A stretch of 64,000 bases of DNA from Hyphomonadaceae bacterium (GTDB lineage: Bacteria > Pseudomonadota > Alphaproteobacteria > Caulobacterales > Hyphomonadaceae), in contig JAOATF010000032.1 of NCBI GenBank assembly GCA_030158285.1, positions 1 to 64,000 on the forward strand, read 5' to 3'. Each line of letters opens with the position of its first letter. Positions within the stretch are counted from its first letter, which is position 1. The position numbers and the translations under genes were made by a program. The notes under the pieces were generated by a model that saw only the letters and a program-made list of their open reading frames with translations, searched no databases and was not told the origin of the DNA. Positions 1 through 64,000 of this stretch are shown here, piece by piece.

Positions 1-38
1 AGCGCCAGCAGCGTAATGAGGCTCAGCCATTTCAACAT
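1..38 (-). CDS. N-terminal fragment of an unidentified, probably membrane or exported protein (partial)
   Basis: Only the first 12 codons lie in the window, read leftward from an ATG at 38. They encode a short hydrophobic start (MLKWLSLITLLA) of the kind seen in signal peptides or signal anchors. A good ribosome binding site, GGAGAG, sits about 7 bases upstream of the ATG. The product cannot be identified from so little sequence. Confidence 0.5.
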   Translation of the reverse strand, partial: MLKWLSLITLLA

Positions 39-124
39 GCACGCTCTCCAGCCCCAAACGGGGAAATATCAAGCTAGCAGGGATTTTGTGCGGCGCGATA
101 CCTGGCCAGCCGGCTAATAAACGC

Positions 125-145
125 GGCGGCGTTTCGTGCGCCGCC
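125..145 (-). terminator. Putative intrinsic terminator of the hydrolase operon
   Basis: A 7-bp GC stem (GGCGGCG/CGCCGCC) with a 7-base loop lies 10 bases past the stop of the small membrane protein gene. On the minus strand it is followed by GCGTTTATT. The T-rich tail is short, so this is a moderate call. Confidence 0.45.
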
Positions 146-154
146 ACGGCTTGC

Positions 155-442
155 CTAGCGCAGCGCCTCGAGGATCGAGACCGCGCTTGCCCCGCAGATC
201 AGCGTGAAGAACACTTCCAGCATCGGCACGCGGAACTTCAACAGGTTGCCGCCGATCCAGATCAGGCCGGTCACCGCCGCCGCCACAACCCACGGCCCCA
301 GCATGAACCCGATCGAGCGCTGCAGCCGGTCGAACGCGGAATAATACCCGTTGAACTCGAACAGGTAGGCCGCGCCCAGCGCCGCCGCCGACATCAGCAC
401 GGCCAGGCCGGCGAGGAAACGCTCAAGCGTGTCGAGTCTCAT
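155..442 (-). CDS. Small hypothetical membrane protein (95 aa)
   Basis: Family not recognised. The protein has three hydrophobic segments, roughly residues 9-30, 45-62 and 74-92, separated by short polar loops, so it should be an inner-membrane protein. It starts only 10 bases after the stop of the CocE-type hydrolase gene on the same strand, so the two are probably co-transcribed. Nothing in the sequence indicates a catalytic role. Confidence 0.7.
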   Translation of the reverse strand: MRLDTLERFLAGLAVLMSAAALGAAYLFEFNGYYSAFDRLQRSIGFMLGPWVVAAAVTGLIWIGGNLLKFRVPMLEVFFTLICGASAVSILEALR

Positions 443-452
443 GGGTACGCGC

Positions 453-2414
453 CTATTTCACAATCGGCAGAACGATATAGCTCGGCTCAGCCTTCGAGTG
501 CTTCACCGTGTTGTTGGCGATCACCGGATCTGTCTCGAACTCGTTGCGGCCGCCCGTGTTGAGGTTGCGCGCGTATTTCGGGAAGGACGACGATGTCACC
601 TCAACCCGGATGCGATGGCCCGGCATGAAGGTGTTGGCCGTCGTCATCGGCGTGAAGTCGAGCTTGTAGGTCTTGCCCTTCGCCATGAACACTTCGCGGT
701 CATAGCCCTCGCGGAAACGGGCGCGCAGGATGGTGTCGTCGATGATGTAGGCCGTCCCATCCGGCGCCACATCGACCAGCTTCACCGCAAAGTCCGTATC
801 CTTCGCATCCGACGCGACATGCAGGATCGCATCCACAAACCCCGCCACCGTGATCGGCTTGGTCAGCACGTCCGTGGTATAGACCAGCACGTCATGGCGC
901 ACTTCCACCGGCCGCTGGTCAAACGCGCCCGGTACGACAACGCCGCCATTGCAGCAGTCGCCACCGCCTATCGTCTGCACCGGGTTTTCCGGGTCGTAGA
1001 CAAAACTGTCCGCCGGCTCGCTGCCGGATGGCGCGCTGAACGACAGCTTGCCATCGCCGAACACCGAATTCGCGCCGCCGTTCGAGCGCAGGTAGAGCTT
1101 CGTCTCGACCACGCCCTCCGGCGGCCACTTGGTTGCGGTCTTCCACTGGTTGTCGCCCATGGAGAAATAGCGGATCTTCGGCGTCGTTCCCGGGAAACGA
1201 TCGGCATCGCCCTTCAGGAAGCGATCGAAGAACTTCCACACCTCGCCATTCACATCCATCGAGGCATCGCCCAGCTCGCGCGTGCCTGACTTGAAGTTCG
1301 GCCCCAGCGAGGCGTAGGCGCAATGCACGCTCGGCCCGACGATGGCGTACTGGTTGTCGCGCGTCTCGGCATCGACGCCCGTCTTCGTCGCGTGATTGTA
1401 CAGTGCGAAGTTCGGCCCGATCGAAACGTCGTACCAGGAATTGTACCACAGCGCTGGAACGCCCCAGCTTTCATTGTCGTGGTAGAGCCCGCCCTTGTAC
1501 CACTCCGGATCGTCCGGCAGCGCCCGCGCAATCAGCTTCTCGTTCGTGCCCGCCGGCTCGCCCAGCGAGGTCAACAGCTCGGCATAGGGCAGATGCCACA
1601 CCTGCTTGTTCCACGTCACATCCGGCTTCTTCGGATTGAGGTCGGAGTATTGCGAAATGTACTGCCGCGTCTTTGCATCCAGCCCTTCCGGGATCTGCGC
1701 GCGCAGCGGGTTGTCGACGCCATAGAGCCAGATCGAGAACAGCGTGCGCGGCACGCCGCCGCGATACCAGTTGCCCTGCTCGTGGAATTCGCCGACGCGG
1801 CCGATGCCCGCGCCCGACGCCATCGGAACCATCGCGGCATGCGCCGGATGGTTGGTCGCCGCCAGCTGCAGCTGCCATTCCGCCGTCGACGAACACCCGA
1901 ACGTGCCGACCTTCTTGTTCGACCAGCTCTGGTTCGCAATCCAGGTCAATGCGTCATAGCCATCGGTGCGCGGATGGCCGAGGATCTCGAAATTGCCTTC
2001 CGAGAAATACCGCCCGCGCTCGTTCTGGTAGATCACCGCATAGCCGCGATCGACACCCTCCAGAACCTGCCGCAGCGAGCCACCCGCCAGCGTCTGCATG
2101 TTGTAAGGCGTGCGGATGAAAACCGTCGGCACGGGTCCGGTCGTATCTTTCGGGCGATAGACGTCGGTCGACAGGCTGACGCCATCGCGCATCTTCACCA
2201 GCACCTTCTTCTCGACCAGCGCCCGCTTGCCGAGTTCGGTGTTGAGCGCCGCATCGCTCCATTTCGAATAGTCCGTGTAGGGCACGGTATCGCCGGATGA
2301 TGGCAGTGCAGGCGGCAGCGCAGGCGCCGGCCCTGTCTGCGAAACGCCGGGCGTTGCAAGCAGCAACGCGCCGGCAACCGCCAGCACAGCGCAGCTCAAA
2401 AGGGTCTTCTTCAT
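453..2414 (-). CDS. CocE/NonD (peptidase S15) family alpha/beta hydrolase, exported
   Basis: Serine hydrolase of the CocE/NonD, X-Pro dipeptidyl-peptidase-like family, which cleaves esters or peptides. The start chosen is the ATG at 2414, preceded by GGAGGA at 8 bases. An in-frame start 10 codons upstream lacks such a site. Residues 1-26 form a signal peptide ending near VSQ. The nucleophile region reads GTFGCSSTAEW around residue 175, matching the G-x-S elbow of this family. The family's jelly-roll C-terminal domain follows from about residue 400. Length (653 aa) is normal. The substrate cannot be read from sequence. The small membrane protein gene follows closely downstream. Confidence 0.88.
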   Translation of the reverse strand: MKKTLLSCAVLAVAGALLLATPGVSQTGPAPALPPALPSSGDTVPYTDYSKWSDAALNTELGKRALVEKKVLVKMRDGVSLSTDVYRPKDTTGPVPTVFIRTPYNMQTLAGGSLRQVLEGVDRGYAVIYQNERGRYFSEGNFEILGHPRTDGYDALTWIANQSWSNKKVGTFGCSSTAEWQLQLAATNHPAHAAMVPMASGAGIGRVGEFHEQGNWYRGGVPRTLFSIWLYGVDNPLRAQIPEGLDAKTRQYISQYSDLNPKKPDVTWNKQVWHLPYAELLTSLGEPAGTNEKLIARALPDDPEWYKGGLYHDNESWGVPALWYNSWYDVSIGPNFALYNHATKTGVDAETRDNQYAIVGPSVHCAYASLGPNFKSGTRELGDASMDVNGEVWKFFDRFLKGDADRFPGTTPKIRYFSMGDNQWKTATKWPPEGVVETKLYLRSNGGANSVFGDGKLSFSAPSGSEPADSFVYDPENPVQTIGGGDCCNGGVVVPGAFDQRPVEVRHDVLVYTTDVLTKPITVAGFVDAILHVASDAKDTDFAVKLVDVAPDGTAYIIDDTILRARFREGYDREVFMAKGKTYKLDFTPMTTANTFMPGHRIRVEVTSSSFPKYARNLNTGGRNEFETDPVIANNTVKHSKAEPSYIVLPIVK

Positions 2415-2569
2415 CCGCAGTCCTCCCGGATTTCGGGCGGACACTAGAGCGGGTTCGGTTGGCTTGTCATCCTGGAAGCCGTTGCGTCAGCCAGCACGTG
2501 CAAGATTGGCAACGTGAATCTGCTGGCCCCCGTTCGCAAGCGCACGCAGGCAGTCTATATGTGGCGTCC

Positions 2570-3628
2570 ATGACCGCTGACGCCGTGACCAACGCCCCCT
2601 CTCACGCCCCTTCGACAAGGGGCGCCGCGCGTGTGGCCTTCATCGCCTTCCTCGCGCTCTCGGCCATGGTCTGGATCGGCATTGCCGTCGGCGCCAATGT
2701 GCGTGCGCCCGGCGTGGTCGGCCTTGTCGGGGCCGTGCTCGGCGGCTTCTTCGCCGCGGTATTGACCGCCGCCATCGGCGGATTGATCGCGCTGAAACTG
2801 GCCGAAGGCGTCCATGATGCGCCGCCCGCCGCGCCGGATGCTTTCAACCCCGAACTCGCCCCTGCCCTGCGCGCGCTTGGCGAGGCCCAGCGCCCCATCA
2901 CGAAACGCATGGTCGAGCAGGCCGCCTGGCGCACACCCGCTTTTGCCGCCGCCGGCATAGCGGCGTGGAGTCTGCTGATCCTTGTCGGCCTGCCCGGCGG
3001 CGTCCTCGACTTTTCGCTCGTTCTGCTGCTGGCGGGACTCGCGGGCTATGGCCTCACGCGGCTGTCGGCGTGGCGCGAACAGTCCGACGCCTATCTGCAG
3101 CGCGGCGTCGGCATGCTTGCCGGGAGCATGGGCAACCTCGTCTGGCGCAAGGCGACAGCCATCGACCTCAAAGCGCTGCAGTCCGCCGGCATCCTGCCCC
3201 GCGCGGCCGACTCCGGCGCGACAAGTGAAATTGCTGGCGTCCATGCCGGCGTGACGATCCGCATCGCGCCGCTCAGCACCCGTCCGCCGCAAGGCGCCGA
3301 CACCGCGACCAATCCCGCCTTCAACGGCCTGCTGATCGAACTCGAAGCGCCGTGGCTTTCGGCTGCGTCGATGGAAGCGCTCGCCGCCGCCCATCCTGCC
3401 GTGCCGGTGCGCATCGGGCAGCTGGCCGCCCTGCCCGGTCTCGGCGCCCCCGTCAGCGCCGCAACCGGCGCCAGCATTCTGATCGCCGTGCCGGAGCGTC
3501 CGAAGCAGCCACGCCTGTTTGACCCGCCAGTGACGCCCAGCTCCGCCGCCGCTGCGCCACGCCTCGCCCGCATCCGCCAGCTCGTCGCTGCCGTGCAGCA
3601 CATCGCGGACGCGCTCACGCCGGGCTGA
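2570..3628 (+). CDS. Hypothetical membrane protein (352 aa)
   Basis: Family not recognised. Two hydrophobic helices near the N-terminus (about residues 20-42 and 48-75) and two more around 130-170 indicate an inner-membrane protein. The C-terminal half is soluble, Ala/Pro-rich, and carries a predicted alpha/beta region. The start is uncertain between ATG 2570 and GTG 2561; neither has a strong ribosome binding site. The gene is divergent from the CocE-type hydrolase, with about 155 bases between them for both promoters. Confidence 0.65.
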   Translation: MTADAVTNAPSHAPSTRGAARVAFIAFLALSAMVWIGIAVGANVRAPGVVGLVGAVLGGFFAAVLTAAIGGLIALKLAEGVHDAPPAAPDAFNPELAPALRALGEAQRPITKRMVEQAAWRTPAFAAAGIAAWSLLILVGLPGGVLDFSLVLLLAGLAGYGLTRLSAWREQSDAYLQRGVGMLAGSMGNLVWRKATAIDLKALQSAGILPRAADSGATSEIAGVHAGVTIRIAPLSTRPPQGADTATNPAFNGLLIELEAPWLSAASMEALAAAHPAVPVRIGQLAALPGLGAPVSAATGASILIAVPERPKQPRLFDPPVTPSSAAAAPRLARIRQLVAAVQHIADALTPG

Positions 3629-3788
3629 GCGCGCTTTAGTTGCTGCGACTCCTCTGCTGCAACTCTGGCCCGACTCAACAATTCCCTGTTTCGCCGCAAT
3701 TGCCGCCGTCGCGCGGCCCCAATCGGCTGCGACAACCTGTACACGACGGGACCGGAAGGTCGGCCCGCGGGACAGACAGGGGACCAGA

Positions 3789-3920
3789 GTGAAGACGTCC
3801 ATCCGGCTCATGCTCACGGCGCTCGCGATCAGCGGCGTTACGCTTGCGGCAGCCGGGACGCCTCCGAAGGATCAGGCCCCCGCCAGCCCTCCCGCCATCC
3901 ACCTCGCGCAGACCCGCTAG
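3789..3920 (+). CDS. Small secreted peptide (43 aa), hypothetical
   Basis: A short open frame with a GTG start at 3789 preceded by a purine-rich GGGGA site and ending at TAG 3918-3920. The translation begins MKTSIRLMLTALAISGVTLA, a classic signal peptide with a charged start and hydrophobic core. A short Pro/Ala-rich tail of about 20 residues follows. It lies 29 bases upstream of the VWA gene on the same strand and probably shares its transcript. No family is recognised. The signal peptide and ribosome binding site are the only support. Confidence 0.5.
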   Translation: MKTSIRLMLTALAISGVTLAAAGTPPKDQAPASPPAIHLAQTR

Positions 3921-3949
3921 GCCACCGCCGCAACATCTGGGGATCGACC

Positions 3950-4690
3950 ATGAAAACCCGCACCGCCCTCGCCACCCTCTTCGCCCTCGCCGCCGGCATC
4001 ACGATGACGACGTCCGCCTCGGCCAAGCCGCCGCAGCATCCGGCGATCCATTCCTACATTCTGCTCGACCGCACCGGCTCGATGGAGCCGATCTGGTCCG
4101 AAGCACTTTCCTCCGTGAACGCCTATGCCGATGGCCTGGCCGCGCTCGACGGCGGCCCGCGTGTCGATGCGGACATCACGCTCGCCGTGTTCGACGCCCA
4201 GGACGGGCTGCAGTTCGACGTGCTCCGCAAGGGCGTCGACGCCGAGGACTGGAACGACGTCTCCTCGCGCGAAGTGAACCCGCGCGGCATGACGCCCCTC
4301 TACGACGCCATCGGCCGCATCGTCTCACTGGCCGAGAAGGACAAGCCTGAAAAGGCGATCATCGTGATCATGACGGACGGTGAAGAAAACTCGTCCAAGG
4401 AAATGACCAAGACCGCCGCTAAAGCCGCGCTCGACCGCGTGCGCGCCAAGGGTTGGGAAGTGGTGTTCCTCGGCGCCGAATTCTCCAAGTTCGATGACGC
4501 CGAGGGCGTTGGCCAGACCGCCTCGCGCAACATGGCCGTCTCGAAGGACCAGCTTTCGGACTCGATGGGCCGCCTCGCCCAGAAATCGAAGAACTACGCC
4601 GCGGGCGCCGCCCCGTCCGTTGAATGGAACGATGAAGACCGCGCCGCCGCCAAGGAAGACGACGTCAAGCAGCGCACGGGCAACCAGTAA
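3950..4690 (+). CDS. Exported von Willebrand factor A (VWA) domain protein
   Basis: Residues 1-25 are a signal peptide (cleavage near ASA-KP), so the protein acts in the periplasm or beyond. A single VWA domain fills residues 30-215. Its metal-ion-dependent adhesion site appears as DRTGSM, close to the DxSxS consensus with Thr in the third position. Supporting elements are the TPLYDAIG segment and the MTDGEENSS strand-loop. VWA domains bind a divalent metal and usually mediate protein-protein contacts; the partner is unknown. A 43-residue secreted peptide gene lies just upstream. Confidence 0.85.
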   Translation: MKTRTALATLFALAAGITMTTSASAKPPQHPAIHSYILLDRTGSMEPIWSEALSSVNAYADGLAALDGGPRVDADITLAVFDAQDGLQFDVLRKGVDAEDWNDVSSREVNPRGMTPLYDAIGRIVSLAEKDKPEKAIIVIMTDGEENSSKEMTKTAAKAALDRVRAKGWEVVFLGAEFSKFDDAEGVGQTASRNMAVSKDQLSDSMGRLAQKSKNYAAGAAPSVEWNDEDRAAAKEDDVKQRTGNQ

Positions 4691-4761
4691 GACACAGAAC
4701 CCCTCCGACGTGGGGACGGCAGGATCGGCATTGCCGGCGACGGCATGGTCCTGATCCTGCT

Positions 4762-4797
4762 CCGGCCAGCGGCGGCTTCTCCCCCGCTGCTGGCCGG
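4762..4797 (+). terminator. Strong hairpin after the VWA gene
   Basis: A 14-bp stem with a single G-U pair (left arm 4762-4775, right arm 4784-4797, 8-base loop) lies 70 bases after the VWA stop codon. There is no T-run on either side. It could be a Rho-assisted terminator or a 3-prime mRNA-stabilising structure. A second, looser inverted repeat (GCAGGATC near 4728 with GATCCTGC at 4753-4760) lies just upstream. Confidence 0.45.
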
Positions 4798-4888
4798 AAC
4801 GCGTCTCTTGCCGTTCGCTGCGCTCTTGAGTTCGCGCGGGTTTTGATGTCGGGATGCGGCCGGGGAAACAGTGTCCAGGGGACCAGCC

Positions 4889-5506
4889 ATGAAATTCGCT
4901 CTCGCCGCCACGGCCGCCGTGCTCGCGCTTGCCGCCTGCCAGCCGTCGGCGCCACCCGCCGATCCGGCAAAGCCGGCTGAACCTGCTGCCGCCGCCGAAC
5001 AGGCCGCCACCACCGGATGCGATGTCTCCGCCGAAACCCAGTGGGGCCCGATCGGCCCCACCGATCATCCCGCCTACCGCGTCGAAGCATGGACGCACGG
5101 CAGCATCTGCGAGGTCTCCGTCGTGACGCTCGCTGTGTTCGCGCGCGACGGCTACCCGATCTACACGTGGACCGGCCAGTCGCAGTACCTGTTCGGTCTG
5201 AAGGACGCCAAGGACGCAGCCGGCATGAAGACCGCGCTGTCCGACTGGATCGCCCAGGGGACCGAACTCGAAACCACCGCGACCACCCTGCCGCCGTGGG
5301 AACAGACCGAAGGCCAGCCCAAGCGCGCCGAATTCCCGTTCATGCCCGCCGAAGGCATCGACAAGGCCGCCTACGAGCAGCTGCAGAAGGACAACCTCCC
5401 GACGCTGTGCTTCCCGCAGGGCAGCGAGAGCCTGCAGTGCCTCGCGCTCCGTTCGGGCGCGCCGGCCACGCTGGAAGACATCGGCCTCCAGCTTTTCCCG
5501 GGTTAG
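4889..5506 (+). CDS. Hypothetical lipoprotein (205 aa)
   Basis: The N-terminus MKFALAATAAVLALAAC carries a clear lipobox (L-A-A-C, Cys17), so the protein is lipid-anchored. A Pro/Ala-rich linker follows, then a roughly 160-residue globular region with Cys residues near 38, 71, 173 and 182 that may form disulfides. The start at ATG 4889 is preferred over an upstream in-frame ATG because the lipobox begins here and AGGGGA precedes it. No family is recognised. It is convergent with another lipoprotein gene 13 bases away. Confidence 0.72.
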   Translation: MKFALAATAAVLALAACQPSAPPADPAKPAEPAAAAEQAATTGCDVSAETQWGPIGPTDHPAYRVEAWTHGSICEVSVVTLAVFARDGYPIYTWTGQSQYLFGLKDAKDAAGMKTALSDWIAQGTELETTATTLPPWEQTEGQPKRAEFPFMPAEGIDKAAYEQLQKDNLPTLCFPQGSESLQCLALRSGAPATLEDIGLQLFPG

Positions 5507-5519
5507 TCGCCGGGGCTGA

Positions 5520-5942
5520 TCAGAAGTCCGCGCAGGTCGCGCGGTCTGTCCGCAGCACCGCGTCCTGTTCGAACGCCTTGATGTAGGCGGCACGGATCGC
5601 CTCGATATCGGCCGAGGCGGCCGCACTGCCATCATGCAGGCGCACCAGCACATGGCTGGGCTCGCGCTCGGTGATGCCGCGCTGGTCCGACAGCCACATC
5701 CCCTGCCCGTCGAGGATGGTGAACCCTTCCTTCCAGCGCGGGGCGACCTCTGTCTCCACGAACCGGGCGAACTCGTACCGCGAGATCGACCCGCCCGGCC
5801 GCAACCTGCCGAGATAGAGCATCGTCTCCACCATCGGCTCGCCGACCTGACACTGCGCGACCGGCAACGGACTGCCAGCGGACGAGACGCTGACGCAGCC
5901 GGAAACCATTACAAAAGCGATCAAACCGAGGGTGCGCTGCAT
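5520..5942 (-). CDS. Hypothetical lipoprotein (140 aa)
   Basis: Starts at ATG 5942 with MQRTLGLIAFVMVSGC, a signal peptide ending in a lipobox (V-S-G-C, Cys16). The mature part resembles the DUF3574 family in having an ETMLYLGRLRPGG segment, a FARFVETEVAPRW segment and a DGQGMW segment. This is recalled from family knowledge and was not checked. The gene is divergent from typA. The lipid anchor is well supported; the DUF3574 assignment is probable. Confidence 0.75.
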   Translation of the reverse strand: MQRTLGLIAFVMVSGCVSVSSAGSPLPVAQCQVGEPMVETMLYLGRLRPGGSISRYEFARFVETEVAPRWKEGFTILDGQGMWLSDQRGITEREPSHVLVRLHDGSAAASADIEAIRAAYIKAFEQDAVLRTDRATCADF

Positions 5943-6103
5943 CGGAAATCCCCATTCACCATGGCCAAAATGCACCATTCTGGCCGGTTTTGGGAGTTCT
6001 GGCCGGCATTCGCCCCGTGCGGCGCCTCGGATGCTCGCTTTCTTCACAAAAGCCCTGTATTGCGGCGCACAAATCCGCCCCCTCCCGGCCAAAAGACAGC
6101 ACC

Positions 6104-7924
<1,821 letters not shown>

Positions 7925-8272
7925 TTGTCCGACGTCCTTCCGCCCTGCCCGGCCTGCGCGTCCGCCCTCACCTACGAGGACGGCGCGATGCTGGTCTGTC
8001 CGGAATGCGCACATGAATGGTCGCCATCGGCTGCGCCCGCAGCAGATGGTCCGCGCATCTACAAGGACGCCAACGGCAATGTGCTGGAAAACGGCGACAC
8101 CGTCACGCTGATCAAGGACCTGAGGCTGAAAGGCTCAACACAGGTCGTGAAGCAGGGCACCAAGGTCAAGAACATCCGCCTGGTCGACGAAGACCATGAC
8201 ATCGACTGCAAGATCGATGGCTTCGGCAGCATGAAGCTGAAATCCGAGTTCGTGAAGAAGCAGCCGCGCTAG
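7925..8272 (+). CDS. phnA: PhnA/YjdM-type zinc-ribbon protein
   Basis: Small protein of the PhnA (YjdM) family, named from the phosphonate locus although most members have no proven phosphonate role. An N-terminal zinc ribbon is formed by CPAC (Cys8, Cys11) and CPEC (Cys25, Cys28). A C-terminal SH3-like PhnA domain follows, with the [18 protein letters not shown] segment. The start is TTG at 7925, directly after the typA stop codon, which suggests translational coupling. The gene is convergent with ppa, with 5 bases between the stops. Confidence 0.9.
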
Positions 8273-8277
8273 GCAGG

Positions 8278-8814
8278 CTACTTCTTCTCGCCCTTGGCCC
8301 GCTCGATCGACTCGAGGATCAGCTCGCGCGCCCGCTCGGGGCCGTGCAGGCCTTCGATCTTCACCCACTTGCCGGGCTCGAGATCCTTGTAGTGCTCGAA
8401 GAAGTGCACGATGCGCTCGACCACGATCTCGGGCAGGTCTTTGTAGTGTTTGATCTTCTCGTAGTAGCGCGTGAGCTTCGGATGCGGCACGGCGAGGATC
8501 TTCTCGTCCTGACCCTTGTCGTCCGTCATCATCAGGACGCCAACCGGAACCACCCGCACGACGCACCCTGGAACCAGCGCACGGTTGCCCACCACCATCA
8601 CGTCGATCGGATCGCCATCCAGTGACAGGGTGTGCGGGATGAAACCGTAATTACACGGATAGCGCATCGGCGTGTACAGGAAGCGGTCGACGAACATCGC
8701 GCCCGAGGGCTTGTCGATCTCGTACTTGATCGGCTCCCCGCCAAGCGGAACTTCCACGACGACGTGGACGTCTTCGGGCGGGTTCGGGCCGGTCGGGATT
8801 TTCGAGAGGTCCAT
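8278..8814 (-). CDS. ppa: Inorganic pyrophosphatase (family I, soluble)
   Basis: Hydrolyses pyrophosphate to phosphate in the cytoplasm, pulling biosynthetic reactions forward. The start is ATG 8814 (MDLSKIPTG), the usual N-terminus of the family. The longer upstream frame is not conserved-looking. The signature DGDPIDVMV, which holds the metal-binding aspartates, is at residues 66-74. The substrate-binding YEIDKPSG segment is at 31-38. The length of 178 aa is standard. Confidence 0.97.
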
Positions 8815-8937
8815 CTGGGTCGTCCTGTCGTCTTTTGGGGAGGCGCCGTCTTTTGACGTTACGGCGCCTGCAATATCGGGGCCTGCGCCAAGCGCAAGGT
8901 TAACCCGCACATCCTTTCCCACGGCCGGGGCGCGGCC

Positions 8938-11055
8938 TCACGCCGCGCTTGCAACAGCCCTCAGCATCGCCCGCGGGTCGATCGGCTTGGCCAGCACATC
9001 TGCCGTCCCCGCTTCGCGATAGGCCGCGACCTGGTCCGGCAGCACGTTGGCCGTGCAGGCGATCACCGGCGTTTCAAGATTTGGCCCCTCCTCGTCCCGC
9101 AGCCGCGCCAGCACTTCGAGCCCGTCCATACCCGGCATCACCATGTCCAGCAGGACAACGTCGAACTTGCGCTTGCGCAGCAGGTCCAGCGCCTCGAAGC
9201 CCGATGCGCACTCCGTTGCGCGATGTCCTGCCGCGCGCAGCAGGGCCGCCAGGACATAGAGATTGCGCGGGTTGTCATCGACACACAGCACGTCGCGCGG
9301 CGCCAGCATCCCGTCGGCCACCGCATCGACTGCGCGCGCGGGCGCCGCCTTGGCGCCAGCCGCCGCACGCGGCGCCTCGATCCGCACCGTGAACCGCGAT
9401 CCAAGCCCGGGGCGCGTGTCGAGCTCCACATCCCCGCCCATGGCCACAGCCAACCGGCGCGAGATATGCAGCCCGAGACCCAGCCCACCATGATGGCGCT
9501 TGCTGGACACATCGATCTGTTCGAACGGCTGGAAAATCCGCTCCGCTGCCTCGCGTGGAACGCCGGGCCCGGTATCCTCGACATCGATCGCGACCATCTC
9601 GCGCCCGTCCCGTCCGCGCTCGGGCCAGCCGCGCAGGGTGATGCTGCCAACCGTGGTGAACTTCACCGCATTGGCGATCAGATTGCCGATCACCTGCAGC
9701 AGCCGCGCGCTATCCACCATGCGATGCGCCGACAACGCCGGATCGATCATCACGCTGAGCGACAGCTGTTTCTGCCGCACTTCCGACGCCCAGATCACCG
9801 CTGCATCTTCCAGAAGTCGCAGCAGCGACATCGGCTCGCGCTCGATCCTGACCTTGTCGGCGTTGATTGCCGAGAGATCGAGCAGGTCGTTGAGCACGGC
9901 CAGCATCTGCTTGCCTGCATCCTCGAGCACGCCCAGCGTCCGCCGCTGCACCGGGTCAAGTTTCGACTGTGCCAGCAGGAGCGCGCAGCTCATGATGGCG
10001 TTCATCGGCGTGCGCAGCTCGTGGCTGGTCACGCCCATGAAATTGGTCTTGGCGCGGTTGGCCTTCTCCGCTTGCTCCAGCGCCTCGGCGAGCTCGACGT
10101 TCTGCGCGGTCAGCCGTACTTCGGCGACATGTTGCTCGGTCACATCCTTCATGGTGACGACCGCGTACTCGACCTCCCCGGTCTCGGCATGGCGGATGGG
10201 CACCGTGTTGACCGACAGCCAGCGCGGCTGCCCGCCCGGAAGCTCGATGCCGAGACGCACATTCTCGAGCGCCTGTCCCGTGCGCAGGGTGACGATGGCG
10301 GGATATTCCTTGGGTCCGTAAAGCGTGCCGTCGGGCCGCAACGTGCGCCAGCGCGGATCCTTGTAGTCGCGGCTCAGAACGTCCTCGCGGGTGAGCCCCA
10401 TGATGCGGAGGCAGGCCGGGTTCATCTCGACAAGCCCGCGCCAGGGCGCATGAACGTTCACGCCTTCCTGGATGGCGTTGAAGATCTGCTCGAACAGCCG
10501 TTGCCGCTGCCGCTCCGCCTCGGTCGTCGCCGCCGCGCGTTCGGCGCGGAGGGCGGCGCGGCGTTGTAGGAGGAAGCCCGATACGAGTTCCGCCACCTGT
10601 TCCAGTCGGTGTACCTCCCGGGCGCCGAACATGTCCGGTTCGGTATGCCCCACCGCGAGCACGCCCAGCGGCAGGCCCGGCTCCGGGCCCAGCGGCGCTG
10701 CGATGAAACTGCGGACATGGGGCGCCGCCGTCACATAGCGCGCGCCGGCAAAGCGCGGATCGGCCTGCGCATCGGCGGTGATCACGGACACGCGCAGTCC
10801 CAGCACGGTCGAACTCATGCATTCCGCGCGCGGCAGTGTCTCGCTGGCATCGAACGTCGCCGAGACGTGGAAGGCCCGGGTGGCGTCATGCACGGTGAAC
10901 GCCGCGATGTTGGCGCCCGTGATGTCGGCCGCCAGCCGCACCAGCCGGTCGAGATCCGCGAACGGACCGGCATGGGTCAGGTCCAGCTCGCGCAACGCCG
11001 CAAGCCGCGCTTCTTCAACATCGGACGTGGCGACATCTGAATTGGCGTCAGTCAC
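8938..11055 (-). CDS. Hybrid sensor histidine kinase (GAF-PAS-HisKA-HATPase-REC)
   Basis: Cytosolic sensor kinase with no clear membrane segment. A GAF domain spans roughly residues 25-165, a PAS domain 190-305 and a short coiled coil 310-335. The HisKA H-box SHELRTPMNAI has the phospho-accepting His345. The HATPase domain runs 440-562 with N-box NLIANAVKF and G-boxes DTGPGVP and GLGLGLH. A C-terminal receiver domain covers 585-705 with acidic pair Asp593/594 and phospho-acceptor Asp637. Translation starts at GTG 11055. The ligand of the GAF/PAS part is unknown. A stand-alone receiver gene lies 64 bases upstream on the same strand and probably forms a phosphorelay with it. Confidence 0.93.
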   Translation of the reverse strand: MTDANSDVATSDVEEARLAALRELDLTHAGPFADLDRLVRLAADITGANIAAFTVHDATRAFHVSATFDASETLPRAECMSSTVLGLRVSVITADAQADPRFAGARYVTAAPHVRSFIAAPLGPEPGLPLGVLAVGHTEPDMFGAREVHRLEQVAELVSGFLLQRRAALRAERAAATTEAERQRQRLFEQIFNAIQEGVNVHAPWRGLVEMNPACLRIMGLTREDVLSRDYKDPRWRTLRPDGTLYGPKEYPAIVTLRTGQALENVRLGIELPGGQPRWLSVNTVPIRHAETGEVEYAVVTMKDVTEQHVAEVRLTAQNVELAEALEQAEKANRAKTNFMGVTSHELRTPMNAIMSCALLLAQSKLDPVQRRTLGVLEDAGKQMLAVLNDLLDLSAINADKVRIEREPMSLLRLLEDAAVIWASEVRQKQLSLSVMIDPALSAHRMVDSARLLQVIGNLIANAVKFTTVGSITLRGWPERGRDGREMVAIDVEDTGPGVPREAAERIFQPFEQIDVSSKRHHGGLGLGLHISRRLAVAMGGDVELDTRPGLGSRFTVRIEAPRAAAGAKAAPARAVDAVADGMLAPRDVLCVDDNPRNLYVLAALLRAAGHRATECASGFEALDLLRKRKFDVVLLDMVMPGMDGLEVLARLRDEEGPNLETPVIACTANVLPDQVAAYREAGTADVLAKPIDPRAMLRAVASAA

Positions 11056-11119
11056 AGCGGGCAGTCCCCGGAATGCACACAGGCATGCGCTGACGAGGCT
11101 AGTACGCGTGGCAAAACAA

Positions 11120-11650
11120 TCAAACTCTTGCGCGATCCGCCCGCTCGGGGCGGGGCCGGATCGGCGCGCGGGCGACCGCGAGCAGGAGCGCCGCAGTATC
11201 GATCGGCTTGCCGATCATCGCGACGATGCCGGGCAGGTCGCTCAGTTGCTGACGGGCAATGGTGAGATTGGCTGTGCAGACGATGATCGGCGTCGCGTCA
11301 TTGAGGCGGCTTTCGCGCATCTGCTCGGCCACCACGAGACCGCTGACCTCCGGCATCACCAGGTCAAGCACCACGACATCGAACCGGCGCACATCGAGCC
11401 GGCGCAGCGCCTCGGCGCCGGACCCGCATGTCTCGCAATCATGGCCGACCGAGGACAGTATGGTGCTGAGAATGTCGAGATGGCGGTCATTATCGTCGAC
11501 AATCAACACGTTGCGCGCAGCCGCCACGCAGATCCAGTCAGCCGCCGGCTGATCGCGTTCTGAAACATGTCCGGAAGAAACGCCGCCATGAGCTGCAACC
11601 ACATCCGGGTTGCCTGCGGTACGCTCGCGAGAGATCGGGTCCGCCGTCAT
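11120..11650 (-). CDS. Single-domain response regulator (REC only)
   Basis: Receiver protein without an output domain. After an uncharacterised N-terminal tail of about 45 residues, the receiver fold begins at NVLIVDDNDR (acidic pair Asp52/53). Phospho-acceptor Asp96 lies in VVVLDLVMPEVSG, and the conserved Lys is in MIGKPID near residue 147. It precedes the hybrid kinase gene by 64 bases on the same strand, so it probably relays or competes for phosphate from that kinase. The start codon is tentative because the N-terminal tail is not typical of receivers. Confidence 0.88.
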   Translation of the reverse strand: MTADPISRERTAGNPDVVAAHGGVSSGHVSERDQPAADWICVAAARNVLIVDDNDRHLDILSTILSSVGHDCETCGSGAEALRRLDVRRFDVVVLDLVMPEVSGLVVAEQMRESRLNDATPIIVCTANLTIARQQLSDLPGIVAMIGKPIDTAALLLAVARAPIRPRPERADRARV

Positions 11651-11914
11651 GGCTGCTTCCCGAAGTCCTCCACATGACGACGCTGATCATGCAGCGAATC
11701 GCCAACAAAAATTTGCTGCCAGCATAGTTAACCAAAATTGCCTCGAAGCAATCCGGGAAATGGGCACTTGCGATCACTTATCATTTCGGCGGCAACGCGA
11801 AGCGCCGGGAAAACCTGGACGACGACGGCTGTGCCCGAACGTGGCGCGCCCTGCCCTGCATGATAGATTGGCGCTCGCACGGCCGGCGCCCGCCAGCCTC
11901 CCCGGGAGACGCCG

Positions 11915-12826
11915 ATGGCCGGTTTCAGCAGGTTCAGACACACCGCGCGCGCGCTTTTCAGCGCCTTTGTGCTGGCGGTCTGCGCCCTCGGCGCGCCTGC
12001 GCTGGCCCAACCGGCGATGTGGGTGGTGAAAGACGCGGATTCGACCATCTACCTGCTGGGCACGATCCACGTGCTGAAACCCGACACGACATGGGAAACC
12101 GACAAGCTGGATGCAGCGATCGCCGCCTCCGACACACTCTGGCAGGAACTCCCCACCAGCGACCCGACCGCCATCGGGATGGAACTGCTGCCACTGATCA
12201 TGCAGCATGGCATGTCCGAGACGACCAAGCTCACCGACCTGCTGACGCCAGCCGAAATGAAGTCGCTCGATGAAGCCGCCAAGGCGTCAGGCGTGCCGGG
12301 CATGTCTGGCGCCGTGCTGAACCGCATGCGGCCGTGGAATGCGGCGCTCAACATCTCCAATGCCGCGGTGATGCGCGCCGGTTACGACCCGTATTCCAGC
12401 GTCGATGGGAAGATCGAGAAGAAATTCAGCACCCGTGGCATCAAGCCGAACGGTTTCGAGACCGCCCAGCAGCAGATCACCATCTTCGCGAACATGGCGC
12501 CGGAGGAAGAGCTCTCCTTCCTGCGCGACACGCTGAAGGAGTATCAGAACGCCCCGACCGAGGTCGAAAAACTGGTCACATACTGGGCGGCCGGCGACAC
12601 TGCGCAGCTGAACGCCATGTTCCTGAGCGAGGCCAAGGATGAGGGCGGGTCGCTCTACGACCAGCTTTTCACCAAACGGAACCGCAACTGGACCGCGAAG
12701 ATCGAGGAGATGCTGGCGGGCAAGGGCGTCACGTTCATCGCCGTCGGCGCCGGGCATCTGGTCGGCGAGGACAGCGTGGTCGCCATGCTGACCGCCAAGG
12801 GCATCAAGGTCGATCGCTACCAGTAA
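11915..12826 (+). CDS. TraB/GumN family protein, exported
   Basis: A signal peptide covers residues 1-31 (cleavage near ALA-QP). The family's N-terminal motif GTIHVLKP is at residues 49-56. The C-terminal motif GAGHLVGEDS begins near residue 278, with the conserved Gly-His pair typical of TraB/PrgY/GumN proteins. The fold is thought to be protease-like (Tiki/TraB clan), but the substrate of bacterial GumN-type proteins is unknown. A GGGAGA site precedes the ATG. The gene stands alone. Confidence 0.9.
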   Translation: MAGFSRFRHTARALFSAFVLAVCALGAPALAQPAMWVVKDADSTIYLLGTIHVLKPDTTWETDKLDAAIAASDTLWQELPTSDPTAIGMELLPLIMQHGMSETTKLTDLLTPAEMKSLDEAAKASGVPGMSGAVLNRMRPWNAALNISNAAVMRAGYDPYSSVDGKIEKKFSTRGIKPNGFETAQQQITIFANMAPEEELSFLRDTLKEYQNAPTEVEKLVTYWAAGDTAQLNAMFLSEAKDEGGSLYDQLFTKRNRNWTAKIEEMLAGKGVTFIAVGAGHLVGEDSVVAMLTAKGIKVDRYQ

Positions 12827-12857
12827 GCCGCGCAGCACCCTCGCCTACACACAAAAA

Positions 12858-12883
12858 GAGCCGGGCTCTTGCGAGCCCGGCTC
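12858..12883 (-). terminator. Intrinsic terminator (minus strand), after the TraB/GumN gene
   Basis: A perfect 11-bp stem (GAGCCGGGCTC/GAGCCCGGCTC) with a TTGC loop. On the minus strand it is followed at once by TTTTTGTG, an intrinsic terminator signature. It lies 31 bases past the TraB/GumN stop on the opposite strand, so it may stop plus-strand reading as well. What minus-strand transcript ends here is not obvious. Confidence 0.7.
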
Positions 12884-13118
12884 AGTCATGTGACGCGGCC
12901 TGTTGGGGGAGGCCTACAAAACCACGCCGAGGGTTCCTGACGTTCCAACCGGCGGCCGGACAGGGCCCCGAAGTTGCGAACGATTTGCAGATCTTCGCTA
13001 TCGCGGCCGCCAGCTAATTGCAAGTGCTTCTCAGCCGCAAAGTGACGCGTCGGTCCGGATCGCCGGAAAGCAGGCAAAACATCCCTGAAATCAGGCGCCA
13101 TGACCCGGAAAAGAAAGA

Positions 13119-13143
13119 CGCCGACCTCTTGGGGAGGTCGGCG
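13119..13143 (-). terminator. Intrinsic terminator candidate (minus strand)
   Basis: A 10-bp stem (13119-13128 with 13134-13143) is followed on the minus strand by TCTTTCTTTT. It is one of three minus-strand hairpins downstream of the 42-residue membrane protein gene. Confidence 0.6.
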
Positions 13144-13201
13144 CCAGGCAGCGTCAAGAACGATTGGGGAGGAGAGAGATCGTTCCGCGCAAAACTTGGG
13201 G

Positions 13202-13231
13202 CCCGGGGCGAAGGGGAGGTTACGCCCCGGG
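13202..13231 (-). terminator. Hairpin after the 42-residue membrane protein gene
   Basis: A 9-bp GC stem (CCCGGGGCG/CGCCCCGGG) with a 12-base loop starts 14 bases after the TGA of the small gene. A short TTTT lies a few bases beyond it on the minus strand. It is a plausible first terminator of that gene, backed up by the stronger hairpin at 13119-13143. Confidence 0.5.
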
Positions 13232-13244
13232 TCGGGGAGGAAGG

Positions 13245-13373
13245 TCAGGCCGTGAGGCGGTTCGCGATGTCCAGCATGTAGAGGAAGAACACGGAGCCCA
13301 CGACTGCGGCAGGAATGGCGGCCAGCAGGCCAACGAGTTCCTGGGTGCGGAAATTCTTGGAGAGGAAGGTCAT
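13245..13373 (-). CDS. 42-residue single-span membrane protein
   Basis: A short frame from ATG 13373 to TGA at 13247-13245. It is preceded by AAGGA about 9 bases upstream and followed by hairpin terminators, so it has the layout of a real transcription unit. The product has a polar start of about 13 residues (with Lys and Arg), one hydrophobic stretch from about residue 14 to 34 (LVGLLAAIPAAVVGSVFFLY), and a short tail. It is therefore probably a one-helix inner-membrane microprotein. No family is recognised. It lies 242 bases downstream of a TetR gene on the same strand, and an operator-like inverted repeat sits in between. Confidence 0.62.
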   Translation of the reverse strand: MTFLSKNFRTQELVGLLAAIPAAVVGSVFFLYMLDIANRLTA

Positions 13374-13485
13374 CGGTCAGTTCCTTATGATCCGGGGTCT
13401 CTAGCGGCCCCTGGGGAGGTTTGGCGGCAGGGTCTTGCGCCCCGTCCATGCACCAACAGATAGCCCACCCCTGATCCGAATGCAA

Positions 13486-13507
13486 TGAACAAAATCGATA
13501 ATGTTCA
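13486..13507. promoter_or_regulatory. Operator-like inverted repeat upstream of the 42-residue protein gene
   Basis: Half-sites TGAACA (13486-13491) and TGTTCA (13502-13507) are separated by 10 bases of AT-rich sequence. The same TGAAC half-site occurs in the palindrome over the neighbouring TetR promoter. A possible promoter for the small gene (TTGCAT, 17 bases, TATCTG on the minus strand) starts at the edge of this repeat. Confidence 0.4.
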
Positions 13508-13615
13508 ATATTTCTGCTGCGCTTGCGATCACGAACATGCGATGAATGTTGCGGGCGCTCACGAAAAGCCTCGGCAGCCGCTGCGGCGCCCTCATGTGTC
13601 ACTGAATTCGAAGCG

Positions 13616-14236
13616 CTAGCGGCGAGCCGAAAGGCCGGTGAAAACAAGGCTGAGTACGCCTTCCATCTCCGGGATCAGGGCGTCGAGCTGTTCCGTGGTC
13701 CACAACTGCGGAATCCGGAATTTCATCATGGCGCACTGAATAAGGTCGGCCGTGATGGTGACGTTGGCTGGCAGGGCGAAATCGCCAGACGCCTGACCTT
13801 CATCAAGAATTTTCTCGATCAGGATGCGCTCCTGGGCGCGTTCCTCGGCCAGATAATCCGGACGCTCACGCGCCATGATGTCGGCCAGCTCCATCAGCTT
13901 TGGATGCTTTTCAAAGGTGCGGAACGTGCGCTCCAGCCGGTAGGCAAAGAAATCGCGCAGCTTGCGTGACGGGGAGCGGCCGGCGTCGCGGATGATTCCG
14001 GAAAAATGTGCATGTGTTTCAGCGCCGAATTCGCGCGTCATCGCCTCGGCAATGTCGATCTTCGACGGGTAGAAACGATAGATATTCCCAGCCGACATGC
14101 CGCAGTCGGCCGCGATCTCGGACATCGTGGTCTTGTTGTATCCGTAGTGCAGGATACGTTCGCCCGCGGCCCGCAGGATCGTGATGCGCGGATCGGCTTT
14201 CTCGGCGGCCTTGTCGGTCGTCTGGGGTGACGTCAT
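13616..14236 (-). CDS. TetR/AcrR family transcriptional regulator
   Basis: An N-terminal TetR helix-turn-helix spans about residues 17-62 (segments RITILRAAGERIL, TMSEIAADCGMSAGNIYRFYPSK), followed by a helical ligand/dimer domain; 206 aa in all. The chosen start is ATG 14236 (MTSPQTTDKAAEKAD). A TATAAT -10 element lies only 7 bases upstream of it, so the mRNA would be nearly leaderless. A TGAACGTTCA palindrome overlaps the -35 element, which suggests autorepression and possibly control of the divergent gpsA. The ligand is unknown. Confidence 0.88.
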   Translation of the reverse strand: MTSPQTTDKAAEKADPRITILRAAGERILHYGYNKTTMSEIAADCGMSAGNIYRFYPSKIDIAEAMTREFGAETHAHFSGIIRDAGRSPSRKLRDFFAYRLERTFRTFEKHPKLMELADIMARERPDYLAEERAQERILIEKILDEGQASGDFALPANVTITADLIQCAMMKFRIPQLWTTEQLDALIPEMEGVLSLVFTGLSARR

Positions 14237-14243
14237 GAAACCA

Positions 14244-14272
14244 ATTATAGGCTGGGAACGCTGAACGTTCAA
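14244..14272 (-). promoter_or_regulatory. Near-consensus sigma70-type promoter for the TetR gene with overlapping operator
   Basis: On the minus strand, TTGAAC (14272-14267), a 17-base spacer and TATAAT (14249-14244) form a near-perfect housekeeping promoter. The perfect 10-bp palindrome TGAACGTTCA at 14262-14271 covers the -35 element and ends at the first base of the gpsA start codon. The expected transcription start falls at or beside the TetR ATG. Confidence 0.7.
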
Positions 14273-15297
14273 TGAAATCTTCAGCGGATATAGTCCAGAC
14301 CGAAACGGTTTTCCAGCATGTCGGTGTCGCAGGCGCCGGCGCATGGGGAACGGCACTCGCCGTTTGCGCCCTCACCGCAGGCCGCGACGTGCGTATCTGG
14401 GCGCGCGAGCCCGAAATCGCCGAAGCCCTCAGCCAGGGACGCGGCAACCCCACCTTCCTGCCCAACGCACCGCTTCCGCCGATGCCGGCGTCGACCGATA
14501 TCGGACAACTCGCCAACAGCGATGCGATCCTGCTGGTCGCCCCGGCTCAGCACATGCGCGCCACGCTGCGCGCCCTCGCCCCGCATCTCAAACCCGGCAC
14601 GCCCGTCGCGCTGTGCTCCAAAGGCATCGAGCGCGGGTCGCTGAAACTGATGACCGATGTGCTGGCGGAAGAAGCCCCGCACGCCTCGCCCGCCGTGCTC
14701 TCCGGCCCCTCTTTCGCCAGCGATGTCGCCAAGGGCCTGCCGACCGCCGTTACGCTCGCCTGCCCCGACCGCGCCATGGGCGAGACGTGGATGCGCTCGA
14801 TCGGCCGCCCGCATTTCCGTACCTACTGGAGCGATGATCTCGTCGGCGCAGAAGCCGGTGGCGCGGTGAAGAATGTGCTCGCCATCGCGTGCGGCGTTTG
14901 CGAGGGCCTCGGGCTTGGCCGCTCCGCTCATGCCGCGCTGATCGCGCGTGGCTTTGCGGAGATGACCCGCCTTGGCATTGCGCTGGGCGGACGGACCGAG
15001 ACGCTGGCCGGTCTCTGCGGCTTGGGCGATCTGGTGCTCACCTGCTCTTCGCCGCAATCGCGCAATATGAGTTTCGGCATGGAACTGGGGCGCGGAAAAT
15101 CTGCGTCCGAAATTCTCGCCAGCCGCACTGCGGTAACAGAAGGCGCGGAGACGGCGCCGGCCGTTGTCGACCTTGCTGCAAAGGTGGGTGTCGACCTGCC
15201 GATCTGCAAGGTTGTGCTGGACATGATCGAAGGCCGCATCGATGCGCGTGCTGCTGTCGACCGGCTGCTCAACCGGCCGATGAAGGGAGAAGCCTGA
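14272..15297 (+). CDS. gpsA: Glycerol-3-phosphate dehydrogenase [NAD(P)+]
   Basis: Reduces dihydroxyacetone phosphate to sn-glycerol 3-phosphate for phospholipid synthesis, in the cytoplasm. The dinucleotide-binding motif [10 protein letters not shown] is at residues 21-30. The substrate domain includes [23 protein letters not shown] and [12 protein letters not shown], all diagnostic for GpsA. The length of 341 aa is normal. The ATG at 14272 gives about 14 residues before the first strand, slightly longer than usual. The start codon touches the TetR palindrome. The gene overlaps the next (yciI-like) by one base. Confidence 0.95.
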
Positions 15298-15581
15298 TGC
15301 CGCTGTTCGTTTTCCAGGGCCTCGACAAGCCCGGCGGGCTGGAGCTGCGCAAGGCCACGCGCCAGAGCCATCTCGACTGGATCGCCTCGCTCAATCCGCG
15401 CGTGAAGATCGGCGGGCCGATGATGTCGGACGATGGCGCGTCGCCTCTTGGGTCGATGCTGGTCGTGGAAGCGGACACGCTGGACGACGCGAAGACGCTG
15501 TTCACGCAGGATCCCTATGCGCTCGCCGGCCTGTGGGCGAGCACCAGCGTGCGGCCCTATAACTGGCTCATCCGCCAGTGA
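15297..15581 (+). CDS. YciI family protein
   Basis: Small protein (94 aa) of the YciI-like superfamily, a ferredoxin-like alpha/beta fold. The family's hallmarks are visible: an N-terminal strand (LFVFQGLDKPG), the R-x-x-H segment (RQSHLDWIASL) with conserved His20s region, GGPMMSDDG, and DPYALAGL. Biochemical roles of most members are unknown. Its ATG overlaps the gpsA stop (TGATG), and its own stop overlaps the next start in the same way, so the three genes form a tightly coupled operon. A GGGAGA site lies upstream. Confidence 0.88.
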   Translation: MPLFVFQGLDKPGGLELRKATRQSHLDWIASLNPRVKIGGPMMSDDGASPLGSMLVVEADTLDDAKTLFTQDPYALAGLWASTSVRPYNWLIRQ

Positions 15582-16363
15582 TGCGCGCGGCGCTTCTTGC
15601 GCTCGCCCTTGTGATGGCCGCGCCTGCCGTCGCGCAGGAAACGCCGGAACCGCGCAACGACATCGCAGCGCTCCGCAAGGAGGCGAAGGCTGATCCTGCC
15701 ATCCGCAAGGCGCTGGCCGACAGGTCGCGCACAATGGACTCCCGCCTGCGCGATGATGGCCGGATGGTCGACCTGATCCTGCGGGCGGCAGCTGCAAAGC
15801 CTGGCGACCGCGTGCTCGATATCGCCTCGGGGGGCGGTTATCTCGCCCTGCTCCTGTCCGCGATGGTCGGCGACGCAGGCCATGTCGACCTGCACAATAC
15901 GCCGGGCTGGATCGCGCAGTTCCCGTCCATGGAGCCGGAGCGCCAGCAGCAGGTCATCAAGCGGCCAAACATCGGCTGGCTCACCACGCCGTGGAATGAC
16001 ATCGACGCGCCCGCCGCCAGCTATGATGTGATCATGCTGGGTCAGGTCTATCACGACATCATCCTCGAAGGTGGCGACTATGAGGGCCTCAACACACGCC
16101 TGTTCGCAATGCTGAAGCCGGGCGGCCGCGTCGTGGTCGAGGATCACGATGCCAACGCGACGATGTATCTCGGCCAGCAGGTCGGCCTGCACCGTATCAG
16201 CCATGGCGATGTCACGGGGCAGTTCCTGCGCGCGGGCTTCGTGCTGAGGGAGATGGTGCTCATCGACAGCACGTTCGATGATCGCAAGTTCAACGTCTTC
16301 TGGCCGACCGTGCGCCACCGCACGGACCGTTTTGTTGCGGTGTTCGAGAAGCCGCTGAACTAG
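15581..16363 (+). CDS. Exported class I SAM-dependent methyltransferase-like protein
   Basis: A signal peptide (residues 1-19, ending AVAQ) precedes a Rossmann-type methyltransferase domain. Motif I is VLDIASGGGYLALLLS at residues 78-93, with later segments PAASYDVIMLGQVYHDI and LKPGGRVVVEDH. Secreted methyltransferase-like proteins of this type recur in alphaproteobacteria, but their substrates and source of SAM are unclear. It starts at ATG 15581, overlapping the YciI stop by one base, and ends the gpsA operon. Confidence 0.85.
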   Translation: MRAALLALALVMAAPAVAQETPEPRNDIAALRKEAKADPAIRKALADRSRTMDSRLRDDGRMVDLILRAAAAKPGDRVLDIASGGGYLALLLSAMVGDAGHVDLHNTPGWIAQFPSMEPERQQQVIKRPNIGWLTTPWNDIDAPAASYDVIMLGQVYHDIILEGGDYEGLNTRLFAMLKPGGRVVVEDHDANATMYLGQQVGLHRISHGDVTGQFLRAGFVLREMVLIDSTFDDRKFNVFWPTVRHRTDRFVAVFEKPLN

Positions 16364-16959
16364 CGCAGGGTCGCTGGGCCATTTCAAAAACACCAAAAGC
16401 CCCACTGCGTTTCCGCATGGAGGTTCGCTGTAGCTCTGGGCCCCCAATCACATGGGTGGAGGGCCCGGGGACGCGGGATGCCCCGCGTGATGTGGCGTCG
16501 CTGTTTCCAGCGCTACCGGCAGACAGAAGAGTTCGCGGATCCCGCGTCCCCGGCAGGTGTTGGTCAGCGGCCTCGATCAACGGTGTCTTTCAACCGCTTG
16601 TCAGAGTTCGCCGCCGGCGTGCGGGTCGGGGTGTTCAGCCCGGTCCCCGGAATATTCCTGCGCTTCGCACGATGGCAGGTCACCCCTTGGGGATGACAAC
16701 GGACACATCGCACCCCGTAACGGGTCGCGCAGGCTTCTCACGCTCGCCTGCATCCACCCCGCGCCGTTTGAACAGTGATCAGCTGCCCTCCTGCGGGGTC
16801 GACGGAGTGATTATAGGTTCGTGGGTGATGCCATGGAATCCAAAGCTCTGTTTCCCTGATCTTTTGGAACGAGAGGTTTGAAATCACGGGACTTCGCGAT
16901 TCTGTTTCCCTTGGATTTGTACAGCGAGTTTCCCTCATTCTTGGGGTTTGTGCGTGTGG
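16364..16959. other. Non-coding stretch with a 15-bp inverted repeat
   Basis: No convincing gene is seen between the methyltransferase and the palindromic element before trmB. The stretch holds a perfect 15-bp inverted repeat (16465-16479 with 16539-16553) enclosing 59 bases. Inside it are competing smaller hairpins: CGCGGG/CCCGCG at 16472-16488 and CGCTG/CAGCG around 16499-16512. It does not match tmRNA, RNase P RNA or SRP RNA signatures that I know. It could be a structured RNA or a decayed repeat. Confidence 0.4.
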
Positions 16960-17093
16960 CTTCCCCCCCTCCGGCGCTTCGCGCCACCTCCCCCAGTGCG
17001 TCGCACTGGTGGAGGCAACACGGTGCGTTGCCTCCACCGGCGGAGCCGGGGGAGGTGGCGCGCGACGGCTTCGTCGCGTGACGGAGGGGGAAG
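16960..17093. repeat. Large clover-like palindromic repeat element (REP/MITE-like)
   Basis: A 134-base nested inverted repeat. Its main stems are an outer CTTCCCCC.../...GGGGGAAG pair, an 11-bp stem (16984-16994 with 17048-17058) and a 12-bp stem (17008-17019 with 17027-17038). Side hairpins sit at 16973-16985, 16995-17007, 17037-17049 and 17061-17078. It lies just downstream of trmB, in the gap between two convergent genes. A related, shorter copy occurs at 42184-42226, which supports a dispersed repeat family. Confidence 0.65.
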
Positions 17094-17126
17094 CGGCGGG
17101 GCTGGGGGCGCTACTGCGTAGCCAGC

Positions 17127-17816
17127 CTACGCGCGTACGAAATCCAGAAACACGGGTTCGCAATCGCCGAGGCGTTTTTCCTGATAGCGCGTGGTTACGT
17201 GGTCTGCCGGCGGTATGCGCCAATCGTCAGCGCGCTCGGCGTCCCAGGTGAACCGGCCGTCGCGCAGGACATCCGCCAGCGCGCGATTGGCGTAGTCCGC
17301 CCAGTCGGTGGCGAAGCGCAGTTTCGCGCCCGGCTTCAGGATGCGCGCCAGCTCGGTCACGAAGGCGGGCTGCACCAGACGCCGCTTGCGATGGCGTGTC
17401 TTGGGCCACGGGTCGGGAAAGAGGATGAAGGCGCGGTCGATCGAGGCGTCGCTGAAACTTGCCACCAGGTCGCGTGCATCGCCCCGGCGCAGGCGGACAT
17501 TCGAGATGCCATTTTCGTCGATCGCCGTCAGCAGCTTGGCGACGCCATCGACAAAGGGCTCGGCGCCGATGAAGGCCGTATCGCGATGGAGCTGCGCTTG
17601 CCCCGCCAGATGCTCGCCGCCGCCAAAGCCGATCTCGAGCCAGACGCCCTTCGTTGCCGCGCCGAACAGCACGGCCGGGAACAGTTCGCCCTTGCCCGTC
17701 TCCGGGATTGCAAGTTTCGGCAGCAGGTCGTCGACCAGCCCCTGCTGCCGCTTCGACAGCGGCTTGCCGGCGGCGCGGCCATAGAGGCGGTGGCGGGGTT
17801 CGGACGGCTCGGTCAT
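17127..17816 (-). CDS. trmB: tRNA (guanine46-N7)-methyltransferase
   Basis: Methylates N7 of G46 in the variable loop of many tRNAs using SAM. The SAM-binding motif EIGFGGGEHL is at residues 61-70. The family signature FPDPWPKTRHRKRR is at 133-146 and the C-terminal segment HVTTRYQEKRL is present. The start is ATG 17816 (MTEPSEPRHRLYGR), giving 229 aa, the normal size. A palindromic repeat element lies about 35 bases beyond its stop. Confidence 0.95.
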   Translation of the reverse strand: MTEPSEPRHRLYGRAAGKPLSKRQQGLVDDLLPKLAIPETGKGELFPAVLFGAATKGVWLEIGFGGGEHLAGQAQLHRDTAFIGAEPFVDGVAKLLTAIDENGISNVRLRRGDARDLVASFSDASIDRAFILFPDPWPKTRHRKRRLVQPAFVTELARILKPGAKLRFATDWADYANRALADVLRDGRFTWDAERADDWRIPPADHVTTRYQEKRLGDCEPVFLDFVRA

Positions 17817-17865
17817 CGCCGACCTGAAACCACGGGCGGCCGCCGGACGCAATCAGGCTCGCGCC

Positions 17866-18510
17866 TTACGCGGGCGCAATCGCCTTCAGCAGGCTGTCGA
17901 CCAGCCGGCGGGTATACACTTCCGGCACGGGACCCCGCATGGCGATCAGCCGGTGCCAGATCGGGCCGACCAGCAGTTCGGTCGCCAGATCGATGTCCCA
18001 GTCGCGCCGCACTGCGCCCTTGAGGGCCTGTTCGGCCAGGATATGGCGCAGCGGGATTTTGACGTGTTCGCCGAACCAGGCCCGGAAAATCTCGCCCGCT
18101 TCGGCATCGTCCGCCGCCGCCAGCAGCGCCCCGCGCCAGGCATGCGCGCCATCGCCCGTTCGCACCGCCACCAGCAGGGGATCGATCAGCGCCGCAATCC
18201 TGTCGCGCGCATCCACCGTGGAGGATTGCGCCGCGGGCTTGACCGAAATCGTGCCCAGCACGGCATCGACCGCCAGGCACGCGGCCGATTTCCACCAGCG
18301 ATAGATGGTCTGTTTCGACGCCTTGGCGTTCTTGGCGACGCGATCCACTGAAAACCCGCGCCAGCCATGCTCGGTCAGCTCGGCATAGGCCGCTATCAGC
18401 ACCGCGTTTGTCGAGGCTTCGCTGCGCTTTGGACCCACGCGGCGGCGATCGCCCTCTTCGGCGTCACCCTCCACACCTGGATCGTCTGGAAGAACTTCGT
18501 CTTCAGCCAT
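17866..18510 (-). CDS. TetR/AcrR family transcriptional regulator (second)
   Basis: A highly acidic N-terminal tail (residues 1-25) is followed by a TetR helix-turn-helix (about 30-75). It includes GWRGFSVDRVAKNAKASKQ and the recognition segment TIYRWWKS. A C-terminal helical domain (TetR_C-like, with WFGEHVKIPLRHIL) follows; 214 aa. The start is ATG 18510. It is divergent from the carbonic anhydrase gene and may control it or itself. The ligand is unknown. It lies 49 bases upstream of trmB on the same strand but is not functionally related to it. Confidence 0.87.
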   Translation of the reverse strand: MAEDEVLPDDPGVEGDAEEGDRRRVGPKRSEASTNAVLIAAYAELTEHGWRGFSVDRVAKNAKASKQTIYRWWKSAACLAVDAVLGTISVKPAAQSSTVDARDRIAALIDPLLVAVRTGDGAHAWRGALLAAADDAEAGEIFRAWFGEHVKIPLRHILAEQALKGAVRRDWDIDLATELLVGPIWHRLIAMRGPVPEVYTRRLVDSLLKAIAPA

Positions 18511-18593
18511 GGTCAACTCGTCTCGGAAGCGATCGCGACGGATACGGAACAGGCGAGATACACTGGCGGAACTGCCCGTACCTTGTGGGTCAT

Positions 18594-18603
18594 TCTCATG
18601 AGA
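18594..18603. promoter_or_regulatory. Palindrome between the TetR and carbonic anhydrase genes
   Basis: TCTCATGAGA is a perfect 10-bp palindrome in the 158-base divergent region, a plausible TetR operator. No strong promoter hexamers were found next to it. Confidence 0.35.
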
Positions 18604-18668
18604 CGAGTCAATCGCGCGTGAACGAGAAGCGTTTGATTCCCGTCGAAACATTAGCTAGTCCGGCCCAC

Positions 18669-19349
18669 ATGAGCATCGACTTCGCTGACGACGCCCAGGA
18701 TTTGATCGCCGGCTATCGCCGTTTCCGCGCCCATCGCTATCGCGAGGCGCGTGACCTGTTCTATCGCCTGCGCGACGGGCAGCAGCCGGCGACCATGATC
18801 CTCGCCTGCGCCGACAGCCGGGCGGACCCGGCGATGATCTTCGATGCGGCGCCGGGCGAACTGTTCACCGTGCGCAACGTGGCCGCGCTGGCCCCGCCCT
18901 ATGACCCCGAAGGCGGGGTGCATGGTGTGTCGGCGGCGCTGGAATTTGCGGTGACCGCGCTGCAGGTGAAGCAGATCGTGGTGATGGGGCATGGCGGTTG
19001 CGGCGGCATCGCGGCGTCGCTGGCGGCGGCGGCGGACAGGCCGGTGGGCAAGTTCATTGCGCCGTGGGTGGAGATCGCGGCGCCGGCGCGCGATGCGGTG
19101 CTGGCGGATGAGAGCATTGCCCGCAAGGACTGGCAAGAAGCGGTGGAGCATGGCGCGGTCGGCCAGTCGCTGACCAACCTGATGGGATTTCCGTTCGTGC
19201 GTGAGGCCGTGGAGCGCGGCGTGCTGCAGCTCAACGGTGCGTGGTTCTCGATCGGCAAGGGCGAGCTGCACTGGCGCGACCCGGAGACGGGCGGCTTCTC
19301 CGTGGTCGCTGCGGAAGACCCCGAACTCGACCGCGATAATCGGATGTAG
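18669..19349 (+). CDS. Beta-class carbonic anhydrase
   Basis: Interconverts CO2 and bicarbonate. Zinc and catalytic residues are visible: ACADSRADP with Cys47, Asp49 and Arg51, and GHGGCGG with His108 and Cys111. The C-terminal FDIETG-type strand appears as FSIGKGELHW. The start is ATG 18669 (MSIDFADDAQDL); an upstream in-frame GTG at 18618 would add 17 residues not typical of the family. No ribosome binding site is seen before either start. The gene is divergent from a TetR regulator. Confidence 0.93.
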   Translation: MSIDFADDAQDLIAGYRRFRAHRYREARDLFYRLRDGQQPATMILACADSRADPAMIFDAAPGELFTVRNVAALAPPYDPEGGVHGVSAALEFAVTALQVKQIVVMGHGGCGGIAASLAAAADRPVGKFIAPWVEIAAPARDAVLADESIARKDWQEAVEHGAVGQSLTNLMGFPFVREAVERGVLQLNGAWFSIGKGELHWRDPETGGFSVVAAEDPELDRDNRM

Positions 19350-19418
19350 GCCCGCATCCGGCATTTGCCGGAGCGACTGCATGGCGTCATGATCGGCCCG
19401 GATCGGATGGGGATCATC

Positions 19419-20621
19419 ATGCGCGAAGATGCAAACGCCGCACGCAGGCAGTTTCTGGCCTGGCTCGCTGCAACGCCGCTCGCGGCGGGCGCGCTTCAGG
19501 CGATGGCGCAGACACCCTCAACCGTCATCACGTCGGCCGAACAGGCGCTCAACGTCTTCGAGCTTGAAGCCGTGGCTCGCCAGACGATACCGCCCTCGCA
19601 CTGGGGCTATCTCACCGGCGGGGTACAGGACGATCGCTCGCTCGTCACCAACCGCACGGCTTATGATCGCTGGGGCCTGCGTCCGCGCCGGCTGGTTGAC
19701 GTCTCGAAAGTCGACACGTCGGTGAAACTGTTTGGCGAGACGTGGAGCTCGCCCATCGCGCTGTCGCCGGTTTCCAGCCAGCGTGCGTTCCATGCCGATG
19801 GCGAACGCGCCAGCGCGCTTGCCGCGGGCAAGCGCAACGCGTTGCAGATCCTGTCCACGCTGACGACTGTGCCGGTCGAAGACGTGATCAAGGCGCACGG
19901 CCATCCCGTCTGGCAGCAGCTCTACACAACCAACATCCCACGCCTTGGCGAACAGGTGGTGGCGCGCGCCGAAGCTGCGGGCGCCAGCGCGATCGTGTTC
20001 ACGATCGACCTGCTCGGCGGCGGCCAGCGTCGCGAAACACAGGCCATCTTCGCGCGTACTGACAGCCGCACCTGCGCCACCTGTCACACGCCGCGCGCGG
20101 GCTATGACTTCTCGCGCAAGCGCATGTTCGATGGGCTCGACATGACAGGCGCTGTCTCGCCGAACAGCAATACGCTGACATGGGACTATGTCTCGCGCTT
20201 GCGTGATCTGGTGAAGACGCGCCTGCTGGTGAAGGGCGTGATGACGCCGGAGGACGCCACGCTCGCCATCAAGCGCGGGGTCGATGGCATTATCGTTTCC
20301 AACCATGGCGGACGCGCGGAAGACAGTCTTGTCGGCACGCTGGATGTGCTGCCGGAGATCGCGCAGGCGGTGAAGGGTCGCGTGCCGATCCTGATCGATG
20401 GCGGCATCCGGCGCGGGTCCGACGCCTTCAAGGCGCTGGCGCTGGGCGCCAGCATGGTGTGCATCGGCAGGCCTTACTGCTGGGGCCTCGGGGCGTTTGG
20501 CGAGGACGGGGTGACGGCGGCGCTGCGCTTGCTGGACGAGGAACTCATCGCCACCATGCGCCAGTGCGGTGTGACCAGCATCAAGGCGATCAAGAAAGAC
20601 CGGCTGACGAAACTGGCATGA
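19419..20621 (+). CDS. Tat-exported FMN-dependent alpha-hydroxy-acid dehydrogenase with CxxCH motif
   Basis: TIM-barrel flavoenzyme of the lactate/glycolate/mandelate dehydrogenase family, oxidising 2-hydroxy acids to 2-keto acids. A twin-arginine leader (ARRQFLAWLA, residues 8-17) predicts folded export by Tat. The catalytic His is in SNHGGR (His296). FMN phosphate-binding segments LIDGGIRRG and CIGRPYCWGLG are intact. The region that is usually the variable active-site loop carries CATCH at residues 219-223, a cytochrome-c-like CxxCH pattern. The start at ATG 19419 follows GGGG at 8 bases; upstream ATGs lack a site. The physiological substrate is unknown. Confidence 0.88.
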   Translation: MREDANAARRQFLAWLAATPLAAGALQAMAQTPSTVITSAEQALNVFELEAVARQTIPPSHWGYLTGGVQDDRSLVTNRTAYDRWGLRPRRLVDVSKVDTSVKLFGETWSSPIALSPVSSQRAFHADGERASALAAGKRNALQILSTLTTVPVEDVIKAHGHPVWQQLYTTNIPRLGEQVVARAEAAGASAIVFTIDLLGGGQRRETQAIFARTDSRTCATCHTPRAGYDFSRKRMFDGLDMTGAVSPNSNTLTWDYVSRLRDLVKTRLLVKGVMTPEDATLAIKRGVDGIIVSNHGGRAEDSLVGTLDVLPEIAQAVKGRVPILIDGGIRRGSDAFKALALGASMVCIGRPYCWGLGAFGEDGVTAALRLLDEELIATMRQCGVTSIKAIKKDRLTKLA

Positions 20622-20622
20622 A

Positions 20623-21078
20623 CTAGCTTGCGGGGCACGCCAGCGGCTGGTCTGCGCTTACCCCGCCTGCGCCGACCTTGGTGATGCGCCAGCCATCGGC
20701 GAACTTTGACAGCGTGTAGGAACTTGCGCGGTCCTTCGGCGGCAGGGGCTCGCCATCCGCTTTCAGGCGCGAGAACTTCATGCCGGCCCAGGCGGTGTCT
20801 GCGCCGGTCATGCAGGCCTTGACCTCGAAGATATCGGAATGGTGATAGCCTTGCGCGCGCAGGCTTTCGAACCCGCGCTCGAGGCTGGCCTGCTGCTCCG
20901 CGACGCTGGGGCCCGTGCGATAGAAATCGCGGCCGATGGTCTGCGAGTCATGCCGGTTCCAGGCTTTTGTGTAGTCCCACATGAATTGCTCGACGGCTTT
21001 TTCAGGCGCGGGCGCCGGTGCGCTGGCGCATGCGCATGCGCCAAGTGTCAGACACGCAATCAGTCCTGCAAGTCGCAT
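20623..21078 (-). CDS. Hypothetical lipoprotein, NTF2-like
   Basis: Starts at ATG 21078 with MRLAGLIACLTLGAC, a signal peptide with a lipobox (L-G-A-C, Cys15). The mature region of about 130 residues has the layout of NTF2/SnoaL-like folds: a first helix (AVEQFMWDYTKAWNRHD) and later antiparallel strands (WAGMKFSRL, SSYTLSKFADGWRITKV). This is a pattern-based guess, and no ligand pocket can be assigned. The gene is convergent with the hydroxy-acid dehydrogenase gene, one base apart. Confidence 0.68.
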   Translation of the reverse strand: MRLAGLIACLTLGACACASAPAPAPEKAVEQFMWDYTKAWNRHDSQTIGRDFYRTGPSVAEQQASLERGFESLRAQGYHHSDIFEVKACMTGADTAWAGMKFSRLKADGEPLPPKDRASSYTLSKFADGWRITKVGAGGVSADQPLACPAS

Positions 21079-21129
21079 CGGTTGATCCTCAGATGTGGCC
21101 AATAGCTTTTCTGCCCAGTCCAGCGCTCG

Positions 21130-22404
21130 CTAGTCCAGCGCCGGCTTGCGCAGCAGCAACAGCGCGATGAGGCTCAGCCCCGCCGCGGCGCTGAGATAGA
21201 TGCCCACCAGCGGCAGGCCGCCCTGCTGCGCCAGCATCTGCGCGGCGATCGGCGTAAAGCCGCCGCCGATCACGCCGCCGACGTTGAACGCCACGCTGGC
21301 GCCGGTGTAGCGCACGCGCGCCGGGAACAGCCCCGGCAGCCACGCGCCCAGCGGCCCGTACACAAAGCCCATCAACAGCAGGAGGATCGACAGGATCCCG
21401 CCCACCAGGAACAGGTCGCCGCCACCCATCATCGGCGCGATCAGGAAACCGGCGCCGACACTGAGCGCACAGCCCACCGCCAGCACGAGGCGCGGCGTTG
21501 CGGCGTCCGCCCAGTAACCGGCCCACACAATGCCGCCCGCCATGAACAGGATCGCCACCAGCTGCACCTGCAGGAAGGTTTCGCGCGGGATCGCCAGCGT
21601 GGTCGTGCCATAGCCAAGCGCGAAGGCGGTCGCGATGTAATAGACACAGAAACACGCCACCACGCCGAACGTGCCGCCCAGCGTTTCCTTCCAGTGGTCG
21701 CGGAACAGCTCGCCCAGCGGCACGGTGGGCGGCTTCTCTTTCTCGAGCACGTCCCTGAACGCCGGCGTCTCGGTGAGCTTCAGCCGGATCCACAGGCCGA
21801 CGATCACCAGCAGCGCACTCGCCACGAACGGGATGCGCCAGCCCCAGGCCATGAAATCATCGCGGCTCATCACCAGGCCGAGAATGAGGAACAGGCCGTT
21901 GGCGAGGATGAACCCCACCGGCGCGCCAAGCTGCGGGAACATGCCGAAGCGCGCCTTCCATCCCGGCGGCGCATTCTCCACCGCCAGCAGCGCCGCCCCG
22001 CCCCATTCACCGCCAAGGCCAAGGCCTTGCCCGAAGCGCAGCACGCACAGCAGCAGCGGCGCGATCCATCCTGCCTGCGCATAGGTGGGCAGGAAGGCGA
22101 TCGCCGTCGTCGATCCGCCCATCAGCATGAGCGACCATACCAGCGTCGACTTGCGCCCGATCCGGTCCCCGAAATGCCCGAACACCACGGCGCCCACGGG
22201 CCGCGCGATGAACGCGATCGCGAACGTCGCATAGGACGACAGGAGCTGCGCCGTCGGCGAATCCGAGGGGAAGAACAACGGCCCGAACACCAGCGAGGCG
22301 GCGGTGGCGTATATGTAGAAATCGTAGAATTCGATGGCCGTGCCGACGAGGCTGGCCGTGAGCACACGGGCGGCAGGCGCGCGTTCGGTCGTTGCTGGTG
22401 TCAT
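21130..22404 (-). CDS. MFS transporter of the metabolite:H+ symporter (MHS) family
   Basis: Twelve-helix inner-membrane carrier related to ShiA/ProP/KgtP, which import organic acids or osmolytes with protons. MHS hallmarks are the TAIEFYDFYIYATAA segment in helix 1, GHFGDRIGRKSTL between helices 2 and 3, and the GGEWGGAALLAVENAP loop. The start is ATG 22404 (MTPATTERAP); an ATG four codons upstream at 22416 has an equally good purine site. The length of 424 aa fits. The substrate cannot be inferred. Confidence 0.9.
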   Translation of the reverse strand: MTPATTERAPAARVLTASLVGTAIEFYDFYIYATAASLVFGPLFFPSDSPTAQLLSSYATFAIAFIARPVGAVVFGHFGDRIGRKSTLVWSLMLMGGSTTAIAFLPTYAQAGWIAPLLLCVLRFGQGLGLGGEWGGAALLAVENAPPGWKARFGMFPQLGAPVGFILANGLFLILGLVMSRDDFMAWGWRIPFVASALLVIVGLWIRLKLTETPAFRDVLEKEKPPTVPLGELFRDHWKETLGGTFGVVACFCVYYIATAFALGYGTTTLAIPRETFLQVQLVAILFMAGGIVWAGYWADAATPRLVLAVGCALSVGAGFLIAPMMGGGDLFLVGGILSILLLLMGFVYGPLGAWLPGLFPARVRYTGASVAFNVGGVIGGGFTPIAAQMLAQQGGLPLVGIYLSAAAGLSLIALLLLRKPALD

Positions 22405-22555
22405 GTGTCCCGCCATGGTCCCCGATGCCCGTATGGTGCACCAAGCAGAGCGAAATGCACCATCTCGCCGCCCCCGCCAACCGTGCTTTTCGCGATTCCC
22501 GAAACCGCGATTTCCCGATAGGCTTCGCTCAACGCAATGACTGAGGGGGGCCCAA

Positions 22556-23095
22556 GTGTTGCTCAAGCCTGTATGCACAGCAGCCGCAATGACGCTGACC
22601 GTCCTTGCCGCCCCGGCCGCGGCAGCTCAAGTCCCCGCGTACAACGCGGCCGCGTTCACGAAGACCTATGCGCAGGTCGTGGATATCTTTGGCGGTCAGG
22701 AGAAGTTCCAGGCCGCCTATGAGGAAGCCCGCGCCGAGCAGGCCCGCATGGAAGGCGCCCTGCAGCTCAGCCTCAACCTCGAAGCTCGTCTCCGCGCCAA
22801 CAACAACGCCAAGGCGGCTGACATCTATCTCAACGCCGCCAATGGCCTGCGCCCCGTCGTCGAGACCTTGCGCGCCACCTTCGCGAAGTTCGACGCGCTC
22901 GACACCCCGCTCGACGAGGCGCGCGCGAAAGCTGCTCATGACCGGATCGCCGCCGACCTCGCAGCTGTTCTGCAACGTCCGATGACCGAACAGTATGAAT
23001 TCAGCAAGACGCACAAGCTTACCGACGAACCGCTCAATGCGATCCAGACCGCAGCAGGAACCCTGATCGCTGTGGCGGAGAAAAAGCCGACCTAG
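22556..23095 (+). CDS. Hypothetical exported protein (179 aa)
   Basis: The GTG start at 22556 follows a strong GAGGGGGG site. Residues 1-24 form a signal peptide (AAPAAAAQ). The mature protein is almost entirely predicted alpha-helical, Ala/Glu/Arg-rich, with no cysteines and no recognised domain. It is divergent from the MHS transporter and lies about 106 bases upstream of the TIR gene on the same strand, though a functional link is not evident. Confidence 0.68.
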   Translation: MLLKPVCTAAAMTLTVLAAPAAAAQVPAYNAAAFTKTYAQVVDIFGGQEKFQAAYEEARAEQARMEGALQLSLNLEARLRANNNAKAADIYLNAANGLRPVVETLRATFAKFDALDTPLDEARAKAAHDRIAADLAAVLQRPMTEQYEFSKTHKLTDEPLNAIQTAAGTLIAVAEKKPT

Positions 23096-23201
23096 CTCCG
23101 CTTCGCAGTGAGCCACAGTCTCCGCCCCCCGACTGCGGCAGACTTTCGCGCGCGGTGACGTCGTGTAGGGTGCGGCGGGGCTTTGAGCCCGGGAGACACG
23201 C

Positions 23202-24581
23202 TTGGTCGGGCCGGACGGGCATTATCGCGCTTTCATCAGCTATTCCCAGCAGGACAAGGCCTGGGGAAAGCGCATCCATACCTGGCTTGAAACCTATCGC
23301 ATTCCCGATGGCGTGGCGCCGGGCGAGACGACCAATCACCGCCTTGGCCGGTTCTTCCGCGACGAGGAGGACATGGCGGCGGCTTCCGACATCGGCGTGA
23401 TCGTGCGGCGGGCGATCGAGAATGCGGAAAGCCTGATCGTCATCTGCTCGCCGCGCTCGGCGCAGTCGAAATGGGTGAACGCGGAAATCCATCACTACCG
23501 GCGCACCGGCCGCGCGCGAAAAGTGTTCGCGATCATCATCGATGGCGTGCCGAACTCGGGCGACCCGGCGACCGAGTGCTTCCCGCCGGCCCTGCGCGCC
23601 GCAGGCGATCCGGATGATCCCGACGCCCTGCCGATCGAACCGCTGGGTCTCGACGTGCGCAAGGATGGGCCTGAGCGGGCCTGCGCACGGCTGGCGGCGG
23701 GCCTCATTGGCGTCGACTTCGACGATCTCTGGCAGCGCGACCGTCGCCGCGCCGAAGCGCGCCAGCGCATGATCATCGGCGGCTTAGCCGCGATCAGCAC
23801 GGTGTTCGCCGCGCTGGCCGCGACAGCGATCTGGCTCGGCGCTCAGTCAGAGCGTAACGCCACCGAGGCGCGGGCGCGCAGCGCGGAAGCGGAGGCCGCC
23901 CGCGCTGTGCTGCAGCGCGAATATCTCTCCATGCTCGGCGAGACAGTCATCGAGGATGTGTTGATACCGAACGAGGTTCCGGGGGACATCGCAACCGACA
24001 ACCCGGAAATCTGGTTCCCGTTGATGATCACCGAGCAGGTTCAGCTGGCAGCGGCGCGGGATTACAAGGCCGGACGTATTCTCGCCGTGGCGCATGACCG
24101 CGTGATCGATGGCGCCATCAGCGTGCGCAGCGAGGGGTTTCTCCAGCGCACGGTGCGCTGGCTGGCCAATTCGAAGGCGGATGCAGCGATCCGGATCGCC
24201 AGCGGGCATTGCGAATGGCTGCCGACACGGAGCGATGACTGGGCGCTGCCGCAGGACCTCACTGACTGGGGCTACGCCGTCAGCGAAACTGCGGGGAAGA
24301 TCGACGACACGCAGCTTAAAGGCGCCGACGTGCTGATCATAGGCAACGCCTGGGGTAATTTCGAGCAATCCGAGATCGACGCCATCGAGCGCTTTGTCGC
24401 GCGTGGCGGCGGCCTGCTGGCGGCGGGCCTCGGCTGGTCGTGGAAGGACTCAAGCGCGAAGCCCGGCTTTGCGTGCGAGGGCCGCAATCAGGGACAGGAC
24501 GTCAACGACATGTCGACCTACCCGATGAACCGCCTCGGCAAGCTCTTCGGCATGCAATGGACGGACGCATTTCAAGAGTGA
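23202..24581 (+). CDS. TIR-domain membrane protein with C-terminal TCAF/GATase1-like domain
   Basis: Three parts are visible. Residues 8-175 are a TIR domain: RAFISYSQQDKAW, the FRDEEDM loop, and SKWVNAEI with Glu95 at the position of the NADase glutamate in enzymatic TIRs. Residues 190-213 form one transmembrane helix, followed by a short coiled coil to about 243. Residues 285-455 resemble the glutamine-amidotransferase-like domain found in TCAF and M60-associated proteins: an AVAH strand, EGFLQRTVRWL, GADVLIIGNAWGNFEQSEID, RFVARGGGLLAAG and YPMNRLGKLFG. The start is TTG 23202 with GGGAGA upstream. TIR-membrane fusions often carry WD40 or TPR tails, so this tail is unusual. A role in immunity or regulated cell death is inference. 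Confidence 0.82.
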   Translation: MVGPDGHYRAFISYSQQDKAWGKRIHTWLETYRIPDGVAPGETTNHRLGRFFRDEEDMAAASDIGVIVRRAIENAESLIVICSPRSAQSKWVNAEIHHYRRTGRARKVFAIIIDGVPNSGDPATECFPPALRAAGDPDDPDALPIEPLGLDVRKDGPERACARLAAGLIGVDFDDLWQRDRRRAEARQRMIIGGLAAISTVFAALAATAIWLGAQSERNATEARARSAEAEAARAVLQREYLSMLGETVIEDVLIPNEVPGDIATDNPEIWFPLMITEQVQLAAARDYKAGRILAVAHDRVIDGAISVRSEGFLQRTVRWLANSKADAAIRIASGHCEWLPTRSDDWALPQDLTDWGYAVSETAGKIDDTQLKGADVLIIGNAWGNFEQSEIDAIERFVARGGGLLAAGLGWSWKDSSAKPGFACEGRNQGQDVNDMSTYPMNRLGKLFGMQWTDAFQE

Positions 24582-24605
24582 GGGTCGCAACGTAACGCCC
24601 GGAAA

Positions 24606-25001
24606 TCAGGTGAACCAGAAATCCAGCGCAAGCCCCGCGGTACGAAGCAACGCGAGCACGTCGCGGCCAAGCGAGTCGTCTTGAATGCGTTCCGACGATT
24701 TGACCGGCACATGAAGGCGCAGAAATGCCTCAACGGGCTTCACGCGGTCTGCGGCCGCTTTCACAGCGTCAGCGCCGCCCATGCAACTCAGGAAATCCGA
24801 CACTATCAGATCGAACGCCGCATCGTCAGGGTATTGCCGACTAAACGTGACTGCGGTCTTCGACTGCAAGGTTCGACCGTTTGATCGCAGCTCACCGGCC
24901 TTGAAGACACGCATATCGATGCCACGCGGAGCGGCGGGCAAGCCTTCGAAATCATTGAAATCGAAAAACTGGAGTTCGACTATTCGCACCGGAATCGTCA
25001 T
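24606..25001 (-). CDS. Hypothetical protein (131 aa), possibly DUF4279-like
   Basis: The start at ATG 25001 (MTIPVRIVELQFFDFNDFEG) lies 9 bases past the rlmN stop. The protein is soluble with no signal peptide. The last third (AFLRLHVPVKSS, ALLRTAGLALDFWFT) resembles DUF4279 proteins, which also end in a short strand after a helix, but the match is weak. It is convergent with the TIR gene, with 24 bases between the stops. Function is unknown. Confidence 0.6.
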   Translation of the reverse strand: MTIPVRIVELQFFDFNDFEGLPAAPRGIDMRVFKAGELRSNGRTLQSKTAVTFSRQYPDDAAFDLIVSDFLSCMGGADAVKAAADRVKPVEAFLRLHVPVKSSERIQDDSLGRDVLALLRTAGLALDFWFT

Positions 25002-25009
25002 GCACCTGC

Positions 25010-26176
25010 TCAGCCCTCGGCCGATGCTTCCTTTTCCGCCAGCCGCGCCGCCAGTCGCTCGCTCGCCTTCTGCTTCACGCTCTCCGAGCGCAGCTGGCCG
25101 CAGGCGGCGAGGATGTCGCGGCCGCGCGGTGTGCGGATCGGGCTGGCGTAACCGGCGCGGTTCAGCACTTCGGCGAAGGCCTCGATCGTCTCCCAGTCCG
25201 AGCACTCATACTTCGTGCCAGGCCACGGGTTGAACGGGATGAGGTTGATCTTGCTCGGCACGCCTTTCAGCAGGCGCACCAGATCGCGCGCCTCGGCCAG
25301 CGTGTCGTTGATGCCCTTCAGCATCACGTATTCGAACGTCACGCGCTTGGAGTTCGACAGGTCCGGATAGGCGCGGATGGCGTCGAACAATTCCTTCAGG
25401 TCGTACTTCTTGTTGAGCGGCACCAGCTCGTCGCGCAGGTCGTCGTTGGTGGCGTGCAGGCTGATCGCCAGCATCGCGCCGGTGCGCTTGCCCAGCTCCG
25501 GGATTTTTGGCGCAACGCCGGCGGTCGAGACCGTGATGCGGCGCTTCGAGATCGAGATGCCGTCGCCATCGCCGATCGTCTCGAGCGCCTCGACAACGTT
25601 GTCGAGATTGTAGAGCGGCTCGCCCATGCCCATGAAGACGATGTTGGTCAGGCGACGATCCTCGTTCGAGGTCGGCCATTCCTCCAGCGCATCGCGCGCC
25701 ACCATCACCTGGTTGACGATCTCGGCGGCGGACAGATTGCGCACCAGCTTCTGCGTGCCGGTGTGGCAGAACGAGCAGGTCAGCGTGCAGCCGACCTGGC
25801 TCGACACGCACAGTGCGCCCGCCTTGCCGACATCGGGAATGTAGACGCACTCGGCCTCGGTGTTCGGCCCATAGCCGACCAGCCATTTGCGCGTGCCGTC
25901 GACCGAGGTCTGCGCCATGTTGATCGGCGGCCGCTCCAGCACGAACTTTTCGCTGAGACTGCCACGCAGCTCCTTGGCCACGTCGGTCATCTTCGCGAAG
26001 TCGGTGACGCCGTAATGGTAAATCCAGCGCCAGAGCTGGTTCGCCCGCATCCGGGCCTTTTTCTCCTCGACGCCCGCGCCGATCATCGCCTGGCGCAGGC
26101 CCTCGCGCCCCAACCCGGCAAGGTTGGCGGCCACCGGCGCGGCCGGTTTGCGGGAAAGGTCGAGTTCAACGGACAT
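25010..26176 (-). CDS. rlmN: Dual-specificity RNA methyltransferase RlmN
   Basis: Radical-SAM enzyme that methylates C2 of A2503 in 23S rRNA and A37 in some tRNAs. The [4Fe-4S] motif CTLTCSFC (C-x3-C-x2-C) is present, as are the family segments [22 protein letters not shown]-type (here LCVSSQVGC) and [12 protein letters not shown]. The methyl-carrying cysteine region near the C-terminus (DILAACGQL) is intact. The length of 388 aa is normal. The start is ATG 26176. Confidence 0.96.
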
Positions 26177-26277
26177 TTCGGGGGTTCAGATAGCAGTGCG
26201 AGGTTAATATCCCAAGGGGCGGACTGTCACGGCGGCCGGCAACCCCGATTTCGTCCGAAGGGAGAAGGTCTTTCCCG

Positions 26278-26802
26278 CTAGCCTCGTTTCGGGGGAACGA
26301 CTTCCGGACCCGGATTTGCGAGGTCGTGCGCTTCGTAATCCGACAGGCGCTCCATATGAAGCGCGCAGATGCCAGCGGGAAGCGACACCATCAGACGGAT
26401 GCGGTTCTGGCTCTCCTTGTCGTGCCAGATAATGTTCTTGAACAGCACCTGGTCGCTTACGCGCAGGGGTGGACCACTTCCGGCGATGACGTTTTCCAGC
26501 AGCGCCTGACAGTCCTTTTCGCGGACCTTCGATTTCCACTCGAGGGTGACCGCGGAGAGGCCCTGTGCGTCGTAACGGTAAAGCGCACGGAACTTGTGGC
26601 CTTCCCACACATACTCGCCGATGTTCCTGACCTTGTCCTCGGTATCGTCCTTCCAGCTCTCGCCGAGCGGCGCCTCGCCCTTCATGGCGGTCTGAACGTC
26701 TTCCGGCGTCATGCCCCATTCGGCGCCACGCCAGCCGGCATGGGCGTTCGGTGCGATAACCGATGCAAGTGTGACTGCGACAGCCAACAGGCGCTTTCGC
26801 AT
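26278..26802 (-). CDS. Hypothetical exported protein (174 aa)
   Basis: A signal peptide covers residues 1-22 (MRKRLLAVAVTLASVIAPNAHA). The mature part begins GWRGAEWGMTPEDV, a W-G-M-x-x-x-x-V pattern found at the start of several uncharacterised periplasmic proteins. It contains two cysteines (about residues 99 and 146) that could form a disulfide. No catalytic motif is seen. Confidence 0.68.
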   Translation of the reverse strand: MRKRLLAVAVTLASVIAPNAHAGWRGAEWGMTPEDVQTAMKGEAPLGESWKDDTEDKVRNIGEYVWEGHKFRALYRYDAQGLSAVTLEWKSKVREKDCQALLENVIAGSGPPLRVSDQVLFKNIIWHDKESQNRIRLMVSLPAGICALHMERLSDYEAHDLANPGPEVVPPKRG

Positions 26803-26871
26803 GCATCCCCCAAGTGATGCTAGAAAACTAACACGAGGACCGCAGCTATTCTACAGCGTGGGTGAAGGCGC

Positions 26872-27369
26872 CTAGCTGAACACCTCGGCGGCGGATTCGC
26901 CCGGCGCCAGGGGATCATCGCCATACTTGTTGGATCCGCGCGTCCCGGGCAGGAAGCCGAGGATTACCAGTTCCACAAGACCGAACAGCAGCACCATTCC
27001 ACCACCGACGAGAAGCGGCAGGTAGAGATTTTCCGGTATCGGCAGCCCCCGCTCCACGCCGGCTTCAAGCATCGCGGAATAGGCAAACACGCCGCCTGCG
27101 CCGATGGCGATGTTGAACAGCAGCTGCCACCAGCCGCTCATGCCGCGATCGTGGAAGCGCTTGGTCGTCAGCGCGATCTGCGGCCAGAGGCTCACAACGT
27201 TCACCACGCCCTCGAGGGGGCCGGTATCCTGCCCCACCCGCACACCGGGAAAGACGACCATGTCGATAATGATCGCGCCGATGGCCAGGCCGATGAGAAC
27301 GAGAACGTATTTCAGCCAGAAATCCTTCCGGCTGATCCGGCCAAACGGACTGAAATAGAAGCCAAGCAT
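26872..27369 (-). CDS. DUF805 family inner-membrane protein
   Basis: The start MLGFYFSPFGRISRKDFWLKYV matches the DUF805 opening (F-x-G-R-x-x-R-x-x-F/Y-W). Four hydrophobic segments follow (about residues 22-42, 60-73 weak, 80-105 and 120-146), together with the conserved LTTKRFHDRGMSGWW loop and a C-terminal LPGTRGSNKYGDDPL, also characteristic. Function of the family is unknown. The length of 165 aa is slightly longer than the usual 110-150. Confidence 0.9.
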   Translation of the reverse strand: MLGFYFSPFGRISRKDFWLKYVLVLIGLAIGAIIIDMVVFPGVRVGQDTGPLEGVVNVVSLWPQIALTTKRFHDRGMSGWWQLLFNIAIGAGGVFAYSAMLEAGVERGLPIPENLYLPLLVGGGMVLLFGLVELVILGFLPGTRGSNKYGDDPLAPGESAAEVFS

Positions 27370-27491
27370 GCGATCCCCCCGACGCGCCCATGGACCAGCC
27401 TATCCATGGCCACGCCATAGGCAAGCGGACGCGATCACACCTTGGTGGCGAGCTGCGCTACTTGCAGCGCCTGCCGGCTTGCAGGGCGTGC

Positions 27492-27998
27492 TTATTTGCA
27501 GAGAGAGCGGGCCTTGTCGATCGCCTCGCGCGAGCCCTTGAGCGAGAAGTGGTACGCCGTGCGCGCATCCTTCACCGACGCCGCCTCGACCCGCAGCTCG
27601 GACCCCTTCTTCATCGCCTCGACCAGCGCCTTGTCGCGATCGTCCTTCACGAACGCCTCTTCGCCCGACGCGTACATGCCAAAGCGCTCGCGACCGATGA
27701 CGGCCGAAGGCGCAATGTCGGTGCGCAGCTTGTAGCCGACGCGCAGGCTCGGCTGGCTTGTCGCCGCGCCGGATTTCCACGCCGTCACGTAGAAGACGAC
27801 CTCGCCATGGTCGATCGATTTGGGCGCCTTGTCGGAAGCTTCAACGGTGGCGAAGCAGACGAGGTTCCGGCCCTCGCCTTCCGTATAGACGCGCCAGTCG
27901 TTGTAACGGCCAACGGCCTTCGATTGCGCCAGCGCAGGCGTGGACGCCACAGGCGCCATCGCGAGCATCATGACAGCAAGGGCAAGCAGTCGCCTCAT
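27492..27998 (-). CDS. Invasion-associated locus B (IalB)-like exported protein
   Basis: A signal peptide (MRRLLALAVMMLAMAPV...ALAQ) is followed by the IalB-type pattern: NDWRVYTEGEGRNLVCFATV, later FYVTAWKSG, and a C-terminal FSLKGSREAIDKARSLCK. The two cysteines (in LVCFA and the last residues) are typical. IalB proteins are periplasmic in many non-pathogenic alphaproteobacteria and have no agreed function. The start is ATG 27998, or ATG 28016, which has a better-spaced GGAGAG; both give a signal peptide. Confidence 0.82.
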   Translation of the reverse strand: MRRLLALAVMMLAMAPVASTPALAQSKAVGRYNDWRVYTEGEGRNLVCFATVEASDKAPKSIDHGEVVFYVTAWKSGAATSQPSLRVGYKLRTDIAPSAVIGRERFGMYASGEEAFVKDDRDKALVEAMKKGSELRVEAASVKDARTAYHFSLKGSREAIDKARSLCK

Positions 27999-28108
27999 GC
28001 GTTCGTTCTCCGGCATCCACTCTCCGCTACGCAGCCAGCGTAACGCTGAATACGGACGAATTTTGACGCAAGGCTTAACTTCGCAGCTTTCGGGCTGTGG
28101 AACCGCAG

Positions 28109-28675
28109 CTATCGCGGCGCGCGCTTGGCGAGAATGCGCTGCAGCGTACGGCGGTGCATGTTCAGCCGGCGGGCGGTTTCCGAGACGTTGTGGTTGCACA
28201 GCTCGTAGACGCGCTGGATGTGTTCCCAGCGCACCCGGTCTGCAGACATGGGGTTTTCCGGCGGTTCCGGCCGGTCCGAGCGGCCGGTCAGCAGCGCGTT
28301 GACCACATCGTCAATGTCCGCAGGCTTGGGCAGGTAATCGATCGCGCCAGCCTTCACGGCGGCCACGGCCGTCGAAATCGCGCCATAGCCCGTCAGGATC
28401 ACGGCATGGGTGTCTTCGCGGGTGCGATGCAGCGATTCCACCACGTCGAGGCCCGAGCCGTCTTCAAGGCGCAGGTCCACCACGGCAAACGCCGGAGCGT
28501 GCTTTTTCAGGGCTTCCTTGGCTTCGGCGACGGAGCCGACGGAGGTCACATCGAAGCCGCGCTGCGCCAGCGCACGCGCCATGCGCGCGCGGAACGGCGC
28601 GTCATCGTCGAGCACAAGCAGACTCTTGTCTTCGAGGGCGGCGACCCGCGGGTCATTATCAACCTGCTCGTCCAA
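28109..28675 (-). CDS. regA: Redox response regulator RegA/ActR/PrrA
   Basis: Two-component response regulator that controls respiration, redox balance and carbon metabolism in alphaproteobacteria. The receiver domain has acidic Asp residues in LLVLDDDAPF (about 19-28) and phospho-acceptor Asp67 in VVDLRLEDGSG. A short linker is followed by a Fis-type helix-turn-helix (NVSETARRLNMHRRTLQRILAKR), nearly invariant in this family. The best start is TTG 28675, which has GGGAGAGG a few bases upstream and gives 188 aa. An ATG at 28747 would add 24 atypical residues. It lies downstream of regB on the same strand. Confidence 0.93.
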   Translation of the reverse strand: MDEQVDNDPRVAALEDKSLLVLDDDAPFRARMARALAQRGFDVTSVGSVAEAKEALKKHAPAFAVVDLRLEDGSGLDVVESLHRTREDTHAVILTGYGAISTAVAAVKAGAIDYLPKPADIDDVVNALLTGRSDRPEPPENPMSADRVRWEHIQRVYELCNHNVSETARRLNMHRRTLQRILAKRAPR

Positions 28676-28820
28676 AAGCCTCTCCCGGGAAAGCGTATTG
28701 CTAGCGGCAATATAAAGGGTGCGACCGAATAGACCAGCCGTCAGCATAATGTCCAGCTTCGAAAGGACTTTTGCGAGACTTTCGCGGCTGCACCTCTCGT
28801 CTGATCCTGACGTCTGGGCC

Positions 28821-30239
28821 TTAGCCCTCGATCCAGCCCGCCGGCGCCTCGATGGCGGTGCGGGGCCAGGCGATCCTCACCACCGCGCCCTTGGCCGGAA
28901 ACTGGCGGTTATAAGGGGTTACGCGCGCGCCCGTGCGCTCCAGCAGCGTGCAGGCGATGAAGAAGCCGAGGCCCATGCCGCCGCCGCGCTGCTCGATCCG
29001 GCGCTCGCTGAAATAGGGCTCCCCCAGTTTCGCCAGCACGGAGGGCGCAAATCCCGGCCCGTCATCCGTGATGTAGATCCGCACTTCGTCTGCCGACCAG
29101 CGCGCGTTCACCGACACTTCCTTGGCCGCAAAGCTCGTCGCGTTCTCGACGAAGGCGCCGAGCGCGTGGATGATCTCGGGCTTGCGCACGACTTCCGGCG
29201 CGCGGTCGTCCAGCCCGCCCCCGCCCGCCAGCGGCGAGCACGAACACTGTACATGGATGCCGGTGCCCCGGTGAGGTTCGGCTGCCTCCTCGATCAGCGA
29301 CGGCAGCGTTGCGCGCGCCATCGCGGCGTCCGTCATGTGACGGCGCTGCGAGATCTGTTTCAGGATCGTCCGGCAGCGTTCGGACTGTTCGATGATCAGC
29401 TCGACATCCTCGCGCGCGGGATGACCCGGCTTCACGCTGCGGCCAGCCTCTTTCGCGGCGAGGTGGATGGTCGCCAGCGGCGTGCCCAGCTCGTGCGCCG
29501 TCGCCGCCGCCAGCGCGCCCAGCGCCGACAGCTGCTGCTCGCGGGCCAGCACGGCCTGGACCGCATCCAGCGCCGAGACCAGCCGCGCCTCGTCGCGCGC
29601 CGTGCGCCACGCCGAGACCGTGAAGAAGATCAGCCCTATCGCGACGGCGGCCAACTGCCCCGCCCGGTAGAGCGGCGGAATGTCGAAGGCCTGGTCCTCG
29701 CGCCATGGCAGGTCGAGCCCCCACAGCCACATGCCGCCGCAGCACACCAGCGCCAGCAGCGCCAGCGCGCCCGAATAGGCCGGCAGGAGGCGCGAGGCGC
29801 CCACCGTCACCGGCGCCAGGATCATCAGGAGGAACGGGTTCTGCAGCCCGCCGGTCAGCCCGATCAGCACCGACAGCTGCACCGTATCGAACGCCAGCTG
29901 CCCTGCCGTTTCCGCCGGGGACGACAGGTGCTGGGAGGGGAACACCGCCATCAGCGCCACGTTGAGCCAGGCCGAGGCTCCCACCGCAGCAAGGCACGCC
30001 GCCAGCGGCAGCTCGAAGCCCAGCATGTAGTTGACGAACAGCACGGCAAGCGCCTGCCCTGCGATGGCCATCCAGCGCAGCGACACCAGCGTGCGCAGGC
30101 GCGTCCGCCCGAAGGCCGCCCCCACGCTGCGCAAGGCCTCGGCGCGCGCCGGCTCGAGCGCCGACGCAACAGGCAGGCTGGCCGGTGGTCTGGCTTGTGT
30201 GGCAGTCGTCTGAGTGATTGGCGCTTCAACCATGGTCAT
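28821..30239 (-). CDS. regB: Redox sensor histidine kinase RegB/ActS/PrrB
   Basis: Membrane kinase that reads the quinone pool and controls RegA. Six hydrophobic helices occupy residues 50-210. The quinone-responsive heptapeptide GGLQNPF is intact at 130-136. The H-box ATAHELGTPLATI has phospho-accepting His249, and the redox-active cysteine equivalent is present as Cys289 in SERCRTIL. The HATPase domain shows DDGPGFAP and GGGMGLGFFIA. The length of 472 aa is normal. It is divergent from senC, as in Rhodobacter-type reg loci, while regA follows downstream instead of beside senC. Confidence 0.95.
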   Translation of the reverse strand: MTMVEAPITQTTATQARPPASLPVASALEPARAEALRSVGAAFGRTRLRTLVSLRWMAIAGQALAVLFVNYMLGFELPLAACLAAVGASAWLNVALMAVFPSQHLSSPAETAGQLAFDTVQLSVLIGLTGGLQNPFLLMILAPVTVGASRLLPAYSGALALLALVCCGGMWLWGLDLPWREDQAFDIPPLYRAGQLAAVAIGLIFFTVSAWRTARDEARLVSALDAVQAVLAREQQLSALGALAAATAHELGTPLATIHLAAKEAGRSVKPGHPAREDVELIIEQSERCRTILKQISQRRHMTDAAMARATLPSLIEEAAEPHRGTGIHVQCSCSPLAGGGGLDDRAPEVVRKPEIIHALGAFVENATSFAAKEVSVNARWSADEVRIYITDDGPGFAPSVLAKLGEPYFSERRIEQRGGGMGLGFFIACTLLERTGARVTPYNRQFPAKGAVVRIAWPRTAIEAPAGWIEG

Positions 30240-30312
30240 TGCTCGCCCATGATAGCCTGATTGTCATCAGGCCGCAGTTGGCTTTCCGCGGGCGCCATGT
30301 GCAAATCCGGCC

Positions 30313-30915
30313 ATGCGTAACGCCCTTCTCGCCGCTATCAGCTGTTTCGCCGTTCTCGCCGGGTGTTCCCCCGCCGGCACCAGTGCGCAGGTCGCCGGCG
30401 CGAGTCCCACGTGCACCAATCGCTCATCCGACAAGATCGGTGGCCCGTTCAAGCTGACCGGCGCCGATGGCCGCCAGGTCACAGAGCAGGACTTCAAGGG
30501 CCGCAAGGCGCTGGTCTTCTTCGGCTACACCTACTGCCCCGACATCTGCCCGATCACGCTGTTCAATGTCGGCAAGGCGCTGCAGGACCTGCCGACGGAC
30601 AAGCGCCCGGCCACCGTCTTCATCTCGGTCGACCCTGAGCGCGACACGCCGGAAAAACTCGCCCAGTACATCCGCTCGAACGGCTTCCCGGAAGACATCA
30701 CCGGCCTCACCGGCACGGTCGCAGAGCTGGAAACCGTCAGCCAGGAATTCGCGACGACGTTCGGCAAGGGCGATGAAGACGACAGCGCCGGCGGCTATCT
30801 GGTGAGCCACTCCTCCATCCTCTACCTGATGGACGAGACCTGGAAGCTGCAGACCTTCTTCATGCAGGACGACAGCCCCGCCGCCATCGCCGCGTGCCTC
30901 AAGACCCTGAGCTAG
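30313..30915 (+). CDS. senC: SCO1/SenC/PrrC copper chaperone lipoprotein
   Basis: Membrane-anchored thioredoxin-fold copper protein that helps load CuA of cytochrome c oxidase and modulates the Reg/Prr system. A signal peptide with lipobox (VLAGC, Cys18) anchors it to the membrane facing the periplasm. Copper ligands are Cys75 and Cys79 in CPDIC, with His166 in VSHSS. ISVDPERDTPEKL is a family signature. The length of 200 aa is normal. It is divergent from regB with about 73 bases between them. Confidence 0.95.
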   Translation: MRNALLAAISCFAVLAGCSPAGTSAQVAGASPTCTNRSSDKIGGPFKLTGADGRQVTEQDFKGRKALVFFGYTYCPDICPITLFNVGKALQDLPTDKRPATVFISVDPERDTPEKLAQYIRSNGFPEDITGLTGTVAELETVSQEFATTFGKGDEDDSAGGYLVSHSSILYLMDETWKLQTFFMQDDSPAAIAACLKTLS

Positions 30916-30923
30916 CGCGCAGG

Positions 30924-32789
30924 CTAGTTGGCCTTCGCCAGCGGTACGAACGTCGCCGAGAAGCCGAGGCTGTCCTTGGTGATCGGCATCAGCATCGCCG
31001 ACATGACGCCCAGCGGCTGTTTCGGCTTGAGCTGGATACGCAGCGTGCCCGGCCCCGCCATGAAGCCCGACGCCGCCGCCGACAGCTCGTCCGCGATCGC
31101 CGCATCGATACCGGCATCCTTCATGAACACCGCGCTGCCCGCCAGCATCATCACCAGGTCACCCCGGAGTGCGTCCGCCGTCTGGCCAGCCTCGATCGCC
31201 TGCCGCTCGAGGATCATGTCCACCACCTTCTGGTCGGTGATCGACAGGTCGAGATCGGTCAGCTGCAGCGGCAGCAGGCCGAGCACCAGCGCGCCCATCG
31301 CCTGCTGGTTGCCTCCGCCGAACAGCCCGCCATTCGTCTTGCCGCTGTCCTGGTCCTCGTCGTCTTCCGCGTCTTCGGGGAAAACAAAGTCGGGAATGAT
31401 GTTGTCATCCGGATCAGCGCCAGCATCCAGCTCGGCTTCATCGCTGTCTTCGTCGCTGTCTTCCTCGCCTTCATCCTCATCGAGGATGACCACTTCCGAT
31501 TCAACGGTCGCGGTGGTCTGGAGCTGGCTGAGCGCCGTCAGCAGGCCCGGCAAGGCTTTCTGCAGCCCCTCCACGCCCAGCGACACCTTCACGTCGAACG
31601 CATCGGTGACGCCGAGATTGTAGTTGTCCCAACGCGTGATGTCCTTCGCCGGATCGAACGAGGCCGCGCCTGCGAGATACGCCTCGATGACGTTCGAGTC
31701 GTACCCGCCCATCGCCATGACCATCCGGCCCATCGCGCCGAGCGAGCCGCCGGAGGAATCCGCCGTCAGCTTGAAGGTCGTGCGCGGGAAATCGATGCCC
31801 ACCGCCACGCCTTCAGCGTTGCGCTTCAACGTGCTGTTGAGCCCGTTCAGCGAGAACTTCAGCCCCGAGAAATCGGCCTTCGCGCCATCCCAGAACACGC
31901 GGTCGACGCCGCCATCCAGCGGGCTGGTGTAATCCTTGTACATCGCGCCGTAATCCGCCGGCGCGCCGGGGTTCATCTCGGCGTTCCAGCCCTGCATGAA
32001 CGCGCCTGCCAGGGTGTCGGTGTGAATGCCGCCGAGCTCCAGCCGCCCGAGATCGAACGTACCGACGACCGGCAGCATGCCCGGAATATCGAGATCACCC
32101 TTCAACCCGTCGAGCTTCGCCAGGCCGATCGTCTTGTCCTTGAGATCGGAGAACGAGAATTCACCGAGCTGGATATTCATCTTGCCCGCTGTGCCCTCTT
32201 CCTGCGGGATCGGGATCGCCAGCGTCATCGCGCCGATGCCGGCCTTGGCGAAACCCCATTGCTCGAACGCCGGCGGCTCGCCCGCGCCCTCCTTCGTGAA
32301 GGCGCTGGCGATGTACTGCCCCGTGACCTCGTTCATGCCCTCGAAGGACAGCGATCCGAAATTCACCGTCGCGCCGTCCATCGGCACGGCCGGCGCAAGA
32401 CCGTTGAGCACGAGATCGCGCATCACCGGCTTGCCGTCCTTCAGCGTCAGCCCGCGCAGCGTCATGCTGCCCGCCTTCGCCACGGTCACCGGCCCGGGGG
32501 CCGGCTCCGTCAGGTCCAGCGCGGCCGGCGCGTCGTGACCTTCATGGTCCTCGCCCGCGTCCTCGCCTTCCTCTCCACCGGCCATCATGGCCAGCATACC
32601 CGCGCCGAAACGCACCTCGACATCCGACAGGGTCACGTCGTTGCCGGACCCGGAAATCGCGCGATAGGAGAGCTGCGCGTTGGGGTCGTTCTGGAGGATC
32701 TGCATCTGCTGCAGGGCGCCCATCGCCTCCCGGCTGGGACCGCAGGCGGACAGCACCAGGAGGCTGGCGCAGGCAAGCTTCAGCTTCAT
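30924..32789 (-). CDS. Large acidic lipoprotein, unknown function (621 aa)
   Basis: The N-terminus MKLKLACASLLVLSAC has a lipobox (L-S-A-C, Cys16). The protein contains two Asp/Glu-rich low-complexity tracts, one near residues 73-90 (with His residues, EGEDAGEDHEGHD) and a longer one at about 428-470. Between them is beta-rich, repeat-like sequence in which segments such as LSDVEVRFG, MTLRGLTLKDG, KFSLNGLNSTL recur, reminiscent of AsmA-like or beta-helical periplasmic proteins. No family is recognised. A strong AGGGGGA site precedes the ATG. The gene is convergent with senC. Confidence 0.78.
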   Translation of the reverse strand: MKLKLACASLLVLSACGPSREAMGALQQMQILQNDPNAQLSYRAISGSGNDVTLSDVEVRFGAGMLAMMAGGEEGEDAGEDHEGHDAPAALDLTEPAPGPVTVAKAGSMTLRGLTLKDGKPVMRDLVLNGLAPAVPMDGATVNFGSLSFEGMNEVTGQYIASAFTKEGAGEPPAFEQWGFAKAGIGAMTLAIPIPQEEGTAGKMNIQLGEFSFSDLKDKTIGLAKLDGLKGDLDIPGMLPVVGTFDLGRLELGGIHTDTLAGAFMQGWNAEMNPGAPADYGAMYKDYTSPLDGGVDRVFWDGAKADFSGLKFSLNGLNSTLKRNAEGVAVGIDFPRTTFKLTADSSGGSLGAMGRMVMAMGGYDSNVIEAYLAGAASFDPAKDITRWDNYNLGVTDAFDVKVSLGVEGLQKALPGLLTALSQLQTTATVESEVVILDEDEGEEDSDEDSDEAELDAGADPDDNIIPDFVFPEDAEDDEDQDSGKTNGGLFGGGNQQAMGALVLGLLPLQLTDLDLSITDQKVVDMILERQAIEAGQTADALRGDLVMMLAGSAVFMKDAGIDAAIADELSAAASGFMAGPGTLRIQLKPKQPLGVMSAMLMPITKDSLGFSATFVPLAKAN

Positions 32790-32851
32790 CGGGAAATCCC
32801 CCTACAGTTGGGTCGTGTTGCGTCCGCGAGCACGGAAGGCTACGCCTTAGC

Positions 32852-33580
32852 ATGCTCGCTCTGGAATCGCATCCCCGCGTGTTTTTGCTTGCGAAATCAG
32901 GCACTTCGGTGCCTGTGCGCGTTCATATCGACAAGCGTGCAAAGCGTGTTTCCGTCCGCATTGACCCAACGGCAAGAGAAGCCATCGCGACGGCTCCGTC
33001 GCCGCGTTACGCCCTCGATGCGATCGGTTTTGCAACGGAACGGGTGGACTGGATTGCCGAGCGTCTGGGCGCTCTACCACCGCCTGTAGCCTTCAAGCCG
33101 GGCGCCTACATCCCCTTGCGTGGCGTGATCCACCGCCTGCGCCATGTCGAGACGGGCCGTACCGTCAAAGTCGACCGGAACCTCGGGCCTACTCCCGTTC
33201 TTTTGATCCCCGGTCCGAAAGAAAATTTTGCAGATAAAACGCGTGCTTTCCTGCGCGCCGCGGCACGGATCGACTTCGCCGAACGGGTGGCTGTCCATGC
33301 CGAAACCCTGAAGGTCAAACCGCGCTCGATCGCCATCAAGGACATGCGCTCGCGCTGGGGCTCGTGCTCGTCCGAAGGCCGCCTCAACTTCACCTGGCGC
33401 CTCGTCTGCGCGCCGCCGTTTGCGCTCGACTATGTCGCCGCCCACGAGGTCGCTCACCTCAAGGAGATGAACCACTCGACGCGGTTCTGGAGACAGGTCG
33501 AGAAGTGCTACCCCAACTGGCAGGAAGTCCGCACCTGGCTCCACGAACGCGGCGGCGTGCTGCATTCGATCGGGGACTGA
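32852..33580 (+). CDS. YgjP-type zinc metallopeptidase (M48/SprT-like, DUF45)
   Basis: Zinc-dependent peptidase-like protein with HEVAH at residues 198-202 and a downstream His208 in MNHSTRFW, the usual ligand arrangement of the YgjP/WLM group. The preceding segment MRSRWGSCSSEGRLNFTWRL is the strongest family marker. The start is ATG 32852. No signal peptide is present, so it should be cytoplasmic. Substrates are unknown. It is divergent from the acidic lipoprotein gene. Confidence 0.9.
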   Translation: MLALESHPRVFLLAKSGTSVPVRVHIDKRAKRVSVRIDPTAREAIATAPSPRYALDAIGFATERVDWIAERLGALPPPVAFKPGAYIPLRGVIHRLRHVETGRTVKVDRNLGPTPVLLIPGPKENFADKTRAFLRAAARIDFAERVAVHAETLKVKPRSIAIKDMRSRWGSCSSEGRLNFTWRLVCAPPFALDYVAAHEVAHLKEMNHSTRFWRQVEKCYPNWQEVRTWLHERGGVLHSIGD

Positions 33581-33593
33581 GGGCGCCAGCCCC

Positions 33594-34859
33594 CTACCGC
33601 GCAATCTCCGCGAACGTGCGCGAGGCGCGCGCCAGTGTCCGCACCATCTCGCGCTCGGCCACCGGGATCAGCGGATTCCAGATGTCGAAGATCAGCACGA
33701 CGCGGAGCTCGTCGCTGTCATTGCGCGCCGTGTGCTCCAGCGTGTCGTCGAACACCAGGATCTCGCCGACCTTCCATTCGCGATGCTCATAGCCGACGCG
33801 ATAGGTGCACTTCTCCGGCACGATCAGCGGCAGGTGAACCACAAGCCGCGCATTGGTCTCGCCCGTGTGCGGCGGGATCTCCGTGTGCGGGGCGAGCGCC
33901 GAGAACATCGCGTTCGGGCACAGTCCCTCGATCGACGCCATGTCGACCTCCTCGAGCGCCGCGCGCGTCTGCGGACAGGCGGCCAGATGCGCCTCATCGG
34001 CGATGCCGCCGCGCCACAGCGAGTAATGGCTCCAGCGCGTCGAATGGTTGAGGTCGGCCCACTGGTTCACCGGGTCGCCGGGGCGATAGGCGATATAGGG
34101 CGCAAACTCCCTGCCTTCCGTCGCCAGCGCCGCCTTCAGCTCCTCACGGATCGCATCCGTCTTCGCCTCCAGCGCCGCCGCCCACGGGAACATCGCCCGG
34201 TCATAGAACGGGATCGCCGGCAGGCGCGGCACGCCCAGCTGGTTGGCGTCGGACACGTAGGGCTTGCTCCGCCCCGCCATCAGCGAGGCCGCCTCGCGCC
34301 AGCGTTCGGCGGCGCCGGACGGCAGGTCTGATTTCAGCGCCGCGATCTGCTCATTGAGATAGGCCTCGTAGGCGCGCGAATGGCGATCCACGACATCGCG
34401 CGCATGCAGCAGCTGGGCCCGGAGCGATGCCGGCCAGTGAACCTCTGCGGGCGCAACCCGCATCACATTGCGATACATGGCGGCGGCCGCCGCCGGCGTC
34501 GAATTGCGCTCCAGCCATGTCGCCTTGGCAACCAGCCCGGGCAGGAAATAGGGCTCGACCGCCAAGGCCGCGTCGATCGCCTCGATCTCGGCTTCGGCAT
34601 TGCCCAGACGGTTGTGCACGACCGACAGCGCATTCAGCGTCGGCAGGAAGCCCGGCTCGAAGCTACGCGACTTTTCCAGCAGCTCGCGCGAGCGCTTGAA
34701 GTCGGCGCGCTGGAAGGCGTGCATGCCAAGGCTGTAGAGCGCGCGCGGATGCGTGGGCGCAAGCTGCAGGACGCCCGTCCACAGCCGTTCCGCCTCAACG
34801 AAATTGCCCTGCTGCACGGCCCGTTCGGCCGCCGCCGCCATCTGATCGACAGTACTCAT
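33594..34859 (-). CDS. TPR-containing aspartyl/asparaginyl beta-hydroxylase-like dioxygenase
   Basis: The N-terminal half (residues 3-150) contains about four tetratricopeptide repeats. The C-terminal half (about 215-400) is an AspH-type Fe(II)/2-oxoglutarate hydroxylase. The conserved segment PHTGETNARLVVHLPL carries the presumed iron ligand His331 and the 2-oxoglutarate-contacting His342, and the second iron ligand is His376 in DTLEHTARN. The TPR part may recruit the protein to be hydroxylated. The substrate is unknown. The length of 421 aa fits other bacterial TPR-AspH fusions. Confidence 0.9.
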   Translation of the reverse strand: MSTVDQMAAAAERAVQQGNFVEAERLWTGVLQLAPTHPRALYSLGMHAFQRADFKRSRELLEKSRSFEPGFLPTLNALSVVHNRLGNAEAEIEAIDAALAVEPYFLPGLVAKATWLERNSTPAAAAAMYRNVMRVAPAEVHWPASLRAQLLHARDVVDRHSRAYEAYLNEQIAALKSDLPSGAAERWREAASLMAGRSKPYVSDANQLGVPRLPAIPFYDRAMFPWAAALEAKTDAIREELKAALATEGREFAPYIAYRPGDPVNQWADLNHSTRWSHYSLWRGGIADEAHLAACPQTRAALEEVDMASIEGLCPNAMFSALAPHTEIPPHTGETNARLVVHLPLIVPEKCTYRVGYEHREWKVGEILVFDDTLEHTARNDSDELRVVLIFDIWNPLIPVAEREMVRTLARASRTFAEIAR

Positions 34860-34910
34860 GCGTGCACCATGGCGCGCCCGCCCTCACCCGCGCAATGATC
34901 CAAAACAAAA

Positions 34911-34935
34911 GCGGCGGGCCCGTGGGGCCCGCCGC
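34911..34935 (-). terminator. Intrinsic terminator of the TonB-dependent receptor gene
   Basis: An 11-bp perfect GC stem (34911-34921 with 34925-34935) with a GTG loop. On the minus strand it is followed directly by TTTTGTTTTGG, starting 27 bases beyond the receptor stop codon. This is a clear Rho-independent terminator. Confidence 0.85.
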
Positions 34936-34961
34936 CAATGCTTTCGTCCAGTCCGTATCGC

Positions 34962-37955
34962 CTAGAAGCGAACGTTCAGGCCGACGCTGAACACACGGCC
35001 CAGAGCGTCGTAGGTGCTCGGGAAGGTGTTGAGCGAGTTGTTCGACGTATCGGCAGCTTCGTTGCCGACCACCGGGGGCTTTTCCTCGAACAGGTTCGTG
35101 ACGCCCGCCGAGACCTTGAACTGGTCGGAGATCTTCCAGGAACCCGTCAGGTCGATGTAGTCCATCGCGTCGATGGTCTGGAAGGCGGCGAAGATCGGAA
35201 CGTCCGACGTGACTTCGCCAAGGTGACGCCACAGGTAACCGACCTGGAAGGCGTTATCCATGAACGGCAGGTTCCAGAGCGTGCGCTGGATCCAGCGGTC
35301 CTGCGGGAGCGGCGTGCCGAAGTTCGCGCCGCAGCTGGAGGCGAAGACGCCTTTGCAATCGACGGTCGGCAGGGTCGAGTAGGAGACGAACTCGTTGGTC
35401 AGGTAGTGGTTGCCGTTGAACGAGACAGCGAGGTTGCCCAGGCCGCCGAGGTCAACGTCTCCGCTGGCGGCGATCTCGATGCCTTCAGCGGAGATCGACT
35501 CCAGGTTTTCGAACAGCAGGACAACGCCCGAACCGTCGTTCACCAGGTTGCCGCCAATGCGCTGGATCTTGGCGCACTGAGCGACCTGGCCGAGGTTGTA
35601 GCAACCATCCAGCACGCCCTGAGCAGGCGCCGAGTTGATGTAGTCTTCGATCGTGATGTCGTAGTAGTCGACCGCGACGGTGACGTTCGAGATCATGTCC
35701 ACGCCGAAGTCCGGCGTCCACACCATGCCGAACGTGGTGGTGTCAGCCGTTTCCGGTTTCGGCAGGGCGGCCAGGTTCGTTCCGAAGAACGCGTTGATCT
35801 GGCCAGCCGTGATATCTTCGACCGTACCGACCTGACCAATCGTCATGCCCGTGCTGATGCAGCGCGCGCGGAGCGTGGCGTTGCCGGCGAGGACGGCGGC
35901 GTTGGTGATCGAGCACGGGTCCATGACCGCGTTGTCGAGACCCGTGGTGCGCGGCGAGGCGATCTCACCAACGTTCGGGGCGCGAACGGCTTGCTGCTTC
36001 ATGGCGCGGAAACGGAGGCCGTCGAACGGCGACCAGTTCACACCGTACTTGTAGGTGTCCGTGCCGCCGGACGGATCGTAGTCGGCGTAGCGGTAGCCGA
36101 CTTCGAGGTCGAGCGAGTGGACGAACGGCATGTCAGCCGCGATCGGCATGATGGCTTCGCCGTAGTATTCGTACGACGAGAAGCCGCCCTTGATCGGCAG
36201 GATGTTGCCGCCGGCGCCGCCGAGGCAGCTGGACGGAGCAAGCTTGAGGCACTCGTCCGGCGTCGTGCCGCCGCTCTCTTCGCGGTATTCCGCGCCGAGC
36301 GAGACCGCGAGACCCGTGGAAGCCCACGGCGTACGGACGTCGGCCATGTAGCCGCTGACGTTGCCCTGCAGGATGTCCTGCGAGTAGACGCGGTCTTCAA
36401 GCGCCGTGGCGCTCGAGTAGCTGGCCATCGCCGGGGTGATGCCGGCGCCCGTGCTGAACAGGTTCAGCGGAACGCAGGTCGGGTCGCCATTGCGGCAGGC
36501 AGTCGTCGAAACGGCGTCGAGCGCGTTCGCGATGTTCGCCAGGTTCGTGTAGCCGGCGCTCGTGCGGGTCTGGTGCGACTCGCCGTGCGAGAAGCTGACG
36601 TCATAATCCCAGTCCGGGACGATCTCGCCACGCACGCCAGCAACCAGCTGGAACCACGCGTTGTCGTACGAGGTCGAACGCGGTCCGAACTCGGTGGTGC
36701 GGCGGCGGTAGCCGATGTTGAGATCGTCGGCCGCGGTCACGGTGCCGCTCGAGTCAAGGTCGCGCCAGTTGGTGCCGGCGACCAGCGTGGGCGTCACCGC
36801 CGTACGGTCGGCTTCGGCCTGGGCAATGATCGTCGCGCGCTGGGCGGCCGAAATGAACGGGTTGGCCAGCGGCGTCCAGAAGGCGGTGTTGAAGATGCCC
36901 GAGGGAGCAATCTGCTGGGTCACGTTGACCTGGCTGAAGCTCGCGCGGCCATAGGCCTCGAAGTGCTGGTCGATCGTGTAGTGACCGATCGCCGTCGCGC
37001 CGAAACGCTCCTGCGGGGTCTGGTAGTAGTTGTACGGGTTGAAGTTGAACACCGAGCAGTTGGCGCCGATCGTACCGTTGGTGCGGACCTGACCGATGCC
37101 CGAAGCGCCGAAGATGGAGAGGCGGGTCGGGGTCGTGGTGGTCGAGCCGCCGGCGGCCACGGCGTTTTCGCCCTGGCAGAGCGGGTCAGCCGGCGCGGTC
37201 GGAGCAACGCCGTTCAGGAAGTTCGTGTAGCCCGAACCGTCAGCCGTCACGATGCCAAGACGGCCGAGCGGACGCGCGCCGCCCTGAACGCCTTCGCGGG
37301 TCGAGTAGTTGAAGCTCATCACGACGTTGCCGCGGCCGTCGTCGATGTTCGCGCCCATCGTGAGGGCGGTCGAGATGATCTCGCCGTCGTCTTCACCGGT
37401 GATCGAGCGGTCAACGTTCAGGTCGACGCCCTGGAAGTCGCGCTTGGTGATGAAGTTGATGGCGCCGGACATGGCGTCCGAACCGTAGGTCGCCGAGGCG
37501 CCGCCGGTCACGATGTCGACGCGCTCGAGCAGGGCGGTCGGGATGACCTGCGTGTCGACGCGGCCGTTGAAGTCGTACGGCGTCAGGCGCTGACCATCGA
37601 GCAGCAGCAGGTTGCGCTGCGCGCCGAGGCCACGAAGGTTGACCGTGGCGGCGCCGGCGGTGCCGTTGTTGACGTTCTGACCGTCGCCCGGGATCGTGGA
37701 CGGCAGCATGCGGAGGACTTTTTCGACTTCGGGCTGCTGCAGCAGCTCGATTTCGTCGGCGCCCACCGAAGTGATCGGGCTGGACGATTCAACGCCCGGC
37801 GCCGTGATGCGCGTGCCGGTCACGAACACGACTGCGCCTTCGTCCTTGGTCGCCGGGCCCTCTTGCGCGAAAGCGCCGGAGATGAAGCCGGGCGTGACCG
37901 ACAAGGCTGCAAGTAGAGTCGAGCGCAGCAGATACGCTTTCGCGGTAGTTCTCAC
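34962..37955 (-). CDS. TonB-dependent outer-membrane receptor
   Basis: Large outer-membrane beta-barrel with an N-terminal plug. The signal peptide is residues 1-30 (VRTTAKAYLLRSTLLAALSV...AFAQ). The TonB box region is followed by VTGTRI, the plug motif VNLRGLGAQRNLLLLDG and the GGASATYGSDAMSGAINFI segment. The protein ends with Phe in GRVFSVGLNVRF, as outer-membrane barrels do. The preferred start is GTG 37955 with GAGGGG upstream, giving 997 aa. The family imports siderophores, cobalamin or large nutrients in an energy-dependent way; the substrate is not deducible. It has its own strong terminator and stands alone. Confidence 0.94.
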   Translation of the reverse strand: MRTTAKAYLLRSTLLAALSVTPGFISGAFAQEGPATKDEGAVVFVTGTRITAPGVESSSPITSVGADEIELLQQPEVEKVLRMLPSTIPGDGQNVNNGTAGAATVNLRGLGAQRNLLLLDGQRLTPYDFNGRVDTQVIPTALLERVDIVTGGASATYGSDAMSGAINFITKRDFQGVDLNVDRSITGEDDGEIISTALTMGANIDDGRGNVVMSFNYSTREGVQGGARPLGRLGIVTADGSGYTNFLNGVAPTAPADPLCQGENAVAAGGSTTTTPTRLSIFGASGIGQVRTNGTIGANCSVFNFNPYNYYQTPQERFGATAIGHYTIDQHFEAYGRASFSQVNVTQQIAPSGIFNTAFWTPLANPFISAAQRATIIAQAEADRTAVTPTLVAGTNWRDLDSSGTVTAADDLNIGYRRRTTEFGPRSTSYDNAWFQLVAGVRGEIVPDWDYDVSFSHGESHQTRTSAGYTNLANIANALDAVSTTACRNGDPTCVPLNLFSTGAGITPAMASYSSATALEDRVYSQDILQGNVSGYMADVRTPWASTGLAVSLGAEYREESGGTTPDECLKLAPSSCLGGAGGNILPIKGGFSSYEYYGEAIMPIAADMPFVHSLDLEVGYRYADYDPSGGTDTYKYGVNWSPFDGLRFRAMKQQAVRAPNVGEIASPRTTGLDNAVMDPCSITNAAVLAGNATLRARCISTGMTIGQVGTVEDITAGQINAFFGTNLAALPKPETADTTTFGMVWTPDFGVDMISNVTVAVDYYDITIEDYINSAPAQGVLDGCYNLGQVAQCAKIQRIGGNLVNDGSGVVLLFENLESISAEGIEIAASGDVDLGGLGNLAVSFNGNHYLTNEFVSYSTLPTVDCKGVFASSCGANFGTPLPQDRWIQRTLWNLPFMDNAFQVGYLWRHLGEVTSDVPIFAAFQTIDAMDYIDLTGSWKISDQFKVSAGVTNLFEEKPPVVGNEAADTSNNSLNTFPSTYDALGRVFSVGLNVRF

Positions 37956-38430
37956 GATGTGGACCCCTCTGAATAATCCGACCAATTTGGCGCGGGCATC
38001 GCGCCTTGGCCCGCCGCAGCACCCGGTGCATCGCACTCAAGCCTTTGGCGGATTGGACACATTCCCGTCATAAATTTTCCCCCGTCAACGGGCCCGGGCG
38101 GGACTCCGGAGAATTTTCCGCAAAGATGCATGAATGTGCAGCATTTCTGCATCAGCTTCCGCAGAGGAAGGCAAAATATTTCGCCCGTCCTGACGCTGTC
38201 TTGCAAAACGACCGAATGGCCGCCGCGCTATCGGGCAGATTCTTGCCGCATTTCGTAGGGTGACCCCCTGAAACAGTGGTCAATTTACGACCCCGGAAAC
38301 CATGTCCGTCACCTTCCCGAGCGTCTTTTCGGGGTGACGAACTTGAAATCCTGTCGCGCCGACGTACCGGCGACACACTTCGCCCCACCGGAAAACGTGA
38401 CGCCAGACCCAGCCGCGCGAGGCGGAAGGC
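37956..38430. other. Intergenic region between gyrB and the TonB-dependent receptor gene
   Basis: The 475 bases between the gyrB stop and the receptor start contain no credible gene. The half nearer the receptor should hold its promoter, but no consensus -35/-10 pair stands out. A weak inverted repeat (GATGCA/TGCATC around 38124-38151) is the only structure noted. Confidence 0.5.
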
Positions 38431-40938
<2,508 letters not shown>

Positions 40939-40943
40939 CTACT

Positions 40944-42110
40944 TCAGCTCTCGCGAACCGTCCCATCAGACACTTCGAAGCGTTGGGCGCGGTCGCCGAA
41001 CGCGTCGAACAGGGAGCGGTCCGTTCCTGTGAGCCAGGCCTGGCCGCCGAGCGCGTCCAGTTCGTCATACAATGCGGCCCGCCGATCCGAATCGAGATGG
41101 GCTGCCGCCTCATCCAACAATAGCAGGGGTGAGGGGGCAAAATCACGCTCGAAAAGCGCCTGCGCATTAGCCAAAATCAAGCCTATTAACAAGGCTTTCT
41201 GCTCGCCCGTCGAGCACTGCTCCGCGGGCAGGCCCTTGGGCGCGTGAAAGACCCGCAAATCGCTCCTGTGAACACCCTCCGTCGTGCGCCCTGCAGCGCG
41301 GTCGCGGGCGCGATTTTCACGCAGCTGAGTGGTGATTTCCTGCTCGATGTCGGTGAGCGCCATGCCATGCGCGGCGTGGTTCTCGAACTCGCCGTCGAGA
41401 TCGATCAGCGCCTTCGGGAAGGCCCCCTCGGGACGCGTCAGGATGGCTTCCTGCATCACCCGCACAGCGTCGATGCGGTGGATGGCGATCGCGGCCCCCG
41501 CCGCCGCCATGCCCGTTTCGATCGCATCGAGCCAGGCCGGATCCTGCCTGCCCTGCTCCAGCAGCGCATTGCGCTGGCGCATCGCCTTCTCATAGGCGGC
41601 GGAGGCTGCTGCGTGGGTCGGGAAATGCGCCAGCACCTGCCGGTCGAGAAACTTGCGCCTGTCGCCGGCCGGCCCCGCGAAGACACGGTCCATCGAGGGC
41701 GTCAGCCAGATCACCCGCATCAGCTCGCCAAGATCGCCCTGCGCGGTCTCGACGCCATCGAGCCGGGCGGAGCGCTTGGAGCGGCCGTTCTCGTCCAGCT
41801 CCAGCGCCAGAGAGAGCCTGCGGTCCACCTCGCCATCGCGCACATCGGCCGAGATCGCCCAGCCGGGCGCGCGCGCGCCCTCCGGCGTCTGGCGGATCAG
41901 GTCGACAAATTCCGTCCCCCGCAGCCCCCGCCCCGGCGACAGCATCGAGACGGCTTCCATGAGATTGGTCTTGCCCGCGCCATTGGCTCCGAACAGGCAG
42001 ACGTGGCGGCCATCAAGGCGCAGGTCGAGCCCGGCATAGTTCCGGAAATCGCGCAGCCCCATCCGCGTGAGGCGCACGTGCGGCCGGCGTTGTTCAAGCA
42101 GATCGCTCAT
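40944..42110 (-). CDS. recF: DNA replication and repair protein RecF
   Basis: SMC-like ATPase that helps load RecA at single-strand gaps. Walker A GANGAGKTNLMEA lies near residues 41-53, and the ABC signature and Walker B regions are near the C-terminus (STGEQKALLIGLILANA and LLLLDEAAAHLD). The start is ATG 42110 (MSDLLEQRRPHVRL), 388 aa; an upstream in-frame GTG would add three residues. It lies between dnaN and gyrB on the same strand. Confidence 0.95.
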   Translation of the reverse strand: MSDLLEQRRPHVRLTRMGLRDFRNYAGLDLRLDGRHVCLFGANGAGKTNLMEAVSMLSPGRGLRGTEFVDLIRQTPEGARAPGWAISADVRDGEVDRRLSLALELDENGRSKRSARLDGVETAQGDLGELMRVIWLTPSMDRVFAGPAGDRRKFLDRQVLAHFPTHAAASAAYEKAMRQRNALLEQGRQDPAWLDAIETGMAAAGAAIAIHRIDAVRVMQEAILTRPEGAFPKALIDLDGEFENHAAHGMALTDIEQEITTQLRENRARDRAAGRTTEGVHRSDLRVFHAPKGLPAEQCSTGEQKALLIGLILANAQALFERDFAPSPLLLLDEAAAHLDSDRRAALYDELDALGGQAWLTGTDRSLFDAFGDRAQRFEVSDGTVRES

Positions 42111-42183
42111 GCCGGCCACGCACGCGTGAAAGTGCGTTTACGTCTCGTCCGTTGCGCCAATCCGTCCGCTACGCGGCCGGCCC

Positions 42184-42226
42184 CTTCCGTCACGCTTCGC
42201 GCGCCACCTTCCCCGCTTCGCGGGGC
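42184..42226. repeat. Shorter copy of the dispersed palindromic repeat, between dnaN and recF
   Basis: The sequence contains CTTCCGTCACG, CTTCGCGCGCCACCTTCCCC and a CCCCGC-TTC-GCGGGG hairpin. These are the same building blocks as the 134-base element at 16960-17093, but only one half is present. It sits in the 168-base gap between recF and dnaN. Confidence 0.55.
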
Positions 42227-42278
42227 AGGACCACATATCGCGCGGCTGGTGATCCTCCCTCGCCGAAAGGCAGCCAGC

Positions 42279-43391
42279 CTACACACGCAACGGCATCAGC
42301 ACGTATTCCGCGCCGGCGTCCTTGGCGTCGATCACGCGCGCGGGCGAGGCCGCGTCGTTGAACTCGACACGCGTCTCTTCGCTTTCGATCTGGCCGGCGA
42401 CATCGAGCAGGTATTTGGCGTTGAAGCCGATCTCGATCGGCTCGCTGTCATAGCTGACTTCGAGGTCCTCGGCGCCGTGGCCGGATTCCGAATGCGACAC
42501 CGCCAGCATCAGCTTGCCCGGCGACACCGACAGTTTCACCGAACGCGACCGCTCAGCCGAGACGGTCGCCACGCGATCGACCGCAGCCTTGAACGCCTTG
42601 GTGTCGACCATCATGATCCGGTTGTTGTTCTTCGGGATGACGCGCTGGTAGTCCGGGAACGAACCGTCGATCAGCTTGGACGTCAGCACGGCCTCGCCAA
42701 TGCGGAAGACGATCTTGGAATCTGACGCCTCGACCGCGATCGTCTCGGGCGCATCATCCAGCAAGCGGCGCACTTCGGCGACGGCCTTGCGCGGCACGAT
42801 CACGCCCTTCAGCGCGGACGAGCCCTTGGGCGCATCGCCCTCGGCCAGCGCCAGGCGGTGGCCATCGGTCGCCACGGCGCGCAGCACGTTGCCCTTCGCG
42901 CCTTTAGCGTGGTGCAGGTAGATGCCGTTCAGGTAGTAGCGCGTCTCTTCGGTCGAGATCGCAAAGCGCGTCTTGTCGATCAGGCGGCGCAGCTCGGCCG
43001 CCTCCATCTCGAATTTCACCGGCGCGTCTTCTCGCGCCATGGTCTGGAAGTCGCTGGCCGGAAGCGTCGGCAGGGCGAACTTGGACCGGCCCGCCGAAAT
43101 CGACAGGCGGCCTTCGGAAAGATCGAGAGCAACTTCGGAGCCTTCCGGCAGTTTCCGGACGACATCGAACAGCGTCTGGGCCGGCGCGGTGATGGAACCC
43201 GCCTTCTTCACTTTGGCCTCGGCCGCATCCGTCGCCTCGATGTCGAGGTCGGTCGCCGTCATGCTGAGCTTGTCGCCTTCGGCTTCGAGCAGGATGTTGG
43301 ACAGGATCGGAATCGTGTTCCGCCGCTCAACCACGGCCTGAACGTGGGACAGCGCCCGCATCAGCGCATTGCGGTCGATGGTCAGTTTCAT
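42279..43391 (-). CDS. dnaN: DNA polymerase III beta sliding clamp
   Basis: Ring-shaped processivity clamp for the replicative polymerase. The N-terminal opening MKLTIDRNALMRALSHVQAVVERRNTIPILSNILLEA is classic, and three repeated clamp domains follow. The C-terminal YVLMPLRV is the conserved end. The length of 370 aa is normal. It follows dnaA with about 205 bases between, which hold a strong hairpin and a DnaA-box-like sequence. Confidence 0.97.
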   Translation of the reverse strand: MKLTIDRNALMRALSHVQAVVERRNTIPILSNILLEAEGDKLSMTATDLDIEATDAAEAKVKKAGSITAPAQTLFDVVRKLPEGSEVALDLSEGRLSISAGRSKFALPTLPASDFQTMAREDAPVKFEMEAAELRRLIDKTRFAISTEETRYYLNGIYLHHAKGAKGNVLRAVATDGHRLALAEGDAPKGSSALKGVIVPRKAVAEVRRLLDDAPETIAVEASDSKIVFRIGEAVLTSKLIDGSFPDYQRVIPKNNNRIMMVDTKAFKAAVDRVATVSAERSRSVKLSVSPGKLMLAVSHSESGHGAEDLEVSYDSEPIEIGFNAKYLLDVAGQIESEETRVEFNDAASPARVIDAKDAGAEYVLMPLRV

Positions 43392-43454
43392 ACGTCCAGT
43401 CCCTGTCAGGAGGCGCGGCTTCGAGACAGCGCCTGGCGGTTCACCGGAAACGAT

Positions 43455-43491
43455 CCGGCCCGCCTGTCCCTGAAATGGGAGGGCGGGCCGG
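43455..43491 (-). terminator. Strong hairpin between dnaA and dnaN
   Basis: A perfect 10-bp GC stem (43455-43464 with 43482-43491) encloses 17 bases that can pair partly themselves. It lies about 105 bases past the dnaA stop and 64 bases before dnaN. Only a weak TTT follows on the minus strand. It may terminate or attenuate dnaA transcripts so that dnaN needs its own promoter. Confidence 0.5.
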
Positions 43492-43544
43492 AAGATTAGC
43501 CAATTTAAAGTTCGCGGGAAGGGCTGTCAGAGCCCCAACCCGAT

Positions 43545-43553
43545 CTATCCACA
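43545..43553. promoter_or_regulatory. DnaA-box-like 9-mer in the dnaA-dnaN gap
   Basis: CTATCCACA differs from the consensus DnaA box TTATCCACA at one position. A single box next to dnaA may contribute to autoregulation. No cluster of boxes was seen, so it is not evidence for an origin. Confidence 0.4.
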
Positions 43554-43596
43554 TGCCCTCCCCCGATTTTGGGCGGATTGGCGCGGGATCGAGCGC

Positions 43597-45129
43597 TCAA
43601 CGCGTGTTGCGCGGGTCGGCCATGATGCGCTGTTCCAGCTGGCGCAGCTCGTCGGCCATGGTCTCGTTCGAGGCCACCATCGCGGCGATCTTGCGATAGG
43701 CGAACAGCACCGTGGTGTGATCGCGGTCGCCGAACATGCGGCCGATCTGCGGGTAGGAGCATTTGGTCAGCTGGCGAGAGAGATACATCGCGTACTGACG
43801 CGGCAGGGCGTACTGACGCTTGCGGCAGGCAGATTCCAGCTCGGCCTTGGTGACGCCGTAAGCGCGGGCCGTGACGTCCTTGATCGTGTCGATGCGCGGG
43901 GCGCGGGCGGGAGCGCCGCCCATCTGCAGCTGGATCGATTTCTCGACTGCCGCCCGGTCCACCGGCTTTCCGGCCAGAACCGTACCGCAATAGACGTTGC
44001 GAACCGCGCCGCAGAGCGCCCGGCCCGAGGCCGGGAGACGGTCGGCAAGCAAGTCGATCCACTCTTCCGTCAGCTGGAACTCCGCCTCGATGGCCGAGGC
44101 AGAGGTCGACACGGCGTCAGCATGGGCGCGCAGGATTTCGCGGCGCAGGTTGCGTTCCGGCAGTTCCATCTGGGCGATGACGCCGCCATGGATCTCGTCA
44201 CGCATGCGCTCGTCGAGCTGGTCGATCAGGGCCGGCGTCTGGTCGGCCGCCAGCACAACCACGCCGCCATTGGCGACGATCGCGCGCAGGTGGGAGAAGA
44301 ATTCCACCAGCGTGCCGGGCTTGGCGCAGATGAACTGGAAATCGTCCAGCAGCACGACCTTGGCGCGGCGGAACAGGGTGCGCAGGTCGGACGTGTCTTT
44401 CCGCTTCACGCCGTCGATGAAGGCGTGGAGGAAATCTTCCGCGCTCATGTAGAGCACGCTGCCTTCGCCGCGCGCGGTGCGCAGCGCTGCCTCGATGCCT
44501 CTCAGCAGGTGCGTCTTGCCGACGCCGTGCGGGCCAACGATCGTGACGACATGGGCCGAAACGCTGGCGCCCATGGCAAGACGACGTGCAAGACCGAACG
44601 CGATGCGGTTGGAATCGCCGACCATGAAGTTGTCGAGCGTCTGCGCGTCATCGCCCGCATCGACCGGCGCAAAGGCGTCGTCCATCACGTCCAGCTCGGC
44701 TTCCGCTTCAAGCTCGACCGCTTCGGATTGACGCGCCAGCGCCAGCACTTCGCCAGAAATGCGCTCACGCGCCTGGATGCGCACGCGACGGCCCTGACGG
44801 TCGAACTGTTTCCACGCTTGCTGGATGTCGTGGTCGAATTCGGATTCCACGCGCTGACGCTCATGCTCGCTGGCGGCGGCGAACAGCACTTCGCCGTTCA
44901 CTTCGGCGACGAGTTCGAGCTTCGCGATCCAGGTATCGAACTTAACGTCGCCCATGCGACGGCGCAGAACGGCGCGCGCGGCTTCCCAGATGGCCGGAAT
45001 CTGATCGCCGTCATTACCCGACATCGGGCCGGTCGCCAGCGGCCGACTGGCCTGGCTCTGCTCAACCGTGCGCGGCGCGCCACCTGCGCCAGCCGGCGCG
45101 AAACGTGTCGTGGTCTGCTTGTTGATCAT
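43597..45129 (-). CDS. dnaA: Chromosomal replication initiator DnaA
   Basis: AAA+ initiator that melts oriC and loads helicase. Domain I spans about residues 44-115 (IWEAARAVLRRRMGDVKFDTW). Walker A GPHGVGKT is at 199-206 and Walker B VVLLDDFQF at about 258-266. The DNA-binding domain IV carries the signature RMFGDRDHTTVLFAYRKI. An unusual 40-residue tail precedes domain I, and a downstream in-frame ATG (residue 36) exists, so the true start may be shorter. GAGGGG precedes the ATG at 45129. The 420-base upstream region is structured and GANTC-rich, which points to cell-cycle control as in Caulobacter. Confidence 0.96.
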   Translation of the reverse strand: MINKQTTTRFAPAGAGGAPRTVEQSQASRPLATGPMSGNDGDQIPAIWEAARAVLRRRMGDVKFDTWIAKLELVAEVNGEVLFAAASEHERQRVESEFDHDIQQAWKQFDRQGRRVRIQARERISGEVLALARQSEAVELEAEAELDVMDDAFAPVDAGDDAQTLDNFMVGDSNRIAFGLARRLAMGASVSAHVVTIVGPHGVGKTHLLRGIEAALRTARGEGSVLYMSAEDFLHAFIDGVKRKDTSDLRTLFRRAKVVLLDDFQFICAKPGTLVEFFSHLRAIVANGGVVVLAADQTPALIDQLDERMRDEIHGGVIAQMELPERNLRREILRAHADAVSTSASAIEAEFQLTEEWIDLLADRLPASGRALCGAVRNVYCGTVLAGKPVDRAAVEKSIQLQMGGAPARAPRIDTIKDVTARAYGVTKAELESACRKRQYALPRQYAMYLSRQLTKCSYPQIGRMFGDRDHTTVLFAYRKIAAMVASNETMADELRQLEQRIMADPRNTR

Positions 45130-45170
45130 GGCCCCTCATCTACCCTTTCTAGGGATGCCCCCCTTTCTAT

Positions 45171-45231
45171 TTTTTTGGACAAAAAGGCTCCCCGCCGGCT
45201 CAAGCCCCTGAGCCGCACGACGTGTCCAAAA
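45171..45231 (-). promoter_or_regulatory. Structured 5-prime leader of dnaA
   Basis: A perfect 10-bp inverted repeat (TTTTTGGACA at 45171-45180 with TGTCCAAAAA at 45222-45231) encloses a second 7-bp hairpin (CGGCTCA 45195-45201 with TGAGCCG 45208-45214). In the dnaA mRNA this would form a two-level stem-loop whose base is about 40 bases upstream of the start codon. An effect on dnaA translation or stability is an inference. Confidence 0.5.
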
Positions 45232-45326
45232 ACGAAGGAAGGTACTCGCTACAGAGGAGAGTTTTTCTCCGATCGAGACGATTGGTCAACCGCGACAAAC
45301 GCCACAGCTGCCGAATTATTTTTCAT

Positions 45327-45359
45327 GATTCCGTCATCGTGAGTCTTGCCACTGGAATC
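45327..45359. promoter_or_regulatory. Cluster of three GANTC methylation sites upstream of dnaA
   Basis: GATTC (45327-45331), GAGTC (45341-45345) and GAATC (45355-45359) occur at 14-base spacing. GANTC is the target of the cell-cycle methyltransferase CcrM in alphaproteobacteria, and such sites mark dnaA promoters and origins in Caulobacter. No dnaA promoter hexamers could be fixed with confidence. Confidence 0.55.
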
Positions 45360-45414
45360 ATTGAAAAATCGAAGTCGCAGCGCAGAAATCATCGCCACCG
45401 CGTGCATGTGCAAT

Positions 45415-45480
45415 CATCCGTATACGGATGGGTTGTCACAATGCGAAATCGCTGTCGCATGTCGGTTGTACGACATGCGA
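45415..45480. promoter_or_regulatory. Palindrome and competing hairpins between rpsT and dnaA
   Basis: CATCCGTATACGGATG (45415-45430) is a perfect 16-bp palindrome. Next to it, ATGCGA (45441-45446), TCGCAT (45455-45460) and ATGCGA (45475-45480) alternate. The middle copy can pair either leftward (6 bp) or rightward as part of a 10-bp stem (45455-45464 with 45471-45480). The arrangement resembles an operator plus a two-state switch, but no factor is known. Confidence 0.45.
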
Positions 45481-45508
45481 ACTCAACTGCGAAGAGAGGT
45501 GAAACGCA

Positions 45509-45527
45509 ACCCCGAAAAAGCGGGGGT
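45509..45527 (-). terminator. Probable rpsT terminator
   Basis: A short stem (CCCCG/CGGGG) with an A-rich loop lies about 26 bases past the rpsT stop. In the minus-strand transcript it reads CCCCG-CTTTTT-CGGGG followed by TTGCGTTTC. The stem is only 5 bp, so the call is moderate. Confidence 0.45.
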
Positions 45528-45552
45528 CAGGCGAAGCGAAGTCAGGGGTCGC

Positions 45553-45819
45553 TTACGCGCCGATGCCCTTAACGCGGGCAGCCAGGCGGGAGACTTTCCG
45601 CGAGGCGGTGTTCTTGTGCAGCACACCCTTGGTGACGCCGCGCATGATTTCCGGCTCGGCGGCTTTCAGGGCGATCGTGGCGGCGGCCTTGTCGCCTGAC
45701 GCAACGGCTTCCTCGACCTTCCGGACGAAGGTGCGGACGCGCGACTTGCGCGACTTGTTGACCTCGGTCCGCGTGGCGATCTTGCGCACCATTTTCTTGG
45801 CGGATTTCGTATTGGCCAT
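45553..45819 (-). CDS. rpsT: 30S ribosomal protein S20
   Basis: Small basic 16S rRNA-binding protein (88 aa), three long helices. The start [27 protein letters not shown] and the [21 protein letters not shown] end are diagnostic. A GGAG/GGAAG site precedes the ATG. The gene lies upstream of dnaA, as in Caulobacter. A likely promoter is at 45880-45908. The leader between promoter and start codon can form a GC hairpin around 45846-45874, which could be an S20 leader element. Confidence 0.96.
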
Positions 45820-45879
45820 CGGTCTTCCAAGCTCCGTTTACCCTCGCCCCGCAAGCAATCGCGGGATTTGGGGAGCGGC

Positions 45880-45908
45880 CTCTTATCAGCGTCGCTGGGA
45901 GCGGTCAA
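45880..45908 (-). promoter_or_regulatory. Likely rpsT promoter
   Basis: On the minus strand, TTGACC (45908-45903), a 17-base spacer and TAAGAG (45885-45880) lie about 60 bases upstream of the rpsT start. The -35 matches the consensus at five of six positions; the -10 is weaker. Confidence 0.45.
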
Positions 45909-45975
45909 CGCAACCCGCGGATGAATCTCGCCACCCCTGAAAATCGGCCGCACCTCGCCCTCTGGGTTCCCGGCC

Positions 45976-46752
45976 CTAGCGGTTCTTGAAGTCCGCCGGA
46001 CGCTTGGCGACGAAAGCGCTCATGCCTTCCTTCTGGTCCTCGGTGGCGAACATCGAGTGGAATAGCCGGCGTTCGAACCTAAGCCCCTGACTCAGCGTGG
46101 TTTCATAGGCCGCGTTGATGGTTTCCTTGGTCATCATCGCGATCGGCTGGGACTGGCCGGCGATCTTTTTCGCCGCCGCCCGGGCCTCTTCCATCAGCTT
46201 GTCGGCCGCGATCACCCGGGAGACCAGCCCGGCCCGCTCCGCCTCGGCCGCATCCATCATCCGGCCGGTGAGGCACATCTCCATCGCCTTGGACTTGCCG
46301 ACCAGCCGGGTCAGCCGCTGGGTGCCGCCAATCCCCGGCATCACGCCGAGATTGATCTCCGGCTGGCCGAATTTCGCCGCTTCCGAGGCCAGGATGAAAT
46401 CGCACAGCATCGCCAGCTCGCACCCGCCGCCCAGCGCGAACCCGTTCACCGCCGCCACGATCGGCTTGCGGAACGCCGAGATCGTCGTCTCGAACGCCGC
46501 GAACATGTCGTTGAGATAGACGTCCATATAGGACTGCGGGGCCATCTCCTTGATGTCCGCGCCTGCCGCAAACGCCCGCCCCGCGCCCGTGATGATGACG
46601 CAGCCGATCGCCGGATCCGTCGACCAGGCATTCAGCTGATCACAGACTTCGGCGCAAAGCTTCGAGGACAGCGCATTCAGCGCATCCGGACGATTGAGCG
46701 TGATGATCCCGACCCGGCCGTCCGTTTCGACCAGCAGCGTTTCGTATGTCAT
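45976..46752 (-). CDS. Enoyl-CoA hydratase (crotonase family)
   Basis: Hydrates 2-enoyl-CoA in fatty-acid beta-oxidation. The start is ATG 46752 with AGGAGA upstream; 258 aa. The oxyanion-hole segments are [11 protein letters not shown] and [10 protein letters not shown]. Both catalytic glutamates are present (Glu112 in GGCELA and Glu132 in GQPEINLG), which supports a true hydratase and not an isomerase or non-catalytic relative. [13 protein letters not shown] is the family signature. It follows an unknown gene by 23 bases on the same strand and may be co-transcribed. Confidence 0.94.
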
Positions 46753-46775
46753 GGGCGTCTCCTGTTGGGAGCTTT

Positions 46776-47348
46776 CTAGCTGCGCGGGAGACCGAGTTCC
46801 ACCCGGCTCGCGCCGGCGAACCTCAGGCGATCGAACAGATCGACCACGACATCGACATCCACCGTGCCCAGATCGGCCTGCGCGCGCGATGTCTGCCCCT
46901 CGACAACCGGATCGGAAAGGAAGTGCGCCGCATGCTGGATGGCGTCTTCCGCCACGCCTTCCGGCGCGCTCACCGCGTTCTCGAACCACTCAGCCAGAGC
47001 GGTTGCGATGGCCACGGGATCGCCATCGATTGAAAACTGCACGCCGTCCCACGAGAAGGGCGCGATTACGATGCTGAGACCGCCGCCTTCGAACGCAATG
47101 GCCTGGAATTCCAGCATCTTGCCCGGCGAGAACATGCTGGGGCTCGCACTGTCGCCATCCTGCACGGCAAGATCATAGCGCGCGGCCAGTTCAAGCGAGC
47201 CCTCACGCGCCAGCTCACCCGCCTCGTTCAGCACGGGCGGCTCGATGATCACCGTGTGACCGCCCGCCCGCAGCTCCTCCAGCGCATTCTGGAACTGGTC
47301 GACATAGTTCGATCGGATGGAGCTCAAAATGTCGAACAGGTCGCTCAC
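46776..47348 (-). CDS. Hypothetical cytoplasmic protein (190 aa)
   Basis: No family is recognised. The protein is acidic with no signal peptide or membrane segment. It has an alpha/beta look, with a central beta-rich part ([29 protein letters not shown]) followed by helices. It lies 23 bases upstream of the enoyl-CoA hydratase gene and 36 bases downstream of the exported 130-residue protein gene, all on the same strand, so the three may form one transcript. Nothing links it to fatty-acid metabolism in sequence. Confidence 0.65.
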
Positions 47349-47384
47349 GCGCCCTCCGCTTGTCTGGATGTCTGAGAGGCCAGC

Positions 47385-47777
47385 CTATTCCGGCAGGCGC
47401 GTGGAAGCGAGCTTCACGATCAATTCGAACTGCACGCGCACCGGCTTGTTCGAGGCCGGCTCGCGCACCGTGATGCGCAGCACCTCGTTCTCGCGCGCGA
47501 ACGCCAGCGCATCGGCATCGTCCAGACGTTTCCAGCCCAGCCCCGGGAGCGAGACCACGTAGAAATCGCTGACCCGCGTCGCGCCGACATGGCCTTCGGC
47601 CTGCGTGCGGATCACGCGGCCCTGGTCGCTTTCGAAGATCACCGGCTCGGCGTGCTCGGTCAGCCCCGCCACCAGAGGCACGTCCTCGATCGCCTTCAGG
47701 AAGTCCGTCGCATGCGCCGGCGCTGCCGCCATCACGACAGCTGCCACGAAAACGGCGCTCGAAAACGATCTCAGCAC
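47385..47777 (-). CDS. Hypothetical exported protein (130 aa)
   Basis: The GTG start at 47777 follows GGAGAA at about 8 bases. Residues 1-23 are a signal peptide (VLRSFSSAVFVAAVVMAAAPAHA). The mature protein contains VPLVAGLTEHAEPVIFESDQGRV-type sequence and a C-terminal beta-rich half. This pattern recurs in uncharacterised alphaproteobacterial periplasmic proteins. No catalytic residues are evident. It is divergent from comM. Confidence 0.66.
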   Translation of the reverse strand: MLRSFSSAVFVAAVVMAAAPAHATDFLKAIEDVPLVAGLTEHAEPVIFESDQGRVIRTQAEGHVGATRVSDFYVVSLPGLGWKRLDDADALAFARENEVLRITVREPASNKPVRVQFELIVKLASTRLPE

Positions 47778-47937
47778 GGCGGTTCTCCGGTGGTCCAACC
47801 TCCCTGAGTTCGCATACCCAAGCAAACGAGGTGTGTACGCCGAGAATTGTTCTTGAAATGTTCTGCAGTGGGTGTTAACCATTTGGCCGTTGGGCTCCCC
47901 ACGCGGGAGCGGGGGACGGGCCAGGGAACAGGCCAGC

Positions 47938-49476
47938 ATGATCAGCCGCATCACCACATTTGCGTTTGAAGGCGTCGAGGCCCGACCCATCGACGTGCAG
48001 GTGCAGCTGTCCGGCGGGGCCAACGCCTTCAACATTGTCGGCCTGCCCGACAAGGCTGTGGGCGAAAGCCGTGAACGTGTGCGCGCCGCCTTCTCCGCGC
48101 TGGGCCTATCGCTGCCGCCGGAACGTACGCTGGTGAACCTCGCGCCCGCCGACCTGCCGAAGGAAGGCAGCCATTACGATCTCGCCATCGCGCTTGCCAT
48201 CCTTGCCGCCATCGGCGCCATCCCGCGCGACAGTCTCGAAGGTGTCGCCGCCATCGGAGAGCTCGCGCTCGACGGCGGGCTGGCACAAACCGCCGGCGCC
48301 CTGCCCGCAGCCATGGCCGCCGAAAGTCTCGAGATGGCGCTGGTCTGTCCGTCTACCTGTGGCGCTGAGGCGGCATGGTCCGGCGGCACGGTGCTCGCCT
48401 CGCCCAACCTCATCACGCTGGTCAACCATTTCAACGGAACGCGCCCGCTGATGCCCGCCCGCGCCGGCGCGCTCGCCGAGGCGCCCGCAGCGCCGGACCT
48501 GCGCGACGTGAAAGGACAGGAAGGCGCCAAGCGCGCGCTCGAGATCGCAGCTGCGGGTGGCCACAATCTTTTGATGATCGGGCCGCCGGGTTCAGGCAAG
48601 TCGATGCTGGCCCAGCGCCTGCCGGGGCTTCTGCCGCCGCTCTCTGCGCGCGAGCTTCTCGAAGTCAGCCAGATCCATTCCATCGCCGGCCTGCTCGAAC
48701 GCGGACAGCTCTCGCGCACGCGCCCCTTTCGCGCGCCGCATCATTCCGCCTCCATGCCCGCCATGGTCGGCGGCGGCATCAAGGCGCGCCCCGGCGAAGT
48801 CTCGATGGCGCATCACGGCGTGCTGTTCCTCGATGAATTGCCGGAGTTCACCGCGCAGGTGCTCGACAGCCTGCGCCAGCCGCTGGAGAACGGCGAAGCC
48901 GTGATCTCCCGCGCCAACCGGCACGTACGCTATCCTTCGCGCATCCAGCTCATCGCCGCCGCCAATCCGTGCAAGTGCGGCGGCGGGCCCGGCGCCTTCC
49001 AGTGCCGCAAGGGCCCGGCCTGCCAGGCGAACTACTTCTCCCGCATCTCGGGGCCTTTCCTCGATCGCATCGATCTCTTTGTCGATGTCGCGCAAGTCAC
49101 CGCGACTGATCTCTCCCTGCCGCCTCCCAGTGAAGGCACAGCTGAAGCCGCCGCCCGCGTAGCGAAGGCGCGCGAGCTGCAGACAAAACGTTATGGCGAC
49201 AGCGACGCACGCCGCCGCGCGGTCAACGCCGACACGCCCGGCCCAGAGATTGAGGGCGTATGCAGGCTGGATGCGAACGCCAAGGCGCTGGTCACGCAGG
49301 CCGCTGAACAGATGGCGCTGACCGCGCGCGGCTTTTACCGCGTCCTGAAAGTGGCCCGCACGATCGCAGATCTCGACGGCGCCGCCACCGTCGCCCGCGT
49401 CCACGCCGCAGAGGCGCTGACCTACCGCTTCCGACCGGCCATGCCGGCGCGTGTGGGCTCAGGCATCGTGGCCTGA
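47938..49476 (+). CDS. comM: ComM/YifB family AAA+ ATPase
   Basis: Magnesium-chelatase-like AAA+ helicase that promotes branch migration during natural transformation and recombination. An N-terminal Lon-protease-like fold (residues 1-165, with GLPDKAVGESRERVRAA) is followed by Walker A GPPGSGKS at 215-222. The HHSASMPAMVGGG and GVLFLDELPEF segments follow, and a zinc-binding cysteine cluster (CKCGGG...C...C) typical of the family. The start is ATG 47938; 512 aa, normal size. Confidence 0.95.
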   Translation: MISRITTFAFEGVEARPIDVQVQLSGGANAFNIVGLPDKAVGESRERVRAAFSALGLSLPPERTLVNLAPADLPKEGSHYDLAIALAILAAIGAIPRDSLEGVAAIGELALDGGLAQTAGALPAAMAAESLEMALVCPSTCGAEAAWSGGTVLASPNLITLVNHFNGTRPLMPARAGALAEAPAAPDLRDVKGQEGAKRALEIAAAGGHNLLMIGPPGSGKSMLAQRLPGLLPPLSARELLEVSQIHSIAGLLERGQLSRTRPFRAPHHSASMPAMVGGGIKARPGEVSMAHHGVLFLDELPEFTAQVLDSLRQPLENGEAVISRANRHVRYPSRIQLIAAANPCKCGGGPGAFQCRKGPACQANYFSRISGPFLDRIDLFVDVAQVTATDLSLPPPSEGTAEAAARVAKARELQTKRYGDSDARRRAVNADTPGPEIEGVCRLDANAKALVTQAAEQMALTARGFYRVLKVARTIADLDGAATVARVHAAEALTYRFRPAMPARVGSGIVA

Positions 49477-49489
49477 GCGGAGCACGTCC

Positions 49490-50362
49490 ATGGCTGAAAC
49501 CATCGCGATCCTTGGCGGCAATGGTGTCTATGCCCGTCACCTGATTCCGCGCCTTGTTGCGGACGGCCATGACGTCATCGCACTGGTGCGGCGGCCGGAG
49601 GCGGCTGCGTTCGCGCTGGCCTGTGGCGCGGAGGTCCGCCTCGCGGACATCTTCGATCTCACCGCAATGACCACAGCGCTGCAGGGATGCTCGATCGGCA
49701 TCAACCTCGCCACGTCCCTGCCCGGCCCGAGCGGGCGTGGCGACTTCGACGCCAACGACCGCGTGCGCGCCGAAGGCGTCGCCAACTGGATTTCTGCCTG
49801 CATGGCGGCCGGCGTCAGGCGCGTCATCCAGCAGAGCATCGGCATGATCTGCGCATCAGGCGACGATCGCTGGACAGACGAGAGCCACCTTTTCCCTGCC
49901 GCACCGGACACAGTCACCGGCCGCGCCTTCCTTGCTACGCACGCGATGGAAGCCGCCATCACGGCATCGCCGCTCGACTGTATCATCCTGCGCGGCGGAT
50001 TGTTCTACGGACCCGGCACCGGATTTGACGATGGCTGGATCGGCCGCGCCGCTGTGGGCAAGCTGAAGACGCCCGGCGATGGCGCGGGCTATGTCTCGCT
50101 CGTCCATATCGCGGACATGGCTTCGGCCACGCTTGCAGCCGTGAGCCGTTGGCCGTCGCGCGAAACACTGATCGTCTGCGATGACGCGCCGGCCACATGG
50201 CGCGATGTCTTCACGCATGTCGCCGCCATCGCCGGTGGCCCGCCCCCGCAGTCAGGCGGGGCTCCCGGCTTTCCGTCCTTCAGGCTAAGAAATGCGCGCG
50301 CGAAAGAGGTTCTCGGCTGGCGCCCGTTCCACAGCGATTACCGCGCCGGCCTCGCTCGCTAG
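49490..50362 (+). CDS. NAD(P)-binding SDR-like protein (epimerase/NmrA type)
   Basis: A Rossmann fold with the N-terminal motif ILGGNGVYARHLIPRL (G-x-x-G-x-x-x-x-x-L) at residues 7-22, followed by ALVRRPEAAAF. The atypical short-chain dehydrogenase layout continues with a VRRVIQQSIGMI strand and LRGGLFYGPGTGF, typical of NAD-dependent epimerases and sugar-nucleotide or atypical SDRs. The catalytic Tyr-x3-Lys is not evident; the corresponding region reads AFLATHAMEAAI. It may therefore be a non-classical or regulatory member. The start is ATG 49490, 14 bases after the comM stop, so it is likely co-transcribed. Confidence 0.82.
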   Translation: MAETIAILGGNGVYARHLIPRLVADGHDVIALVRRPEAAAFALACGAEVRLADIFDLTAMTTALQGCSIGINLATSLPGPSGRGDFDANDRVRAEGVANWISACMAAGVRRVIQQSIGMICASGDDRWTDESHLFPAAPDTVTGRAFLATHAMEAAITASPLDCIILRGGLFYGPGTGFDDGWIGRAAVGKLKTPGDGAGYVSLVHIADMASATLAAVSRWPSRETLIVCDDAPATWRDVFTHVAAIAGGPPPQSGGAPGFPSFRLRNARAKEVLGWRPFHSDYRAGLAR

Positions 50363-50363
50363 G

Positions 50364-51311
50364 CTAGCGCGCGACCTTCTTCTCGATCACGTCCCACATC
50401 GTCGCCACCGCATCGACGCCAGACAGGTTCTTCAGCGCACGCGCGCCCGTGGGGGAGGTCACGTTGATCTCCGTCATCATGCCGCCGATCACGTCGATGC
50501 CGACAAAGATCAGTCCGCGCTTCTTCAGCTCCGGCCCGATGCGCGCGCAGATTTCGCGCTCGCGCGGAGACAGTTCCGTTGCCTCGGCTGTCCCGCCAAC
50601 GACAAGGTTGGAGCGGATCGCGCCCGATGGCGGCTTGCGGTTGATCGCGCCCACCGGCTCGCCATCGACGATGAGAATGCGCTTGTCGCCTTCGCTGACC
50701 GCCGGAAGGAAGGCTTGCGCGATGAACGCCTCGGGGACCATCTTGTTGAAGAGGTCGACGACAGCTTCGAGATTGCCATCTTCGCGGCCAATCTTGAGAA
50801 CGCCCGAACCGCCATGCCCGTGCAGCGGCTTCAGCACGATGTCGCCATGATGGGCACGAAATTCCTGCACGCGTTTCACGTCGCGCGTGATCAGCGTCGG
50901 CGGCTGCAGGTCGGGAAACATCAGCGGCAGGACTTTTTCCGGCGACGAGCGCACGCCCGCCGGATCGTTCACCACCAGCGTCTCGTCGCTCACCAGCTCA
51001 AGCAGGTGCGCCGCCGTGATGTAGCCCATGTGAAAGGGCGGATCCTGCCGCATCAGCACGACGTCCACGTCGTTGCGCAGGTCGAGCTTCACGGCTGCGC
51101 CCAGCTCGGCATGCGGCGTCTGTCCGGGGAAAACCTTGGAGGGTTTCGCCACGGCCGAGACAACGCCCGTGTCGTACGCCAGAGCGTCCACGCCATAGGT
51201 CCACACGCGATGGCCCCGGCGCTGCGCTTCCTCGATCATCATGAAGGTCGTGTCGCCGGCCGGATTCACGGCCTCCAGCGGGTCCATCTGGACGGCGATG
51301 CGCAGCGACAT
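50364..51311 (-). CDS. gshB: Glutathione synthetase
   Basis: ATP-grasp ligase joining gamma-glutamylcysteine and glycine, the last step of glutathione synthesis. Recognisable parts are the N-terminal AVQMDPLEAVNPAGDTTFMMIEEA, MRQDPPFHMGYITAAHLLE, the ATP-grasp strand DIVLKPLHGHGGSGVLKI, and the metal/substrate loop LIFVGIDVIGGMMTEINVTSPTG. The length of 315 aa is normal. It belongs to the rsmI-yraN-BON-gshB cluster common in alphaproteobacteria. Confidence 0.96.
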   Translation of the reverse strand: MSLRIAVQMDPLEAVNPAGDTTFMMIEEAQRRGHRVWTYGVDALAYDTGVVSAVAKPSKVFPGQTPHAELGAAVKLDLRNDVDVVLMRQDPPFHMGYITAAHLLELVSDETLVVNDPAGVRSSPEKVLPLMFPDLQPPTLITRDVKRVQEFRAHHGDIVLKPLHGHGGSGVLKIGREDGNLEAVVDLFNKMVPEAFIAQAFLPAVSEGDKRILIVDGEPVGAINRKPPSGAIRSNLVVGGTAEATELSPREREICARIGPELKKRGLIFVGIDVIGGMMTEINVTSPTGARALKNLSGVDAVATMWDVIEKKVAR

Positions 51312-51380
51312 GGGGTAACTCCGGGAAGGCCCACCCTAACTAGGGTGCAGCCTCGCCCGTAGCAATGCAGCAGCCCTATT

Positions 51381-52169
51381 TCAGTTCTTGAGCGGAGGAA
51401 CAGGCGTGCTCTTAAGCCCCTGCGTGTTGCCGTTCGATCCCGGCGGCGGCGTCGCGCCCGGAGCATAGGGATCGCCATAGGCATTGCGCGTGCTGGGCGA
51501 CTGGTCCGGCTGCACCACTGGCGCCGGCGTGGACAGCGGCGCCAGCTGGATTGCGCCCTTCGTCTGGTCAACCGCGAGCGGCTGTCCCTGCCGGTCGCTC
51601 GGCGGCGCATCGGCCACGCTGATCTCCGGCGGCGGGCCCACCCGCTCGCGCATCTTCACGTACGAGACGACCTTCTGCACGCCGCCGACCACGCTGGCAT
51701 GCTCGGCTGCGCGCCGCAGCTCGTCCTCGGTGCGCGCAAGGCCCAGCAGGTAGACCACGCCCGAATGCACCTGGATGTTGAAATTCGTGCCCTTGATGTC
51801 GTTGTCCGCGATCAGCCGCGTGCGGATCTGTTCGGCGATCCACGCATCGTTGAGATCGCGTCCCATGTCCCAGTATTCGATCTGCAGCTCGTTCGCGATC
51901 TCGTCGACCGATGTCGTCGTCCACGCCAAGCGCTCGGCTTCCTTGCGGTCCGCTTCGCTCGCCACGCGCCCCGACAGCAGGACGAAGCGATCCACCACCG
52001 CCACGTCCACTTCCATGAAGCGCCCGTTCAGTCCCGCGCCCAGCAGCCGCGTCTTGATCTCCGTCGCCGCGCTGGCGTCGTCGAGCGATTCACCAAATGT
52101 GCGGTCCGACAGGCAGCCGCCCAGCAGGGGCGCCGCAAGAAGAAGGCAGGCCAGCACGCGCGCAGTCAT
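51381..52169 (-). CDS. BON-domain lipoprotein (DolP/YraP-like)
   Basis: A lipobox at LLGGC (Cys19) ends the signal peptide. Two BON domains follow (about residues 35-95 and 110-175), the second with NFNIQVHSGVVYLLGLARTEDELRRAAEHA. The Pro/Ser/Gly-rich tail of about 80 residues looks disordered. DolP in E. coli binds anionic phospholipids at the division site of the outer membrane. In E. coli the gene sits near rsmI, lpoA and yraN, the same neighbours as here, which supports the assignment. Confidence 0.88.
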   Translation of the reverse strand: MTARVLACLLLAAPLLGGCLSDRTFGESLDDASAATEIKTRLLGAGLNGRFMEVDVAVVDRFVLLSGRVASEADRKEAERLAWTTTSVDEIANELQIEYWDMGRDLNDAWIAEQIRTRLIADNDIKGTNFNIQVHSGVVYLLGLARTEDELRRAAEHASVVGGVQKVVSYVKMRERVGPPPEISVADAPPSDRQGQPLAVDQTKGAIQLAPLSTPAPVVQPDQSPSTRNAYGDPYAPGATPPPGSNGNTQGLKSTPVPPLKN

Positions 52170-52293
52170 AGGGGCTCCCGTCAGGTCTCAGCGGTCGTTA
52201 GTCTGCCGATGCGGCGATTTTCAGGCGCAGATCAGCCCTTCTACACAGTCTTGGCCATCTATGTGAACAGCCGGTTCCACCCGGTTTTCCGGT

Positions 52294-52689
52294 TCACTTT
52301 TCCGCGCGCCAGGCATCCCGCATGTGCTTCGGCAGCCGCCCCGGCGCCAGCAGCACCACGTCGAACCGCCACAGCGCCTCCCGCAGTCCCCGCCGCCGCG
52401 ACACCCACTGGTTGGCCGCTTCCTCCAGCCGCTGGCGCAGCTGCGGCGTCACCGCCTCCAGCGCCTGCGCGTGGGACCGACGGGATTTTACTTCAACGAA
52501 CACCACGAACTTGCCCTTGCGCGCTACCAGGTCGATCTCGCACGCCGGCATGCGCGCGCGACGGTCGAGGATGCGATAGCCTTTCAGTTGCAGCCACAGC
52601 GCCGCTGCGGTCTCCGCGCGCCGCCCGGCCTGCTCGCGCCGGCGGCGGTCTCCGCCCCTCCCGGCTCGCTCGCGTTCAGGTTTCGCCAT
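52294..52689 (-). CDS. yraN: YraN/UPF0102 family nuclease-like protein
   Basis: Small protein with a PD-(D/E)XK nuclease-like fold. The UPF0102 pattern is visible: GRRAETAAALWLQLKGYRILDRR, then EIDLVARKGKFVVFVEVKSRR carrying the acidic metal-binding residues, and a C-terminal RFDVVLLAP. The role is unresolved. The start is ATG 52689 (MAKPERERAG), overlapping the rsmI stop by 14 bases. The gene belongs to the rsmI-yraN-BON-gshB cluster. Confidence 0.92.
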   Translation of the reverse strand: MAKPERERAGRGGDRRRREQAGRRAETAAALWLQLKGYRILDRRARMPACEIDLVARKGKFVVFVEVKSRRSHAQALEAVTPQLRQRLEEAANQWVSRRRGLREALWRFDVVLLAPGRLPKHMRDAWRAEK

Positions 52690-53662
52690 CGCCCGCATCG
52701 CGCAGTTCGAGCGCGCGCTCATAGACCTCGCGCCGCTTCAGGCCCAGCCGCTCGGCGATCTCCGCAGCGATCTCCTTCAGCGGCCGCCCATCGTCCGCTG
52801 CAAGGATCGCCGCATCCAGCGCGCCTTCCTCCGGCGCCTCGTGGCCCTCGCCCGGCCCCACCAGCACGACGATCTCACCGCGCGGCGGTCCCGCCTCCGC
52901 ATAGTGCGCCGCCAGCTCGGCCAGCGTCCCGCGCCTGATCTCCTCGAACTTCTTGGTCAGCTCGCGCGCCACCACGCCCTCGCGCGCGCCCAGCACCTCC
53001 GCCATGTCGGCCAGGCTCGCCGCCAACCGCGACAGCCCCTCAAAGAACACCAGCGTCCCGCCTGTGCCCTTCAGCTCGCTCAGGAACCGCTTGCGCGCCG
53101 CAGACTTCGGCGGCGGGAAGCCGGCAAAGGCAAACCGGTCCGTCGGCAGGCCCGAACTGGCCAGTGCGGCCAGCGGCGCAGAAGCGCCCGGAATCGCAAC
53201 GACCTTGATGCCCAGCGCCGCCGCCTCGCGCACCAGCTTGAAGCCCGGGTCGGAGACCAGCGGCGTCCCGGCGTCCGAAATCAGCGCCACCCGCGCCCCG
53301 CCTTGCAATTCGTTAAGCAGCTGGGGCCGCGCCTGTGCGCCGTTGTGGTCATGATATGGCCGCAGTCGCGCGGAAACTCCGAAGGCTTGCAGCAGCTTTG
53401 CGGCAACGCGCGTATCCTCGGCACAGACGGTGTCCACCGACGCCAGCGTATCGAGCGCACGAAGCGTCACGTCCCTGAGGTTGCCGATCGGAGTCGAAAC
53501 AACGTAGAGCCCGGGCTCGAGATCGGGGTTGATCCTGTAAAGCCGCGAGGATTTGCCATCAGGCAGGGCCTCAGCTTGTCGGGAATCGTCCTCCGGCCTA
53601 GGGTCCACACCAGTGTGGGCCGGGTCCAAAGCCGCATCCTCAGGAGGGGTCGCGCATGTCAT
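52676..53662 (-). CDS. rsmI: 16S rRNA (cytidine1402-2-prime-O)-methyltransferase
   Basis: Tetrapyrrole-methylase-fold enzyme that 2-prime-O-methylates C1402 in the decoding centre. The signature PGLYVVSTPIGNLRDVTLRAL begins near residue 50, followed by AEDTRVAAKLL and ALISDAGTPLVSDPGFKLV. The C-terminal helical domain (LKEIAAEIAERLGLKRREVYERAL) is normal. The N-terminal 45 residues are atypical, and the ATG at 53662 has no ribosome binding site and overlaps the divergent LpoA-like start by 7 bases. An internal start such as GTG 53608 is possible. Confidence 0.92.
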   Translation of the reverse strand: MTCATPPEDAALDPAHTGVDPRPEDDSRQAEALPDGKSSRLYRINPDLEPGLYVVSTPIGNLRDVTLRALDTLASVDTVCAEDTRVAAKLLQAFGVSARLRPYHDHNGAQARPQLLNELQGGARVALISDAGTPLVSDPGFKLVREAAALGIKVVAIPGASAPLAALASSGLPTDRFAFAGFPPPKSAARKRFLSELKGTGGTLVFFEGLSRLAASLADMAEVLGAREGVVARELTKKFEEIRRGTLAELAAHYAEAGPPRGEIVVLVGPGEGHEAPEEGALDAAILAADDGRPLKEIAAEIAERLGLKRREVYERALELRDAGDGET

Positions 53663-54957
53663 CGAGAACTCGGGTCCGTATCCTTGCGACGGCGTCTGCC
53701 CTGATGTTCGCCACGCTTGGCGCCTGCACCAGCGGCCCCGTACGGCCGACCACGCCTCTCTCTACCAACGATCTGCGTCCTGATCCAACGCGTCCGCCGC
53801 GGCCCAGCGCCGATCCGGCCCCGTCCGAGCCGGTCAGCGGGCAGTTTGCCGACAGCCGCAACGCCTACATGCCGCGCCACCTGCCCGGCGCACAGCAGAC
53901 GGCGCTGAAGCGCATCGCTGTGCTGCTGCCCTTCTCCTCCACCAATGCCGAAGTGAAGAAACAGAGCGATGGCATCTTCAACGCCATCCAGATGGCGCTG
54001 TTCCAGGTCGGCGCGACCGACGTGGTGCTCCTGCGCCGCGACGCCACCAGCGCCGATCCGCAAGTGATCGCCGGCATCGCGGAAGATGCGGTGCGCGATG
54101 GCGCGCTTGCCGTCATCGGCCCGGTGTTTGCCCAGCAGGTCGCCCCGGTGGCCGCCGAGGCCGCGCAGGTTCGCGCGCCCGTGTTCGCTTTCTCGACCGA
54201 CGTCGCCGCCATCGGCCAGGGCGCCTATCTCGTCTCGCTCACGCCCTACAGCGAAGTGGAGCGTATTGTTGACTGGGCGACGCGGGATGGCGTCACGCGC
54301 TTCGCCATGCTCGGCCCCAACAACGCCAACAGCAAGAACATTGAAACCGCCCTGCGCGAAGCCGCCGCCCGTCGCGGCGCGACCGTCGTGGGTGTTGAAT
54401 ACTACACCGCCGGCAACTCCTCGCCGCAGAGCGAAGCGCGCACCGTTGCTCGCCTCATCGAATCCGAAAACCGCGCGCATCCGAACAAGGTCGCGGTGCT
54501 GATCCCGGAATCCGGCGTGCAGCTGCGTTCGGTCGGCGCGCTGCTTCGCGCCGTCGCCAATGTCACGCCGAAGGAAGTCCGCTTCCTCGGCACCGGCCAG
54601 TGGAACGACAGCGATGTCTGGCGCGAGCCAGGCCTCTATGGCGGCACGTTCCCCGCGCCCGATCCGGCCTCCGTCGCCGACTTCGAAAAACGCTATCAGG
54701 CCGCCTATGGCGAAGCCCCGCCGCGCCTAGCGGCGTTCGGCTATGACGCCGGCGCACTCGCCGCGACCCTCGCCGGCGCCAACCGCCTCGACGCCGCGAT
54801 GATCCAGCGCACCGAAGGCTGGGGCGGCGTCAACGGCCTCTTCCGCTTCCTGCCCGACGGCAGCGCCGAACGCGCTCTCGCCATCATGCAGCTGCAGAAT
54901 CAGGGCGGCGTGAAGACAGTCGCACCGGCACAGCAGACGTTCGGGTCTGGCAGCTAA
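53656..54957 (+). CDS. LpoA/LppC-like penicillin-binding protein activator lipoprotein
   Basis: Outer-membrane lipoprotein predicted to stimulate peptidoglycan synthase PBP1A. A signal peptide ends in the lipobox ATLGAC (Cys24). A Pro-rich linker follows, then a periplasmic-binding-protein-like domain from residue about 85: IAVLLPFSSTNAEVKKQSDGIFNAIQMALF, LAVIGPVFAQQVAPVAAEA and GGTFPAPDPASV. The alphaproteobacterial form lacks the long TPR half of enterobacterial LpoA, so it is shorter (433 aa). The start has a perfect AGGAGGGG site. The rsmI/yraN/BON neighbourhood matches E. coli lpoA. Its stop overlaps that of hemW. Confidence 0.88.
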   Translation: MSSRTRVRILATASALMFATLGACTSGPVRPTTPLSTNDLRPDPTRPPRPSADPAPSEPVSGQFADSRNAYMPRHLPGAQQTALKRIAVLLPFSSTNAEVKKQSDGIFNAIQMALFQVGATDVVLLRRDATSADPQVIAGIAEDAVRDGALAVIGPVFAQQVAPVAAEAAQVRAPVFAFSTDVAAIGQGAYLVSLTPYSEVERIVDWATRDGVTRFAMLGPNNANSKNIETALREAAARRGATVVGVEYYTAGNSSPQSEARTVARLIESENRAHPNKVAVLIPESGVQLRSVGALLRAVANVTPKEVRFLGTGQWNDSDVWREPGLYGGTFPAPDPASVADFEKRYQAAYGEAPPRLAAFGYDAGALAATLAGANRLDAAMIQRTEGWGGVNGLFRFLPDGSAERALAIMQLQNQGGVKTVAPAQQTFGSGS

Positions 54958-56099
54958 GGCGCAATCTCTCCGGCAATGCGGTCCGCGAGCAAGCGCCCTT
55001 CCGGCGTCAGCACCACGCGTGCGCCCTCCACCAGCAATCTATCGCGCACCAGCTCCGCCACGCGCGCCTCATCCAGCGACAGCCCCAGCTCGCCAACGAG
55101 CCCACGCTCAAATCCATCGACCACACGCAGCCCCATCGCCACGCGCTCGCGCGCATCGGCAACAGCCTCGAGCTTCTCGACCCCAGCCCAGCCCAACCCC
55201 TGCGCCTTCACCTGCTGCAGGTATTCCCCCGGCTTCTCTGCCGCCTCGATCGCCCAGCGTTCGTCGCCCGTCGTCAATCGTCCGTGCGCGCCCGGCCCAA
55301 CGCCAACCCAGTCGCCCGATGACCAGTAGATGCGATTGTGCACGGACTGGTGCTCGAACCCGCGCGCATGGTTCGAGATTTCATAACCATCGAACCCGGC
55401 TTCCGCCGTCATCGCCTGCGTGACTTCGTAGAGCCCCGCCGAGCGATCATCATCCAGCGGCGTCCAGTCCTTGCGCTTCACGGCAAACGCAAACGCCGCG
55501 CCGGGCTCGATCGTCAGTTCGTAGAGCGAGAGATGGTCCGCACCCAGCGCCAGCGTGCGCGACAGCTCCGTGCGCCAGTCCGCCTCGCTCTGACCCGGGA
55601 GTGAATAGATCAGGTCCACCGACACCGACCGGAATTTGCCCTTGGCCTGTTCCAGCGCACGCAGTGCTTCATCCGCCGAATGCATCCGCCCCAGGAATTT
55701 CAACCGCGCGTCATCCAGTGATTGCACGCCCAGCGACAGCCGGTTCACGCCTGCCGCAGCAAAATCGCCAAAGCGCGCCGCATCATCGGGGTTGGCTTCA
55801 AGCGTGATCTCCGCGCCGGGCTTCAGCCCCCACAGCCGATCCACCTGCGCGATGACGCCCGCCACCTGCTCGCCCGTCATCAGCGACGGCGTACCGCCGC
55901 CAAGGAAGATCGAGGCCACCTGCCGTTCCCCCGTCCGTCCGCGCCAGCCGGAGAGATCGTCGAGAATGGCGCGATACAGCGGATCCGTATCGCGCGCCTT
56001 CGCGGCGTACACGTTGAAATCGCAATACGGGCAGATGCGCGCGCAATACGGCCAGTGGACGTAGACGCCGAAACCGCGATCAGGGTTGAAGCCGGGCAT
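54954..56099 (-). CDS. hemW: HemW-type radical SAM heme chaperone
   Basis: Radical-SAM protein related to coproporphyrinogen dehydrogenase HemN that binds and transfers heme. The N-terminus GFGVYVHWPYCARICPYC has the [4Fe-4S] cysteines Cys19, Cys23 and Cys26. FLGGGTPSLMTGEQV and ANPDDAARFGDFAAAGVNRLSLGVQS are family segments. HemW lacks the extra N-terminal cysteine of true HemN, as here. The start is ATG 56099, 381 aa. Its stop overlaps the LpoA-like gene's stop by 4 bases (CTAA) in a convergent arrangement. Confidence 0.94.
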   Translation of the reverse strand: MPGFNPDRGFGVYVHWPYCARICPYCDFNVYAAKARDTDPLYRAILDDLSGWRGRTGERQVASIFLGGGTPSLMTGEQVAGVIAQVDRLWGLKPGAEITLEANPDDAARFGDFAAAGVNRLSLGVQSLDDARLKFLGRMHSADEALRALEQAKGKFRSVSVDLIYSLPGQSEADWRTELSRTLALGADHLSLYELTIEPGAAFAFAVKRKDWTPLDDDRSAGLYEVTQAMTAEAGFDGYEISNHARGFEHQSVHNRIYWSSGDWVGVGPGAHGRLTTGDERWAIEAAEKPGEYLQQVKAQGLGWAGVEKLEAVADARERVAMGLRVVDGFERGLVGELGLSLDEARVAELVRDRLLVEGARVVLTPEGRLLADRIAGEIAP

Positions 56100-56131
56100 G
56101 GCCAGACGCGTGGCGCGAAATCTGCCCACAC

Positions 56132-56168
56132 GTCAACTGGCGTGCGTCAACTGGTGGCCGTCAACTGG
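56132..56168. repeat. Triple direct repeat GTCAACTGG with 14-base period
   Basis: GTCAACTGG starts at 56132, 56146 and 56160, exactly 14 bases apart, in the gap between hemW and the histidine kinase stop. The last copy includes the kinase TGA. The copies may be slippage-born or a small iteron-like binding site in front of hemW. Confidence 0.5.
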
Positions 56169-57729
56169 CAGCTTGCGCGGGCGTGTCCGGCAGGGTGAAC
56201 ACCACGCGCGCGCCGCCATGATAGTCCTGATCGATGAAGATGCGCCCGCCATGCCCCTGCACGATCGACCGGCAGGTGGCGAGCCCGATCCCGGCGCCCT
56301 CGCCCGCCGTGTGAACCCCGCGCGCCAGCGGATTGAACGCCACAGCTGCAAAATCCGGATCGAAGCCGACGCCATTGTCCTCGACAGAAATGCGCCAGCC
56401 ATTGCCCTCGCCTGTGCCTTCACGCTGCGCATCAATGCGGATGTCCAGCGGCTGGTCGCGCCGCCGGCTCTTGATCGCGTTGGCGATCAGGTTCTGGAAC
56501 ACGCTGGTGATCAGCGTCGGATCACAGGTCAGCCGTGCATCCGACAGCACGCGCACCGCGCCGTTTGCCGCTTGTATGTCGGCCGCGTTCTGGGCCGCCG
56601 CGGCCTGCACCATCTCGCTCAGCGCATTGACGCTCGGCGAGATGCGCGTGAAGGCCGAACGCGAGAAATCCAGCATGCCCTCGATGATCCTCGGCATGTC
56701 GAGCGCGCTATCGCGGATCGACTTGGCATGGCGCTTGGCCGTCGCGAAATCGCCCTTCTCCAGCGCTTCCTGCAACAACTCGCCATAGAGCAGCACATGC
56801 CGGCCCGGCGCCTTCAGGTCGTGCGCAGCCGACAGCGCATACTGTTCCAGCGCCCCGTTGGCGCGCGACAGTCGCGTTGAGCGCTCATTGGCCTCGCGCT
56901 GCCAGTCCTCGATCAGCTGCGACAACTGCCAGACCATCACCGCGCTCATGATCAGGTAGATCGCGGCGTTCATCGCGAACAACCCTTCCGTGCCTGCGCC
57001 GATTACCTGCGAGAGCAGCAGCGTCGCGGCGCCCGCGCCCACGGGCAGCAGCACCGCGATCGGCAGCATCGTCCGCAGCAACCGGCCCTGCAGGCTCGGC
57101 CGCAACAGCAACCGCGCAAACCCCAGCCGCGGATGCAGCATCACGCAGACCATCAGGAACCAGGAAATCAGCACGGCCGTGTGCAGGGCCATCGTATCGA
57201 GCGGGCTGTCATCGTCCGGCGCGCCGCCGAACAGCAACAGCGCGATGATCCGGAAGATCGCCGGCGTCGCCGCCGCCAGTGCAAGGATGCCCGCAAACAG
57301 CGTCCATCGCGGCGCATGGTTGATGACCAGCATCGCCAGACCGCCGCAGAGCAGGCCAAAAATGGTGGCGTCCGACGGGATGATCGACCACGCATCCCCC
57401 GCAACAGACTCTGTGCGGTTCAGCCCCATCGACAGCGCGATCGCGATCACGGCGACCGCCAGCGCGGAGGACGCCCACGGCGCCCACACGAACTGGCGCA
57501 AGGACAGGATGCAGCTCACCGCCAGCAGGACCAGCAGCCCCGCCGTGCGCGCCTTCATCGTCGGAAAGCCCGGCAGCACGGTCTGGAATGCCTCGACATT
57601 CAGCCCATAGCCCACCAGCAACACGGCCAGCGCGATCGCGAGGATCGCAGCGGCGTGCCATTCCACCATCGAGAAATACTGGCGGCGCGGCAGGTGCACA
57701 TAGTTGTCGCGCGCGGAGGGCGGCATCAT
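56161..57729 (-). CDS. Membrane sensor histidine kinase (paralogue 1)
   Basis: About eight hydrophobic helices (residues 24-265) form an integral-membrane sensor. A short coiled coil and a kinase core follow: H-box SAAHDLKAPGRHVLLYG with His303, N-box NLIANAIKS, and G-boxes VEDNGVGFDP and GAGIGLATCRSIVQGHGG. The start is ATG 57729 with GGAGG at 8 bases; the preceding paralogue's stop is 4 bases upstream. It is about half identical by eye to the neighbouring kinase over its full length, including the N-terminal PRRQYFS motif, so the pair is a tandem duplication. The stimulus is unknown. Confidence 0.9.
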   Translation of the reverse strand: MMPPSARDNYVHLPRRQYFSMVEWHAAAILAIALAVLLVGYGLNVEAFQTVLPGFPTMKARTAGLLVLLAVSCILSLRQFVWAPWASSALAVAVIAIALSMGLNRTESVAGDAWSIIPSDATIFGLLCGGLAMLVINHAPRWTLFAGILALAAATPAIFRIIALLLFGGAPDDDSPLDTMALHTAVLISWFLMVCVMLHPRLGFARLLLRPSLQGRLLRTMLPIAVLLPVGAGAATLLLSQVIGAGTEGLFAMNAAIYLIMSAVMVWQLSQLIEDWQREANERSTRLSRANGALEQYALSAAHDLKAPGRHVLLYGELLQEALEKGDFATAKRHAKSIRDSALDMPRIIEGMLDFSRSAFTRISPSVNALSEMVQAAAAQNAADIQAANGAVRVLSDARLTCDPTLITSVFQNLIANAIKSRRRDQPLDIRIDAQREGTGEGNGWRISVEDNGVGFDPDFAAVAFNPLARGVHTAGEGAGIGLATCRSIVQGHGGRIFIDQDYHGGARVVFTLPDTPAQAAS

Positions 57730-57733
57730 CAGC

Positions 57734-59284
57734 TCATCCTCCCTTCGTATCCTGGCGTGGCAGCGTGAATTCCACACGCGCGCCCCGCGTCATGCCGATA
57801 TCAATGCGGATTTCCCCGCCATGCGCCTGCACGATCGTCCGGCACGTCGCGAGCCCGATGCCTTTGACTTCCCCGGTCCGCTTTGATCCCCGCGCCAGCG
57901 GATTGAACGCCACTGCCGCGAAGGCCGGGTCGAACCCGGCGCCATTGTCCTCCACCGACACCATCCAGCGCGCATCCTCGGCAACGCCATCGATGCGGAT
58001 CAGCAGCGGCCGGTCGCGCCGCCGGTTCGCAATCGAATTGGCGATCAGGTTCTGCAGGACCGTCGTCATCAGCGCCGCATCGCACCGCATGCGGATCTCG
58101 TGCAGCAGCACGATCTTGCCCTCGGCCTTCTCGATCTCCGCGACCAGCTGCCCGGCTGCGCCCTGCACCAGCTCGCTCAGGAAGACGTCCGCCGGCTTGA
58201 TCCGCGTATAAGCCGACGTCGAGAATTCCAGCATGCCATCGATGATCTTCGGCATCTCGTGCGCGCTCTCGCGGATGGCGCGGGCGTATTTCTGGGCATT
58301 GACGAGATCGTTCCTGTCGATCGCCTCTTCCAGCAGTTCGCCATAGAGCAACACATGCCGCGCCGGCGCCTTGAGATCGTGCGCGGCGGAAGAGGCATAC
58401 TGTTCCAGCGCCTCGTTGACGCGCGACAGCCGCGCCGAGCGTTCGTTGGCCTCGAGCTGCCACGTCGCCACCAGCTGCGACAGCCACAGCACGAACCCCG
58501 CGCCGAGCGCTGCGCCAATTGTGGCATTCAACGCAAAGAGGAAATCCAGCGAAGATCGCGCATCCATCGCCAGCACCAGCCCCGATACCGCCGCCAGCAC
58601 AGGCACCAGCACGATGAAGGGCAACGCACGCCGCAACAGCCGTCCACGCAGGCTCGCCTGCTGGATCGTCGCCCCGATGCCCAGCGCGGGGTGCAGGATG
58701 ATGCATACGCCCATGAACCACACGATCAGCACGGCGGTGTGGATCGCCATCGAGCTCAAGAGGCTGTCCTTCTGTGGCGGCGCGCCCCAGAAGAACAACA
58801 GCCCGAGCACGCGATAGAGCGCCGGCGTCGCCGCCAGCAGCGCCATCCCCGCGATCAGCAGGCGCACGCGCGGCGCATGGTTGATCAGCAGGATCGCGAC
58901 ACCGCCCAGCATCAACGCCGCAAGCGATGCCTGGATCGGCCCGCCCATGGCGTCGCCGCCTTCCTCGGCACCCCAATTGCTGATGACGAGATTGACCACC
59001 CAGCCAACCGCGGCGAAAGCCAGCGCGCTCGACAACAGCTTCGCTCTGCGCGACGGCCGCAACGACGCCAACAACGACAGCGACAACAACATGAAAGCAA
59101 ACGCCGTCCCCGGCCGCATCGGCGGAAAGCCGGGGATCACGGTCTGCATCGGCTCGAACGCAAAGCCATAGCCGATCAGCAGCACGATCGCCGCCACCGT
59201 GCCGACGCCAACGGCGTGCAATTCCAGCGCGGAGAAATACCTGCGCCGCGGCATCTGGAGGTAGGTATCGACCGAGCCCTGCAT
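57734..59284 (-). CDS. Membrane sensor histidine kinase (paralogue 2)
   Basis: Same architecture as its downstream neighbour: an N-terminal PRRRYFS motif, about eight membrane helices (residues 25-272) including LLINHAPR and AATPALYR segments shared with the paralogue, and H-box SAAHDLKAPARHVLLYG with His302. N-box NLIANSIAN and G-boxes VEDNGAGFDP and GIGLATCRTIVQAHGG follow. The start at ATG 59284 is preferred because the aligned paralogue starts at the equivalent place. A GTG at 59341 would add 19 residues. The gene lies between a stand-alone receiver gene and paralogue 1, all on the same strand. Confidence 0.9.
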   Translation of the reverse strand: MQGSVDTYLQMPRRRYFSALELHAVGVGTVAAIVLLIGYGFAFEPMQTVIPGFPPMRPGTAFAFMLLSLSLLASLRPSRRAKLLSSALAFAAVGWVVNLVISNWGAEEGGDAMGGPIQASLAALMLGGVAILLINHAPRVRLLIAGMALLAATPALYRVLGLLFFWGAPPQKDSLLSSMAIHTAVLIVWFMGVCIILHPALGIGATIQQASLRGRLLRRALPFIVLVPVLAAVSGLVLAMDARSSLDFLFALNATIGAALGAGFVLWLSQLVATWQLEANERSARLSRVNEALEQYASSAAHDLKAPARHVLLYGELLEEAIDRNDLVNAQKYARAIRESAHEMPKIIDGMLEFSTSAYTRIKPADVFLSELVQGAAGQLVAEIEKAEGKIVLLHEIRMRCDAALMTTVLQNLIANSIANRRRDRPLLIRIDGVAEDARWMVSVEDNGAGFDPAFAAVAFNPLARGSKRTGEVKGIGLATCRTIVQAHGGEIRIDIGMTRGARVEFTLPRQDTKGG

Positions 59285-59341
59285 CACCCCGCCCGCTTTC
59301 GGCCCAGCCGGCCGGTTGTCGGCCACCTGGTGGCCAGACAC

Positions 59342-59740
59342 CTAGTGATTTGGCAACTCGCCCCGCCGCCAGTACTCGACAACAGCGCCCGCCAGAGCGC
59401 GATAATCCTCCAGCGTCGCCGGCTTCTCGACATATCCGCTGCAGCCCGTGGCATAAGCGCGATCAACGTCCTTCTGCAGTGCAGAGCCGGAGCACATCAC
59501 GACCGGCACAGGGTTTCCTTCTCCGCGCAACACTGAAAGAACCGTGAAGCCGTCGATCTCCGGCATCTTCACATCGAGCAAAACCAGATCCGGCTTCTCG
59601 GTGCGTATCCGCTCCAGCGCGATGGCCGGGCGCAGTTCGCCTGCCACCGTCACGCCGCCCTGCGCCGAGAACGCCAAGGTCATGAATTCGAGGCAGCGTG
59701 GATTGTCATCCACGATCATGACGCTCGCCAGCTTCGTCAT
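59342..59740 (-). CDS. Single-domain response regulator (REC only)
   Basis: A 132-residue receiver protein with acidic pair Asp11/Asp12 (MIVDDNPR), phospho-acceptor Asp56 in LVLLDVKMPEIDG, and the conserved Lys in YVEKPA. There is no output domain. It is the first gene of a three-gene run with the two paralogous kinases (57 bases before paralogue 2 if the shorter start is used), so it is their likely phosphate acceptor or an intermediate in a relay to an unlinked regulator. Confidence 0.91.
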   Translation of the reverse strand: MTKLASVMIVDDNPRCLEFMTLAFSAQGGVTVAGELRPAIALERIRTEKPDLVLLDVKMPEIDGFTVLSVLRGEGNPVPVVMCSGSALQKDVDRAYATGCSGYVEKPATLEDYRALAGAVVEYWRRGELPNH

Positions 59741-59828
59741 TGGCCTACCCCTCTTGCCCGATTGAGACTCTACAAGGCCCTGCCGCGCTGTGAACCCCGA
59801 ACATGATCGGATACGTAACGGTGAAGTA

Positions 59829-60449
59829 TCATCCCGCCAGAAATTGCTTCAGCTTCGCAAATGCGACTGCGCGGTGGCTCATGGCATGTTTGCGCGCCGG
59901 ATCCATCTCGCCGAACGTTTCGGTCTCGCCCTCGGGCACGAAGATGGGGTCATAGCCAAAACCCCGATCGCCGCGCGGCGGAAACACCAGCTGTCCACGG
60001 ACGATCCCTTCGAAGCTGACGACGTGCCCGTCGGGCCAGGCCAGCGACAGGACGCTGACGAAGCTCGCGCGCCGGTCAACCTCGCCATCGGCCGTCGTCT
60101 CGGCCGTCAGCGCGTCCTCGACCTTTTGCATCGCAGCACGGAAATCCTTGGAGCCGCCGGCCCACCGCGCCGAATAGATTCCCGGCGCGCCTGCCAGCCC
60201 ATCGCAGGCCAACCCGGAATCATCCGCCAGCGCCGGCTCGCCCGCCCCCCGGGCTGCCGCCAGCGCCTTCAGCTCGGCATTGCCCTGGAAGGTGTCGGCG
60301 GTCTCTTCGGGCTCGGGCAGGCCCAGCTCCCCGGCGGACACGGCCTTGAACCCGATATCGGACAAAAGGTCCGTCAGCTCCCGGACCTTTCCGGGATTGT
60401 GGGTCGCCGCCAGCAACCGGCCAGGCGGCAGTTTTCTGGGCTCCGTCAT
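59829..60449 (-). CDS. rdgB: Non-canonical purine NTP pyrophosphatase (RdgB/HAM1)
   Basis: House-cleaning enzyme that hydrolyses dITP/XTP to monophosphates. The N-terminal ATHNPGK motif is at residues 15-21. The family segments [58 protein letters not shown] and [11 protein letters not shown] are all intact. The length of 206 aa is normal. In many alphaproteobacteria rdgB pairs with rph and hemW; here hemW is nearby but separated by the kinase genes. Confidence 0.95.
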
Positions 60450-60660
60450 GGGGTTACTGCGTCCTTTCGTCCGTCTGGCTGGACGTCCTTATTGTTTTTC
60501 GATATGGTCCGAATCCATCCCGCCAGACAAGCTGGCGCCTGGCAAGTTATAAGCTTGGGGCAGATAGCTGTTGGCCACGCCGGCTTGAGGTAAGCCTCGG
60601 GCAGGTCTGGAAGGAAGCCGCGATCCGCGCGGCGCGGGTCGGATCGGAGCTACGTTACCC

Positions 60661-61206
60661 ATGCTTATGCGCGCGACCGGCCGTGGGTCGATCTCGTCAG
60701 TGCTCAAAGTGGCCGTGGACGTGCTGTGGGTGCTGGCATGCGCGGTCCTGGGCTTCATCTGGATCATCGCCGCTTTCGCCCTCTATGCGCTGGTCACCGG
60801 CAACACCCCCTTCTTCGATCTTGGTCAGTACCGGCTCAAAACCGGGCTCGAGCTAACAGCCTGGATTACCATTGGATCGATCCTGTGCATCGGCGTCATG
60901 ATCGTGTGCGCCTATCTCCGCGGCGTCTTCGAGACGCTGGTCGCCCGCGACCCCTTCGTGCCGGAGAACGCCACGCGCTTCGCTGCCATCGGCGTTGTGC
61001 TGGCCGTCATGGAAGGCACCAGTATGTTCACCGCCGGTTTGATCAACCTCGCTTCGAGCATCCTGGCCGCCGGTGGCGCAACCGTTGCCTTCCGATTCCC
61101 CAATATAAACTGGCCGGTCTGGCTGGCTGTGCTCACGCTCCTGATCCTCGCGCAGGTCTTCCGAGAGGGCGCCGCGATGCGTGAGGAACAGAAAATGACA
61201 ATCTGA
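60661..61206 (+). CDS. DUF2975 family membrane protein
   Basis: Four hydrophobic helices (about residues 15-45, 65-86, 107-135 and 152-166). The conserved cytosolic-loop pattern YLRGVFETLVARDPFVPENATRFAAIG is characteristic of DUF2975. It is followed 165 bases downstream by a small Cro/C1-type regulator, the usual partner of DUF2975 proteins (YoaS/YozG-type pair). The biological role is unknown. The N-terminal ATG 60661 (MLMRATG) lacks a clear ribosome binding site; ATG 60667 is an alternative. Confidence 0.88.
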   Translation: MLMRATGRGSISSVLKVAVDVLWVLACAVLGFIWIIAAFALYALVTGNTPFFDLGQYRLKTGLELTAWITIGSILCIGVMIVCAYLRGVFETLVARDPFVPENATRFAAIGVVLAVMEGTSMFTAGLINLASSILAAGGATVAFRFPNINWPVWLAVLTLLILAQVFREGAAMREEQKMTI

Positions 61207-61371
61207 ACCGTCTGGTGACACAGATGGTTCAGACATTGCAGAGCCCATGATTCCGGGCCCTTGATGTGGTTAAGGGTGCGACTTGGTTAAGGGCAGAACG
61301 CGGCCCCAACGCGTTGGATACAGCCCGGCGGATGGTCCGCCGGACATGAAACAGGATGACAGACGGCGCCC

Positions 61372-61626
61372 ATGGCGATCCGCGTCACTCTCGACAGGGT
61401 CCTTCTGGACCGGCGCATGTCGCTCACCGAGTTGGGTGATCGCGTCGGCATTACGCTTGCGAACCTGTCGATCCTGAAGACCGGCAAGGCCAAGGCGATC
61501 CGCTTCTCCACCCTCGAAGCCCTCTGCCGCGAACTGAACTGCCAGCCGGGCGATATTCTCGTCTGGGACCCGGACGAAGCCGCCGCCTCCGACGACGAGG
61601 ACGGCGCGGCCATCGCCGCGGAATAG
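61372..61626 (+). CDS. YozG-type small XRE-family transcriptional regulator
   Basis: An 84-residue Cro/C1-type helix-turn-helix protein. The fold covers residues 5-65: RMSLTELGDRVGITLANLSILKTGKAKAIRFSTLEALCRELNCQPGDIL, whose ILKxGKxKxIRFxTLxxLCxxLxCQPGDxL pattern is diagnostic. The acidic tail (DEAAASDDEDG) is common. It follows the DUF2975 gene, with which this family is nearly always paired, and probably regulates it. Confidence 0.92.
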   Translation: MAIRVTLDRVLLDRRMSLTELGDRVGITLANLSILKTGKAKAIRFSTLEALCRELNCQPGDILVWDPDEAAASDDEDGAAIAAE

Positions 61627-61740
61627 TCCCGCGAGAATAGTTTCGGGCCTGACGCGCGCGTCGCCCTTGACGTTCCACGCTCCCGCCTTGATCTCAGTCA
61701 AAGGATCTGATCGCGAGCTTCCGAGCCCGGGGACACGATA

Positions 61741-62868
61741 ATGACCGGCACAATGACCGGCGAGTTTTCCCAGCTTCTGCTGGGCGTCTGCGCAGGCGCG
61801 CTGCTGGCAATGGCGGCGGCGATGCTGCGCGCGCCCCGCCCCGCCGCGCGCTGGAGCGGTTTTGCCTTCTTCTTCTGCTCGGCGATGTTCGCCCTGAAGC
61901 TCTGGAACGACATTACCCACGCCATGCCGCAGGAGCTGCGCTTCGTCATTGGCGTGGTGGCGATAACGTCTGTCGGCTGGTTCTGGCTGATGGTGATGGC
62001 CCTGTTCGGCGACCTCGACCGCTATCGTCCCGTGATGTTCCTCGCGCCGATCGCCATGGGCCTGTGCGGACTGGGGAATTTCATGCACTGGGACGTGTTT
62101 GCCCCGTATTTCTGGGCTTTCACGACGTTGCTGCAGGGCGCGCTCGCCGTCATGTCGATCGTCATCGTGATGCGCAGCTGGAAGGACGACCTGGTCGAAT
62201 CCCGCCGCCGCCTGCGCGGGCCGTTCATGGTCGCGGTGGGTCTCTACATCCTCTCGCTGAACGGCTTCGACATCGTCGAAATGCTGGGCACGACGCCGGT
62301 CTGGTATCCCATGCTCAATGCCGGCCTGCTGGCGAGCATCACGGTCGGCGGCGCTTTCGTGTTCCTCGACCCGCGCGAAGCCATGTTCGGCGCTGAACCC
62401 GCCCAGCCCCACGATCCCAACGCGCCCGTCGCCACGCCAGCCAAAGCCGCCTCTCCCCCGCCCGAAACACCGGCCGCCCCCGTCCTCGACCGCGCCGAGA
62501 AGGCCGATCTCGAAAAGCTCGAATGCCTGATGTCGAAGGACCAGGTCTGGAAGGAAGAAGGCCTCACCATCGCCAGCCTTGCGCTGCGCGTGGGTGTTCC
62601 CGAGAACCAGCTGCGTCGCCTGATCAACGACTGCCTCGGCTATCGGAACTTCCCGTCCTATGTGAACGCCCACCGCATTGCCGCCGCCCGGTCGCGGCTG
62701 GCTGATCCCGGCGAGTCGCGTGTGTCGATCTCCACCATCGCCTACGACATCGGATTCGCCTCCCTCGGGCCCTTCAACCGGGCCTTCAAGGAGGAGCTTG
62801 GCGTTTCCCCATCGGAATGGCGCCGCAAAGCGCTCGAAGAATCCTCGCCGATTCCTGAATCCGTCTGA
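61741..62868 (+). CDS. Seven-helix membrane AraC-family transcriptional regulator
   Basis: The N-terminal half (residues 9-209) contains seven hydrophobic helices at about 9-29, 38-55, 67-89, 96-114, 122-145, 160-176 and 188-209. A Pro/Ala-rich linker (210-255) leads to a C-terminal AraC DNA-binding domain (about 260-365) with both helix-turn-helix units: LTIASLALRVGVPENQLRRLIND and STIAYDIGFASLGPFNRAFKEELGVSPSEWR. This is a one-component receptor that senses at the membrane and binds DNA directly. Its likely target is the repeat array starting at its own stop codon and running up to urcA. The ligand is unknown. Confidence 0.92.
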   Translation: MTGTMTGEFSQLLLGVCAGALLAMAAAMLRAPRPAARWSGFAFFFCSAMFALKLWNDITHAMPQELRFVIGVVAITSVGWFWLMVMALFGDLDRYRPVMFLAPIAMGLCGLGNFMHWDVFAPYFWAFTTLLQGALAVMSIVIVMRSWKDDLVESRRRLRGPFMVAVGLYILSLNGFDIVEMLGTTPVWYPMLNAGLLASITVGGAFVFLDPREAMFGAEPAQPHDPNAPVATPAKAASPPPETPAAPVLDRAEKADLEKLECLMSKDQVWKEEGLTIASLALRVGVPENQLRRLINDCLGYRNFPSYVNAHRIAAARSRLADPGESRVSISTIAYDIGFASLGPFNRAFKEELGVSPSEWRRKALEESSPIPESV

Positions 62869-62983
62869 TCGATTTCTGAAAACGCACCTGAAATCAGCGC
62901 CATAAAATCGGCGACCCGATCGCTCTCCGTTTCCCGAAAATGCTGGTCGAATTCTCGAAAGAGCCGCCGTTTCCCGGAAACGG
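62851..62983. promoter_or_regulatory. Array of TTC-N2-GAA operator-like motifs upstream of urcA
   Basis: Near-palindromic repeats start at 62852 (TTCCTGAA), 62874 (TTCTGAA), 62931 (TTCCCGAA), 62952 (TTCTCGAA) and 62971 (TTCCCGGA). The last is part of a 17-bp palindrome, CCGTTTCC-C-GGAAACGG (62967-62983). Spacings of 19-22 bases between the members of each group put them on the same face of the helix. CCGTTTCCCG occurs twice exactly 40 bases apart. A TAAAAT hexamer at 62903-62908 lies between the groups. Confidence 0.55.
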
Positions 62984-63040
62984 CGAGCGAGGCCGCGCGA
63001 TCATCCCCATCCTTGGTTCATCCATAGAAGGAGAAACCAC

Positions 63041-63430
63041 ATGGATACGAACGCCTCCTCCCCGAAACACGTCCACCTTCTTGCTGCTGCCCTGTCGATC
63101 GGCGCCACCATCTGTGCTGCCACCGCCGGGACGGCCTCTGCCCAGACGGCGCAACCCGCCGTCCAGACCGTCAGCATCGCCGACCTCGACCTTTCCACCG
63201 CCGACGGCGCACGCGCCTTCCTGAAACGCCTCGACATCGCCGCCCAGCGCGCCTGTGGCGTCGACCCCGTGCGCAGCCCCCTGCTGCCGCGCGAACCGGC
63301 CCGCTTCGAGCAATGCGTGCGCGAAGCGATCACCACCGCCGTGAACGGAACGGGCGAGCCCGCCGTCATGGCCCTCAATACACAAGCAGAAACGGCAATC
63401 GAAGCCGGAACGACGTTCGCGTCGCGCTGA
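63041..63430 (+). CDS. UrcA family protein, exported
   Basis: A signal peptide covers residues 1-35 (cleavage near ASA-QT). The mature part follows the UrcA pattern: VSIADLDLSTADGARAFLKRLDIAAQRACG with Cys, then a loop and FEQCVREAITTAVN with the second Cys, suggesting a disulfide-linked helical hairpin. UrcA proteins are periplasmic and common in Caulobacterales and sphingomonads, function unknown. AAGGAG sits 9 bases before the ATG. A strong terminator follows, and an operator-like array lies upstream, so this is a tightly regulated single-gene unit. Confidence 0.88.
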   Translation: MDTNASSPKHVHLLAAALSIGATICAATAGTASAQTAQPAVQTVSIADLDLSTADGARAFLKRLDIAAQRACGVDPVRSPLLPREPARFEQCVREAITTAVNGTGEPAVMALNTQAETAIEAGTTFASR

Positions 63431-63462
63431 CGGCCCCGGCGGAGCTCCCGCCACGTGCCTGA

Positions 63463-63511
63463 CGGCGGGCCTCACGGCCAGCGACTCCCGTGAGGTCCGC
63501 CGGACTTTTTT
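63463..63511 (+). terminator. Intrinsic terminator of urcA
   Basis: A 15-bp stem with one G-U pair (63463-63477 with 63488-63502) and a 10-base loop is followed by GAC and a run of six T at 63506-63511. It lies 32 bases after the urcA stop codon. A textbook Rho-independent terminator. Confidence 0.9.
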
Positions 63512-63541
63512 CGCCTACGCCTTGGCGCGGCGAACGCCGCC

Positions 63542-64000
63542 CTACTTCCGCTTGGCAGGCTTGCCCTGTTTCGGCTGCGCCTTCAGCCAGAAGCCCAGCG
63601 CCATCACCTTGGCGTCGTCAAAGAACGCCGCATCGACGCGGGCGAGGAAATCCTCGCGCGTGAACTCCACGCGCTTGATGTCTTCCTTCTCCGCCGCCAG
63701 ACCCGACGCCTTGGGATCCACCAGGTCGGCTGTCACCACCGGCGCGTAATAGAGAAAAATCCGCTCCGAGCTCGATCCCGGCGAGACATACCCGTTCGAC
63801 ACCAGCGTCAGCTTCCCCGCCCGGTAGCCAACCTCCTCCATCATCTCGCGACGGATGCAGTCCTCCGGCTCCTCGTCCTCCTCGACCGACCCCGCCATCG
63901 CCTCGACGATATAGCCCGGCCCCTTGTCGTAGGTCGCAATGCGGAACTGCTCGGCCAGCACGATCACATCGCGCTCGACATCATGGATCAGCGCCGCGCA
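63542..64000 (-). CDS. NUDIX hydrolase (5-prime end outside the window)
   Basis: The NUDIX box GSVEEDEEPEDCIRREMMEEVGY fits G-x5-E-x7-R-E-U-x-E-E-x-G-U exactly. The preceding strand (DVERDVIVLAEQFRIATY) and the segment NGYVSPGSSSERIFLYYAPV are typical of ADP-ribose or GDP-mannose pyrophosphatases. The reading frame stays open to base 64000 and reads AALIHDVERD there, so the gene starts beyond the right edge. The C-terminus is Lys/Gln-rich. Substrate specificity cannot be fixed without the N-terminus. Confidence 0.9.
   Translation of the reverse strand, partial: CAALIHDVERDVIVLAEQFRIATYDKGPGYIVEAMAGSVEEDEEPEDCIRREMMEEVGYRAGKLTLVSNGYVSPGSSSERIFLYYAPVVTADLVDPKASGLAAEKEDIKRVEFTREDFLARVDAAFFDDAKVMALGFWLKAQPKQGKPAKRK

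Follow-up and report, generated by a model that had tools for sequence, protein, structure and literature searches.

Does the gene at positions 23202-24581 of the window (the whole analysed stretch of 64,000 nucleotides) encode a TIR effector anchored in the membrane, with a sensor on the opposite side? The complete reading, in which this freshwater alphaproteobacterium possesses a single-pass membrane TIR receptor-like effector with a plug-in periplasmic GATase1-like sensor, stands in our estimate slightly above an even chance. Its parts differ in strength and are considered in turn.

Gene and domain organization

The open reading frame 23202-24581 (+), coding for 459 aa from a TTG start codon, is a real gene. 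Its GC content by codon position (0.67/0.49/0.81) has the bias of genuine genes and is the same as that of the surrounding genes, and a sister species (G003) carries a full-length homologue, 73% identical, with the same layout. GGGAG is located 6 nt upstream of the TTG codon; in the G003 gene (L031) the TTG is kept and is preceded by GGGGA. The gene comprises the following features:

23191..23195 (+), GGGAG, probable ribosome-binding site, read directly from the sequence, with the GGGGA equivalent in L031
23202..24581 (+), gene for the TIR-TM-coiled coil-GATase1-like protein
23232..23549 (+), TIR domain, residues 11-116 (Pfam TIR_2, 1.2e-11; ThsB_TIR, 1.3e-7)
23484..23486 (+), codon of Glu95, the predicted NADase catalytic residue (conservation, L6 alignment)
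23769..23825 (+), transmembrane helix, residues ~190-208, Arg-rich on its N-side (hydropathy, charge counts)
23853..23933 (+), coiled-coil-like helix, residues ~218-244 (AlphaFold model of low confidence)
24009..24572 (+), GATase1-like C-terminal domain, residues ~270-457, ~190 aa, predicted to be periplasmic (profile comparison, fold search)
24189..24428 (+), core of this domain, residues ~330-409, consisting of a strand with GHCEW, a strand with IGNAWG, a helix and the GGGLLAAG strand (HMM match to a DUF4350-type family)

TIR domain

Both TIR_2 (45.6 bits against a cut-off of 28) and ThsB_TIR exceed the curated Pfam cut-offs. In an alignment of 20 proteins carrying the TIR-TM module, the FISYS, FRD, CSP and SxWVxxE motifs are conserved and Glu95 is invariant (20/20). 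The best PDB sequence match of the TIR part is the plant protein L6, a weak one (E 0.04), in which SKWCLMEL aligns with SKWVNAEI, thus placing Glu95 on the Glu that we take, as established knowledge, to be the catalytic residue of L6. The first-pass annotation had assigned Glu95 to the catalytic position of NAD-cleaving TIR domains, and the alignment confirms this, with the surroundings of the residue also kept. The protein combines the two features of TIR NADases, a TIR domain recognized by curated profiles and a Glu following the SxW motif, and its TIR domain is predicted to cleave NAD+ via Glu95, a Glu by itself being no proof of catalysis.

Thoeris ThsB, TIR-SAVED, SARM1 and the plant TIR NADases share the TIR fold and the catalytic Glu with this protein; they are, however, soluble or differently triggered, whereas the window protein is membrane-anchored and has an outside domain. 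No ThsA gene, which would indicate a Thoeris system, is present beside the TIR gene, the neighbors being genes for an MFS transporter and a small secreted-looking protein, and rlmN.

Membrane topology

A single hydrophobic helix, found by hydropathy after RDRRRAEARQR, corresponds to the one transmembrane helix noted earlier. The flank on its N-side contains on average 5.6 Lys and Arg residues vs. 2.2 on the C-side, with N exceeding C in 19 of the 20 family members. Under the positive-inside rule this excess puts the TIR domain on the inner side of the membrane and the C-terminus on the outer side, so that hydropathy and charge together predict a cytoplasmic TIR domain and a periplasmic C-terminal domain. 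The short coiled coil, likewise proposed before, is seen as a helix in the AlphaFold model of low confidence.

TIR-TM family and its exchangeable C-termini

The partners of the TIR-TM module comprise WD40 domains (identified by Pfam in L038 and L039 and, in other members, visually from their repeats), FGE-sulfatase (L042) and TPR (L052), consistent with the earlier statement that membrane-linked TIR proteins usually end in WD40, TPR or sulfatase-modifying domains. These relatives, such as G000:C116 (984 aa) and G013:C9 (514 aa), resemble the window protein in the TIR domain (up to 78% identical), the catalytic Glu, the one transmembrane helix at the same place and the variability of what follows it, but their C-termini are WD40 propellers, TPR or FGE-sulfatase domains and not GATase1-like. 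The occurrence of such different C-termini on TIR-TM paralogues marks the C-terminus as the exchangeable part. The GATase1-like C-terminus is a new and rare element, absent from the surveyed relatives, within a modular TIR layout that is otherwise known. The module itself was found in only three of 190 genomes of the class in a wider survey. No description of a TIR paired with a GATase1-like domain was found in the open-licence literature, which is not proof of novelty.

Three C-termini of TIR-TM proteins have no Pfam match (L047:3904-5703 of G032, L050:3925-6345 of G033 and L051:3114-4697 of G013) and could represent further new sensor types; in appearance one is alpha-toroid-like, one has YD/RHS-like repeats and one is mostly alpha-helical. 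The WD40 forms L038:3921-6872 and L041:2874-5876 share a conserved C-terminal tail of ~60 aa (DACNxLLGAHG...RDVCEG), the two Cys of which would be compatible with a disulfide in the periplasm.

A comparable modularity is known from prokaryotic metacaspases, in which a transmembrane helix is combined with a receptor, WD40 or FGE-sulfatase part (PMC3501461); like the TIR-TM proteins they have a cytoplasmic effector and exchangeable sensors, sometimes across the membrane, but the effector is a caspase-like peptidase. In diversity-generating systems, C-type-lectin sensors occur with TIR effectors (PMC10907252).

Fold of the C-terminal domain

No Pfam family matches the C-terminal domain above its cut-off. 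Below threshold, DUF4350 (best E 1.7e-4), IFT52_GIFT (3.7e-3) and ABC_transp_aux (6.5e-3) are found in all three homologues, ThuA in two of the three and IMPa_N_2 in one. DUF4350 (PF14258) reaches 13.0 bits in the window protein (cut-off 30.4), and the IMPa_N_2 (PF18650) match 11.9 bits (cut-off 25; E 0.14, residues 52-195 of the 237-aa segment). We take all five to be GATase1-type families. Weak genome matches led to secreted-looking DUF4350-type proteins (L024, L034, L035), two of which (L034 and L035) are among the marginal matches from the phylum sample. Comparison of the C-terminal domain with five DUF4350-type proteins by hhalign gave 97.1% and E 5.3e-11. An HMM of these five proteins scored the window domain at 28.1 bits and its homologues in G003 and G009 at 12.2 and 15.4 bits, respectively, against a maximum of 1.9 bits in 300 shuffles (mean -4.0, sd 1.4).

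Structure prediction points in the same direction, with models of low confidence built from alignments of three sequences only (mean pLDDT 60 and pTM 0.70 for the domain, 50 and 0.39 for the whole protein). In a Foldseek search against the PDB the domain model matched all IMPa entries first (5.4e-5 to 1.7e-4, probability 1.00), followed by thymidine kinases and KaiC. The full-length model again retrieved IMPa first (8.8e-4 to 2.3e-3) and then a GMP synthase amidotransferase subunit (subunit A). The TM-score to IMPa is 0.45, and the matches are to the IMPa entries, not assigned to the N-domain. Among viral proteins Foldseek found no match below 1e-3.

The low confidence of the models and the presence of thymidine kinases and KaiC next in the list would also be expected if the domain were unrelated to GATase1 folds and merely shared generic Rossmann-like alpha/beta layers with its matches. 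We regard this as very unlikely, as the highly significant profile comparison does not depend on the models and several separate Pfam families of one superfamily match the same residues. On these grounds a class I glutamine-amidotransferase-like (GATase1-like) fold, as the first-pass annotation had proposed, is supported by hhalign, by sub-threshold Pfam matches and by the low-confidence models, both of which have IMPa as the best match. Neither of the two refuting outcomes named in the first-pass annotation thus occurred: the C-terminal region resembles GATase1-like folds, and the TIR domain has retained Glu95 in its conserved setting.

The narrower label of a TCAF/M60-associated domain is only partly borne out. 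The motifs that had suggested it, GADVLIIGNAWG, RFVARGGGLLAAG and YPMNRLGKLFG, are present and largely conserved in the three available homologues, and presumably resemble those of the TRPM8 channel-associated factors (TCAF), which differ in being eukaryotic and in having an M60-like domain. IMPa is an M60-like O-glycopeptidase, so the fold search, together with the weak IMPa_N_2 match, favors the M60-associated lead; at the sequence level, however, the profile-profile comparison with the IMPa_N_2 domains of other M60-like proteins (L059, L060 and relatives) was not significant. The N-terminal domain of IMPa (PDB 5kdv, 7jtv) also has apparently the same order of elements, but there it stands in front of the metallopeptidase part of secreted proteins, while the window protein contains no peptidase and its sequence similarity to that domain is below significance.

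Relative to DUF4350, ABC_transp_aux, IFT52 GIFT and ThuA, the core (residues 330-409) aligns significantly with DUF4350-type proteins; the differences are the scores below the Pfam cut-offs and the position of one element, GRVVVLGEAGM...FLLNVLHWL, which follows the core in those families, a similar element preceding it here. This element after the core was observed in L024, L034, L035, L092 and L093. When rotated, the C-terminal domain sequence aligns end to end with the DUF4350 type (218 vs. 185 columns); the score of the N-terminal element alone against DUF4350 was reached by 66 of 1000 shuffles and is not significant. A circular permutation relative to DUF4350 is thus possible from the sequence comparison.

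Enzyme or binding domain

The presumed nucleophile elbow, placed by sequence and predicted strands in GGGLLAAGLGW, contains neither Cys nor Ser. An active class I glutamine amidotransferase would have a Cys at this point, where AAGLGWSW is found, and its absence makes a working amidotransferase unlikely. Nine Trp residues and two Cys, Cys337 (in SGHCEW) and Cys425, are identical in all three homologues. Since enzymes do exist in this fold family, the two Cys could be taken to indicate an active enzyme of the class I GATase or PfpI kind, either an amidotransferase or a peptidase, with the TIR domain serving as scaffold or regulator. This appears quite unlikely given the elbow after the GGGLLAAG strand, and Cys337 and Cys425 would equally fit a periplasmic disulfide. 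Furthermore, none of the best-matching families (DUF4350, GIFT and ABC_transp_aux) is known to consist of amidotransferases. The C-terminal domain is most likely a binding domain, apparently enzyme-dead.

Proposed mode of action

The protein would act as a single-pass receptor-like protein of the inner membrane, its cytoplasmic TIR domain being the predicted NAD+-cleaving enzyme. On the periplasmic side, connected to the TIR domain by the transmembrane helix and the coiled coil, there would be a GATase1-like domain of a DUF4350 or IMPa_N_2 type, apparently lacking the amidotransferase nucleophile. This domain may bind a ligand in the envelope, such as a peptide, a glycan or a component of an incoming phage or toxin, whereupon the protein would cluster and its TIR domains align. 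The aligned domains could then cleave NAD+, so that the cell is killed or stalled, or a signal nucleotide is made. A role in defence or cell death is an inference, as the first-pass annotation stated, and so is one in stress response. TIR NADases require oligomerization, and accessory domains often serve as their sensors (PMC13174449).

Most bacterial TIR effectors with characterized triggers sense them inside the cell. The exchangeable domains of the TIR-TM family, to which the GATase1-like domain adds a sensor type compared with the relatives surveyed, are apparently located outside the inner membrane, as in animal Toll-like receptors. The boldest extension of the proposal would be a bacterial counterpart of the Toll-like receptor topology. 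In it, an enzyme-dead GATase1-like domain of the type that accompanies mucin-type peptidases would sense a periplasmic glycan, peptide or phage component and drive a cytoplasmic TIR NADase across the membrane; this specific version we consider unlikely. The protein is a compact single-gene case with a small, well-defined outer domain, and therefore suited to a direct test of transmembrane signaling by bacterial TIR proteins.

Distribution, genomic context and selection

The C-terminal domain is present in four of the 15 genomes of the genus (G000, G003, G009 and G006), with the G009 and G006 copies located at contig ends and represented by their C-terminal 253 aa and last 45 aa, respectively. 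Among the related species of the genus, two have been deposited as Hyphomonadaceae MAGs. No close relatives were found in 289 genomes of the class, 349 of the phylum, plasmids, phages and viral contigs, and a search with conserved peptides in 84,980 species genomes did not find the domain beyond these four species of one genus. In all four, rlmN adjoins the gene, indicating a fixed slot; elsewhere, among the genomes examined, the MFS gene or other genes follow rlmN and the domain is missing.

Both parts of the protein are under purifying selection, and the C-terminal domain evolves faster than the TIR domain (dN/dS ~0.33 and ~0.08 in the comparison with G003; Nei-Gojobori, single pairs). A faster evolving and still constrained domain fits the expectation for a sensor.

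Among ten neighboring genes PADLOC found no convincing match, one methyltransferase matching mad2. The genes of known function nearby are housekeeping genes, unlike those typical of defence islands. Such a location is mild evidence against a mobile defence system and compatible with a physiological role. The protein could accordingly be a TIR adaptor or structural protein of envelope physiology or signaling, without NADase activity, whose C-terminal domain binds peptidoglycan or a periplasmic partner. The fixed housekeeping slot beside rlmN in four sister species, purifying selection and the lack of defence genes among the scanned neighbors agree with this explanation; the catalytic Glu and its SxWVxxE context are, however, strictly kept even in diverged members of the family. 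We consider it a serious alternative, although clearly short of an even chance, and retain the receptor-like effector as the preferred reading.

The 179-aa open reading frame 22556-23095 (+), located between the MFS and TIR genes, has a signal-peptide-like start and no Pfam match. An operon of this gene with the TIR gene was considered and rejected, as it has no match on the G003 contig covering the slot and occurs in G011 (69% identical) without a TIR gene. Elsewhere in the window, 28109-30239 (-) encodes a response regulator and histidine kinase pair adjoining a SCO1/SenC gene (30313-30915), an arrangement reminiscent of the RegBA/PrrBA redox system.
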